From Sympetrum striolatum (lineage: Eukaryota > Arthropoda > Insecta > Odonata > Libellulidae): a stretch of 64,000 nucleotides of DNA. The translations under genes were made by a program, and so were the position numbers. The notes under the pieces were generated by a model. The model did no database searches. It was not told the origin of the DNA and saw only the letters and a list, made by a program, of their open reading frames with translations. The stretch covers positions 1,178,001 to 1,242,000 of the forward strand of contig CANPUZ010000061.1 in the NCBI GenBank assembly GCA_947579665.1, read 5' to 3'. Of this stretch, positions 1 through 64,000 are shown one piece after another; within the stretch, counting starts at the first letter, position 1, and every line of letters begins with the position of its first letter.

Positions 1-930
1 AACACATTATTATACACAAATTAAATGATATGGTTCAGTTTGCACAAATAATAATGATATCAACTTAACCTTTAGAGAGTGTCCCACGTAAATTCACGAG
101 AATGTCGGGAACACACGATCGAAAGAAAAGTCTGCCGCCACCGGCGTCGACGTAATGTTCAGCGACCCGCGCTCTCTTGCAAAATGACCTTCTCTTCGGA
201 GGAGTCCGTTTTTCGTGAAGAAGAGGGAAAAACAATGAAGCACAGAAATTCGTAACGAAAGGGGTTCCGCAAATTGACCAATCAGATTGCTAGAAACTGT
301 CACAGAACTCCGCCGTGTTAATTAGTCCGATCGCCGACAGTATCACTGCACTGGTCAGTATAAAAGTCGTGTTTTCTAACGGCCCTCCGCCGTTCGGCCC
401 TTCTGCCTGAGGCCTTTCTGACTGAGCCATTCTGACAGCAACTTGTAAACGGGCAACTTAAAAATGGGCAACTTACTATGGCCAAATTTCCCTATAAATT
501 CGTCACAGCACCCCCTGCCACATGCCGAAAGGCGGTTTACAGGGTTCTTACATAGACATAATATGTTTAGGGCAATTACAGTATGCTTAAACTACGCTTA
601 GGCCTACTTGGGCTCATTTTAAGTTAAGTATAAACTAACTTTACCATAATGCAGACAAAATCGCTGAGAGCTACTGTAGGATTCAAAGAAATCTAGTTAC
701 TTAACTCCTTACCAGTAGATTTAAATCTACTAGTGATCACCCAGTGGTCAAAATTCTACCCTAATTCATTGAATTTTCAGTTTGAATGTCATTGAGGCTC
801 TTTTGTCTATGATTACGCTTCTAAGATGAATGCTTACAATGTTTTTGAAGTTTATTCCATTACGTCAGCTGGGAGCCTGTACAAACGTCTTTGGGGTGTG
901 TTACTAATCCCTGCAACACCTACAGAATTT
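1..930. other. Unassigned AT-rich sequence, no gene recognised
   Basis: I see no gene here. A moderately GC-rich patch (about 95-310) and a TATA-like string (agtataaaag, near 356-365) are present. No downstream reading frame with exon-like borders supports a promoter call. A short minus-strand open frame over the GC patch (94-303) matches nothing I recognise. Confidence 0.5.
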
Positions 931-959
931 AAAATTTAATGTTGGTAACAAATAAAAAG

Positions 960-1592
960 AATCTGATGTGGACAACACATGACTTTCTCCGTATTAATTG
1001 AAAACAGTAGCCTATGCTGGTAATATATAAATAACTCCAAAACAATGAGTGCTACCGAATAATGTTCCGAACGAAAGTTGTAGTAAAATACATTATCTAT
1101 AACTTTCGTATGTAAATGTATATACCTAAATTGCATTTTGACAGAGATATGTACGAAAAACTTCCATTTCTGGATTAACAACAACTTCCGGTCAACCATT
1201 ATTCAAGAATAACTCCTAAACAATCAGTGTTACGAAAAAATGTTTAATAGAAAAGTTGTAGCAAAGTACATTATCTATAACTTTTGTATGTAATTGTATA
1301 TACCTACATCGCATTCTGACAGAGATATTTAAGAAACAAAATTTTGTTCCGGATAAACAATATTCATCAACTGTTGGCACTGTTAGGAAAATATCAAATA
1401 TGAATTTTGGAAATGATCAGATGATTACTTTTTAAGATAGAGCGCACACAAACTTTTATCACAGACACACAGACACACACACACATGTTCGGGTAAATAG
1501 CGAAAATGAGCTCTATGGGCCCCAAAACATATATTTCCGTTAAAATCTGGAGGTCGAATTCTTTTGCGAATACATTACTTTCTCTATACTAT
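960..1592 (+). mobile_element. HINE-like dispersed element, copy 1 (left part)
   Basis: This is one of seven copies of a dispersed element in the window. It starts with the shared 5' border (AATCTGATGTGG, then CATGACTTTCTCC). It carries two internal units about 178 bp apart, seen as AACTCC at 1033 and 1211, and a short CA-rich stretch. It should end in a terminal hairpin (ACTTTCTC...GAGAAAGT), but that hairpin is split by the LTR-like insertion that follows. A border box, its complement in a 3'-terminal hairpin, a microsatellite and internal tandem units are the layout known for non-autonomous Helentron-derived (HINE/DINE-like) elements. The class is inferred and no replication protein is present. 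Confidence 0.65.
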
Positions 1593-2323
1593 TGTCACAG
1601 CGACAACATTGGGAGTAACGGTTAGAATAATAAAGGGATTGGCCGATATCTATTATAAGAATTTATTTATCCATCACAAGGGAAATATCGCACATACTGT
1701 CGTTACTGGCTGATGGGGAAACACCACCAACGGGATGAGTCCAAACTGGACCTGTCTTCTCGGGGATGTCTCCATCAGCGGAAAGAGTCCTAATCGGCAA
1801 GCCGACTGTTCTCGTGGCTGGGGAGCAGGGGGTCCCAAATCTGTTTCCAGATCGGGCCCGGGGACCTACGGGGAGACCCTGAATTAGAAGCTCGGAGGAA
1901 GACTATTTCCCTTCGAGCCCCTAACCCCAAGTGACTTTCCTCCCAAAAATGGGGCGTATTTATACTAATCGTGGGGAAGCATCGGTGGTGTTCCCGCGCT
2001 TTCTTAGCGTCCCCGCGCCCAAGAATGGCGTGGCAACGCCAAAGCTTGGCGTACCCTAGCGCAAGTCTCGGATTGCGCATTCCCTGTACCCTGTCATTCC
2101 TGGCTTTGGTCCTTTGTAAGTTATCACCGCGGTCTCTCTCAAGATCATTGCCGACTTAGGATGCGATGAGTGAGGAGAGCGCTTCCCCACCCCTGGCCCA
2201 TCTGCGAACTGGACCAAGGGTTCCCCACCAGTCACCGCCTGAATTTATGGGTGCTGGACCCACCCGCACATCGGAATGCGCTCAGGGGAACGTGCTCCCG
2301 GTAAAAGACGCTTCCTTACAACA
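1593..2323 (-). mobile_element. Solo-LTR-like insertion, GC-rich
   Basis: This 731-bp segment begins TGT and ends ACA, so it reads TGT...ACA on the minus strand too. It interrupts the terminal hairpin of the surrounding dispersed element: the left half of the hairpin stops at 1592 and the right half resumes at 2324. The four flanking bases, ctat and ctgt, could be a decayed target duplication. On the minus strand it has a TATA box (TATAAATA, about 1956-1963) followed far downstream by AATAAA (about 1666-1671), in LTR order. It is clearly more GC-rich than its surroundings. No internal retroviral-type domain or second LTR is seen, so it is probably a solo LTR. Family unknown. Confidence 0.6.
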
Positions 2324-2347
2324 CTGTGTATAGGGAGAAAGTAAAAA
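2324..2347 (+). mobile_element. HINE-like element copy 1, remaining 3' hairpin arm
   Basis: The string GTATAGGGAGAAAGTAAAAA completes the terminal hairpin whose first arm lies before 1593. Intact copies at 27,720-27,750 and 28,870-28,906 show the two arms contiguous, which proves the interruption. Confidence 0.65.
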
Positions 2348-2467
2348 CACAATTACAGCTCATAGATTTATTTATGTTTTGTTTCCATTCATTGTCATTT
2401 TTAATATATCATGTTAATAATGAATCAAATGAATGTTAATAAAAATGACACTTTGATATTCATGATA

Positions 2468-2745
2468 ATAATAATAATAAAAGGCCTTTATTTGAGCGAG
2501 ATAAAGACTAGGAAGTCACTTCTTACATCCAACCAATCGTCAGTTGAGGGACAGAAAGAAAGAGATAGTTTGCAAAAGTACACGAAGAAAAGTAATATGT
2601 GGATTGAAAAAACCTAAGCTGAGAAAAAATTTCCATTGCAGGAAAACACTCACAGGAAGGGGAACACCTGCAAAACCTACAAAAACTATAGTTTTGATGA
2701 AGGAGAAAGAAAAGAGTTATGATAGACAGGCAGTAAAAATATAAA
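2468..2745 (-). mobile_element. LINE 3' untranslated tail, copy A
   Basis: On the minus strand this ends in AATAAAGGCC followed by a (TTA)n tail. A second copy with shared blocks lies at 7055-7375: the gactaggaagtc box, ttgcaaaagtac, and the aaaatttcca(c/t)tgcaggaaaacactca box. Such 5'-truncated, microsatellite-tailed fragments are typical LINE ends. The short plus-strand open frames across it are incidental. Confidence 0.6.
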
Positions 2746-2776
2746 AATTGTACAAAAAGAAAGGGGGAAAAATATC

Positions 2777-3588
2777 TATTATAGATGCTTCTCCGGATTC
2801 ATTCATAAATATATATAGATAGGATACTAATTCACAGGCTAAACTACTAGCGTCATTGACTTGAAATTTTTATGATGTATTGGCCATAACGTGTAACCCC
2901 CAGAAAAATTGCTATTTTGAACCTCAGTGTCATGGGTTCGATTCCAGAGGACCCCAAAGTCCCGATTTTTTCCATTTAAATGCATTGCTTTGATTTTCCA
3001 GAATTTTTAAAAAATACTTCCCGGATAGGTAGAGAATCAAAACTCAAGGAGCCTATATATATAGTCATGATCTATCGAAAACATAAATGACTTTCACGGA
3101 AAATGTCCTGGGTTCGATGCTAGGACGATGCAAAAATCTCGCATTTAAAATACATTGAGGTAAATTTTTAGTATTTTTTTTGATGCGTTTATCAAATTGA
3201 TAGGAAGTTCTCGCTCTGCTAGAATATGTGTATTAAGACCGGGTTTAAGAAAAAAATAGAGATAATACCGTACTGTTCCTGGGTTCGATGCAAGACTACA
3301 TTAACATTTCTCTCATAAGAAATATAAGGGAAAAGTAGGACGTCCTTTGAGGCAGTTGTAGCCAAAATTTCTGCTTGAATTTGCATACGTAGTTATAGAT
3401 GGTGATCTTCTGTTGTGATGCATAGTAAGTTCACCAGGAAGACCCAGATTCGATGCCGGGCGATTAAATAGCAGCGAATTTTAAGAATATTTTCAATTCC
3501 CTTTTTTCTTTTGAGGACCGTCCCGATATAATGCCGACTTGAAATTACTGTTATCGATATGCTTGCATAATGCAAGCTACATTTTACT
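2777..3588. repeat. Dispersed repeat of about 170-bp units with B-box-like cores, copy 1
   Basis: Four diverged units each contain GGTTCGAT-type cores, starting at 2935, 3111, 3282 and 3447 (the last is AGATTCGATGCC). The spacing is 165-176 bp. The first core, GGTTCGATTCC, matches the tRNA-type RNA polymerase III B-box consensus. Between cores come T-rich runs and a (c)cccgatata(at)gncgacttgaaatt box. The whole element recurs at 30,187-31,258 with six cores. No clear A box was found, so transcription is only a possibility. Confidence 0.6.
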
Positions 3589-3670
3589 CGTAACTACAAC
3601 AAACAATCAGATAAAATAGATCAAACGAAACGGAATCAGGCGTAACTTTGTGGTAGTTATTAATAATATC

Positions 3671-3739
3671 AAAATCCATATTGAGAAAACTTTTACCTTT
3701 TATCTGTGGTCTAGTAAAAGTTTTCTTAATATGGATTTT
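3671..3739. repeat. Near-perfect 26-bp inverted repeat (hairpin)
   Basis: The arms are 3671-3696 and 3714-3739, separated by a 17-base loop. 25 of 26 positions are complementary, and the mismatch would be a G-U pair in RNA. The flanks share ataaaatagatca on both sides, suggesting a small foldback insertion or a local inverted duplication. No associated gene is seen. Confidence 0.8.
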
Positions 3740-4260
3740 AATAAAATAGATCAACTTCACTAAATTGACATTAAATTTAGACGAATTAAAATATACGTAG
3801 GACAATAGGAGATAAATCTCAAAGAAATTAAGAAAATTAAATTATATTGAGAAATACAAATGAAAGATTAAAAGGTCTGGTACCCTGATAATTATCAAAA
3901 ACATAGTTTACAGTAAATTGTTAAAAGACAGCAAGAGAAAATAAACAAAAAATATATAAAAATGTATAAATAAATAAAAAATATAATAAAAATTAAAATA
4001 AAAAAAATAAAAAGATGTGCGAACTTCAAAAAGACTAATATATCTGTGGCTTACAATTTGAAAATACAAAAAAATAATCTAAGTTAACTAATCGGTAATT
4101 ATGTACATATCTATATGATGTGAAGTAGCAGACCAGAACCAATAATTCATAGAGGTAAAAGATAAAGTGGATTTCAAATACATTTCATATTTGTTAAGGT
4201 ACTTATATAATTTTATTTTCAATACTTTAATTTTTACAAAATTTTCGTCATTTAGACTAT

Positions 4261-4550
4261 AATACGATATTCCACGACCAAAATAAGAATCTTACGATAT
4301 TGGACTTTTCGTTAGAAATGTTCATTTTAATGCATTTAAACTTAGACGATAAATAACCGAGTCCAACAATCACCTTTGTTGCTAAGGAATTGTTTATGGC
4401 TTTAATATTACACGAATTTTTCGTCTTTTTTCTCTTTATTCTCCCAATTTCGACTCGAATACGATATTCCACGACCGAAATAAGAATCTTTGTTCAATTT
4501 CCTTTCTTTTGGTACTAATCTCGATTTCTCACGACCATTATTTTTGATTT
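4261..4550. repeat. Degenerate tandem repeat, about 197-bp period
   Basis: The string aatacgatattccacgacc recurs at 4261 and 4458 with the same downstream context (aaataagaatctt). It is preceded in both units by a ttttcgtc(a/t)t box. A weaker third relative (ctcgatttctcacgacc) follows near 4521. No coding sequence is recognised in this stretch or in its flanks, 3590-4260 and 4550-4990. Confidence 0.55.
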
Positions 4551-4998
4551 AATTCCGCAAAAGAAAAAACGTCTGCAATCGATCAAAATGAAATTTACGT
4601 GCAGTTCTTAAACGAGAGACGATTCGAGTCGTCCAGAGTTGAACCAAATGATAATTTTGACAAAGACATTAGCTTTTGCTAATCCTCCGTTATATGAACT
4701 TTAAATATGCTAAATCACGCACTCCTCCGTGGTTATAATACACTCAAAAATGGATACTATGTTTTTCTTCGCGTAATAATACGTAGATCATTGATCAACG
4801 AACACATTTAGACGTAAATATTAAAAATTAGTTCATTACCGTCTTAAATATATCTTAGGACAGTTCGCAACCCGAGAAGACTTCATCCAATACCTTCAAA
4901 GTTTACAAACTTAACTCCTTAACTTCTATTGTTGTTGTTTGGCGTTGCATGTTCTTGAATTGTGTCAATTTGTAAATTTCCCTCGACGAATCCCATTT

Positions 4999-5627
4999 CT
5001 ATTCGAAGTCCGTGAATTCACACGATTTGTAATCACAATCGGTACACAAAAACGTGGGGAAAAGATCTTCCATACACCTGGAATAAGAAATTAATAAATA
5101 ATGAAAGAAGAAGACACAACCAAATCTATGCAGGCATTAATATACTCAGTATTTATATTCACAAAATTATAAGCAATCAAATAATGTACAGGAATAAACT
5201 GCGGCGTGACACTTCCAAAGATTTGCCACAAAACAGATCGAAAAAGCAAGTTGGTAGGTTTTACTATGTTGGCTCCAAACTTAAAATGTAATTCGTCGAT
5301 TTCCAGCGTGAACTAGACAAAAAACTAGGCTTAAACCCTTCCCCTCCACTCCTTATAGATAAACACATCCGAAAAAGTTTACTCCATGCTTTTCGTTGAC
5401 TCCTAAACTTCGTGATGAAGTCAAAATATAGCATTCATATCCTGTTCTTTTATGGAACTCTCTCTTTGAGGAACCTTGGAGCCCATCGACATTTTAGTTG
5501 GTACTAATACAATCTTCAAGGATTAATTCAAGGAACTACGTACTTTAAAACTAGACATCGAGCATTACCTGAACGCCTTGCACATTTTCTTATAACGATG
5601 TAGATAGACCTCGTCGGAAGCCGCCAT
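4999..5627 (-). CDS. Putative two-exon gene start, zinc-finger-like peptide
   Basis: On the minus strand an ATG at 5627 in a good context (taATGGCGGC) opens 19 codons (MAASDEVYLHRYKKMCKAF). The frame ends at an AG|GTAATG donor, with exon 1 at 5569-5627. A tttcttattccag acceptor after a 491-bp intron leads in phase into exon 2 (5077 down to 4999), which reads CMEDLFPTFLCTDCDYKSCE and stops at TAG. The spliced peptide is 45 residues and carries a CxxC pair like the start of a zinc finger. A stop this close to the finger is odd. Two bases on, another frame stays open for about 30 residues, so a frameshift, a missed exon or decay is possible. Splice sites, phase and codon quality argue for a real or recently real gene. 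I do not recognise the family. Confidence 0.45.
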
Positions 5628-5689
5628 TACTGTTTACTAGTATCGATTCCGTCGAGATATCGTGGTGTACTATCGATCCTATCTGGTGA

Positions 5690-7050
5690 CGATAGGATTG
5701 CTGAAGTTTAAAGTTTGAGCGGTAATATGTTTACTTGCTTCTAAAGGATCCAAGGAATATTATATAAGTTTTAGTGCTAGTTATAGATTTATGTAGATAA
5801 CATACATGTATTGAATGTTCTGTACAAATTAATTTTTTGTTTTCGTAAACAATAATATAAAGTTTAAAATGTTGACGAACAGTATAAGCAAATTACATCT
5901 GCCGTATAACATTTAAGCCTCCGGGATTAGTTTTAAAATTACCATTTGTTTGCAAAATTAAGGTCTTAATTGTTGACTATTTTAGTTGCTTCTAGTCTAC
6001 TTTTTCATTTCGAAAGTTTTTAAAACCATACAAATACAAAGTATTCGAAATAATAATTTTTTTATACTGTTAAACATTCTACACTTTACATATTTGTACT
6101 TGAAAACAAACATTTGATTTGTCTTTAGGTTTAAAAATTAATGAAAATCTTAGTTTTTGACAAAAATATCAAACTTTAGGCCCGATGCGGGAGACCTAAA
6201 TATTTTTCGATTTGTTTGAAATTTTTTTGGGTAAACATATTACCTGAGCGATAAATTTTTATTGACTTGAAATTTTGAATAAAAAAAACGATTTTCGTTA
6301 CTGCATATATGCAACCTATTAGTCATTGAACTTTGTAATTTGCGTATGTTCTATAACTTAAGGGATTTATCTTGACTTAATGCAATATTTAGTATATTAC
6401 ATTATTTATATATGCTAATATTTTACCATTATTTTTCCTAACTAGAAACAAAATGTATATTGCTGTATTTTAATTTCTCTTAATATATCAATTTTATAAT
6501 ATATCCAAACCTTTTTAAAGGCAATTCCCATTAATTAACTCCATAATGAATTGTTTGAGCTCACATCTTCTGTCCTCTAGAAGGAAACAATTATTTATTT
6601 TTATATTATATAAAATTTGAATGGACACATTAAATATTCAGAACTGTTATCTGTGATTAATATTAATTGTCCCATAGTTAACACTTGAAACCCTGATCTC
6701 TTTAGTATCCCAAAATTATTGCAAATTTATTGTTTTTATCTTCCCTTGCATGGGATTATGAGAGACACCAACAAGTTCTGTATTGGAATTATTTTCATAC
6801 ATCTATTTATATGTTTAAAAAATATGTCAGGTCCTAAGTGCTATGGTGATTTTATCTTCTACTTAATTGTATTACAAAATTTTATTTAAAATTCATTTTT
6901 CTTTCATAAATATTCTTTTTGGAATGTGTTGATATGTTCTGTGCATTTAAATATATATGTATTTCTGAATTTACTGTATTTTATTCATGCAACTCTGCCT
7001 GTGAATTAATATTACTATTATTAAATATTAAAAATTATTAAAATCATCCA
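5690..7050. other. AT-rich sequence with no recognisable feature
   Basis: There are long runs of A and T, no open frame of interest on either strand, and no match to the repeat families seen elsewhere in the window. It lies upstream of the putative minus-strand gene start. Any promoter of that gene would be just above 5630, but I see no clear TATA box there. Confidence 0.5.
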
Positions 7051-7054
7051 CTAT

Positions 7055-7375
7055 TTCTAAATTAATAATAATAAAAATATTAATAAAAGGACTTTATTAG
7101 GATAAGATTGAGACTAGGAAGTCTCTTTTTACATCTTACCCTTTATCAAATGAGAAATGAATGGAATAGATACCTTGCAAAAGTACAAAAATACTATGCA
7201 TATTAAAAAACCGCAGCTAAGAGCTTAGTAAAAATTTCCACTGCAGGAAAACACTCAGTAGATTGGGAAAAACCTGAAAAGCCTACAGATAGATAGCTAA
7301 ATTTGATTAAGAAATAAGATTGAAAGAGTTGTAAAAGACAAGAAGGAAAATTGATGAAGGAATACAAAAAAGAAA
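7055..7375 (-). mobile_element. LINE 3' untranslated tail, copy B
   Basis: Second copy of the sequence at 2468-2745. It has the same (AAT)n end on the left, the gactaggaagtc box, ttgcaaaagtac and the ggaaaacactca box, but it is more diverged. Copies at two sites with the same microsatellite-side end fit retrotransposition from the 3' end. Confidence 0.55.
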
Positions 7376-7379
7376 GAAT

Positions 7380-8960
7380 AAATGATGTAATGTTAGTTTA
7401 TTGTAATGTTAGTTTTATGGTTAGAATTTTATGGTTAACGAGTTCTAATCACAAACAAAGTAAAATGAAAAAACACTCGCATGAAGAAATGGGCTAAGAT
7501 TAAAGAAAATATAAAAAAAAAATAAAAATCTATCTGGAAGAAACACAGCAATAAAAATTTCTAAGGACCGCGTAAAGGCAGGAATTCGCCACACCCTGAC
7601 CCTGTTTCGACCATCAGAGCATTTCCGGGGTGCGGATGGTTGACCATGTGTTGACCATCTGCAGAAAGGGAATGGGGAAAGCGTTGGTTGAAACGTTTGA
7701 ACGAAGTGTAGTGATTGGGTGAGAGAAACCGACGCTAAAGAAGACGCGGACTTCTGGGCGTCCTTTTCTTTGGGAAAGAGGTAGTCTAACAATATAGATC
7801 GACCAGAACGGTTCTCAAAAACCCTGGACCCACTCCTGTTGTGTTTTAAGTATTCCCTCCCTTTGTGTGAATTCGTCCCCCAATTATCGTGTTTAATTAA
7901 GATTAATTGGTGGTGGTGTTTTTATGGTTCGTTTCTTCCTCTGTGTTCGGTTGGTGTTTTCTTAAGTTACAATATGTGTGTCTTTTGGGGGTATGGTGTT
8001 CATTAACGTTGAGAGTTATTTGTCTTATATTTTCTTGTTAGAATAGATAATTCAGTTAAGAGAAATTGTAGTTTTTATTTCCTTCGGAAATTGAGCGACC
8101 CTGAGCTCATGCATTTCGCGGTAAATTTAATTTGTTTCTTCTTTTGAATATTGGTGCCCAACTTTCGATCTTTTGATCAGTAATTTAAATCTTTCTAACC
8201 TTTTACGCCCCGCACGGCATTTTTTATTAATTATCTTATTTTATTTAAAAAGTATCGTTACAATGATGACACATTTGCATAAAAATCACTAATTGAAACT
8301 AATTATGAGATAAGTTTCAAATGAAATGACAGGAAATGCATCAAAAGTAAAAAATAAAAATTATATACATGAAAATAACATAACAGAGAAACAGAATATT
8401 CACTAGATTAAACTTACTTTGTCAATTATTACCATTAAATTAGCATGAACAGGATTTTGCTTCATAAAAGCTCGTCAAACATTCGGAATGAGACAAGAAT
8501 TAAAAAAACACAAGCAAATACTTGGTAAAACTACTAAAAATGCTAAGTCTGCAACACTTTAAAAAGACAAAAGTTTTCTCTTAGTCACAATCAACAACTC
8601 CCCAATATTATTGCTTTACTTTTCTTTGCATTTCCCTTGAATCTATTCACACTCATATAAGATGAATTTATTGAAAGTGAATCTCCCAAAAAATCAGAGT
8701 GGTTCATCTATTTTACAGTGCAGTTCTTCCTCGAATTTTTTTAAGCACAGATATACTCATTTAAGTGTTTTTCATTACATTTTTCATGAAGATTATAAGC
8801 CCCTAATTTGGCTTATACTCGAGTCAGGGCCTCACTTACCTGTAGTGGAAAACGTCTGTCAAGTTAGAACTTGTTTAGTAAATTCTTCACTTGCTCAATT
8901 AAAAATTCTTTTGAACCAAATAATGCCTCAATTAATGGTTGAATGACCAATTTGCCACTA
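7380..8960. other. Unassigned sequence; possible retroelement primer-binding-like site
   Basis: A moderately GC-rich patch at 7560-7800 holds a 115-codon minus-strand open frame (7445-7792) that I do not recognise. TGGTGCCCAAC at 8152-8162 resembles the lysine-tRNA primer site of LTR retroelements (TGGCGCCCAAC). I found no clear LTR border or gag-pol remnant beside it, so this is weak. A 94-codon plus-strand frame at 8662-8946 is also unrecognised. Confidence 0.3.
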
Positions 8961-9121
8961 GTTGCTACAGCACTATGGTGAATCGTTTATGTTTATATAA
9001 ATAACATCTATGGATGCACTTCATTTTACTTGTACTTATTGCCTGTTTTAACTTCTTGAATGTGTATATGAGTATGTTATTGTTGCAACATTGTATTGTA
9101 TATGAATAAACGTAAATATAT

Positions 9122-9190
9122 ATTATGTGTATGTATGTGTGTGTGTATGTATGTATGTGTATGTATGTATGTGTGTATGTATGCATGTAC
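9122..9190. repeat. (TATG)n/(TG)n microsatellite
   Basis: A mixed run of tatg and tg units. It produces artefactual low-complexity frames on both strands (for example Cys-Val/Met-rich on plus and His-Thr/Tyr-rich on minus). These are not genes. Confidence 0.9.
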
Positions 9191-9339
9191 TTGTATATTG
9201 GAATTGTTTACCTATTTATTTATTTATTACTGCAAATGTGATCTGAGTATACATTTATTGCTTTATATTCTTTTATTTTCTTTGTTATTGATGTATTTTA
9301 ATTTACTTGAACGTTTCGCTTTATTCTATAAGTATTTTT

Positions 9340-9405
9340 ATATTGATTATGTATTATGTAAATGGGTTTAATACCCGTAATAAATCCATTATTATTATTA
9401 TTATC
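9340..9405 (+). mobile_element. LINE-type 3' end with (ATT)n tail
   Basis: The text aatacccgtaataaatcc is followed by an (ATT)n run. It has the same AATAAA-plus-(ATT)n architecture as the LINE ending at 13,782 and the minus-strand tails at 2468 and 7055. The coding part is not recognisable; the upstream few hundred bases are probably its 3' untranslated region. Confidence 0.4.
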
Positions 9406-9829
9406 TATTGTTGAGGTTCCTGTAATGTCTCTCTTTGAATTGTTTCACCGAAAATCTTGAATTTAGTCTGTCATTCTAAGCGTCAATATCAGTGATCTTT
9501 CATTTCCCACCTTTCACTCCTCAAATGCAATTTCTTTGTCTTAAACTCAAGATTTAAATAATTAAAAACTGTCGAGAAGTTGAAGGAAATTGCAGATGGA
9601 AAGTAATGCGCTATGTCATTCTGGCAAACGAGATATCCGGTCTTGAAGCAAACGATATAAATGTTTCTATGGTGACATTTCCCAACATTAAGTGAGTATC
9701 GCAGCCAATTCCTCTCCCATTGAATTAATTTTCAATTAAATAAAATCACTGCATGATTTTGCAAACTGCCATTAAGAACGATTTACAAATTTGAATTACC
9801 TATGAATTTATTCCAGAATTTTTAAAATG

Positions 9830-10985
9830 ATTAATTCCTTGAGTTTAGAATTATTTGAGTCTCAGAAATAGAGGAAATTTGTTCTTAAATCGTATCTCAT
9901 TGAATTTTGCTTCAAACCTTTTTCATGAGAATTCATTACAAATATTTTGAGTTTTTATTTCCTCAAGTTTTGCTTTACTTTAATGAATCTATTTATCCAA
10001 GAGGAAAGTTTTTATGGTTAAATTGCATTTAGCCATCTTGAATTCGTTTTCGTTAAATTGTTTTTTCAAAAACGGATTTAGTTACGTCGATTTCGATCAA
10101 AACAATGCTAATAACGTTCTTCAAAACTATGATTGATTTTTCTTTTATTAATTATTAGTTGAATTTGCTTCTTACCTTCTTAATAAGTTAGATAGACTTC
10201 CTCAGGATTATTTTCAACTTTTTTTCTCGAGCCTGGAATTACTTCCTCGAATCTCAGAGATAATGGTGAAATGGTTTTCTTCAAAATAATGTCACATTGG
10301 ATTCAATTTGATTTTTATCTCCTTCAATAAATAAGACTTCTTAAACACTTCTTACTTATTTATTAGGTTTAAATTAGTTATGGAAAATCTTATTTCGTTG
10401 ACTGTTACTACAATCCTTCTTCATAAGAATTGATTAGAGAATTATTTCTGTTTATATTTCTTCAGGTTGACATTTATTTTAATGAATCTAATAAATAAAG
10501 AGCAAATTTGCTTTTCTTTCGAGATCGCATTTTGTTGAATTTGTCTTCAAACCTTCTTCATAAGAATTCATTATAGAATTTCCTCAGGTTGAGAATTATT
10601 TTGAATAATCCCAGAAATGAAGAAGAAAGTTTTTCTAGACAAATCGCATTTGGCCATCTTAAATTCATTTTTGTTCCAATTTTTTCCAAAAACACATCTT
10701 TTTAAGTTGAATTAGATCAAGTTGATTGAAAATTTGTCCTTTAAAAGTAAGATTGTATTTATTTCCTCAAGTTTGGCTTTGTTTTAATGAATCTCAAAAA
10801 TAAAGAGGAAATTTGTTTTCCTTTTTAATCGCATTTCGTTGAATTTGACTTCAAACCTTCTTCGTAAGAATTCATTCAAATTTTATCGTATTTGACCATC
10901 TTGGATTCGTTTTTGGTTCAATTGTTTTCAAAAACTGATTTGCTAATGTTGAATGCGATAAAAACGACCGAAATAATGTCCTTTT
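9830..10985. repeat. Degenerate mosaic tandem repeat
   Basis: Recurring modules include a cttcaaacc(t)ttcttcat(a)agaattcatt box near 9910, 10,548 and 10,852. A tttaatgaatct(c)...aaataaagaggaaa box occurs near 9980, 10,475 and 10,785. A ccatcttgaattcgttttt box followed by caaaaac(g/t)g occurs near 10,032, 10,651 and 10,896. Spacing is irregular, so this is an old tandem array with rearranged units. It ends directly at the (CCCAA)n run. Confidence 0.6.
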
Positions 10986-11001
10986 AAAGGTTTGATTGAA
11001 T

Positions 11002-11135
11002 CCAACCCAACCCAACGCAACCCAACCCAACCCAACCCAACACAACCCAACGCAACCCAACCCAATGCAACCCAACCCAACCCAACTCAACCCAATCCAA
11101 CGCAACCCAACCCAACCCAACCCAACCCAACCCAA
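11002..11135. repeat. (CCCAA)n pentanucleotide array
   Basis: About 26 units of CCCAA (TTGGG on the other strand), with scattered single-base variants (for example CGCAA, CACAA, CTCAA). Length and register are well preserved. The frames across it on both strands (Asn-Pro-Thr-Gln and Trp-Val-Gly-Leu repeats) are artefacts. Confidence 0.95.
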
Positions 11136-11139
11136 GGTA

Positions 11140-12640
11140 GGGAATAAAAACACCAGGCTTAAATTTTTTCACCAGACAGGAAAAAATTTATTCTTTTTCC
11201 GACAATATAAAAAAACTTTTCATATATATATATATTATATATATAGTGGGGCACAGCATTGATTTACACATTCACATTCGGAGACAAGTCTCGCCTCCTT
11301 AAACACATGTACACAGTCTCACAAATTGTTTTTATCACCAAAAAGACTGGTTTTTTCTGAAAACATATCCACACACTCACGGACCTGATAATCGGCCCGT
11401 TTTCTTAAAAAAGGACAACAGTAATACCATAGAAAACACATAAGTCAGGAACATGTCCCATGCACTCTGTTTTGCTTTTGCGCGGAACGAACGGGCGGGA
11501 GAAATCACCCATTTGCGCCCAAAAAAGCGCACGAGATGTTGACCCTTTCCCGTCCGCTCCAGCGCGTTTCACTCACTCACGACGATACATTTTTTTTGTT
11601 TTGTTACACGATTAGAATCCTCTCTCTCCGACTGCGTTTCCAATCGGAGATCGATTTCCATTTTTTCTGTTTTTCGATACTGTTTTTTTATCTCCTCGTT
11701 GTTGTAGTACTAAGAATAAGCCTAGAAAGATACACAGTTGGTACGCACCCATGCGTGTATTTATGTATACACTCACGTTCCGACACACCCTCTTTTGAAA
11801 TGCAGCATGAAGTTTTGAAATTGCTAAAATTGTCCACTACTGACCCTGCGTGGGTTTCTAATCGGGGATTTTACAAACGAATCGGCCCTTAAAGACGTCA
11901 TAAACGCATCCACATGTTGTCGTAAACGCATCCCAAAGGATAATTTTGATTTGGACGGGGAACGGATCGAATAGATTCCGATACCACCAATCCACCACCT
12001 ATTTGCCACCAAGTTGAAATCATCAGCTCAATTGAAGAAGCCTCAACTTGGTGAAACTCCGTAATCCGACACATATTAACAGATTTCCATCTTTTATTTA
12101 ATACGCTCTCAATTTAATTCATCAAAAATTTACAGGGCACGTCAATCGTTAGCAAAACTCCGACCTGAAACCCAATCGCGCGGTTTAAATTTTAAATACC
12201 CCTCCTCCTCGTCCGAAAAAGAAAGACACGCCTCCTCTTGCTAAAAATCCCTACTTTTCCCTTAAAAATCGTTACACGCACACATTTTGCACGACACCGA
12301 GATTTGAAATTCCAGCTTGGAGAATTCCCGCTACGTGGAACACACGAGACTACGACGAGAAAAAAACCTGACGTAAAAAACTGTGGGAAAATATCTCTCA
12401 TCTCTTCTGATTATGTTTTCATATTTATATATATATATATATATGTGTATTTCGCATTCAAAAAGACTCTCTCTCTTATTTTCAAAATCCTGGACGATTT
12501 CCCTTTTTTTATAGACTGTTTTGGCTGGTTGGCGGAAGAAACAAAAGAAGACAAACTTAAAAAACACGAACAACGGAATAAATTAATGGATTGGCTTTGC
12601 CGATTAATAGCTTTAAATAAATAAAAAACAAAGATACCTT
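11140..12640. other. Unassigned sequence with AT microsatellites
   Basis: Contains (AT)n runs at about 11,223-11,246 and 12,425-12,444, and a 10-bp inverted repeat ACCAAGTTGA (12,008-12,017 with 12,043-12,052). Open frames of 118 and 128 codons (11,536-11,892 and 12,238-12,624, plus) have no recognisable domain. The Penelope-like remnant starts just after, so part of this stretch may be its eroded upstream region. Confidence 0.35.
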
Positions 12641-12649
12641 CAACCATAC

Positions 12650-13110
12650 ACGAAAAAGTGGCATTTACAAATTACATGATTGTGGGGCGATTTACTGAGG
12701 TTCGGACATCCTGTAATTTACAAATAAGAACCAAAGAACACTTTAAAATCATTCCGTAACAATACACAGGCATCACATTTTGCAAAACATCTTTTAGATA
12801 ACAATCACACCTCTGATTTCTCCTCTACTCTATTACATTGTGAACACAAAGGACGCAAACTAAATTATCTCGAACAAATAGAAATAATAGACCACTTAAA
12901 AAACAGTTACACACTCAGCAACATCCATCTTTCCCCTAATTGTTCTCACCTGCTGTCCATTGTTAACCTGCTTCCCCTTCCTCCTCCCCCTAACACCGCT
13001 AATAGCTAATCTGATTGGTCCCTTGGTTTTGTACCTTTTGTATATATTTGTGTACTGCTGAATAACTCTGATGCTTGATAATGGACTAACGTCCGAAACC
13101 AGTCGCAATT
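12650..13110 (+). pseudogene. Penelope-like element, C-terminal GIY-YIG endonuclease remnant
   Basis: Translation in shifting frames recovers the end of a Penelope-like protein. SGIYKLHDCGAIY (the GIY motif, codon at 12,660) is followed by an in-frame stop, then TSCNLQIRTKEHF in a second frame. Next come NTQASHFAKHLLDNNHTSDF and HCEHKGRKLNYLEQIEI, the tail that follows the endonuclease fold, ending NLLPLPPPPNTANS and a stop at about 12,997-13,010. In this family the domain nicks target DNA for a reverse transcriptase encoded upstream. That transcriptase is not seen here, and the stop and frameshifts mean the copy is dead. A hammerhead-like motif lies just downstream, as expected for Penelope terminal repeats. 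A reverse transcriptase of the same class sits on the other strand at 19.35-20.33 kb, but it is a separate copy. Confidence 0.75.
13076..13101 (+). ncRNA. Degenerate hammerhead-ribozyme-like motif of the Penelope element
   Basis: The sequence reads TTGATAA, T, then GGAC-TAAC-GTCC (stem II with tetraloop), then GAAA-CC. This is the order of the hammerhead core (CUGANGA, stem II, GAAA). Two core bases differ: C3 is T and G8 is A, and the G8 change should abolish cleavage. Penelope-like terminal repeats are known to carry minimal hammerheads, and the position just after the endonuclease end fits. Confidence 0.55.
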
Positions 13111-13204
13111 ATAAAAACTTTTAAACAGTGGAATATTGCTAAGTTATTCTCACCCATTTACTAAAATCTGATAGTTTCTGATTAAGATTTGGATGACCTA
13201 AGTT

Positions 13205-13782
13205 AAGAAGACCACTGTTTATTCGACAAAGGATTATGCCAGTATATTCCGGTTTTATTTTTGAATCACTCCTCTATGCAAAAAACAATTTTCATAAGTT
13301 TAACCTGCGTTCCAGTTTTCACTCACACAATACTCGTCACTCTGAACTTATTGATATTCCTCAACATCGACTGAAGAAGACTGAAAATAGCCTAAACTAC
13401 TCCATTGAATTCTTTAATAAGCTACCCTCAAGAGTGAGAGATACACCTTTCGAAAACTTTCAGAATGTCATTCATGACTGGATTTTACTAAATCCATTCT
13501 ACTCCATTGACGAATTTTTAAATATGAATATCAACATAGTTTAATTCTGTAGCCAATGTAACTAATATTATGTTCTCTCTAATTTATTATGCTGAATAAT
13601 TTTGTTCTTTGAATTAATATGTCCATTGGTGTGATCTTTGTATGTTTTAAAATGTTTCATTGCTTTGTCACTCCAATTTTGTTTTAGATATCTGCTGTAT
13701 AACACCTTATCTGTTAATTCATATGTTTGACTATGCCTATACCTATTTGGTCTTTGGTAAAATAAATATTATTATTATTATT
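13205..13782 (+). pseudogene. LINE retrotransposon, C-terminus and 3' end
   Basis: The frame from about 13,205 to 13,544 encodes the C-terminal tail that follows the reverse transcriptase in many arthropod non-LTR elements. Landmarks are SHNTRHSELIDIPQHRLKKT, IEFFNKLPSRVRDTP and DWILLNPFYSIDEFLN. The reverse transcriptase itself is missing, so the copy is 5'-truncated. A 3' untranslated region runs to AATAAATATT and an (ATT)n tail ending near 13,782. It abuts the Penelope remnant on the left. Confidence 0.8.
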
Positions 13783-13873
13783 TGACTGAATATAAAAACG
13801 AAGATCAAAATAATTCAAAAAGTGCGTGCTCTACCTTTATAGCAAAGGGTACTTTAATTGAAATAAATACGAA

Positions 13874-15207
13874 AATCTGATGTGGCCAACACATGACTTT
13901 CTCCATATTTATTAAAAACAGAAGCCTAAGCCAGTAATATATAAGTAACTCCAAAACAATGAGTGTTACAGGAAAATATTTCATACAAAGGTTGTAGTAA
14001 AATATATTATCTATAACTTTTATATGTAATTGTACATACCTACATCGCATTCTGACAGAGATATTTAAGAAAAACTACAATTTTTGAATAAAAAGCAACA
14101 TACAGTTAGCGAGTATTCACTAATAACTCCTAAACAATTAGTGTTACGAAAAGATATTTCAAACAAAAGATGTGTTAATGCACATTATCTATAACTTTAG
14201 TATGTAATTGTATAGACCTACATTGCATTCTGACAGAGATATGTAAGAAAAACTTTCATTTCTGGGTAAACAACAAATTCCGGTTAACCATTATTCAAGA
14301 ATAACTCCTAAACAATCAGTGTTACAAAAAATGTTTCAAACAAAAGTTGTAGTAAAACACATTATCCATAACTTTTGTTTGTAATTGTATATACCTACAT
14401 TGCATTCTGACAGAGATATTTAAGAAAAACTACAATTTTTGGATAAAAAGCAACATACAGTTAGTGAGTATTCACTAATAACTCCTAAACAATTAGTGTT
14501 ACGAAAAAATATTTCAAACAAAAGATGTGTTAATGCACATTATCTATAACTTTAGTATGTAATTGTATAGACCTACATTGCATTCTGACAGAGATATGTA
14601 AGAAAAACTTTCATTTCTGGGTAAACAACAAATTCCGGTTAACCATTATTCAAGAATAACTCCTAAACAATCAGTGTTACAAAAAATGTTTCAAACAAAA
14701 GTTGTTGTAAAACACATTATCCATAACTTTTGTTTGTAATTGTATATACCTACATTGCATTCTGACAGAGATATTTAAGAAAAACTACAATTTTTGGATA
14801 AAAAGCAACATACAGTTAGTGAGTATTCACTAATAACTCCTAAACAATTAGTGTTACGAAAAAATATTTCAAACAAAAGATGTGTTAATGCACATTATCT
14901 ATAACTTTAGTATGTAATTGTATAGACCTACATTGCATTCTGACAGAGATATGTAAGAAAAACTTTCATTTCTGGGTAAACAACAAATTCCGGTTAACCA
15001 TTATTCAAGAATAACTCCTAAACAATCAGTGTTACAAAAAATGTTTCAAACAAAAGTTGTTGTAAAACACATTATCCATAACTTTTGTTTGTAATTGTAT
15101 ATACCTACATTGCATTCTGACAGAGATATTTAAGAAAAACTACAATTTTTGGATAAAAAGCAACATACAGTTAGTGAGTATTCACTAATAACTCCTAAAC
15201 AATTAGC
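13874..15207 (+). mobile_element. HINE-like dispersed element, copy 2, with expanded internal repeats
   Basis: Starts with the family border AATCTGATGTGGCCAACACATG and ACTTTCTCC. Instead of two internal units it has eight (AACTCC anchors at 13,947, 14,125, 14,303, 14,480, 14,658, 14,835, 15,013 and 15,190). The element breaks off at 15,207 inside a unit, so the 3' hairpin end is lost. The class assignment is inferred from border, hairpin and internal-repeat architecture. Confidence 0.65.
14125..15207 (+). repeat. 355-bp dimeric tandem array (177/178-bp monomers)
   Basis: Alternating spacings of 178 and 177 bp give a 355-bp two-monomer unit, repeated three times almost identically. One monomer carries acaattagtgttacg and aagatgtgttaatgcac; the other carries acaatcagtgttac and aaagttgt(a/t)gtaaaac. 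The near identity shows recent expansion. Confidence 0.9.
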
Positions 15208-15442
15208 AATTTATATTTACAATAATGTATGGAATGTATATTATCTAAATGATTTTAGCATTATATCAAAAAACATAGAATACAATTTATAAATTATGAA
15301 AAATTAGAATGTTCTTCAGAATAATTTAATATACATATTAAAATTTAAATTAACATTAGTAAAAAGTAATGCTTTTACACCTGCTTCCACTCTTCATCAA
15401 TGTTTTCCGTTAAGTAAGTAAACGATTGCGATCTATCAGCAG

Positions 15443-15597
15443 GTGTATCAAGTCGCAAAAGGTTCCTTTCAAAAGCCAAACTGAAAAGGCATATGGCAAT
15501 GCATCTCAAGGAGAAGCCGTATTATTCTTGTGGTATTTGTAAATTCAAAAGAGAAAGTAATAGAAATCGTCATCAACTAAAGCACGGAGAAGGAAAG
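15443..15597 (+). CDS. Putative internal exon encoding a degenerate C2H2 zinc-finger pair
   Basis: The exon is bounded by an acceptor (tctatcagcag|GT) and a donor (GGAAAG|GTAAAT). It reads RKRFLSKAKLKRHMAMHLKE, then KPYYSCGICKFKRESNRNRH and QLKHGEGK. The HMAMH-LKEKPY linker and the CGIC...HQLKH block are the style of C2H2 fingers that bind DNA. If the preceding exon ends in T, the first codon becomes the missing first Cys. The second Cys of finger 1 is Ser (AGT), and finger 2 has only 10 residues between its Cys and His pairs instead of 12. It may therefore be an eroding or divergent copy. The donor leaves phase 0. An upstream exon is required and was not found. Confidence 0.5.
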
Positions 15598-15778
15598 GTA
15601 AATATTTCAACATTATTTATTTATTTATTATAATTTCTGCTGCAGTTGCCGCACCTAATCAAAAAGGTAAAGAAGGTTTGTATTTTTTTATAGCAAAATG
15701 TGATTGATTTGTTGTTTTTAAAGTGATTTCACTCAATATACTACCTTTCTGTAATAAATGTTTCATCTTTGCTTCTGT

Positions 15779-16547
15779 TTTTACTTCCTCCATATACGTA
15801 TTATTGAGAAAGTATTGTTTTCATGAAAAAAATCGACTTAGAGACTTCAAATGAAATACATGTTTTGGGGTCCCTAGAACACGTTTTGACCATTTTCGGA
15901 ATGATGTATGCGTGTTTGTGTATGTGATTGTGGGTGCTCTAACATGAAAACTATTAGTTGTATCAAAACCAAACTTCACATATAGCACTGTTTAGGGTGC
16001 TGTCAGAGTTGATTAGTTTTTGGAGTAAATCGGTTTACCGGAAGTCGAGCTTTATTCTTCGAAGCAAATATCCGTTTTTGCAAAATATCTCCATATATAT
16101 GATATTTATGTATATTCTATTACTTATAAAAGTTTTAGAAACTGCACTTTACAATAACTTTTGGGTGAAATATATTTTTGTATCACTGATTGTTTAGGAG
16201 TTATTTCTGAAATAATGATAAACCAGGAGTAGCCTTTTATGTACTTTGTGGCCGCTCTAACATGAAAACTATTTGTCGTATCAACACCAAATTTCATATA
16301 TAGCTCTTTGGTTGGTGTCGTTAGAGTTGATTAGTTTTTGGAGTAAATTGGTTGACCGGAAGTTGAGGTTTATTTTTCAAAGCTCGTTTCCGTTTTTACC
16401 AAATTTCAATCTGATATTTATGTATATACAGTTATCTACGAAAATCACAAAAAATATACTTGTATATATATTCTAAGTTTAGATTGAATCTAGAGTTCAA
16501 AAATACGGTCGTAGTTAATTATTTAAATCTTATATATGGAGAAAGTC
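15779..16547 (-). mobile_element. HINE-like dispersed element, copy 3
   Basis: Reverse orientation: begins with the terminal hairpin (ttacttcctccatatacg...gagaaagtattg) and ends with the complement of the 5' box (tatatatggagaaagtc). It includes the gggtccctagaacacgtttt box and a short GT-rich segment. It lies inside the putative intron between the zinc-finger-like exon and the frame at 16,674, so it inserted after that gene structure existed, if the gene is real. Confidence 0.65.
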
Positions 16548-16673
16548 TTTCCACCACAAATTTAATGTTTTAACAATATGACTCCTAAATTTTAACAATA
16601 TCCTTAGCTGTATATGAGGTGAGAATGAAAAACTGCCTCATGTGGTAGAGATTTCATCCATTTCTTATTATAG

Positions 16674-16862
16674 ATCACAGAGGAACCACCTGCCACAAAA
16701 GCAGATTCACATACAGCTGATTTGGAAGCAATTCAGGATGTGAAATTTGGATTTGTTATATCCGATGTCAGAAGCATTTCACATACGCCTGCTGCCGCTG
16801 AGGAAAACACTATTGGATTGGACATATTGGACATTCAGAGCAGAAGAGGGTATCTCTTGTAA
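16674..16862 (+). CDS. Putative terminal exon, acidic C-terminal tail
   Basis: After the acceptor tttcttattatag there are 62 open codons in the phase left by the donor at 15,597, ending at TAA (16,860-16,862). The peptide starts ITEEPPATKADSHTADLEAI and contains AAAEENTIGLDILDIQS. It is rich in Asp and Glu with no known domain, like the tail of many zinc-finger transcription factors. AATAAA at 17,015-17,020 could be its polyadenylation signal. Linkage to the zinc-finger-like exon is an inference from phase and order. Confidence 0.45.
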   Translation: MTEEPPATKADSHTADLEAIQDVKFGFVISDVRSISHTPAAAEENTIGLDILDIQSRRGYLL

Positions 16863-17072
16863 TTATCTAATTGTAATTTTATTTATGCAAAGAGTAATTT
16901 TTGAGCATCTGTTTTTACTTGAACCATTTTTCAAATTTGTGTGCTTCAATTTGTGTGTGAAACTGTTCATCACTATATGAAATCTCTAAACCTTGTTATG
17001 TTATGTTTTAAAAGAATAAAAAATCAATTTTTCTCTCTTTTTCTAAACTATATTTTCTATTGCTACATTCTT

Positions 17073-17659
17073 TTAACCCTTCCTTCACATTGCGGGGTGC
17101 CAGAGGACCCCAAAATAGCTAAATTCGATAGAAAAGTTTTATTTTCGACCAAACATGTTTCTTATTCCATGTATTCGTGCATTGATGTTTCTTTTATATT
17201 ATGAAATTTAAAGAAATTTGTTTCACAGACTCATTTCAAAAATATCTTTATTTATTCGAATGGGGTACCAAAGTACCCCGCACATCCACTTTCACTTGGA
17301 TTGCTATACACAATGTCTTGTGATTGTGGCAATTCAGTCACCCTTTGGTATGGATTTTTAAATTGATTCATTATTTATTGCATTAACAGTAATTATATCA
17401 CAGTATCATCTCATTTAACGGGATGTTTTTGTGTTTGCCTGACGTCATATAATAGCCATCAACTCTAACCCAACCTCCAAAGAAAAATGAAAGATAATCT
17501 CAACAAAATAATGAATAATGTATTTCTAAACATAATTAAAGGTTGATTTAAGGAAAAACTAAAAAACAACGTAATATTTGCGAAGAAAGCGTTGGGGTAC
17601 CCGAGCACCCCACACAGCTGTTTTCGGAAGTTTTCAGGGCACAGTCAAGGAAGGGTTAA
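17073..17659. mobile_element. piggyBac-like MITE with TTAA ends
   Basis: Flanked by TTAA (17,073-17,076 and 17,656-17,659), with inverted termini CCCTTCCTT at both ends. Just inside are GGGGTnCC...nACCCC palindromic boxes: ggggtgccagaggacccc near 17,094, ggggtaccaaagtacccc near 17,261 and ggggtacccgagcacccc near 17,593. TTAA duplication and CCCTT-type ends are piggyBac hallmarks. At under 600 bp and with no transposase it is non-autonomous. Confidence 0.75.
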
Positions 17660-18089
17660 ATTAGAATCTTACTTCTCTAGCAAAGATTTTTAATTAAATT
17701 AACTGGGCATACTAAAATTAACAAGGATAAGCCAAGAAAAACGTTTTGTAAATCTTAAAAGAAAGCTATCCACAGCTTTTCTCTTATTTCTGGATTTTAA
17801 AGTTGTGGCATATTACAGCAGATTCTAAAACGCCGAAATAAGAAACCACAGCTGAACCGATTGGGTAACACAAAAACTGTATTTTCTCCAATTAATGAAT
17901 ACAGTACTTTAAAACTACATATATTACTAAATACAATCAGCCGTTTTCTTTTGATGCTGGCAAAATAAGTGAATTATATATAGGATTCCATGGACGTAGC
18001 TTAAAGCCAAATTAAATTTCATAAAATATATCTTCGTGAATAAATTGGAACTTTATGTCTATAGTATTGACTTTTGCTTTTACCTCTAG
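17660..18089. other. Unassigned AT-rich sequence
   Basis: No gene or repeat recognised between the piggyBac-like element and the acceptor-like pyrimidine tract at about 18,070-18,089. Confidence 0.4.
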
Positions 18090-18446
18090 CTACGAATGTT
18101 TTCAGAGCTATGGGCTTTATTAGTTAGCTTTTGTGGGGAAAGTGTGCAATCTTCTCTGAATGTGATTCTCCTAACACACTGTCTATACTACACACATACA
18201 CATACCCAAACACATACACACACACACACATACACACAGACATCATTGCCACTGTGTAGGCATCGGAAGACATTTTATGATGTGCCCAGACCTTTATGCC
18301 CAAAACTGTTAACGAGAACATGCCGTATGTTGGCCACCACTCTAAATGGGCTAAGCAAGTATAACATGAATAAAATACGTCCGTACATTCATATTCTGAT
18401 GCATCGTTTGGGAATGTTTGAACGAAGCTGTGGAAGGTTCCAGTAA
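18090..18446 (+). CDS. Possible terminal exon, function unknown
   Basis: A strong acceptor tract (cttttgcttttacctctag) opens a frame that stays open for 118 codons, from 18,090 to TAA at 18,444-18,446. It begins LRMFSELWALLVSFCGESVQ, passes through a (CA)n microsatellite translated as Thr-His repeats, and ends KTFYDVPRPLCPKLLTRTCR through LGMFERSCGRFQ. The non-repetitive parts have protein-like composition; the microsatellite argues against an intact functional exon. An alternative is two short exons on either side of the CA run. The phase (0) matches the donor at 15,597. No domain recognised. Confidence 0.3.
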   Translation, partial: LRMFSELWALLVSFCGESVQSSLNVILLTHCLYYTHTHTQTHTHTHTYTQTSLPLCRHRKTFYDVPRPLCPKLLTRTCRMLATTLNGLSKYNMNKIRPYIHILMHRLGMFERSCGRFQ

Positions 18447-18549
18447 GGAGGTTTTCAAAACAGATTGAACACAGTTAAGGTACGGTCGAATCTGACCGCT
18501 GTTTTATTTGGGTTTTAAAAACTAAGATTTAATGTTAGCATTTTTGCAG

Positions 18550-18699
18550 ATAGTGGAGGGTGATGTTGATGAAGAATTATTATTTAACGCTCGAGTACTT
18601 GCATCCCAAATTGTCACGTCAGTTGGGTGGAATCGACCCGACATCTTCCAAAGGGGAAAATTGTCTCCAATTGTAGTGAATAAATTTATAATTCAGTAG
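18550..18699 (+). CDS. Possible terminal exon, function unknown
   Basis: The acceptor catttttgcag is followed by 49 open codons ending in TAG. The peptide begins IVEGDVDEELLFNARVLASQ and continues IVTSVGWNRPDIFQRGKLS. Its codon composition looks protein-like against a very AT-rich background. Like the two frames upstream it starts in phase 0 and ends in a stop. Family not recognised. Confidence 0.35.
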   Translation: MVEGDVDEELLFNARVLASQIVTSVGWNRPDIFQRGKLSPIVVNKFIIQ

Positions 18700-19345
18700 T
18701 GATGATGTCATATTAATGGTTAACCTGGTTATTGAAAGGACATGCTAACTAAATAGCAAAAATATTCGGTAAAAATTGGATATCCCTGACACCGAGTATA
18801 TGGGTGATGAATTTGGAATATTGCGTATAAAAAGTAAACTGTTTAAAAATAAAGTTTAATATATTAATAAAAATTGTTAATTATATGAAATTTATATAAT
18901 ATCTCTAAAAATTAAGGTGGAAACAAGGTCAAAGATGCAATATTAAACTTAAAGGTATTTCATCAACCTGGCACTACGGCTAAAAGAAATTTGTTTAAAT
19001 AATTAAACTTCCATTTCCTGGAGAAAATGCATGAATAATTCAGAACATTCTAAAACTCAGCTTCTATGAGAAAGAAGAAGTAAATAAGCACTAATAAAAA
19101 GTTATTTTAATTTTCAAATTCACATGAGTTGATAAATTAATAAAAAATGACATAAGGTCTACCATGAGCTCCATAAGATTGAATGATTTAGCAATTCTAT
19201 CGAAAAAATGTGACCGACAAAATTACTTTGATGATGTTATTAATGATTTTACTGCGCCTAAGGTCCGAAATGTCAAATTTTTAACTTAAGTATAAGATTT
19301 TGGTTTTGAAATAAATTTTTTGCTCTTTTATATGATTCCTTTTTT
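18700..19345. other. Unassigned AT-rich sequence
   Basis: No gene recognised. It is downstream of the minus-strand Penelope reverse transcriptase, where an endonuclease domain would be expected. I could not find a GIY-YIG motif in any minus-strand frame. Confidence 0.4.
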
Positions 19346-19349
19346 CCAC

Positions 19350-20330
19350 CAGCATCATTAGATTGGGATGCAAGAGGAAAAAGTCGATCGTCGATGATGC
19401 GTCTTTCTTTCCGTTGAACCATTATAATAACCATTTGCAACAGGTATTTCTTTAATAGTTTTAAGCTCGCGAAGAAAGTTTATAGTAGATAAAGAAAATA
19501 TTAAATAATCTGTGGATAAGGCAGTGAAAAGCGGTTAGCTTATGTGAGTAGTGGTGATTGGAAGTAAAGGGGATGGCACTGTTAATATAAGTTGATTGTC
19601 TGTATAATAATATAATTATAAACATTGAATTCGAAGTTTTTATTAACTAGACGTAGGGTGAGGTCAAGAAAGTTCAAGGTGTTATTAGTTTCAATTTCAT
19701 GGGAAAATGAAATACTAGGATGGATAGAATCCAGGACAGAGACAAAGGAAGAGAGTTGTTGGTTTTTCCCGGCCATCATCATCAACGTACCGAAACCAGC
19801 ATAAAACAAATATTATCAAATGGGAATTTGAATAAAACAATTTCTCTTTTAGGGAGTCCATGAAAATGTTAGCTAAAACAGGGCAAGACCATCTTTTTGT
19901 TCATAAAAACCGCCTTGGAACTGAAAAAAAGATTTCTTTAAACACACATTCGCCAACGACAACAGGTTACTAGTAACTAATTCATCCGCATTGTTCCTTT
20001 TTAGTAACCCAACACAACAACAGACTCTACACAAGGAACTCTGGTAAATGAGATATAAACATCGAAAGAGTTTTGCAATGTTAGGAAATTTCAAGTCTTT
20101 CACTTTTACGTGCAAATTCCACTGAGTTTTTCACACAATGGCATAAAGTCTGATAAATTAGTAATTAAATGATTAAATTCAGTGTCCAGCTTATGACATG
20201 GGGAAGAAATGTTTGAAACCACTGGGAGGACAAGGATGTCTTCCTTATGTATTTTTTGGAAGTCCATAAAGGCGCGGGGGTAAAGGGTTAGATTCAGAGA
20301 GGTGAAGTTTCTCAGTCTTCAATAATCATC
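19350..20330 (-). pseudogene. Penelope-like element, reverse transcriptase remnant
   Basis: Minus-strand frames joined across indels follow the Penelope-like reverse transcriptase in order. LPPRLYGLPK then KIHKEDILVLPVVSNISSP (about 20,290-20,210) is the fingers motif. NSVEFARKSERLEIS and NVCLKKSFFQFQGGFYEQKD come next (about 20,120-19,890), then ANIFMDSLKEKLF. FRYVDDD (about 19,790) holds the catalytic aspartates. SVLDSIHPSISFSHEIETNN and LNFLDLTLRL follow, then HYSHKLTAFHCLIHRLFNI and NFLRELKTIKEIPVANGYY (about 19,540-19,420). The YVDD box survives, but at least four frameshifts and several stops kill the gene. No endonuclease domain follows. It is a separate copy from the plus-strand remnant at 12.65 kb. 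Confidence 0.85.
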
Positions 20331-20829
20331 GATTTCAACAGAGATTCTTTAATGTTGAAGTAGATATTTTTGATACCATTGCACAAGAAAAATTTGGAAA
20401 TATCTTAATGTACGAAAATGGAACCATGGAATTTCTTTCATACCATTCGGTCTACTGTATTCAGTTATCGAAGAGCTATAAACGGTAAAAAATATCATAC
20501 AATTATTTTTACAACATTTTATTTATAGAAGAAGTGATGGAAGAATAATTAGTTAGACGTTGCAGGGAGTGACGCAATTTCAAGCGAACTCTCAGCCGAG
20601 GAAAAGCTGTGAAAGATGAGGAATAATGGATAATAAGAGTAAGGGAGAGAATAATTAAAACAGAAAATATAGTTAAGAGAATATGGGACACAGATTAGTT
20701 AAATGAAGACTAGGAAGTCACGAAGCAAAACCGAAAAGGATTAGCTAGTAAAATGCAAACCAACAGCCGACGAAAAAACTTATAAATAACCATAGAAAAA
20801 GAATGGGAAAAATAGGGAAAGCAATCAAA

Positions 20830-22660
20830 GAAGCTGTGGAAGAAGCAATTGGAAGAAACAAGAGAATAATACATGCTGATTGGTTTAACAACGAGTGTGC
20901 CCAAATTATACAGGAGAAGAATAAAGCTAGAGAAAGCATGATAAGAAAATAAACCAAAACGAACACTGAAAGATACCAAGAAATGAGGATGGAAGCAAAT
21001 AGGATGTGCAAGAAAAAGGAGAAAATGGAGAACAGCTAGAGAATATAGGAGAATACACCAAACAGAATAAACAGAGATAGTTCTACCAAGTTTTAGAAAA
21101 GGTAAAAAGAGGATACAAACCAAGAATGGAAGGATTTAAAAATAATGAGGGAAATTTAGTTCAAGAATAGAATAAAGTTCTGGAAAGATTGGTAGAACAT
21201 TTCAAAGAACTTCTCTGTACAGAAGATAAGGAGAGAGTAACAACTGAGGAAAATGACAGGCTAAGGAAAGATTCAAGTATAGAATCAATCAAATCAAATA
21301 TATCAAACTTACTCAGAATTAAACCCATTAGGCTGGAAATTGCACAATAAATACAAAAGTTAAAAAATAATAAAGACCCAGGGAAGAAAATATTGCAGCA
21401 GAGCTAGTAAAATATGGAGGAGATATAATGAGTGATGCTAAACATAAACTTAGTTGTATAATATAGGAAGCAGAAAAATGCCAGAAGGATAGAGCATGGG
21501 AATCCTAAGCCTAATATATAAAAAGGGAAATAAACTGGTTCTCGAGAAATATAGATGGAAAATACTGTTAAATATAGTATATGAAATCATCATAAAAGAA
21601 AGGCTGAAAGTAGTAACTGGGAGGATAATTGGAGATTCTCTGTGTGGGAGTAGATCCAATAGAAGTACAATAGACCAACTGTTTGTAATCAGATAAATTT
21701 TAGATAAATGCTATGATCATAATGTTCAACTGCATATGCTATTGTATATTTTAGACAAGCATTTGATTGTATAAAAAGGATCAAACTCTGAGAAGCAATG
21801 GAGGACATGGAAATTCCATCCAAAATAATTATATTGATTATAAAGGCATTGAAGAAGAGCATGGCTAAAGTAAACATACATAATAAAATGAATTTGAATT
21901 CATCACTGGAATAATGCAAGGATATTCTAGGATTACAAAAATCTGAAGAAAAAATAGATCAAAGAGGAACAATATTTAACAAATAAATAGAATGAAGCAA
22001 GCAAAATGGGATTGATAGTTAATACCAGTAAACCTAAATATATACTTCTGGAAAACCTAGAGTCACCCAGGATTTGGAGATAGAATAGATAAAATTTAAT
22101 AGTGTGGAAGAGTTTAAATATCTAGAAAATATATAACTTACAAAAAAGCAAAATATGAATAAATGAGAGAATACAAGCAAGGAATAAAACTTACTTTGCA
22201 AATACGAAGATACTCAAGAGAAAGTTTATAAACTGAAACACTTAAATACAAATATATAAACCAATTACCAGACCAGTGGTAACTATGGAGCATAAAGATG
22301 GACACTCACAAGAGTATGGCCCTGGTAAGATTTGAAAGCAATTGCAGAGAATATTCCGACCTGTTATTAAGAATGAATAACTGCAAAGGAGAACCAAAGA
22401 GGAGTTAAAGACAATATTAAATTGGGGAAGATGTAGTTAAGTTCACAAAATCTTTGAGAATATAATGGTTGGACCATGTGGAAAGGATGCATGAAACAGG
22501 AATGCCGAAGAAGGGAATAGAAGGGAGACTGAATGCCGCTAGAAGGAGAGGAAGGTCCAGATTGAGATGGCTAATTCATAAAGGACATGAAGAAGATGAA
22601 AGTGAGAAGACAGAGAAGTGGAGGCAGATCGGAATGGAGGCTTACATAGGGCTGTAGCTC
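20830..22660 (+). pseudogene. LINE retrotransposon reverse transcriptase, heavily decayed
   Basis: Plus-strand pieces follow the order of a non-LTR element. DWFNNECAQIIQEKNKARES (about 20,880) is the linker region. AAELVKYGGDIMSDA comes near 21,400, then GILSLIYKKGNK, ERLKVVTGRIIGDSLCGSRS and NRSTIDQLFVIR (21,500-21,690, reverse transcriptase motifs). FRQAFDCI and REAMEDMEIPSK follow. The catalytic YADD segment is absent: the sequence jumps near 21,915 to VNTSKPKYILL (about 22,020). The C-terminus is MDHVERMHETGMPKKGIEGR then LNAARRRGRSRLRWL (22,469-22,600). Many stops and indels make it non-functional, and it is older than the LINE tail at 13.2 kb. Exact clade not assignable by eye. Confidence 0.8.
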
Positions 22661-22664
22661 CAAA

Positions 22665-23070
22665 GAGAAAGACTATGTCCATAAATTTAGACTTAAGGAC
22701 CATATTTAAGTGACTTCTTATAAGTTTGGAACGAAAAATATTAAATGTTATCACACTTTCTATGCCTTGTGTAATATTTTGTACCTATATATAGTTTAAA
22801 TCAGTCTGTATAATATTAACATAAGTATACCATACAACAATTCAAAACCAGGAACTAACAGATGAGCCAAGAAAGACTCACCTTATCCTGTTTTCCCTGA
22901 CTTTTCTTGTAAATATGAATTTATTCTTTATTTTTCAAATTATTTTATTTGCCAATAACTCTTTCTTTACCAATTCACCTTTTATTTAAGATTTTTTGTA
23001 CAATAACTATACCTTGTATTAAGAGTAAGATAGTTAAATAAAATATTGTACAAAAAATAGCAATTTGAAT
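22665..23070. other. Unassigned AT-rich sequence
   Basis: Probably includes the eroded 3' untranslated region of the LINE upstream. Nothing else recognised. Confidence 0.4.
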
Positions 23071-23075
23071 TTAGT

Positions 23076-23640
23076 GTTTCATGTCAAAATAAAATCTACT
23101 TACATTATAGTCCACTTGCATATCAATGAAAATTAAATGTTTTTAATAATCGTATTTTAAATTAATACTGCTTATCGGAAATAATAGTTAACATCAAAGT
23201 TTTCTAAAATCAAAAGTTTATTTCAATTTTTTTTAACAATCAAGAAAATGGCAAGAAAACGACTTAAGTAGTCGTGATGGTATTCAAAATAAAACCTTTT
23301 TTATTACAACCATATTTTATTTAAAAGAACAAAAAGATATATTTGAAAATCTTGTTTTAAATTATAACGCTCACCAGAGTTAATTGTTAGAATCAAAGCT
23401 TCCTAATTAAATATCAAGAAATAGCCGAGAAACGACTTTCGTAGTGCTGTCAAATTAAAGTCTATTTTCATTATAATCAACTTTAATTTAAAAATTATAA
23501 AAAACAAACGGATGTATTTAAAAATCATATTTTTAATAATAATGCTTTCTGGACGTAATGTTTTAGTTAGATCGTGTAGATATATAATCAAAAGAATAGC
23601 AGTTCGACTCCATCGTAGCCACATTTATTGTCACCACAAG
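23076..23640. repeat. Degenerate tandem repeat, about 173-bp period, three units
   Basis: A caagaaa(a)tngcnngaaaacgactt...gtagt box recurs at 23,243, 23,415 and 23,588 (spacing 172-173 bp). It is followed in each unit by a gtc/gtattcaaa(a)taaa(a)... box and by a tttttaataat/ttaaatta box. Divergence is high, so the array is old. Short frames on both strands here are incidental. Confidence 0.6.
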
Positions 23641-23644
23641 TACT

Positions 23645-26260
23645 ATGCTGAAATGAAAATTAATAGCTTACAGTCGTTTCTCTATATAAAACTATACAAC
23701 AGGGTTGAGCAATTTAATTTCGGATGTTTCAATTGAAAATACTCTTCGATTCTAAAGAATTACTTTTTTTCATGAGCCGTCCTGTGATTAGATCAAATCT
23801 GCACATCGACATTATATCAGCTTATGCATTATTTCGTTTAAAGTCTATTGTTTTAATAACATTGTGATTCAATAAAAAGCGACAAAAGATAAATTTAAAG
23901 CACGATATGAAATTAGTTTCCGCGAAGTCTCTGTTCAGATAAACTGAAGAAATAATAATTTTCATAAAAAAATATGGAAAGAAGGTGAGAAATATGATCA
24001 GTCACTTGATATATTTACAGTAAAAAAATATCAATTCGTTTAAAAAATACGGCATGAAGAAGCAATTGATAGTTTTTCTTACCTCTTTAGATTTCCTCAA
24101 ATAACGCTTTTAAATAAAAAATCACAGCACTCCTTACAAAACTTTATTTTGAGCGAATACATTACAACATATCTGATGATCACTGGTGACGAAAAAACAA
24201 TTTGCCGAGTAATTGCTCAACCTCACTGCATCCATTTTCGCTCACAAAAGCAACACCTATTAACACGCATATTCTTTCGCCTAACACTCTCCGTTAACTG
24301 AGTGGATTAAGTGTACTTTGAAAATTAAACACAGAGAACAAATGATATTTTAGAAATAAGCACTGCAGTCACAATTCCACAATATTTCTTACGGTAATTG
24401 CGCGACACTCGAATTATTTTCCGCAGCACTTCGTATACCGACTAAAATCCTTGTATGTTCAGCAAGAAAAACTGGAAGTACGATTTCTTGGTGATAAAGC
24501 ACGAAACACACTTGCACTTTGCCAATATAGGTAAGTCCTCTGAAAGATACGTTTTCGATGCGAACATCTCGATTGCACGCGAAGAACTGAAAATGAAGGC
24601 CAAAACATGACTACACGCAAAGCATTTCTATATTTCTTGTTTGCGAAATCCACCTTCCACGTCACCCCTTATCTACTACCCATAGGGATAGAATAGCCAC
24701 CAGAAAAGCAGGCTGAAACATTCGGTTTAATTGCGCAATGGAATATTCTTATCGGTGATCAGGTCCCTCAAACTAATTAAGGGGAAAGAGAGCTCAAAGG
24801 ACTCATCCCTTTTCGAGACAAAACTATTTAATGATGTATAAATAAGATTCTAAAATCTTTATTTCGATTGCGCTTCAAATTCTTAGAGACATAAATCGTT
24901 GCAGAAGTCTTTCGGTTTCACTAATTAAATGACACTGATGCGTGATGCTGTTTACACCGTCTTTAGAGTGAAATTATTCCTTTGCGTTTTATGTAGCAAT
25001 GGGAAGTTACGCATTTAATATTGTCTCAGCAGAGAGTGGATTATCGTGAGTTATGATGGAATAAATATAATATTTGAGCCGCAGAAGTTGCACTGGAGTT
25101 CACTTGCACGAAAAATGAATTATGCTTTTGCTCCATGAGTTTAGAAAGATCATAACCAAAATGTTTATTTTCTGGGAGAAGAAAAACGGACATACACTCG
25201 CACTTAAAAATATTGAAAATTAAGATTGATGATTCCTTTTGAAATAAAACTGTTCAAGTGAAAATACATTTCTTTCAATCAATTCTACACAGAGATGAAT
25301 ATGGAGATATAATATTGAGGTTGTACAAGAAGTGAAAAATAGTGATTTGACTGGGGCTCGAACGAAGATCCTCACTGAGGCAACAGAAACACAAATCGAT
25401 ATTTAGAGTTTTCTCCTCCAGATGTAATGTTTCCAATTAATTGTGGAACAGAATAGCCGTCATTTCAATAGCATTACTAGCAGTATTTGTGAAAGAGTAT
25501 ACTTTTTATACTCGAATGAAGGCCGACCCCATTATAAGCCGAAATACCTAATTTTATTCCAAAAAACTGGGAAAAGTAACCGAGTCGAATATAAGCCTGT
25601 GGTGGGAAAAGCAGCAGGTATTGGTACACAATGAAATTACAGTAATTGAGGCATCCGTAATTTAGTAAGAGAGAATTGACAAGGAACTGTTGAATGAGCA
25701 AGTGAGGAATTTTCCAGCTGATTTACGACAATGACGCTTCTTTGCCACGGGGAACTGATAAGGGGAGCCCTCCCTCGAGTTTAAGAAGCCTTGTACTCAG
25801 CATAAAAAGTGTGCAGAAAAACTCGGCTTTTGCATGAGTATATAATTGTATCCACTGTTGAATTTATCTACATGTATATATAACCATAGGGAACTGAATA
25901 CGTTTTTACGCGATGCAAGTTTATCGCTCTTAAGGTATTCGATTCAAAATGAATTTAACACAGCATTGATCTGCTTTGGTGGGGTCACACTTAATGGCGG
26001 ACATGTCATTTATTGATATTTTATATAATGTATTTGTTTTATTTATTTCATAACATATGTGTTTGTTTTTGTGGACCTGAAAATGATCGTTCAATTATTC
26101 CAATGAACTTGTGGAGAAGTGAATACCATTTTATTTCATTCGTAATGAATTTCCTCAGTGTCAATACGGCCTCAGTCAATTTTATTTATAAACTAAATAA
26201 AATGAAATCGAAATCACTGGAAAGACGCAAAGAATGTTGAACTAAAATCCAACTGGTTGT
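23645..26260. other. Unassigned sequence, no gene recognised
   Basis: Repeated inspection on both strands gives no domain or splice-bounded exon. A short tRNA-like complement (ggggctcgaacgaagatcc, near 25,354) may be a decayed SINE piece. Open frames of 60-75 codons here have no recognisable content. Confidence 0.4.
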
Positions 26261-26267
26261 ATTTACG

Positions 26268-26372
26268 TGCGCTGAGGCATGCGTCATGAAAAAGAGGTCC
26301 AGTCAACTTGCGAGAGGCATGCAATAGCGCATGCCTCTCCTTCATCATACCGTGCGCTATGACGCATGACTG
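26268..26372. repeat. Nested palindromes
   Basis: A perfect 11-bp stem GAGAGGCATGC / GCATGCCTCTC (26,312-26,322 and 26,329-26,339) has a 6-base loop. It sits inside an outer pair ATGCGTCAT / ATGACGCAT (near 26,278 and 26,360). Outside this, both sides carry a gtgcgct string. The symmetric layout suggests a small foldback element. Confidence 0.6.
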
Positions 26373-26500
26373 TGTTGAATACAAAGTTGCACAAGTGTGG
26401 ACATAGCTTTAGAATCGACGGCAAACGAGATTCGGTTACAAAACTACTCATTGGCATGTCTCGTGGCACCGCATTCTCCGCTCACCCTGGTTCCATATAA

Positions 26501-26600
26501 GGGGGCATCCACGTGAGGTGATATTTGCGATTTTTTGACCCCCCCTGGTGAGATATAGTGATATTTGGCTCTACCCCCTCCTCTTATCTCACGTGAGATT
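26501..26600. mobile_element. DNA-transposon end fragment
   Basis: GGGGGCATCCACGTGAGG, followed by gattttttgaccccccc and a second ccccctcc box, resembles the GGGG-CATCC...TTTTTGACCCC ends of widespread DNA transposons. It finishes at a perfect palindrome ATCTCACGTGAGAT (26,586-26,599). Only one end is seen. Superfamily not assigned. Confidence 0.35.
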
Positions 26601-26756
26601 GTTAAAAATGCGTGTTTTCAGTGTAAATATGTTAATCTACGCTTCATTGTATTGGATTTATTCAAAAAACGCAATTTATTTAATTATTTTTATTTATGAC
26701 GAGTTGTGACTAGTGTTTAAGACTACTGGGATCGTAGTCTAAAATCACAATGAAAA

Positions 26757-27752
26757 AATCTGATGTTGCCAGCCCATGACTTTCTCCATATATAAGATGT
26801 AAATATTTATCTACGACAGTATTTTCGAATCCTATATTCAATCTAAACTTGGAAGATAAGAGATTAATTTATATCATATTATCTTTTACGTCACAAACAT
26901 TATAAATAATGTTTTTAGGGTCATGTTCGATGAAAAACGATGAAAATGGCCTTTCGCCCACAGCGCCCGCATAGTACAGCAACTTCCGGTTTATCAGTAT
27001 TTCATGAATAACTCCTAAACGATCAGTCATACAAAAATATGTTTAATACAAAAGTTATAGTAAATAACATTTTCAAAAACTATTATTGATAATAGTATAT
27101 ACCTAAATATCATCTTTATGGAGATATTTTGGAAAAACGGAAACGAGCTTCGAAAAAAAGCTCAACTTCCGGTAAACCGATTTACTCCAAAATCTATTCA
27201 ACTTTAACGGCACTAACCAAAGTGCTATGTATGAAATTTGGTGTTGATACGACAAATCGTTTTCATGATAGTGCGCCTACAATGTACATAATCAGCTACT
27301 TCCGGATTATCAGTATTTCATGAATAACTCCTTAAAAATCAGTGATAAAAAAATATGTTTCATACAAATGTTATAGTAAATTCTTTTATCTAAAACTTTT
27401 ATAAATAATACAATATACCTAAATATCATATTTATGGAGATATTTGGCAAAAACGGAAATTTGCTTCGAAAAATAAAGCTCGACTTCAGGTAAACCGATT
27501 TACTCCAAAAAATATAATCAACTCTGACAGCACCCACAAGGTGCAATATATGAAGTTTGGTATTGATACGACTTATAGTTTTTACGTTAGAGCTCCCACA
27601 ATAACACACACACACATACACCATTCCGAAAATGGTCAAAACGTGTTCTAGGGACCCCAAAACATGTACATATTTCCGTTGAAATCCTGAATTCGATTTT
27701 TTCCATGAAAAAAATACTTTCTCTATACTACGTGTAAGGAGAAAGTAAAAAA
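26757..27752 (+). mobile_element. HINE-like dispersed element, copy 4 (complete ends)
   Basis: Runs from the 5' border (AATCTGATGTTGCC, CATGACTTTCTCC) to the 3' hairpin (ACTTTCTCTATACTACGTGTAAGGAGAAAGT). Inside are two units about 304 bp apart (ttccgg(t/a)ttatcagtatttcatgaataactcc at about 26,985 and 27,300), a short CACA run near 27,605 and the cgtgttctagggacccc box. This copy and copy 5 best define the element borders. Confidence 0.7.
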
Positions 27753-27781
27753 TATAATTTGGGATATTTTTATATATAGGT

Positions 27782-28237
27782 GTCGCAATCTACATCGCTA
27801 CCAAAAGGAAGCAAAGAAAAACAGAATATTAAAACCGCGATTTTAAAGTTGAGTGGACCAAAAATTTCGCATTTATTCGAAACTTGAATGGCCATCCGAC
27901 ATGTCTTACTTGTAAGGAGAAATTCGCACACAACAAGAATACTAATTCGGAGAGACAGTTTACAAATAAGCATGCGTCATTTAGCACAAAATATCCTGCC
28001 GGTGATGCAAGGAAGAAAGCAGTTAGGAATTGCAGAAGAGTCACGATTCATCAACTTCTGTTTTTAATAACTGTATGCAATCTTCCAGCAATGTTAATAT
28101 GGCAAGTTTTGTTGTCAGTCAAGAGATTGCTAAGAGAGGGAAACCTTACACAGACGGCGAATACATAAAAGCTTGATTAATCAATGCATCCGAAGAGCTA
28201 TTTCAAGATTTAAAGAACAAAGCAGATATTCTAAATA
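27782..28237 (+). pseudogene. hAT-type (ZBED/GTF2IRD2-like) transposase N-terminal fragment
   Basis: The frame reads KVEWTKNFAFIRNLNGHPTC then LTCKEKFAHNKNTNSERQF, FTNKHASFSTKYPA and GDARKKAV: a BED-like zinc-finger start with Cys-Cys and a downstream His. After a frameshift it continues MASFVVSQEIAKRGKPYTDG and EYIKA, an in-frame stop, then INASEELFQDLKNKADI. This is the N-terminal half of the cut-and-paste transposase family that also gave rise to GTF2IRD2-like and ZBED host genes. The catalytic domain is absent. The fragment lies exactly between two HINE-like copies. Confidence 0.7.
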
Positions 28238-28906
28238 AATCTGATGTGGCCAACACATGACTTTCTCCATATTTATTAAAAACAGAAGCCTCTGCCGGTA
28301 ATATATAAATAACTCCTAAACAATGAGTGTTACAGGAAAATGTTTCATACAAAGGTTGTAGTAAAATATATTATCTATAACGTTGGTACATAATTGTATA
28401 TACCTACATTGCATTCTGACATAGATATATATGGAAACTTCCATTTCTGGATAAACAACAACTTCCGGCTAACCAATATTGAAGAATAACTCCTAAACAA
28501 TCAGTGGTACGAAAAAATATTTCATACAAAAGTTGTAGTAAAGTATATTATCTATAACTTTTGTATGTAATAGTATATCCTTACAATGCATTTTGACAGA
28601 GATATTAAAGAAACAAAATTTTCTTCCGGTTATACCAGAATTTCCGGTAAAGCGATATTCATCAAAAACTAATCACCTCTTGGCATTGTTAGGAAAATAC
28701 TAAATATGAATTTTGGTAATGATCAGATAATTACTTTTTAAGATAGAGCGCCCACAAACGTTTTTACCACAGACATACATGTTCAGGAAAATAGCGAAAA
28801 CGTGCTCTATGGGCCCCAAAACATCTATTTCCGTCGAAATCTGGAGGTCGAATTTTTTTGCGAATACAATACTTTCTCTATACTACGTATAGGGAGAAAG
28901 TAAAAA
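28238..28906 (+). mobile_element. HINE-like dispersed element, copy 5 (complete ends)
   Basis: Both ends are intact: AATCTGATGTGGCCAACACATG...ACTTTCTCC, and ACTTTCTCTATACTACGTATAGGGAGAAAGT. Two internal units are 177 bp apart (AACTCC at 28,311 and 28,488). At about 670 bp it is the most compact complete copy. Confidence 0.7.
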
Positions 28907-29224
28907 CTTCTCCTCACTTCTTCTTCCCCACTTCTCCATAAATATAAGATGTAAATATTTATCTACGACAGTAATTTCGAACTCTATATTCCATCTAAAC
29001 TTAGAAGTTGAGTGATTTATATATATATTATTATCTTTGACGTCACTAACATTATAATAAATGTTTTTCGGGACATGATCGATGAAAAACGATGAAATGG
29101 CCTTTCGCCCATAGAGCCCAGAGCGCCCACAAAGTACATAATCAGCAACTTCCGGTTTATCTGTATTTCATGAATAACACATACACAATCAGTGATACAA
29201 AAGTATGTTTCAAACTTAAAGAAA

Positions 29225-29782
29225 ACTTCAACATCTTCTTGGTACGGTTCCCAGTATTCCATCTGGGAGTGGTAGAGCTCAAGCTATTGCCGTGCTCCAG
29301 GTGCTGGAAGAGTGGGGCCTAACTGATAAGGTTCAAGCATTCTGTTGCGATACTACTACATCAAACTCAGGAAAAATGAATGGCGCTTGTCTCTTATTAG
29401 AGCAAAGACTTGAAAAATACATTTTATTTTTACCATGGGAATTTTTTACCTTCTCACCATATTTATGAGATAATTTTACGGAGTGTTTTCGACGAAAAAT
29501 TTGGAAAGTTCTTAAGTCCAAATGTCCCTATCTTTAAAAGGTTTCAGAGCGCATGGTCGTCTCAAATCAACTGTGAGAACTTTAAACCTGGGATGCAAGA
29601 CTGCCGTGCTCGGAGCGTGCTTAAGAACACAGCGAGAAAAATTTTAGATTTTGCACTTCGGGTCCCCGGTGCGTTGCACCATGCTAGGTGGATGTCAAAA
29701 GCACAGTAATCCTTAAAAATATTTCTTTTTCGTCATGAGTTTGGCTTATCTACTGAAGAAGTAGGTGTAATACGCGATGTCA
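29225..29782 (+). pseudogene. Transposase-like protein fragment, unclassified family
   Basis: Frames joined across one or two indels read VLQVLEEWGLTDKVQAFCCD and TTTSNSGKMNGACLLLEQRL, then IYEIILRSVFDEKFGKFLSP, NVPIFKRFQSAWSSQ and VPGALHHARWMSKA. A shifted SLKIFLFRHEFGLSTEE follows. I recall this CCDTT...FKRFQ...PGA.HHARWM pattern from uncharacterised, repeat-associated proteins in arthropods and cnidarians, and an RNase-H-like fold is my inference. A stop separates HHARWMSKA from the continuing frame, so it is dead. It sits inside a HINE-like copy, consistent with fragment capture. Confidence 0.5.
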
Positions 29783-29785
29783 GCC

Positions 29786-29812
29786 CATATCCCACACACA
29801 CATACAGACACA

Positions 29813-29862
<50 letters not shown>

Positions 29863-29863
29863 T
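29786..29863. repeat. (CA)n microsatellite of HINE-like copy 6
   Basis: A nearly pure CA run ending in acagacatcattccg. The same microsatellite position is occupied by (GT)n in copy 7 (35,735-35,790) and by short CA runs in copies 1 and 4, so it is part of the element rather than a chance repeat. Confidence 0.9.
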
Positions 29864-29989
29864 CATTCCGAAATTGGTCAAAACGTGTTCTAGGGACAAA
29901 ACTTGTATTTCCGTTGAAATCTCGAAGTCGAATTGTTTCATGAAAACAATACTTTCTCTATACTTCGTATATCGAGAAAGTAAAAACAG

Positions 29990-30186
29990 ATTTGGCTCTC
30001 AAAATGTTTTTGAATCGTTGTATTGTACATATTTGGCTCTTTGGCCAATAAGTTTGCCGACCACTGGGCTAGCCCATTAAAATGAATGATTTTGAATTGG
30101 CACTTACGTAGGACCTATTCTTCCATAGTAGGACTTCCTGCGTAGACGACTACTGTCATTATGTTAGCAGTGTTTATGGCATATCT
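29990..30186. other. Spacer between repeats
   Basis: No feature recognised between HINE-like copy 6 and the second B-box repeat. Confidence 0.4.
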
Positions 30187-31258
30187 ATTATATATAGACG
30201 CTTCTCCGGATATACCTATACATACATTCATTCATAGGTGATCAAAATTCTAACCATGTACCACAAGTGCCACTGTCTTGAAATTTTTACGACGTATTGG
30301 CCATAACGTGTAACCTCCAGAGAAAGGGTGAATTTGAACCTCGGTGTCATGGGTTCGATTCCAGAAAGCCCCAAACTCGCGATTTTCTCCGTAATACATG
30401 GTGGGGATTTTCGAAAATTTTTTGAGGCACTTTCCGTAAAAGTAGAGAGTTGAAATTCGAGGGATCGCTAGGAGCCGTGCATATCCAACAAAATCAGAAG
30501 GATATCTTCGAATATTGTCCATGGTTCGATGCTAGGTCGGGGCGAAAATCGGCCGTTTAAAATGTATTGTGGAGATTTTTAAGATTTTTTTTTTCCTTTC
30601 CCGATATCATATTCAAATTTTAAATATTCGCTGATGGTCCTTGGTTCGATCCCAGAGGGCCATTTACATTCCTCTATGCATTTCTTATGGAGATAACGGA
30701 AACAAATTTTAGGTACTTCCCGGCATGATATCGACTTCAAACTTTGTATGAAATAAGATCAAGTAATAAAAAGTCATTCTGTGTATTCACAGCTGCCAAT
30801 ATGTCCTGGGTTCGACACCAGGAGTCTCTACAATCAGTAATTTATCCGATTTTTAAGAATTATATTGAACCCCTTCCCAATAATATTAAAACTCGAAATT
30901 CGGCATATACACAGAGATCATAGATTCATTTCAAAAACATGTTTTAGATTTCCAAGATCGTCCTTGGTTCGAATCCAGAGAGCCATTTACATTCGTGAAA
31001 AGTAAACGTAGTTTGACGCATTTGCAACCAATATTTCTGCTTGAATTTCACACATAGTTAGAGATGGTGATCTTCTGTTGTTGTGCATAGTAAGTTCACC
31101 AAGAAGACCCAGGTTCGATGCCAGACGATTACATTGAAGCGAATTTTTAGAATATTTTCAATCCTTTTTTTTTTTTTGAAGACCGTCCCGATATAATGCC
31201 GATATGAAATAATAGTTGTCGATCTGCTTGCAGTATGCAAGCTACATTTTACTTGTAT
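30187..31258. repeat. Dispersed repeat with B-box-like cores, copy 2
   Basis: Six GGTTCGA cores at 30,352, 30,523, 30,643, 30,809, 30,966 and 31,112 (spacings 171, 120, 166, 157 and 146). The first and last units match the first and last units of copy 1 (2777-3588) closely. Copy 1 has four cores, so the internal number varies. Several cores fit GGTTCGANNCC (30,352, 30,643, 30,966, 31,112). The short minus-strand frames in both copies are incidental. Confidence 0.65.
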
Positions 31259-31259
31259 T

Positions 31260-31755
31260 AGCATATGCCTGTTTAGTACAGACGTTAAGGTGCAGCGACT
31301 ACCGCATATCTTAAGGGGCGTTTGCGATCAAATGATTTTTCAATGTCTGACGCTCGAATTTCGGGGTGCCCATTACTTACGAAGGCGCGTTATTTTCGAG
31401 TTAACACATTAATTTATTGATTCATGCATCATAACAAAACTGCGACCTCCAATAAAAAAATGGGAAATTATTGCTCCATAATTCGCTCTAAAAATAATCG
31501 TGTATCATTAGGTGATATAAATTCATATCAAATTGCTTTCTCGGGATATTTTTACTTCATAAGCAATGGTTGTGTGAAGAGGGAGGGCTAGAAGTTACCC
31601 TGGGAATCAGCACTGCTTTCATCTCCCATATTCCCATCCATCCTGAATGGCGATTTGTTGCCAAGTTTCGTATGAAAACAAATCCCATGCATCCCAATAA
31701 GTCTCATCTTCTGCACCATGATTATGTAACTGTGAGAAGGGTGAGAGCGACGTCG
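31260..31755. other. Unassigned flank of the Transib-like element
   Basis: An 84-codon plus-strand frame (31,570-31,824) runs into the transposon arm and is not recognised. The five bases before the element are cgtcg. Confidence 0.4.
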
Positions 31756-32328
31756 CACTGTGGGCTAGAATCGAAAAAAGCTGGCCAAAAATACGAAAGT
31801 GGTTTTTTTGAGTGCGGACTTTGAAACTTCGCATGGTCATTCTTGAATAAATTTTGCATATAACTGCGAAATAATTTCTCTTGATTCTCACGCGTTACAA
31901 TTCTACAGGGGGTCAAAGTTGACCAAATTTTGCGAAAAATGCCGTTCTACTATTTTTCGAGAAATTCTTCAACTTCAAAACGATGCTGAATCCATTAAAA
32001 AAAAAGTTATTGAATAAAAAACATCACCACGTTATAAACCTGTACTTTATCTTTCACAAACTATAATTTAATGATTGCGAATGAATAATGGCATATTTTA
32101 TGCAACAAAATGGCGAACTCTCGTTTTAGAGAAACTTTTTACCTAAAGCGAGGAAAATAGTTGAGACGGACTCCGAGGAACATGAAGATATTTATACCAC
32201 GTTGTTCTTTGAAGCTTTCTGAAGAGGAATCTGAAATAAAACCTTGCAACAATTTGCTCCCCCGATAATAATAACGAATTTTCGACAACACTGCATAGGC
32301 AAATCCGCGCGGCGGCCAATGGCCCTCC
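31756..32328 (+). repeat. Left inverted arm of the Transib-like element
   Basis: Matches the reverse complement of 34,815-35,386 along its length with few differences. It ends at the ccgcgcggcgg...ggccctcc segment. A 64-codon frame here (minus) and its mirror copy in the other arm are the same sequence read twice, not two genes. Confidence 0.85.
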
Positions 32329-32623
32329 GGGAAGATCTCGGTTTGAGAGGAACTAGGAACGTTTTTCGATGATATGTTTTGATGTTTATAAGCAAAGTTT
32401 TTCCGCTATTAATATGAGAAATGAGAAGTCATAATTTAAAACCCCAGTTCCATTCCGTGTGATCGGTGAAAATGTTTAATTTGGCTGTATTTTAAGACAT
32501 GTCTATTAAGACGTCTATGACGTCGCATTTTCTTTCATATCGCTATATCGCTAATTTATCATCAAAATCATGCAGTCAAGAAGAACTCTAAAGAAACTTC
32601 TAGTTTTCACCTTACCTTCTGCC

Positions 32624-33962
32624 TTATATACAATCCTCGTCTGAGGAGTCTGCATCTCCATACGCGATTACCTCTTCTTCATTCAGGATGAGGAGCTGCT
32701 TCACTTCTCTACTTAGAATCCTGGATCTATTTGCTGCCCGAATTAGTGCTGACATAGATATTAGTGGATCAGAAGTAAGAAGCAATCTTCGCACTAAGTC
32801 TTTATTCTTCACTTCATTCGTAGCAACTCGGGAGTGTTTCCTTGTAAAACGTTCTCGGAATCTCCTCGTGTCCTTATTTCTTGCTTCTATCGCCTCTTCT
32901 GAGAGTTGGCCCAGTGGTAGAATTGCTTCTTTTGCAATTTCAGCTCCGTGAATCAGCACTTTATCAATTTTTGGTGGCATATAGTACCATGGATACAACT
33001 TTACATACATCTCTGCTGTAGCCCCGCAATAATCGTCAAATGCTCTTTCATTCAGAGTTAATCCGCTTGAAATTGCCTTTAAGATCGTAGCAAATATTTT
33101 TATAAGATCCTCGTTTATCCCTGAAAAGTAAATGTTTATGTATTCAATATTGAAGCATCATAGCTAAAGTAAGAGTTACTTTGGCTTCCTTTACTACTTC
33201 GTAGCTAGGATACAGCCTATGACCATGACTTTTAGCTGTTTCACGGAGAATTTTATATTGAGTTTCTCAACTCAGAAGATATAATTAGTGATAATGCTTC
33301 TTCTCCTGACAACTGAGATTGCACATGTTCGCTTTTCTTCCACCTAGAAAGAACTCTTTGCCCTTGTAGGTGTCGTTGTGGTAATTTCTTTCAGCAACTT
33401 CGAAGGAGCTTCATTTCCTTCATCTCTTAGAGTCATCCTTGCAGAATAAGACAGTTCAGCTATGGAGAGTGTGGATCTAATTGTTTCTGTTTTCCTTCGT
33501 TTCGATCTGTCAATTGAAAAATGTAAATCTACTTCCGGCCGTCCTCTTGCGTCTACCAAAATGAATTTAAGTCCGATTGTTCGTTTCTTAGATGTACATT
33601 ATCAATTTTAAATACTAAACATTTCAAATCACTATTTTATACGTACCTGGGGTCATAGAAGTACTTGGTAAGTTCTGGATAACAATATCAGGAAAATTAA
33701 TATTTACATTGTGCCAACTGGAATTGCGCAGAATAAACCTTTCATTAACACGGAAACTTTGTTTCCATTTTCTTGAATATGCCGGAAGAAAACTATTCTT
33801 CAGATAAACAGTAAGAGCTTCCTTCCCATCTATGGATCTTTCTAAGTGAAGTTTTCTTGTCAAAAAATCCATTAAATGCTGCTTTTTACTAGAAAATGAC
33901 TCATTCTTTTCCTCCATCATTTTATTATATTGCGTTAACCGACTAATTCGCAGATTAGTCAT
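32624..33962 (-). pseudogene. Transib/RAG1-like transposase, internally deleted and frameshifted
   Basis: Exon I (33,962-33,647) begins MTNLRISRLTQYNKMMEEKN and ends before a CCAG|GTACGT donor. A 94-bp intron leads to exon II (from 33,552), which reads DARGRPEVDLHFSIDRSKRR. It frameshifts after TPTRAK into WKKSEHVQSQLSGEEALSLI, and again into HRLYPSYEVVKEAK. A 59-bp intron-like gap (33,121-33,179) leads to exon III: INEDLIKIFATILKAISSGL, LTLNERAFDDYC, LYPWYYMPPKIDKVLIHG, LSEEAIEARNKDTRRFRER and LLLTSDPL, ending DADSSDEDCI. In the RAG1/Transib family an E-(x)n-RNK-type region like LSEEAIEARNK carries the third catalytic acid. The segment with the two aspartates and zinc-binding cysteines should lie between EVVKEAK and INEDL and is absent. 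Identity is inferred from this motif plus the CACTGTG ends. Confidence 0.65.
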
Positions 33963-34814
33963 GTTTTTTTTACGGAATTACAAGCAACGTATAAAGGCGA
34001 TAAACTAGAAACCCAATACAATGTTTCTAATGTCTGAAAATGCAATAGAGATTCCATAACTTTATCTATTCTACAGTATGACGTTAAGAAAATAATACAG
34101 TAGACAGTTTCAAATAACGATGAGAACATTTCACATGCATAAAGAAAATGATTGTTTTCACCAGGATACTTAGAATTTACAAGTAAAAAGAGAAAGTGAT
34201 TTAACAAAACAACTTACCATAAAAATATCCTCCAAAAAGTGTCGACAAGTGAACCAGGAAATGCTGAAGGGAACTACCCGAACTTCTTGAATATACTACA
34301 CAAAGAATGCAAGGAGCTACTGAGAGAGCACAAGAGCACAACTTACTTCTTCCACAGGCAAAGCCAAACTGTAGTTTTCATAGTTTGCGAAAATTTGGAA
34401 CTAGAAAGCACGAAAATGAAGTTTGAAGGGTAACCGTTAATCCGCAAGAAGCACAGCTGAATGCAATAAAACGAACCGAAAGTTTAACTCGGGGACACTG
34501 CGGCACACGCCCACGTGTGGGCTGGTTTACAATGGTATTGAGGGTCTGTGAGAAATAGTATAGCTCAAAAACATCAAAGACAGCTTTCATAATATTTTAC
34601 AAAGTGAAAATCAAAAAATGGTAACTCTATTCTGATACTTGATGAAAGATATACGCTGTTGCTAAATTCACTCTTCCTTTGAGAATGATGGTTGAATGTA
34701 TATTATTTTGCTCATTATTTCTTCGTCTACAGTTTGTAAAAAGTTAATTTCAGCATTCAAAAGTTATCATTGAGAGGCATGAAGGTTCGAAGGTCTTCAA
34801 ACACTTCTCTTTCT

Positions 34815-35386
34815 GGAGGGCCGTACTCCGCCGCGCGGATTGGCCCATGCAGTGTTGTCGAAAATTCGTTATTATTATTGGGGGAGCAAATTGTTGCAAG
34901 GTTTTATTTCAGATTCCTCTTCAAAAAGCTTCAAAGAATAACGTGGTATAAATATCTTCATGTCCCTCGGAGTCCGTCTCAACTATTTTCCTCGCTTTAG
35001 GTAAAAAGTTTCTCTAAAACGAGAGTTCGCCATTTTGTTGCATAAAATATGCAATTATTCATTCGCAATCATTAAATTATAGGTTGTAAAAGATAAAGTA
35101 CAGGTTTATAACGTGGCGATGTTTTTTATCCAATAACTTACTTTTAATGGATTCAGCATCGTTTTGAAGTTGAAGAATTTCTCGAAAAATAGAAGACCGG
35201 CATTTTTCGCAAAATTTGGTCAACTTTGACCCCCTGTAGAATTGTAACGCGTGAGAATCAAGAGAAATTATTTCGCAGTTATATGCAAAATTTATTCAAG
35301 AATGACCATGCGAAGTTTCAAAGCCCGCACTCAAAAAAACCACTTTCGTATTTTTGGCCAGCTTTTTTCGATTATAGCCCACAGTG
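34815..35386 (-). repeat. Right inverted arm of the Transib-like element
   Basis: Mirror of 31,756-32,328. The outer end reads tagcccacagtg on the plus strand, that is CACTGTGGGCTA inward. High arm identity beside a decayed gene suggests arm-to-arm conversion or a foldback origin. Confidence 0.85.
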
Positions 35387-35389
35387 CGA

Positions 35390-35600
35390 TGGGGTGACTT
35401 CGGCCACTAAATATGTTTCTTAAATATCACCTACAAAATTAAGTATATGATTAATATTACGAATATTTATATTTTAAAATGTTTAAATTATATTATCATA
35501 TAGTGCTTTTCTTAAGCTATTTTCATCGTACCTTTGATACATAGGCCCAGCACTGACTTTTTGGCTGTTCCTAGACATGGCCGAAGTCACCCCACAATAC
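35390..35600. mobile_element. Small MITE with 17-bp inverted ends
   Basis: TGGGGTGACTTCGGCCA at 35,390-35,406 is exactly inverted at 35,578-35,594. TGCGAT occurs at 35,385-35,390 and 35,601-35,606, a possible 6-bp target duplication. Its left end lies only three bases beyond the Transib-like terminus. No coding capacity. Superfamily unknown. Confidence 0.6.
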
Positions 35601-35605
35601 TGCGA

Positions 35606-35740
35606 TTTTTTACTTTCTCCATATACGAAGTATAGAGAAAGTATTGTTTTCATGAAAAAAATCGACTTCGAGATTTCAACGGAAATATATGTTTTGGGGT
35701 CCCTAGAACACGTTTTGACCATTTTCGGAATGATGTCTGT

Positions 35741-35781
<41 letters not shown>

Positions 35782-36020
35782 TGTGTGACAGTGGGCGCTC
35801 TAACGTGAAAACTATTTGTCGTATCAATACCAAAATTCATATATAGTACTGTGGTGTGTGCTGTCAGAGTTGATTAGTTTTTCAAGTAAATCGGTAAACC
35901 GGAAGTCGAGTTTCAATCATCAAAGCTCATTTCCGGTTTTTAAAATATCTCCATAAATATGATATATAGGTATATTGTACGCCTTATAAAAGTTTTAGAT
36001 AATGTCTTTTACTATAATTT
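35606..36020 (-). mobile_element. HINE-like dispersed element, copy 7, truncated by satellite
   Basis: Starts with the terminal hairpin (tactttctccatatacgaagtatagagaaagta). It then has the ggggtccctagaacacgtttt box and a (GT)n run (35,735-35,790), and follows copy 3 until ttactataattt. There the sequence switches to the satellite. The expected 5' border is missing. Confidence 0.7.
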
Positions 36021-39000
36021 ATGCTCAATCATTGCTCAATTTTATGCAAAATATGGCCAAAAACATGAAATTTTACCGATATATTTCCAGTTTTCGACGT
36101 TTTTTGAGTTAACGGCTTAAAAAAATTGAATATTTCTATAATACTTTGTTAGGACCTATCAAAATCGTTAAAATGAATCCAAACTTGACTAACTTTTCTC
36201 AATTTTTGGCAAAATATGGCCAAAAAACTGAAATTTCACGGATTTTTTTTCGAGTTTGCGAAATTTTTTGAGTTAACTGCTACTAAAAATTGAATATTTC
36301 TATAGAATTTGGTTACATGATATCAAAAACTTTAAAATGAGTCCAAAATTGACTAATTTTGCTCAATTCCTTGCAAAATATGGCCAAAAACCTGAAATTT
36401 CACCAATATTTTTTCGAGTTTTCAACGTTTTTTGAGTTAACTGTTGCGAAAAATTGAATATTTCTATAGAATTTGGTTAGATCATATCAGAAACTTTAGA
36501 ATGAATCAAAACTTGACTAAATTTTCTCAATTTTTAGCAAAATATGGCCAAAAAACTAAATTTTTAATTATATTTTTTCGAGTTTTCCATGTTTTTTGAA
36601 TTAACTGCTGCGAAAAATTGAATATTTCTATAAAATTTAGTTAGATCATATCAAAAACTTTAAAATGAATACAAACATGACTAAATTTTCTCAAATTTTA
36701 GTAAAATATGGCCAAAAAACTGAAATTTCACTGATATTTTTTCGAGTTTTCCACGTTCTTTGAATTAACTGCGGCTAAAAATTAAATATTTCTATAGCAA
36801 TTAGTTAGATCATATCAAAAACTTTAAACGAGTCCAAATTTGACTAATTTAGCTCAATTTTTATCAAAATATGGCCAAAAACCTGAATTTTCACCAAATT
36901 TTTTCGAGTTTTCGACATTTTTTGAGTTGACTGCTGCGAAAAATTGAATATTTCTATAGAATTTGGTTAAATCATATCAGAAACGTTAGAATGAATCAAA
37001 ACTTGACTAAATTTTCTAAATTTTTAGCAAAATATGGCCAAAAAACTAAAATTTCAATGATATTTTTTCATGTTTTCAACGTTTTTTGAGTAAACTTCTA
37101 ATATAAATTGAATATGTTATATTGAATTTGGTAAGATCATATCTAAAACTTTAAAATGAGTATAAAAATAAACTAATTTTGCTCAATTGTAGGCAAAATA
37201 GGGCCAAAAACAAGAAATTTTACCGATATATTTCCAGTTTTCGACATTTTTTGAGTTGACTGCTACGAAAAATTGAATATTTCTATAGCAATTGGTTAGA
37301 TCTTATCAAAAACTTTAAAATGAGTCCAAAATTGACTAATTTTGCTCAATTTCTTGCACAATATGGCCAAAAACCTGAAATTTCACCAATATTTTTTTCG
37401 AGTTTTCAAAGTTTTTTGAGTTAACTGTTACGAAAAATTGAATATTTCTATAGAATTTGGTTAAATCATATCAGAAACGTTAGAATGAATCAAAACTTGA
37501 CTAAATTTTCTCAATTTTTAGCAAAATATGGCCAAAAAACTAAAATTTCAATGATTTTTTTTCGATTTACTGCCACGAAAAATTGAGTATTTCTTTTTAA
37601 TTAAGTTAGATTATATCAAAAAATTTAAAATGAGTCCAAACCTGGCTAATTTTGCTCAATTCTTAGCAAAATAAGACCAAAAAACTTAAATTTCACCAAT
37701 ATTTTTTTCAAATTTTCAACGTTTTTTGAGTATACTGCTACGATAAATTGAATATATTATATTAATTTTAGTAAGATCATATCTAAAACTTTAAAATGAG
37801 TATAAAAATAAACTAATTTTGCTCAATTTTATGCAAAATATGGCCAATAACATGAAATTTCACCAGTATTTTTTCGAGTTTTCAACGTTTTTTGAGTTAA
37901 CTGCTGCGAAAAATTGATTATTTCTATAGAATTTGGTTAGATCATATCAGAAACTTTAAAATGAGTCAATCTTGACTAATTTTTCTCAATTGTTAGCAAA
38001 ATACGGCAAAAAAACCTGAAATTTTACCGATTTATTTCCTGTTTTCCACGTTTTTTGAATTAACTGCTGCTAAAAATTGATATTTCTATAGGAATTGGTA
38101 AGATCTTATCAAGAACTTTAAAATGTGTCCGAATTTGACTAATATTGCTCAATATCTTGCAAAATATGGCCAAAAACCTGAAATTTCACCAATATTTTTT
38201 TCGAGTTTTCGACTTTTGTTGAGTAAACTGCTAATATAAATTGAATATATTATATTGAATTTGGTCAGATCATATCTAAAACTTTAAAATGAGTCCAAAA
38301 TATACTAATTTTGCTCAATGTTATGCAAAATATGGCCAAAAACATGAAAATTTACCGATATATTTCCAGTTTTCGACGTTTTTTGAGTTAACTGCTGCGA
38401 AAAATTGAATATTTCTATAGAATTTGGTTAGATCATATCAGAAACTTTAGAATGAATCAATACTTGACTAAATTTTCTCAATTTTTAGCAAAATATGGCC
38501 AAAAAAAAAATTTCAATGATATTTTTTCGAATTTTCCTCGTTTTTTGAATTTACGGCTGCTTAAAATTAAATATTTCTATTAAAATTGGTTTGATCTTGC
38601 CAAAAACTCTGAAATGAGTCCAAATTTGACTAATTTAGCTCAATTTTTATCAAAATATGGAAAATACCTGAATTTTCACCAATTTTTTTCGAGTTTTCGA
38701 AGCTTTTTGAGTTAACTGCTATGATAAATTGTAAATATCTAATTAATTTTGATATATCTCGTCAAACAAGTAAAATGAATAAAATTTTACCTGTTTTTCT
38801 CAATTTTAAGCAATATATGGCCAAAAAACTGAAATTTCACGGATTATTTTTTCGAGTTTTCGACGTTTTTTGAGTATACTGCTACGATAAATTGAATATA
38901 TTATATTGAATTTGGTAAGATCATATCTAAAACTTTAAAATGAGTCCAAAATAAACTAATTTTGCTCAATTTTATGAAAAATATGGCCAAAAACATGAAA

Positions 39001-40149
39001 TTTTACCGATATATTTCCAGTTTTCGACGTTTTTTGAGTTAACGGCTTAAAAAAATTGAATATTTCTATAATACTTTGTTAGGACCTATCAAAAACGTTA
39101 AAATGAATCCAAACTTGACTAACCTTTCTCAATTTTTGGCAAAATATGACCAAAAAACTGAAATTTCACAGATTTTTTTTCGAGTTTGCGTAATTTTTTT
39201 AGTTAACTGCTACTAAAAATTGAAAATTTCTATAGAATTTGGTTAGATGATATCAAAAACTTTAAAATGAGTCCAAAATTGAATAATTTTGCTCAATTTC
39301 TTGCAAAATATGGCCAAAAACCTGAAATTTCACCAATATTTTTTTCGAGTTTTCAACATTTTTTGAGTTTACTTTGGCGAAAAATTGAATATTTCTATAG
39401 AATTTGGTTAGATCATATCAGAAACTTTAGAATGAATCAAAACTTGACTAAATTTTCTCAATTTTTAGCAAAATATGGCCAAAAAACTAAATTTTTAATT
39501 ATATTTTTTCGAGTTTTCCATGTTTTTTGAATTAACTGCTCCTAAAAAGTGAATATTTCTATAGCAATTAGATAGATCATATCAAAAACTTTAAAATGAA
39601 TACAAACATGACTAAATTTTCTCAAATTTTAGCAAAATATGGCCAAAAAACTGAAATTTCACTGAAATTTTTTCGAGTTTTCCACGTTCTTTGAATTTCT
39701 TTCGTTGAAACTGCTGCAAAAAATTTAATATTTCTATAGCAATTAGTTAGATCATATCAAAAACTTTAAACGAGTCCAAATTTAACTAATTTAGCTCAAT
39801 TTTTATCAAAATATGGCCAAAAACCTGAATTTTCACCAAATTTTTTCGAGTTTTTGAAGCTTTTTGAGTTAACTGCTACGAAAAATTATATATATCTAAT
39901 TAATTTAAATATATCTCGTCAAAAAAGTAAAATGAATCAAAACTTTACCAGTTTTTCTCAATTTTTAGCAAAATATGGCCAAAAAACTGAAATTTCACAG
40001 ATTACTTTTTCGAGTTTTTGACGTTTTTTGTGTTAAATGCTAGGAAAAATAGAATATTTCTTTAGAATATGGTTAGATGATATCAAAAACTTTAAAATGA
40101 GTCCAAATTTGACTAATTTTGCTCAATTTCTTGCAAAATATGGCCAAAA

Positions 40150-43100
40150 ACCTAAAATTTCACCAATATTTTTTTCGAGTTTTTGACGTTTTTTGAGTAA
40201 ACTGCTAATATAAATTGAATATATTATATTGAATTTGGTAAGATTATATCTAAAACTTTAAAATGAGTCCAAAATAAACTATTTTTGCTCAATTTTATGC
40301 AAAATATGGCAAAAAACATGAAAATTTACCGATATATTTCCAGTTTTCGACGTTTTTTGAGTTAACTGCTGCGAAAAATTGAATGTTTCTATAGAATTTG
40401 GTTAGATCATATCAGAAACTTTGGAATGAAACAAAACTTGACTAAATTTTCTAAATTTTTAGCAAAATATGGCCAAAAAACTAAAATTTCAATGATATTT
40501 TTTCGTGTTTTCAACGTTTTTTGAGTAAACTGCTACATTAAATTGAATATATTATATTAAATTTGGTAAGATCATATCTAAAACTTTAAAATGAGTATAA
40601 AAATAAACTAATTTTGCTCAATTTTATGCAAAATATGGCCAAAAACATGAAATTTTACCGATTTATTTCCAGTTTTCGACGTTTTTTGAGTTAGCGGCTT
40701 AAAAAAATTGAATATTCCTATAATACTTTGTTAGGTCTTATCAAAAACGTTAAAATAAATCCAAACATGACAAAATTTTCTCAATTTTTAGCAAAATATG
40801 GCAAAAAAACTGAAATTTCACAAATTTTTTTTCGAGTTTGCGAACTTTTTTGAGTTAACTGCTACTAAAAATTGAATATTTCTATAGAATTTGGTTAGAT
40901 GATATCAAAAACTTTAAAATGAGTCCAAATTTGACTAATTTCGCTCAATTTCTTGCAAAGTATGGCCAAAAACCTGAAATTTCACCAATATTTTTTTCGA
41001 GTTTTCGACGTTTTTTGAGTAAACTGCTACGATAAATTGAATATATTATATTGAATTTGGTAAGATCATATCTAAAACTTTAAAATGAGTCCAAAATAAA
41101 CTAATTTTGCTCAATTTTATGCAAAATATGGCCAAAAACATGAAATTTTACCGATATATTTCCAGTTTTCGACGTTTTTTGAGTTAACGGCTTAAAAAAA
41201 TTGAATATTTCTATAATACTTTGTTAGGACCTATCAAAAACGTTAAAATGAATCCAAACTTGACTAAATTTTCTCAATTTATGGCAAAATATGGCCAAAA
41301 AACTGAAATTTCACGGATTTTTTTTCGAGTTTGCGAATTTTTTGAGTTAACTGCTACTAAAAATTGAATATTTCTATAGAATTTGGTTAGATGATATCAA
41401 AAAATTTAAAATGAGTCCAAAATTGACTAATTTTGCTCAATTTCTTGCAAAATATGGCCAAAAACCTGAAATTTCACCAATATTTTTTTCGAGTTTTCAA
41501 CGTTTTTTGAGTTAACTGTTGCGAAAAATTGAATATTTCTATAAAATTTGGTTAGATCATATCAGAAACCTTAGATTGAATAAAAACTTGACTAATTTTG
41601 CTCAATTTCTTGCAAAATATGGCCAAAAACCTGAAATTTCACCAATATTTTTTTCGAGTTTTCAACGTTTTTTGAGTTAACTGTTGCGAAAATTGAATAT
41701 TTCTATAGAATTTTGTTAGATCATATCAGAAACTTTAGAATGAATCAAAACTTGACTAAATTTTCTCAATTTTTAGCAAAATATGGCCAAAAAACTAAAT
41801 TTTTAATTATAATTTTTCGAGTTTTCTATGTTTTTTGAATTAACAGCTGCGAAAAATTGAATATTTCTATAAAATCTAGTTAGATCATATCAAAAACTTT
41901 AAAATGAATGCAAACATGACTAAATTTTCTCAAATTTTAGCAAAATATGGCCAAAAAACTGAAATTTCACTGATATTTTTTCGAGTTTTCCACGTTCTTT
42001 GAATTAACTGCTGCTAAAAATTAAATATTTCTATAGCAATTAGTTAGATCATATCAAAAACTTTAAACGAGTCCAAATTTTACTAATTTAGCTTAATTTT
42101 TATCAAAATATGGCCAAAAACATGAATTTTCACCAAATTTTTTCGAGTTTTCGAAGCTTTTTGAGTTAACTGCTACGAAAAATTATATATATCTAATTAA
42201 TTTGAATATATCTCGTCAAAAAAGTAAAATGAATCAAAACTTTACCTTTTTTTCTCAATTTTTAGCAAAATATGGCCAAAAAACTGAAATTTCACAAATT
42301 ATTTTTTCGAGTTTTTGACGTTTTTTGAGTTAAATGCTACGAAATTTTTGAATATTTCTTTAGAATTTGGTTAGATGATATCAAAAAATTTAAAATGAGT
42401 CCAAATTTGACTAATTTTGCTCAATTTCTTGCAAAATATGCCCAAAAACCTGAAATATCACCAATATTTTTTTCGAGTTTTTGACGTTTTTTGAGTAAAC
42501 TGCTAATATAAATTGAATATGTTATATTGAATTTGGTAAGATCATATCTAAAACTTTAAAATGAGTCCAAAATAAACTATTTTTGCTCAATTTTATGCAA
42601 AATATGGCCAAAAACATGAAAATTTACCGATTTATTTCCAGTTTTCGACATTTTTTGAGTTGACTGCTGCGAAAAATTGAATATTTCTATAGAATTTGGT
42701 TAAATCATATCAGAAACGTTAGAATGAATCAAAACTTGACTAAATTTTCTCAATTTTTAGCAAAATATGGCCAAAAAACTAAAATTTCAATGATTTTTTT
42801 TCGATTTACTGCCACGAAAAATTGAGTATTTCTTTTAAATTAAGTTAGATTATATCAAAAAATTTAAAATGAGTCCCAACCTGGCTAATTTTGCTCAATT
42901 CTTAGCAAAATAAGGCCAAAAAACTTAAATTTCACCAATATTTTTTTCGAATTTTCAACGTTTTTTGAGTAAACTGCTACGATAAATTGAATATATTATA
43001 TTAAATTTGGTAAGATCATATCTAAAACTTTAAAATGAGTATAAAAATAAACTAATTTTGCTCAATTTTATGCAAAATATGGCCAAAAACATGAAATTTC

Positions 43101-46100
43101 ACCAGTATTTTTTTCGAGTTTTCAATGTTTTTCGAGTTAACTGAAGTGAAAAATTGATTATTTCTATAGAATTTGGTTAGATCATATCAGAAACTTTAAA
43201 ATGAGTCAATCTTGACTAATTTTTCTCAATTGTTAGCAAAATATGGCAAAAAAACCTGAAATTTTACCGATTTATTTCCTGTTTTCCACGTTTTTTGAAT
43301 TAACTGCTGCTAAAAATTGATATTTCTATAGGAATTGGTTTGATCTTATCAAGAACTTTAAAATGTGTCCGAATTTGACTAATATTGCTCAATTTCTTGC
43401 AAAATATGGCCAAAAACCTGAAATTTCACCAATATTTTTTTCGAGTTTTCGACGTTTGTTGAGTAAACTGCTAATATAAATTGAATATATTACATTGAAT
43501 TTGGTCAGATCATATCTAAAACTTTAAAATGAGTCCAAAATAAACTATTTTTGCTCAATTTTATGCAAAATATGGCCAAAAACATGAAAATTTACCGATA
43601 TATTTCCAGTTTTCGACGTTTTTTGAGTTAACTGCTGCGAAAAATTGAATGTTTCTATAGAATTTGGTTAGATCATATCAGAAACTTTGGAATGAATCAA
43701 AACTTGATTAAATTTTCTAAATTTTTAGCAAAATATGGCCAAAAAACTAAAATTTCAATGATATTTTTTCGTGTTTTCAACGTTTTTTGAGTAAACTGCT
43801 ACGATAAATTGAATATATTATATTAATTTTGGTAAGATCATATCTAAAACTTTAAAATGAGTATAAAAATAAACTAATTTTGCTCAATTTTATGCAAAAT
43901 ATGGCCAAAAACATGAAATTTTACCGATATATTTCCAGTTTTCGACGTTTTTTGAGTTAACGGCTTAAAAAAATTGAATATTCCTATAATACTTTGTTAG
44001 GTCTTATCAAAAACGTTAAAATGAATCCAAACATGACAAAATTTTCTCAATTTTTAGCAAAATATGGCCAAAAAACGGAAATTTCACGGATTTTTTTTCG
44101 AGTTTGCGAAATTTTTTGAGTTAACTGCTACTAAAAATTGAATATTTCTATAGAATTTGGTTAGATGATATCAAAAACTTTAAAATGAGTCCAAATTTGA
44201 CTAATTTCGCTCAATTTCTTGCAAAGTATGGCCAAAAACCTGAAATTTCACCAATATTTTTTTCGAGTTTTCGACGTTTTTTGAGTAAACTGCTACGATA
44301 AATTGAATATATTATATTGAATTTGGTAAGATCATATCTAAAACTTTAAAATGAGTCCAAAATAAACTAATTTTGCTCTTTTTTATGCAAAATATTGCCA
44401 AAAACATGAAATTTTACCGATATATTTCCAGTTTTCGACGTTTTTTGAGTTACCGGCTTAAAAAAATTGAATATTTCTATAATACTTTGTTAGGACCTAT
44501 CAAAAACGTTAAAATGAATCCAAACTTGACTAAATTTTCTCAATTTATGGCAAAATATGGCCAAAAAACTGAAATTTCACGGATTTTTTTTTGAGTTTGC
44601 GAAATTTTTTGAGTTAACTGCTACTTAAAATTGAATATTTCTATAGAATTTGGTTAGATGATATCAAAAACTTTAAAATGAGTCCAAAATTGACTAATTT
44701 TGCTCAATTTCTTGCAAAATATGGCCAAAAACCTGAAATTTCACCAATATTTTTTTCGAGTTTACAACGTTTTTTGAGTTAACTGTTGCGAAAAATTGAA
44801 TATTTCTATAGAATTTGGTTAGATCATATCAGAAACCTTAGATTGAATCAAAACTTGACTAATTTTGCTCAATTTCTTGCAAAATATGGCCAAAAACCTG
44901 AAATTTCACCAATATTTTTTTCGAGTTTACAACGTTTTTTGAGTTAACTGTTGCGAAAAATTGAATATTTCTATAGAATTTGGTTAGATCATATCAGAAA
45001 CCTTAGAATGAATCAAAACTTGACTAAATTTTCTCAATTTTTAGCAAAATATGGCCGAAAAACTAAATTTTTAATTATATTTTTTCGAGTTTTCTATGTT
45101 TTTTGAATTAACAGCTGCGAAAAATTGAATATTTCTATAAAATCTAGTTAGATCATATCAAAAACTTTAAAATGAATGCAAACATGACTAAATTTTCTCA
45201 AATTTTAGCAAAATATGGCCAAAAAACTGAAATTTCACTGATAATTTTTCGAGTTTTCCACGTTCTTTGAATTAACTGCTGCTAAAAATTAAATATTTCT
45301 ATAGCAATTAGTTAGATCATATCAAAAACTTTAAACGAGTCCAAATTTGACTAATTTAGCTCAATTTTTATCAAAATATGGCCAAAAACCTGAATTTTCA
45401 CCAAATTTTTTCGAGTTTACGAAGCTTTTTGAGTTAACTGTTACGAAAAATTATATATATCTAATTAATTTGAATATATCTCGTCAAAAAAGTAAAATGA
45501 ATCAAAACTTTACCTTTTTTTCTCAATTTTTAGCAAAATATGGCCAAAAAACTGAAATTTCACAGATTACTTTTTCGAGTTTTTGACGTTTTTTGTGTTA
45601 AATGCTAGGAAAAATAGAATATTTCTTTAGAATATGGTTAGATGATATCAAAAAATTTAAAATGAGTCCAAATTTGACTAATTTTGCTCAATTTCTTGCA
45701 AAATATGCCCAAAAACATGAAAATTTACCGATATATTTCCAGTTTTCGACATTTTTTGAGTTGACTGCTGCGAAAAATTGAATATTTCTATAGAATTTGG
45801 TTAAATCATATCAGAAACGTTAGAATGAATCAAAACTTGACTAAATTTTCTCAATTTCTAGCAAAATATGGTCAAAAAACTAAAATTTCAATGATTTTTT
45901 TTCGATTTACTGCCACGAAAAATTGAGTATTTCTTTTAAATTAAGTTAGATTATATCAAAAAATTTAAAATGAGTCCCAACCTGGCTAATTTTGCTCAAT
46001 TCTTAGCAAAATAAGGCCAAAAAACTTAAATTTCACCAATATTTTTTTCGAATTTTCAACGTTTTTTGAGTAAACTGCTACGATAAATTGAATATATTAT

Positions 46101-46810
46101 ATTAAATTTGGTAAGATCACATTTAAAACTTTAAAATGAGTATAAAAATAAACTAATTTTGCTCAATTTTATGCAAAATATGGCCAAAAACATGAAATTT
46201 CACCAGTATTTTTTTCGAGTTTTCAACGTTTTTTGAGTTAACTGAAGTGAAAAATTGATTATTTCTATAGAATTTGGTTAGATCATATCAGAAACATTAA
46301 AATGAGTAAATCTTGACTAATTTTTCTCAATTGTTAGCAAAAAATGGCAAAAAAACCTGAAATTTTACCGATTTATTTCCTGTTTTCCACGTTTTTTGAA
46401 TTAACTGCTGCTAAAAATTGATATTTCTATAGGAATTGGTTTGATCTTATCAAGAACTTTAAAATGTGTCCGAATTTGACTAATATTGCTCAATTTCTTG
46501 CAAAATATGGCCAAAAACCTGAAATTTCACCAATATTTTTTTCGAGTTTTCGACGTTTGTTGAGTAAACTGCTAATATAAATTGAATATATTACATTGAA
46601 TTTGGTCAGATCATATCTAAAACTTTAAAATGAGTCCAAAATATACTAATTTTGCTCAATGTTATGCAAAATATGGCCAAAAACATGAAAATTTACCGAT
46701 ATATTTCCAGTTTTCGACGTTTTTTGAGTTAACTGCTGCGAAAAATTGAATATTTCTATAGAATTTGGTTAGATCATATCAGAAACTTTAGAATGAATCA
46801 AAACTTGACT
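40150..46810 (+). repeat. Higher-order block, about 3.27-kb period (two copies)
   Basis: Diagnostic variants recur about 3,267 bp apart: gaatgtttct at 40,381 and 43,648, and aatattcctataatac at 40,711 and 43,977. This is about 20 monomers. Further right the offset falls to about 3,105 bp (cccaacctggc near 42,872 and 45,977), because one monomer is missing from the second copy near 45,710. Confidence 0.8.
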
Positions 46811-49800
46811 AAATTTTCTCAATTTTTAGCAAAATATGGCCAAAAAACTAAATTTTTAATTATATTTTTTCGAGTTTTCCATGTTCTTTGAATTAACTGC
46901 TGCTAAAAATTGAATATTTCTATAGCAATTAGATAGATCATATCAAAAACTTTAAAATGAATACAAACATGACTAAATTTTCTCAAATTTTAGCAAAATA
47001 TGGCCAAAAAACTGAAATTTCACTGAAATTTTTTCGAGTTTTCCACGTTCTTTGAATTTCTTTCGTTGAAACTGCTGCAAAAATTAAATATTTCTATAGT
47101 AATTAGTTAGATGATATCAAAAACTTTAAACGAGTCCAAATTTTACTAATTTAGCTCAATTTTTATCAAAATATGGCCAAAAACCTGAATTTTCACCAAA
47201 TTTTTCCGAGTTTTCGAAGCTTTTTGAGTTAACTGCTACGAAAAATTATATATATCTAATTAATTTGAATATATCTCGTCAAAAAAGTAAAATTAATCAA
47301 AACTTTACCTATTTTTCTCAATTTTTAGCAAAATATGGCCAAAAAACTGAAATTTCACAGATTACTTTTTCGAGTTTTTGACGTTTTTTGTGTTAAATGC
47401 TAGGAAAAATAGAATATTTCTTTAGAATATGGTTAGATGATATCAAAAAATTTAAAATGAGTCCAAATTTGACTAATTTTGCTCAATTTCTTGCAAAATA
47501 TGCCCAAAAACATGAAAATTTACCGATATATTTCCAGTTTTCGACATTTTTTGAGTTGACTGCTGCGAAAAATTGAATATTTCTATAGAATTTGGTTAGA
47601 TCATATCAGAAACTTTAGAATGAATCAAAACTTGACTAAATTTTCTCAATTTGTAGCAAAATATGGCCAAAAAAATAAAATTTCAATGATATTTTTTCGA
47701 ATTTTCCTCGTTTTTTGAATTTACTGCTGCTTAAAATTAAATAATTCTATTAAAATTGGTTCGATCTTGCCAAAAACTCTGAAATGAGTCCAAATTTGAC
47801 TAATTTAGCTCAATTTTTATCAAAATATGGAAAATACCTGAATTTTCACCAATTTTTTTCGAGTTTTCGAAGCTTTTTGAGCTAACGGCTTAAAAAAATT
47901 GAATATTTCTATGATATTTAGTTAGGTCTTATCAAAAACGTTAAAATGAATCCAAACTTGACAAAATTTTCTCAATTTTTAGCAAAATATGGCCAAAAAA
48001 CTGAAATTTCACGGATTTTTTTTCGAGTTTGCGAAATTTTTTGAGTTAACTGCTACTAAAAATTGAATATTTCTATAGAATTTGGTTAGATGATATCAAA
48101 AACTTTAAAATGAGTCCAAATTTGACTAATTTCGCTCAATTTCTTGCAAAATATGGCCAAAAAACTGAAATTTCACGGATTTTTTTTCGAGTTTGCGAAA
48201 TTTTTTGAGTTAACTGCTACTAAAAATTGAATATTTCTATAGAATTTGGTTAGATGATATCAAAAAATTTAAAATGAGTCCAAAATTGACTAATTTTGCT
48301 CAATTTCTTGCAAAATATGGCCAAAAAACTGAAATTTCACGGATTTTTTTTCGAGTTTGCGAAATTTTTTGAGTTAACTGCTACTAAAAATTGAATATTT
48401 CTATAGAATTTGGTTAGATGATATCAAAAAATTTAAAATGAGTCCAAATTTGACTAATTTTGCTCAATTTCTTGCAAAATATGCCCAAAAACCTGAAATA
48501 TCACCAATATTTTTTTCGAGTTTTTGACGTTTTTTGAGTAAACTGCTAATATAAATTGAATATGTTATATTGAATTTGGTAAGATCATATCTAAAACTTT
48601 AAAATGAGTCCAAAAAAAACTATTTTTGCTCAATTTTATGCAAAATATGGCCAAAAACATGAAAATTTAACGATATATTTCCAGTTTTCGGCATTTTTTG
48701 AGTTGACTGCTGCGAAAAATTGAATATTTTTATAGAATTTGATTAGATCATATCAGAAACTTTAGAATGAATCAAAACTTGACTAAATTTTCTCAATTTT
48801 TTGCAAAATATGGCGAAAAAACTAAAATTTCAATGATTTTTTTCAATTTACTGCCACGAAAAATTGAGTATTTCTTTTAAATTAAGTTAGATTATATCAA
48901 AAAATTTAAAATGAGCCCCAACCTGGCTAATTTTGCTCAATTCTTAGCAAAATAAGGCAAAAAAAAACTTAAATTTCACCAATATTTTTTTCAAATTTTC
49001 AACGTTTTTTGAGTAAACTGCTACGATAAATTGAATATATTATATTAAATTTGGTAAGATCATATCTAAAACTTTAAAATGAGTATAAAAATAAACTAAT
49101 TTTCCTCAATTTTATGCAAAATATGGCCAAAAATATGAAATTTCACCAGTATTTTTTTCGAGTTTTCAACGTTTTTTGAGTTAACTGAAGCGAAAAATTG
49201 ATTATTTCTATAGAATTTGGTTAGATCATATCAGAAACTTTAGAATGAATCAAAACTTGACTAAATTTTTTCAATTTTTAGCAAAATATGGCCAAAAAAA
49301 TAAAATTTCAATGATATTTTTTCGAATTTTCCTCGTTTTTTGAATTTACTGCTGCTTAAAATTAAATATTTCTATTAAAATTGGTTTGATCTTGCCAAAA
49401 ACTCTGAAATGAGTCCAAATTTTTACTAATTTAGCTCAATTTTTATCAAAATATGGAAAATACCTGAATTTTCACCAATTTTTTTCGAGTTTTCGAAGCT
49501 TTTTGAGTTAACTGCTATGATAAATTGTAAATATCTAATTAATTTAAATATATCTCGTCAAAAAAGTAAAATGAATAAAATTTTACCTGTTTTTCTCAAT
49601 TTTTAGCAATATATGGCCAAAAAACTGAAATTTCACGGATTATTTTTTCGAGTTATCGACGGTTTTTGAGTTAAATGCTACGAAAAATTGAATATCTCAA
49701 TAGAATTTGGTTAGATCTTATCAAAAACTTTAAATGAGTCCAAATTTGACAAATTTTGCTCAATTTCTTGCAAAATATGGCCAAAAACCTGAAATTTCAC

Positions 49801-52800
49801 CAATATTTTTTTCGAGTTTTCGACGTTTTTTGAGAAAACTGCTACGATAAATTGAATATATTATATTGAATTTGGTAAGATCATATCTAAAACTTTAAAA
49901 TGAGTCCAAAATAAACTAATTTTGCTCAATTTTATGCAAAATATGGCCAAAAACATGAAATTTTACCGATATATTTCCAGTTTTCGACGTTTTTTGAGTT
50001 AACGGCTTAAAAAAATTGAATATTTCTATAATACTTTGTTAGAACCTATCAAAAACGTTAAAATGAATCCAAACTTGACTAACTTTTCTCAATTTTTGGC
50101 AAAATATGACCAAAAAACTGAAATTTCACAGATTTTTTTTCGAGTTTGCGTAATTTTTTTAGTTAACTGCTACTAAAAATTGAAAATTTCTATAGAATTT
50201 GGTTAGATGATATCAAAAACTTTAAAATGAGTCCAAAATTGACTAATTTTGCTCAATTTCTTGCAAAATATGGCCAAAAACCTGAAATTTCACCAATATT
50301 TTTTTCGAGTTTTCAACATTTTTTGAGTTTACTTTGGCGAAAAATTGAATATTTCTATAGAATTTGGTTAGATCATATCAGAAACTTTAGAATGAATCAA
50401 AACTTGACTAAATTTTCTCAATTTTTAGCAAAATATGGGCAAAAAACTAAATTTTTAATTATATTTTTTCGAGTTTTCCATGTTTTTTGAATTAACTGCT
50501 CCTAAAAAGTGAATATTTCTATAGCAATTAGATAGATCATATCAAAAACTTTAAAATGAATACAAACATGACTAAATTTTCTCAAATTTTAGCAAAATAT
50601 GGCCAAAAAACTGAAATTTCACTGAAATTTTTTCGAGTTTTCCACGTTCTTTGAATTTCTATCGTTGAAACTGCTGCAAAAAATTAAATATTTCTATAGC
50701 AATTAGTTAGATCATATCAAAAACTTTAAACGAGTCCAGATTTGACTAATTTAGCTCAATTTTTATCAAAATATGGCCAAAAACCTGAATTTTCACCAAA
50801 TTTTTTCGAGTTTTTGAAGCTTTTTGAGTTAACTGCTACGAAAAATTATATATATCTAATTAATTTGAATATATCTCGTCAAAAAAGTAAAATGAATCAA
50901 AACTTTACCTTTTTTTCTCAATTTTTAGCAAAATATGGCCAAAAAACTGAAATTTCACAGATTATTTTTTCGAGTTTTTGACGTTTTTTGAGTTAAATGC
51001 TACGAAAAATTGAATATTTCTTTAGAATTTGGTTAAATGATATCAAAAAATTTAAAATGAGTCCAAATTTGACTAATTTTGCTCCATTTCTTGCAAAATA
51101 TGGCCAATAACCTGAAATATCACCAATATTTTTTTCGAGTTTTTGACGTTTTTTGAGTAAACTGCTAATATAAATTGAATATGTTATATTGAATTTGGAA
51201 AGATCATATCTAAAACTTTAAAATGAGTCCAAAATAAACTATTTTTGCTCAATTTTATGCAAAATATGGCCAAAAACATGAAAATTTACCGATATATTTC
51301 CAGTTTTCGACATTTTTTGAAATGACTGCTGCGAAAAATTGAATATTTCTATAGAATTTGGTTAGATCATATCAGAAACTTTAGAATGAATCAAAACTTG
51401 ACTAAATTTTCTCAATTTTTAGCAAAATATGGCCAAAAAACTAAAATTTCAATGATTTTTTTTCGATTTACTGCCACGAAAAATTGAGTATTTCTTTTAA
51501 ATTAAGTTAGATTATATCAAAAAATTTAAAATGAGTCCCAACCTGACTAATTTTGCTCAATTCTTAGCAAATTAAGGCCAAAAAACTTAAATTTCACCAA
51601 TATTTTTTTCAAATTTTCAAAGTTTTTTGAGTAAACTGCTACGATAAATTGAATATATTATATTAAATTTGGTAAGATCATATCTAAAACTTTAAAAAGA
51701 GTATAAAAATAAACTAATTTTGCTCAATTTTATGCAAAATATGGCCAAAAACATGAAATTTCACCAGTATTTTTTTCGAGTTTTCAACGTTTTTTGAGTT
51801 AACTGCTGCGAAAAATTGATTATTTCTATAGAATTTGGTTAGATCATATCAAAAACTTTAAAATGAGTCAATCTTGACTAATTTTTCTCAATTTTTAGCA
51901 AAATATGGCCAAAAAACTAAATTTTTAATTATATTTTTTCGAGTTTTCCATGTTTTTTGAATTAACTGCTGCGAAAAATTGAATATTTCTATAAAATTTA
52001 GTTCGATCATATCAAAAACTTTAAAATGAATACAAACTTGACTAAATTTTCCCAAATTTTAGCAAAATATGGCCAAAAAACTCAAATTTCACTGATATTT
52101 TTTCGAGTTTTCCACGTTCTTTGAATTAACTGCTGCTAAAAATTAAATATTTCTATAGCAATTAGTTAGATCATATCAAAAACTTTAAACGAGTCCAAAT
52201 TTGACTAATTTAGCTCAATTTTTATTAAAATATGACCAAAAACCTGAATTTTCACCAAATTTTTTCGAGTTTTCGAAGTTTTTTGAGTTAACTGCTACGA
52301 AAAATTATATATATGTAATTAATTTGAATATATCTCGTCAAAAAAGTAAAATGAATCAAAACTTTACCTTTTTTTCTCAATTTTTAGCAAAATATGGCCA
52401 AAAAACTGAAATTTCACCAATATTTTTTTCGAGTTTTCGACGTTTTTTGAGTAAACTGCTACGATAAATTGAATATATTATATTGAATTTGGTAAGATCA
52501 TATCTAAAACTTTAAAATGAGTCCAAAATAAACTAATTTTGCTCAATTTTATGCTAAATATGGCCAAAAACATGAAATTTTACCGATATATTTCCAGTTT
52601 TCGACGTTTTTTGAGTTAACGGCTTAGAAAAATTGAATATTTCTATAATACTTTGTTACGACCTATCAAGAACGTAAAAATGAATCAAAACTTGACTAAA
52701 TTTTCTCAATTTTTGGCAAAATATGGACAAAAAACTGAAATTTCACGGATTTTTTTTCGAGTTTGCGAAATTTTTTGAGTTAACTGCTACTAAAAATTGA

Positions 52801-53617
52801 ATATTTCTATAGAATTTGGTTAGATGATATCAAAAACTTTAAAATGAGTCCAAAATTGAGTAATTTTGCTCAATTTCTTGCAAAATATGGCCAAAAACCT
52901 GAAATTTCACCAATATTTTTTTCGAGTTTTCAACGTTTTTTGAGTTAACTGTTGCGAAAAATTGAATATTTCTATAGAATTTGGTTAGATCATATCAGAA
53001 ACCTTAGATTGAATCAAAACTTGACTAATTTTTCTCAATTTATAGCAAAATATGGCCAAAAAACTAAATTTTTAATTATATTTTTTCGAGTTTTCCATGT
53101 TTTTTGAATTAACTGCTGCGAAAAATTGAATATTTCTATAAAATTTAGTTAGATCATATCAAAAACTTTAAAATGAATACAAACATGACTAAATTTTCTC
53201 AAATTTTAGCAAAATATGGCCAAAAAACTGAAATTTCACTGATATTTTTTCGAGTTTTCCACGTTCTTTGAATTAACTGCTGCTAAAAATTAAATATTTT
53301 TATAGCAATTAGTTAGATAATATCAAAAACTTTAAACGAGTCATAATTTGACTAATTTAGCTCAATTTTTATCAAAATATGGCCAAAAACCTGAATTTTC
53401 ACCAAATTTTTTCGAGTTTTCGAAGCTTTTTGAGTTAACTGCTATGATGAATTGTAAATATCTAATTAATTTTGATATATCTCGTCAAAAAAGTAAAATG
53501 AATATAATTTTACCTGTTTCTCTCAATTTTTAGCAATATATGGCCAAAAAACTGAAATTTCACGGATTATTTTTTCGAGTTTTCGACGGTTTTTGAGTTA
53601 AATGCTACGAAAAATTG

Positions 53618-56600
53618 AATATCTCAATAGAATTTGGTTAGATCTTATCAAAAACTTTAAATGAGTCCAAATTTGACAAATTTTGCTCAATTTCTTGCAA
53701 AATATGGCCAAAAACCTGAAATTTCACCAATATTTTTTTCGAGTTTTCAACTTTTTTTGAGTTAACTGTTGCGAAAAATTGAATATTTCTATAGAATTTG
53801 GTTAGATCATATCAGAATCTTTAAAATGAATCAAAACTTGACTAATTTTTCTCAATTTTTAGCAAAATATGGCCAAAAAACTAAAATTTCAATTATATTT
53901 TTTCGAATTTTCCATGTTTTTTGAATTAACTGCTGCTTAAATTTGAATATTTCTATAAGAATTGGTTAGATCTTATCAAAAACTTTAAGATGAGTCCAAA
54001 GTTGACTAATTTAGCTCAATTTTTATCAAAATAAGGCCAAAAACCTGAATTTTCACCAATTTTTTTTAAGTTTTCGAAGCTTTTTGAGTTAACAGCTACG
54101 AAAAATTATATATCTAATTAATTTGAATATATCTCGTCAAAAAAGTAAAATGAATCAAAACTTTACCTTTTTTTCTCAATTTTAAGCAAAATATGGCCAA
54201 AAAACTGAAATTTCACAGATTATTTTTTCGAATTTTTGACGTTTTTTGAGTTAAATGCTACGAAAATTTGAATATTTCTATAGGATTTGGTTAGATGATA
54301 TCAAAAACTTTAAAATGAGTCCAAATTTGACTAATTTTGCTCAATTTCTTGCAAAAAATGGCCAAAAACCTGAAATTTCACAAAAATTTTTTTCGAGTTT
54401 TTGACGTTTTTTGAGTAAACTGCTACAATAAATTGAATATATTATATTTAATTTGGTAAGATCAAATCTTAAACTTTAAAATGAGTTCAAAATAAACTAA
54501 TTTTGCTCAATTTTATGCAAAATATGGCCAAAAACATGAAATTTTACCGATATATTTCAAGTTTTCGATGTTTTTTGAGCTAATGGCTTACAAAAATTGA
54601 ATATTTCTATAATATTTAGTTAGGTCTTATCAAAAACGTTAAAATGAATCCAAACTTGACTAAATTTTCTCAATTTTTAGCAAAATATGGCCAAAAAACT
54701 GAAATTTCACAGATTATTTTTTCGAGTTTTTGACGTTTTTTGAGTTAAATGCTACGAAAAATTGAATATTTCTTTAGAATTTGGTTAGATGATATCAAAA
54801 AATTTAAAATGAGTCCAAATTTGACAAATTTTGCTCAATTTCTTGCAAAATATGGCCAAAAACCTGAAATTTCACCAATATTTTTTTCGAGTTTTTGACC
54901 TTTTTTGAGTAAACTGCTAATATAAAATGAATATGTTATATTGAATTTGGTAAGATCATATCAGAATCTTTAGAATGAATCAAAACTTAACTAAATTTTC
55001 TCAATTTTTAGCAAAATATGGCCAAAAAACTAAAATTTCAATGATTTTTTTTCGATATACTGCCACGAAAAATTGAGTATTTCTTTTAAATTAAGTTAGA
55101 TTATATCAAAAAATTTAAAATGAGTCCCAACCTGGCTAATTTTGCTCAATTCTTAGCAAAATAAGGCCAAAAAACTTAAATTTCACCAATATTTTTTTCG
55201 AATTTTCAACGTTTTTTGAGTAAACTGCTACGATAAATTGAATGTATTATATTAAATTTGGTAAGATCATATCAAAAACTTTAAAATGAGTCCAAATTTG
55301 ACTAATTTCGCTCAATTTCTTGCAAAGTATGGCCAAAAACCTGAAATTTCACCAATATTTTTTTCGAGTTTTCGACGTTTTTTGAGTAAACTGCTACGAT
55401 AAATTGAATATATTATATTGAATTTGGTAAGATCATATCAAAAACTTTAAAATGAGTCCAAAATAAACTAATTTTGCTCAATTTTATGCAAAATATGGCC
55501 AAAAACATGAAATTTTACCGATATATTTCCAGTTTTCGACGTTTTTTGAGTTAACGGCTTAAAAAAATTGAATATTTCTATAATACTTTGTTAGGACCTA
55601 TCAAAAACGTTAAAATGAATCCAAACTTGACTAAATTTTCTCAATTTTTGGCGAAATATGGCCAAAAAACTGAAATTTCACGGATTTTTTTCGAGTTTGC
55701 GAAATTTTTTGAGTTAACTGCAACTAAAAATTGAATATTTCTATAGAATTTGGTTAGATGATATCAAAAACTTTAAAATGAGTCCAAAATTGACTAATTT
55801 TGCTCAATTTCTACAAAATATGGCCAAAAACCTGAAATTTCACCAATATTTTTTTCGAGTTTTCAACGTTTTTTGAGTTAACTGTTGCGAAAAATTGAAT
55901 ATTTCTATAGAATTTGGTTAGATCATATCAGAAACCTTAGATTGAATCAAAACTTGACTAATTTTGCTCAATTTCTTGCAAAATATGGCCAAAAACCTGA
56001 AATTTCACCAATATTTTTTTCGAGTTTTTGACCTTTTTTGAGTAAACTGCTAATATAAAATGAATATGTTATATTGAATTTGGTAAGATCATATCAGAAT
56101 CTTTAGAATGAATCAAAACTTAACTAAATTTTCTCAATTTTTAGCAAAATATGGCCAAAAAACTAAAATTTCAATGATTTTTTTTCGATATACTGCCACG
56201 AAAAATTGAGTATTTCTTTTAAATTAAGTTAGATTATATCAAAAAATTTAAAATGAGTCCCAACCTGGCTAATTTTGCTCAATTCTTAGCAAAATAAGGC
56301 CAAAAAACTTAAATTTCACCAATATTTTTTTCGAATTTTCAACGTTTTTTGAGTAAACTGCTACGATAAATTGAATATATTATATTAAATTTGGTAAGAT
56401 CATATCTAAAACTTTAAAATGAGTATAAAAATAAACTAATTTTGCTCAATTTTATGCAAAATATGGCCAAAAACATGAAATTTCACCAGTATTTTTTTCG
56501 AGTTTTCAACGTTTTTTGAGTTAACTGAAGCGAAAAATTGATTATTTCTATAGAATTTGGTTAGATCATATCAGAAACTTTAAAATGAGTCAATCTTGAC

Positions 56601-57520
56601 TAATTTTTCTCAATTGTTAGCAAAATATGGCAAAAAAACCTGTGATTTTACCGATTTATTTCCTGTTTTCCACGTTTTTTGAATTAACTGCTGCTAAAAA
56701 TTGATATTTCGATAGGAATTGGTTAGATCTTATCAAGAACTTTAAAATGTGTCCGAATTTGACTAATATTGCTCAATTTCTTGCAAAATATGGCCAAAAA
56801 CCTGAAATTTCACCAATATTTTTTTCGAGTTTTCGACGTTTGTTGAGTAAACTGCTAATATAAATTGAATATATTATATTGAATTTGGTCAGATCATATC
56901 TAAAACTTTAAAATGAGTCCAAAATAAACTAATTTTGCTCAATGTTATGCAAAATATGGCCAAAAACATGAAAATTTACCGATATATTTCCAGTTTTCGA
57001 CGTTTTTTGAGTTGACTGCTGCGAAAAATTGAATATTTCTATAGAATTTGGTTAGATCATATCAGAAACTTTAGAATGAATCAAAACTTGACTTAATTTT
57101 CTCAATTTTTAGCAAAATATGGCCAAAAAAATAAAATTTCAATGATATTTTTTCGAATTTTCCTCGTTTTTTGAATTTACTGCTGCTTAAAATTAAATAT
57201 TTCTATTAAAATTGGTTCGATCTTGCCAAAAACTCTGAAATGAGTCCAAATTTGACTAATTTAGCTCAATTTTTATCAAAATATGGAAAAAACCTGTATT
57301 TTCACCAATTTTTTTCGAGTTTTCGAAGCTTTTTGAGTTAACTGCTATGATGAATTGTAAATATCTAATTAATTTTGATATATCTCGTCAAAAAAGTAAA
57401 ATGAATATAATTTTACCTGTTTTTCTCAATTTTTAGCAATATATGGCCAAAAAACTGAAATTTCACGGATTATTTTTTCGAGTTTTCGACGGTTTTTGAG
57501 TTAAATGCTACGAAAAATTG
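53618..57520 (+). repeat. Higher-order repeat copy 1, about 3.90 kb
   Basis: Register marked by aatatctcaatagaatttgg at 53,618, 57,521 and 61,425 (steps of 3,903 and 3,904). The copy holds about 24 monomers and an internal duplication: the shortened monomer plus cccaacctggc occurs at 55,126 and again at 56,259, seven monomers apart. Confidence 0.85.
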
Positions 57521-60500
57521 AATATCTCAATAGAATTTGGTTAGATCTTATCAAAAACTTTAAATGAGTCCAAATTTGACAATTTTTGCTCAATTTCTTG
57601 CAAAATATGGCCAAAAACCTGAAATTTCACCAATATTTTTTTCGAGTTTTCAACTTTTTTTGAGTTAACTGTTGCGAAAAATTGAATATTTCTATAGAAT
57701 TTGGTTAGATCATATCAGAATCTTTAAAATGAATCAAAACTTGACTAATTTTTCTCAATTTTTAGCAAAATATGGCCAAAAAACTAAAATTTCAATTATA
57801 TTTTTTCGAGTTTTCCATGTTTTTTGAATTAACTGCTGCTTAAATTTGAATATTTCTATAAGAATTGGTTAGATCTTATCAAAAACTTTAAGATGAGTCC
57901 AAAGTTGACTAATTTAGCTCAATTTTTATCAAAATAAGGCCAAAAACCTGAATTTTCACCAATTTTTTTAAAGTTTTCGAAGCTTTTTGAGTTAACAGCT
58001 ACGAAAAATTATATATCTAATTAATTTGAATATATCTCGTCAAAAAAGTAAAATGAATCAAAACTTTACCTTTTTTTCTCAATTTTAAGCAAAATATGGC
58101 CAAAAAACTGAAATTTCACAGATTATTTTTTCGAATTTTTGACGTTTTTTGAGTTAAATGCTACGAAAATTTGAATATTTCTATAGGATTTGGTTAGATG
58201 ATATCAAAAACTTTAAAATGAGTCCAAATTTGACTAATTTTGCTCAATTTCTTGCAAAAAATGGCCAAAAACCTGAAATTTCACAAAAATTTTTTTCGAG
58301 TTTTTGACGTTTTTTGAGTAAACTGCTACAATAAATTGAATATATTATATTTAATTTGGTAAGATCAAATCTTAAACTTTAAAATGAGTTCAAAATAAAC
58401 TAATTTTGCTCAATTTTATGCAAAATATGGCCAAAAACATGAAATTTTACCGATATATTTCAAGTTTTCGATGTTTTTTGAGCTAATGGCTTAAAAAAAT
58501 TGAATATTTCTATAATATTTAGTTAGGTCTTATCAAAAACGTTAAAATGAATCCAAACTTGACTAAATTTTCTCAATTTTTAGCAAAATATGGCCAAAAA
58601 ACTGAAATTTCACAGATTATTTTTTCGAGTTTTTGACGTTTTTTGAGTTAAATGCTATGAAAAATTGAATATTTCTTTAGAATTTGGTTAGATGATATCA
58701 AAAAATTTAAAATGAGTCCAAATTTGACAAATTTTGCTCAATTTCTTGCAAAATATGGCCAAAAACCTGAAATTTCACCAATATTTTTTTCGAGTTTTTG
58801 ACCTTTTTTGAGTAAACTGCTAATATAAAATGAATATGTTATATTGAATTTGGTAAGATCATATCAGAATCTTTAGAATGAATCAAACCTTTACTAAATT
58901 TTCTCAATTTTTAGCAAAATATGGCCAAAAAACTAAAATTTCAATGATTTTTTTTCGATATACTGCCACGAAAAATTGAGTATTTCTTTTAAATTAAGTT
59001 AGATTATATCAAAAAATTTAAAATGAGTCCCAAGCTGGCTAATTTTGCTCAATTCTTAGCAAAATAAGGCCAAAAAACTTAAATTTCACCAATATTTTTT
59101 TCGAATTTTCAACGTTTTTTGAGTAAACTGCTACGATAAATTGAATGTATTATATTAAATTTGGTAAGATCATATCAAAAACTTTAAAATGAGTCCATAT
59201 TTGACTAATTTCGCTCAATTTCTTGCAAAGTATGGCCAAAAACCTGAAATTTCACCAATATTTTTTTCAAGTTTTCGACGTTTTTTGAGTAAACTGCTAC
59301 GATAAATTGAATATATTATATTGAATTTGGTAAGATCATATCAAAAACTTTAAAATGAGTCCAAAATAAACTAATTTTGCTCAATTTTATGCAAAATATG
59401 GCCAAAAACATGAAATTTTACCGATATATTTCCAGTTTTCGACGTTTTTTGAGTTAACGGCTTAAAAAAATTGAATATTTCTATAATACTTTATTAGGAC
59501 CTATCAAAAACGTTAAAATGAATCCAAACTTGACTAAATTTTCTCAATTTTTGGCAAAATATGGCCAAAAAACTGAAATTTCACGGATTTTTTTCGAGTT
59601 TGCGAAATTTTTTGAGTTAACTGCAACTTAAAATTGAATATTTCTATAGAATTTGGTTAGATGATATCAAAAACTTTAAAATGAGTCCAAAATTGACTAA
59701 TTTTGCTCAATTTCTACAAAATATGACCAAAAACCTGAAATTTCACCAATATTTTTTTCGAGTTTTCAACGTTTTTTGAGTTAACTGTTGCGAAAAATTG
59801 AATATTTCTATAGAATTTGGTTAGATCATATCAGAAACCTTAGATTGAATCAAAACTTGACTAATTTTGCTCAATTTCTTGCAAAATATGGCCAAAAACC
59901 TGAAATTTCACCAATATTTTTTTCGAGTTTTTGACCTTTTTTGAGTAAACTGCTAATATAAAATGAATATGTTATATTGAATTTGGTAAGATCATATCAG
60001 AATCTTTAGAATGAATCAAAACTTAACTAAATTTTCTCAATTTTTAGCAAAATATGGCCAAAAAACTAAAATTTCAATGATTTTTTTTCGATATACTGCC
60101 ACGAAAAATTGAGTATTTCTTTTAAATTAAGTTAGATTATATCAAAAAATTTAAAATGAGTCCCAACCTGGCTAATTTTGCTCAATTCTTAGCAAAATAA
60201 GGCCAAAAAACTGAAATTTCACCAATATTTTTTTCGAATTTTCAACGTTTTTTGAGTAAACTGCTACGATAAATTGAATATATTATATTAAATTTGGTAA
60301 GATCATATCTAAAACTTTAAAATGAGTATAAAAATAAACTAATTTTGCTCAATTTTATGCAAAATATGGCCAAAAACATGAAATTTCACCAGTATTTTTT
60401 TCGAGTTTTCAACGTTTTTTGAGTTAACTGAAGCGAAAAATTGATTATTTCTATAGAATTTGGTTAGATCATATCAGAAACTTTAAAATGAGTCAATCTT

Positions 60501-61424
60501 GACTAATTTTTCTCAATTGTTAGCAAAATATGGCAAAAAAACCTGAGATTTTACCGATTTATTTCCTGTTTTCCACGTTTTTTGAATTAACTGCTGCTAA
60601 ATATTGATATTTCGATAGGAATTGGTTAGATCTTATCAAGAACTTTAAAATGTGTCCGAATTTGACTAATATTGCTCAATTTCTTGCAAAATATGGCCAA
60701 AAACCTGAAATTTCAACAATATTTTTTTCGAGTTTTCGACGTTTGTTGAGTAAACTGCTAATATAAATTGAATATATTATATTGAATTTGGTCAGATCAT
60801 ATCTAAAACTTTAAAATGAGTCCAAAATAAACTAATTTTGCTCAATGTTATGCATAATATGGCCAAAAACATGAAAATTTACCGATATATTTCCAGTTTT
60901 CGACGTTTTTTGAGTTAACTGCTGCGAAAAATTGAATATTTCTATAGAATTTGGTTAGATCATATCAGAAACTTTAGAATGAATCAAAACTTTACTAAAT
61001 TTTCTCAATTTTTAGCAAAATATGGCCAAAAAAATAAAATTTCAATGATATTTTTTCGAATTTTCCTCGTTTTTTGAATTTACTGCTGCTTAAAATTAAA
61101 TATTTCTATTAAAATTGGTTCGATCTTGCCAAAAACTCTGAAATGAGTCCAAATTTGACTAATTTAGCTCAATTTTTATCAAAATATGGAAAAAACCTGT
61201 ATTTTCACCAATTTTTTTCGAGTTTTCGAAGCTTTTTGAGTTAACTGCTATGATGAATTGTAAATATCTAATTAATTTTGATATATCTCGTCAAAAAAGT
61301 AAAATGAATCAAAACTTTACCTTTTTTTCTCAATTTTAAGCAAAATATGGCCAAAAAACTGAAATTTCACGGATTATTTTTTCGAGTTTTCGACGGTTTT
61401 TGAGTTAAATGCTACGAAAAATTG
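57521..61424 (+). repeat. Higher-order repeat copy 2, about 3.90 kb
   Basis: Nearly identical to copy 1 at every position compared, including private changes such as gcaaaaaatggcc at 54,351 and 58,254. It differs by a few substitutions (for example cccaagctggc at 59,030 versus cccaacctggc). Confidence 0.85.
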
Positions 61425-64000
61425 AATATCTCAATAGAATTTGGTTAGATCTTATCAAAAACTTTAAATGAGTCCAAATTTGACAAATTTTGCTCAATTT
61501 CTTGCAAAATATGGCCAAAAACCTGAAATTTCACCAATATTTTTTTCGAGTTTTCAACTTTTTTTGAGTAAACTGTTGCGAAAAATTGAATATTTCTATA
61601 GAATTTGGTTAGATCATATCAGAATCTTTAAAATGAATCAAAACTTGACTAATTTTTCTCAATTTTTAGCAAAATATGGCCAAAAAACAAAAATTTCAAT
61701 TATATTTTTTCGAGTTTTCCATGTTTTTTGAATTAACTGCTGCTTAAATTTGAATATTTCTATAAGAATTGGTTAGATCTTATCAAAAACTTTAAGATGA
61801 GTCCAAAGTTGACTAATTTAGCTCAATTTTTATCAAAATAAGGCCAAAAACCTGAATTTTCACCAATTTTTTTAAAGTTTTCGAAGCTTTTTGAGTTAAC
61901 AGCTACGAAAAATTATATATCTAATTAATTTGAATATATCTCGTCAAAAAAGTAAAATGAATCAAAACTTTACCTTTTTTTCTCAATTTTAAGCAAAATA
62001 TGGCCAAAAAACTGAAATTTCACAGATTATTTTTTCGAATTTTTGACGTTTTTTGAGTTAAATGCTACGAAAATTTGAATATTTCTATAGGATTTGGTTA
62101 GATGATATCAAAAACTTTAAAATGAGTCCAAATTTGACTAATTTTGCTCAATTTCTTGCAAAAAATGGCCAAAAACCTGAAATTTCACAAAAATTTTTTT
62201 CGAGTTTTTGACGTTTTTTGAGTAAACTGCTACAATAAATTGAATATATTATATTTAATTTGGTAAGATCAAATCTTAAACTGTAAAATGAGTTCAAAAT
62301 AAACTAATTTTGCTCAATTTTATGCAAAATATGGCCAAAAACATGAAATTTTACCGATATATTTCAAGTTTTCGATGTTTTTTGAGCTAATGGCTTAAAA
62401 AAATTGAATATTTCTATAATATTTAGTTAGGTCTTATCAAAAACGTTAAAATGAATCCAAACTTGACTAAATTTTCTCAATTTTTAGCAAAATATGGCCA
62501 AAAAACTGAAATTTCACAGATTATTTTTTCGAGTTTTTGACGTTTTTTGAGTTAAATGCTACGAAAAATTGAATATTTCTTTAGAATTTGGTTAGATGAT
62601 ATCAAAAAATTTAAAATGAGTCCAAATTTGACAAATTTTGCTCAATTTCTTGCAAAATATGGCCAAAAACCTGAAATTTCACCAATATTTTTTTCGAGTT
62701 TTTGACCTTTTTTGAGTAAACTGCTAATATAAAATGAATATGTTATATTGAATTTGGTAAGATCATATCAGAATCTTTAGAATGAATCAAAACTTAACTA
62801 AATTTTCTCAATTTTTAGCAAAATATGGCCAAAAAACTAAAATTTCAATGATTTTTTTTCGATATACTGCCACGAAAAATTGAGTATTTCTTTTAAATTA
62901 AGTTAGATTATATCAAAAAATTTAAAATGAGTCCCAACCTGGCTAATTTTGCTCAATTCTTAGCAAAATAAGGCCAAAAAACTTAAATTTCACCAATATT
63001 TTTTTCGAATTTTCAACGTTTTTTGAGTAAACTGCTACGATAAATTGAATGTATTATATTAAATTTGGTAAGATCATATCAAAAACTTTAAAATGAGTCC
63101 AAATTTGACTAATTTCGCTCAATTTCTTGCAAAGTATGGCCAAAAACCTGAAATTTCACCAATATTTTTTTCGAGTTTTCGACGTTTTTTGAGTAAACTG
63201 CTACGATAAATTGAATATATTATATTGAATTTGGTAAGATCATATCAAAAACTTTAAAATGAGTCCAAAATAAACTAATTTTGCTCAATTTTATGCAAAA
63301 TATGGCCAAAAACATGAAATTTTACCGATATATTTCCAGTTTTCGACGTTTTTTGAGTTAACGGCTTAAAAAAATTGAATATTTCTATAATACTTTGTTA
63401 GGACCTATCAAAAACGTTAAAATGAATCCAAACTTGACTAAATTTTCTCAATTTTTGGCGAAATATGGCCAAAAAACTGAAATTTCACGGATTTTTTTCG
63501 AGTTTGCGAAATTTTTTGAGTTAACTGCAACTAAAAATTGAATATTTCTATAGAATTTGGTTAGATGATATCAAAAACTTTAAAATGAGTCCAAAATTGA
63601 CTAATTTTGCTCAATTTCTACAAAATATGGCCAAAAACCTGAAATTTCACCAATATTTTTTTCGAGTTTTCAACGTTTTTTGAGTTAACTGTTGCGAAAA
63701 ATTGAATATTTCTATAGAATTTGGTTAGATCATATCAGAATCTTTAGAATGAATCAAAACTTAACTAAATTTTCTCAATTTTTAGCAAAATATGGCCAAA
63801 AAACTAAAATTTCAATGATTTTTTTTCGATATACTGCCACGAAAAATTGAGTATTTCTTTTAAATTAAGTTAGATTATATCAAAAAATTTAAAATGAGTC
63901 CCAACCTGGCTAATTTTGCTCAAATCTTAGCAAAATAAGGCCAAAAAACTTAAATTTCACCAATATTTTTTTCGAATTTTCAACGTTTTTTGAGTAAACT
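61425..64000 (+). repeat. Higher-order repeat copy 3, partial
   Basis: Follows copy 2 until about 63,735, where one monomer present in copy 2 (59,831-59,996, 166 bp) is precisely missing. The register then continues to the edge of the window. Confidence 0.85.

What the first reader, a model, noticed from the sequence alone, without database searches (positions are those of the whole stretch)
31756..35386. Transib/RAG1-like transposon with RSS-like ends
Both termini read CACTGTGGGCTAnAATCG then AAAAAAGCT inward, a heptamer-spacer-A-rich-box layout like Transib ends and the V(D)J signal. The minus-strand gene between them has a C-terminal LSEEAIEARNK...RRFRERF region that I relate to the third catalytic acid of RAG1/Transib. 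The left flank cgtcg fits the CGNCG target preference. The combination supports a Transib assignment that neither piece alone would.
Basis: partly seen in the sequence, partly recalled or inferred. Interest (0 to 1): 0.8.

Follow-up and report, generated by a model that had tools for sequence, protein, structure and literature searches.

The report
Deleted Transib transposon with RSS-like ends
This is a real but crippled copy of a jumping gene from the family that gave rise to the antibody-gene recombinase; fuller relatives in the same insect genome carry an unexpected change at one of the three catalytic residues that such enzymes are thought to need.

Summary
Window 31756-35386 (3631 bp) is a Transib element: its C-terminal frame matches the solved HzTransib transposase, the ends recur in 36 compared genome copies, and 23 of 26 insertion sites have exactly 5-bp duplications, 17 of the 23 CGNCG. 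The window copy itself has an imperfect duplication (CGTCG/CGATG) and a changed right heptamer. It is non-autonomous: 1,211 bp holding the first two catalytic positions are missing at 33179/33180; the Glu codon remains. The remnant frame evolves neutrally, so mobilisation in trans is inferred.

The unexpected part lies outside the window. Family copies that keep the second catalytic position (D225 of HzTransib) encode Asn there: 18 of 18 readable and 97 of 97 exact-context genome matches, as does an Ischnura protein. D126 and E436 are kept in the two subfamilies compared, with dN/dS 0.11. A working D-N-E Transib is the bold reading; no activity was tested.

One end reads CACTGTG and the other CACAGTG in most copies compared; the wider family is often CACAGTG at both, so passive inheritance suffices.

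The parts
31756..35386 (-). Non-autonomous Transib element, 3631 bp (gene remnant on minus strand)
   Evidence: ends and copies
31751..31755 (.). Left flank CGTCG (5-bp target, duplication imperfect in this copy)
   Evidence: 5-bp duplications at 23 of 26 sites
35387..35391 (.). Right flank CGATG (2 mismatches to the left flank)
31756..31762 (+). Left heptamer CACTGTG
35380..35386 (-). Right heptamer, inward CACTGTG (its closest relatives, e.g. L012, have CACAGTG here)
31756..32346 (+). Left terminal inverted repeat, ~590 nt
34797..35386 (-). Right terminal inverted repeat, ~590 nt
33645..33962 (-). Remnant of transposase exon 1 (106 residues, 92% to L051)
33356..33550 (-). Remnant of exon 2, first piece
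33268..33411 (-). Remnant of exon 2, second piece (another frame)
33180..33266 (-). Remnant of exon 2, third piece (another frame)
33179..33180 (.). Junction of the 1,211-bp internal deletion that removes the first two catalytic positions
   Evidence: L051 1593-2803 absent
32624..33124 (-). C-terminal exon, open frame; its 128-aa ORF matches residues 378-487 of chain 6pqn_A (HzTransib)
32885..32887 (-). Codon for the third catalytic acid (E436 of HzTransib)

Best explanation
A recently mobile, internally deleted (non-autonomous) Transib. Shown: Transib-type ends (CACWGTG heptamer at the tips of ~590-nt inverted repeats), 5-bp duplications favouring CGNCG in the family, a transposase remnant that keeps only the C-terminal Glu of the triad, and undeleted relatives in the same genome. 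Inferred: a transposase made elsewhere binds the conserved terminal ~45 bp of both ends, cuts at the heptamer by nick and hairpin as reported for HzTransib (PMC6941560, passage), and pastes the element into a staggered 5-bp target. The most likely source is the family's own undeleted copies, whose transposase carries Asn at the second catalytic position (D-N-E); a sister family with D-D-E is the alternative.
For: HzTransib is the only PDB match, E=1.2e-25 for the window's C-terminal frame and 1.4e-124 for the exon-joined relative L051. Copies: 36 of 40 fetched compared, after dropping 2 of the window's own duplicated segment and 2 with one end found; merged to 26 sites, 23 have exactly 5-bp duplications, 0 at 3, 4, 6, 7 or 8 bp, 17 of 23 CGNCG. 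Pairwise interior divergence among the 36 copies has median 1.6%, maximum 8%. The outer 56 nt vary at 0.17-1.04% in seven 8-nt bins (position 4 left out), against 0.5-2.0% in 200-nt bins, most above 1%. Deletion of 1,211 bp against L051; that segment is present at 94% or more over 1,200 bp or more at 7 places (40 of 620 candidates scored). Remnant frame: 19 synonymous, 63 nonsynonymous, 6 stop changes, ratio 1.08; 21 of 36 open.
Against: The window copy's own duplication is imperfect and its right heptamer is altered, so this copy may be immobile now. Two internal 200-nt bins are as little variable as the tips. The N-terminal pieces of the remnant matched nothing in the PDB (only a chance hit). 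No excised or empty site was shown. The trans-acting enzyme is inferred; sister families here with intact D-D-E (F041, F043, L048, L049) could mobilise it instead.
Confidence: 0.93

Rival explanations
1. The Asn at the second catalytic position kills the family's transposase; all copies, deleted or not, are mobilised by a related D-D-E Transib that recognises similar ends.
For: L052, a D-type sister in this genome, has an end CACAGTGGGACAAAATCCGAAAAAGCTGGCC, similar to this family's, and a MIDGK motif. Other families here keep D-D-E: F041, F043, L048, L049. D225 is a catalytic residue of HzTransib by mutational analysis, as reported in PMC6941560 (passages). Ischnura elegans also has a D-type relative, P0207.
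Against: Exons 2-6 of one copy each of two Asn subfamilies evolve under strong constraint: dN/dS 0.11, dS about 1.24, 552 codons, no stop in the compared stretches (exon 6 alone is saturated at synonymous sites). A dead enzyme has no evident reason to keep this. All 97 exact-context matches carry Asn.
Confidence: 0.35
2. The two ends must differ at heptamer position 4 (CACTGTG with CACAGTG, exact reverse complements), a pairing or end-discrimination rule analogous to the 12/23 rule.
For: 23 of 26 sites are heteromeric (permutation P about 1e-4, which ignores common descent); the A/T orientation relative to the interior appears in three groups of the interior tree (branch supports not looked at); in L014 the two TIRs differ at only this one of 540 columns; 0 of 36 paired exact ends on C1-C5 are T/T. 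One element whose TIRs are 78% like the window's and one of another family (F043) are also A/T.
Against: 12 of 36 pairs are A/A; elements F041, F042, L048, L050 and L053 are A/A, L050 apparently of the same family as F043. Inheritance of one ancestral T plus interior inversion between long TIRs explains the rest.
Confidence: 0.1
3. The C-terminal remnant is a working truncated protein, such as a repressor, kept by selection.
For: Open in 21 of 36 copies.
Against: Nonsynonymous to synonymous ratio 1.08, not different from neutral (Fisher P=0.89).
Confidence: 0.03
4. A different superfamily with CAC ends (CMC/Chapaev-like or another).
For: CAC-type termini occur in several superfamilies (recalled).
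Against: Transposase match is to HzTransib alone in the PDB; 5-bp mostly CGNCG duplications.
Confidence: 0.01

Closest known systems
HzTransib (Helicoverpa zea; PDB 6pqn series)
   Same: Homologous transposase over chain residues 8-487 (E=1.4e-124 for L051); 5-bp duplications and long TIRs reported for Hztransib, size 3518 bp (PMC1852546, passages).
   Different: Window copy lacks the middle of the gene; fuller relatives have Asn at D225; the gene here has about six exons (inferred from separate open blocks).
Ischnura elegans uncharacterised protein LOC124169231 (P0006)
   Same: Closest relative on the tree, support 0.99; 72% identical over 30% of the query, 62% over the 165-residue C-terminal alignment; also MINGK.
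   Different: Predicted protein of 291 aa that starts at the MINGK motif and so lacks the D126 region; no ends examined.
V(D)J recombination signal (12/23 RSS) and RAG1
   Same: 24 of 26 sites carry the consensus heptamer CACAGTG at one end or both; RAG1 and its signals descend from Transib (PMC4411706, passages; RAG1 letters at the Glu recalled).
   Different: No nonamer shown; no RAG1 chain matched in the PDB search at E<=10.
ProtoRAG and RAG-like (RAG1L-RAG2L) transposons
   Same: CAC heptamer-like ends and 5-bp duplications (PMC8289069, PMC7204232, passages).
   Different: Closest solved protein is a Transib transposase; a RAG2-like gene was not searched for.

Membership tests
Transib superfamily | Transposase homologous to Transib | tested here: met
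Transib superfamily | TIRs beginning CAC with a heptamer-like tip | tested here: met
Transib superfamily | 5-bp target duplications, CGNCG preference | tested here: met
   family: 23 of 26 sites, 17 of 23 CGNCG; the window copy itself is imperfect
Transib superfamily | First catalytic Asp (D126) | tested here: met
   present in L051, L061, L064 and L081; absent from the window copy through deletion
Transib superfamily | Second catalytic Asp (D225) | tested here: not met
   Asn in 18 of 18 readable copies that keep the position (L056 not readable) and 97 of 97 pattern matches. Filed with Transib by descent (tree), ends and duplications, as a variant at this residue
Transib superfamily | Catalytic Glu (E436) | tested here: met
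   window codon 32885-32887
Transib superfamily | Cut-and-paste by nick and hairpin | not testable with these tools
   biochemical
RAG-like (RAG1L-RAG2L) transposon | RAG1-type protein closer than Transib | tested here: not met
   only HzTransib matched in the PDB
RAG-like (RAG1L-RAG2L) transposon | Convergent RAG2-like gene | not tested
   no RAG2 search was made
V(D)J-type RSS | Nonamer at a 12- or 23-bp spacer | tested here: inconclusive
   4 of 9 at spacer 12, 5 of 9 at 23; best 6 of 9 at 10, 11, 22 and 24

The most novel reading that the evidence does not exclude
An odonate-type Transib clade transposes with a D-N-E active site: Asn has replaced the second catalytic Asp, is found in every copy that could be read in this genome and in an Ischnura relative, and has been kept through dS of about 1.2 under purifying selection. 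In an alignment of 229 Transib proteins (222 database proteins, L051 and 6 own-genome families) the only alternative to Asp among 218 residues is Asn, 7 cases and 6 inferred changes, which hints that the RAG/Transib active site can use Asn at this metal position.
Probability: 0.5. Interest if true: 0.7.

Novelty: new variant of a known kind. Interest (0 to 1): 0.45.

Why it matters
The element itself is a new member of a known superfamily. The D-to-N change matters because the three carboxylates are taken as essential in RAG1 and Transib. A lineage that amplified and stayed under selection with Asn there would change what is thought required for nick-and-hairpin chemistry, and it can be tested directly. 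The genome also holds much more Transib sequence than the 'only one or at most a few copies' of autonomous elements described as typical (PMC4411706, passage): 914 exact ends of this family, and 16 of 71 listed protein matches covering at least 560 residues of the query, 10 of those 16 without a stop (65 of 3060 candidates scored; one of the ten, C46:88790604, shows 3 stops in the longer alignment).

Tried and rejected
Heptamer asymmetry as a universal rule: rejected, since A/A elements are common. RNA editing of AAC to GAC at the Asn codon: not supported; the following intron is only slightly above shuffled identity (0.81 against 0.73) and L081 does not share the local fold of L051, L061 and L064. 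A compensating acidic residue in the Asn proteins: none fixed. Selection on the remnant frame: none seen (one search used a wrong frame for that part and is not used for it). Pfam gave only sub-threshold chance matches or none; PF26100 appears only as a precomputed mark, and its name was not seen. N-terminal pieces against the PDB: nothing, a chance match at E=0.25. Viral contigs: no relative. A first scan of other families' ends missed them because loci were too short; longer stretches gave them. A genome search with the C-terminal protein did not complete. Patterns for the F043 family (not repeated) and for the second Asn subfamily did not complete. No empty-site search was made.

Literature on the Asn: one search found 0 papers; one search found 167 papers with at least two of three terms, of which I saw a listing of 8, none naming Transib. 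I therefore do not claim it is unpublished.

Full report
Observation. The window sits in a 1.35-Gb genome.

Ends and target duplications. One search scored only 40 of 4564 candidates, so its copy list is a lower bound. I fetched 40 loci: 2 were dropped because only one end was found (L034, L035) and 2 because they are the window's own duplicated segment (L002, L003), leaving 36. Merging copies that share flanks leaves 26 sites; L030 was merged with L019, although it lies at the same host-repeat site in opposite orientation and could be a separate insertion, and L005 stands for L004, which has lost one flanking base. Of the 26, 23 have identical flanks of exactly 5 bp and none of 3, 4, 6, 7 or 8 bp; the three failures include the window copy. 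Of the 23, 17 are CGNCG. Columns 1-46 of the ends show 0 or 1 variants each over 52 ends, apart from column 4. The outer 56 nt vary at 0.17-1.04% per 8-nt bin, against 0.5-2.0% in 200-nt bins, most above 1%; two internal bins near 0.5% are equally low.

Gene remnant. The C-terminal frame matches HzTransib alone in the PDB at E<=10. D126, D225 and E436 are quoted from PMC6941560 (passages); chain positions 109, 208 and 419 follow with a constant offset of 17. The window keeps only the Glu codon, at 32885-32887. Locus L051 is an undeleted relative, 94-96% identical along the parts shared with the window element; it shows that 1,211 bp are missing at 33179/33180. That segment occurs at 7 places with at least 94% identity over at least 1,200 bp (40 of 620 candidates scored). 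Among the 36 copies the remnant frame shows 19 synonymous, 63 nonsynonymous and 6 stop changes, ratio 1.08, and is open in 21 of 36: neutral. The copy is therefore non-autonomous and must be moved by a transposase supplied in trans; that step is inferred.

Heptamer position 4. In 23 of 26 sites one end reads CACAGTG and the other CACTGTG (16 T/A, 7 A/T, 2 T/T, 1 A/A), although in many copies the two repeats are otherwise nearly identical (0 to 33 other differences in 540 columns, and 77 in L040, which has a gap). The A/T orientation relative to the interior appears in three groups of the interior tree. Genome-wide there are 745 exact A ends and 169 exact T ends (each call listed only the first 100 places). 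On the part of C1-C5 covered by both lists (32 T and 100 A ends), 36 convergent pairs are 24 A/T, 12 A/A and 0 T/T, with 52 A and 8 T ends unpaired. Of the other families' elements measured, one is T/A and five are A/A. A derived T at one end of an expanding subfamily, with later inversion of the interior between the long repeats, explains this without a rule. The window copy, T at both ends, has probably lost its A by mutation or by exchange with another copy.

The Asn. In family copies that keep the position, the residue aligned to D225 is Asn (codon AAC) in L051, L061, L064 and L066-L080, 18 of 18; the surrounding motif is MINGK or MVNGK in 14 and further altered in L075, L076, L078 and L079. 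L056 could not be read there, and L052, a sister family, has Asp. Several of the 18 are themselves partly deleted elsewhere. A pattern that accepts either residue found 97 exact matches in the genome, 97 Asn and 0 Asp; it covers one sequence context only. The L051 protein aligns Asn388 to D208 (=D225), Asp284 to D109 and Glu596 to E419. L051 and L081, two Asn subfamilies about 74% alike in DNA, have exons 2-6 without a stop in the compared stretches and dN/dS of 0.109 over 552 codons, dS about 1.24 (exon 6 alone is saturated; exon 1 was not compared; L051 has a frame shift just before the compared part of exon 5, which L061 lacks). On a tree of 229 sequences L051 pairs with the Ischnura protein P0006, also Asn (support 0.99), inside a group whose other readable members, L052 and Ischnura P0207, have Asp. 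In that alignment the column holds 211 Asp, 7 Asn, 11 gaps and nothing else; D126 and E436 show no substitution where present; parsimony gives 6 changes. P0006 lacks the D126 region, and the other five Asn proteins (567-728 aa) are database predictions that may be dead copies.

Reading. Constraint with Asn through this much divergence, and recent amplification, favour a working Asn enzyme; mobilisation by a D-type sister is the main rival. No chemistry was tested. RNA editing is not supported.

Comparison with print. Passages read: PMC8289069 (most Transibs symmetric; ProtoRAG asymmetric), PMC7204232, PMC4411706, PMC1852546, PMC6941560; for PMC8355894 passages and section 6. PMC1131882, which I recalled as the original Transib paper of 2005, is not held; nothing is taken from it. 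Searches for Transib with damselfly (0 papers) and Odonata (1 paper, PMC5199201, a MITE database seen in the listing only) turned up no description of this family that I saw.

Noticed in passing
window 36032-64000: Satellite array of 164-bp units (329-bp dimers), about 28 kb, GC near 25%, starting about 650 bp beyond the Transib.
   Followed up: partly
window 35390-35594: Short stretch with perfect 17-bp inverted ends TGGGGTGACTTCGGCCA, starting 3 bp beyond the Transib end; it may be linked to the damaged right flank.
   Followed up: partly
L001-L003 (C73 twice, C77): The Transib with about 1.5 kb on each side is present three times, flanks 98.5-99.9% identical, all with the same imperfect duplication and T/T ends.
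   Followed up: partly
L004-L011 and L040: Nine copies share the same flanks: over the 1.5 kb held on each side in L004-L011 and the 0.7 kb held for L040. One Transib insertion seems to have been amplified inside a larger repeat.
   Followed up: partly
L019 and L030: Two copies sit at the same site of a host repeat in opposite orientation.
   Followed up: partly
merged L045/L042 (C46, near 88.79 Mb): Another Transib family with 564-nt TIRs 99.6% identical, heptamer CACACTG at both ends, duplication CGACG.
   Followed up: partly
L043/L044 and L050: Two copies that look like one other Transib family, one T/A and one A/A at heptamer position 4.
   Followed up: partly
L037 near 4153: A diverged end CACAGTGGGCTAGCATCG with CGTCG beside another copy; the matching stretch is 75% identical.
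   Followed up: no
L014, L024, L039 and other copies: In many copies the two ~590-nt TIRs are nearly identical to each other while sharing variants absent from other copies, as if repeats within a copy were homogenised.
   Followed up: partly
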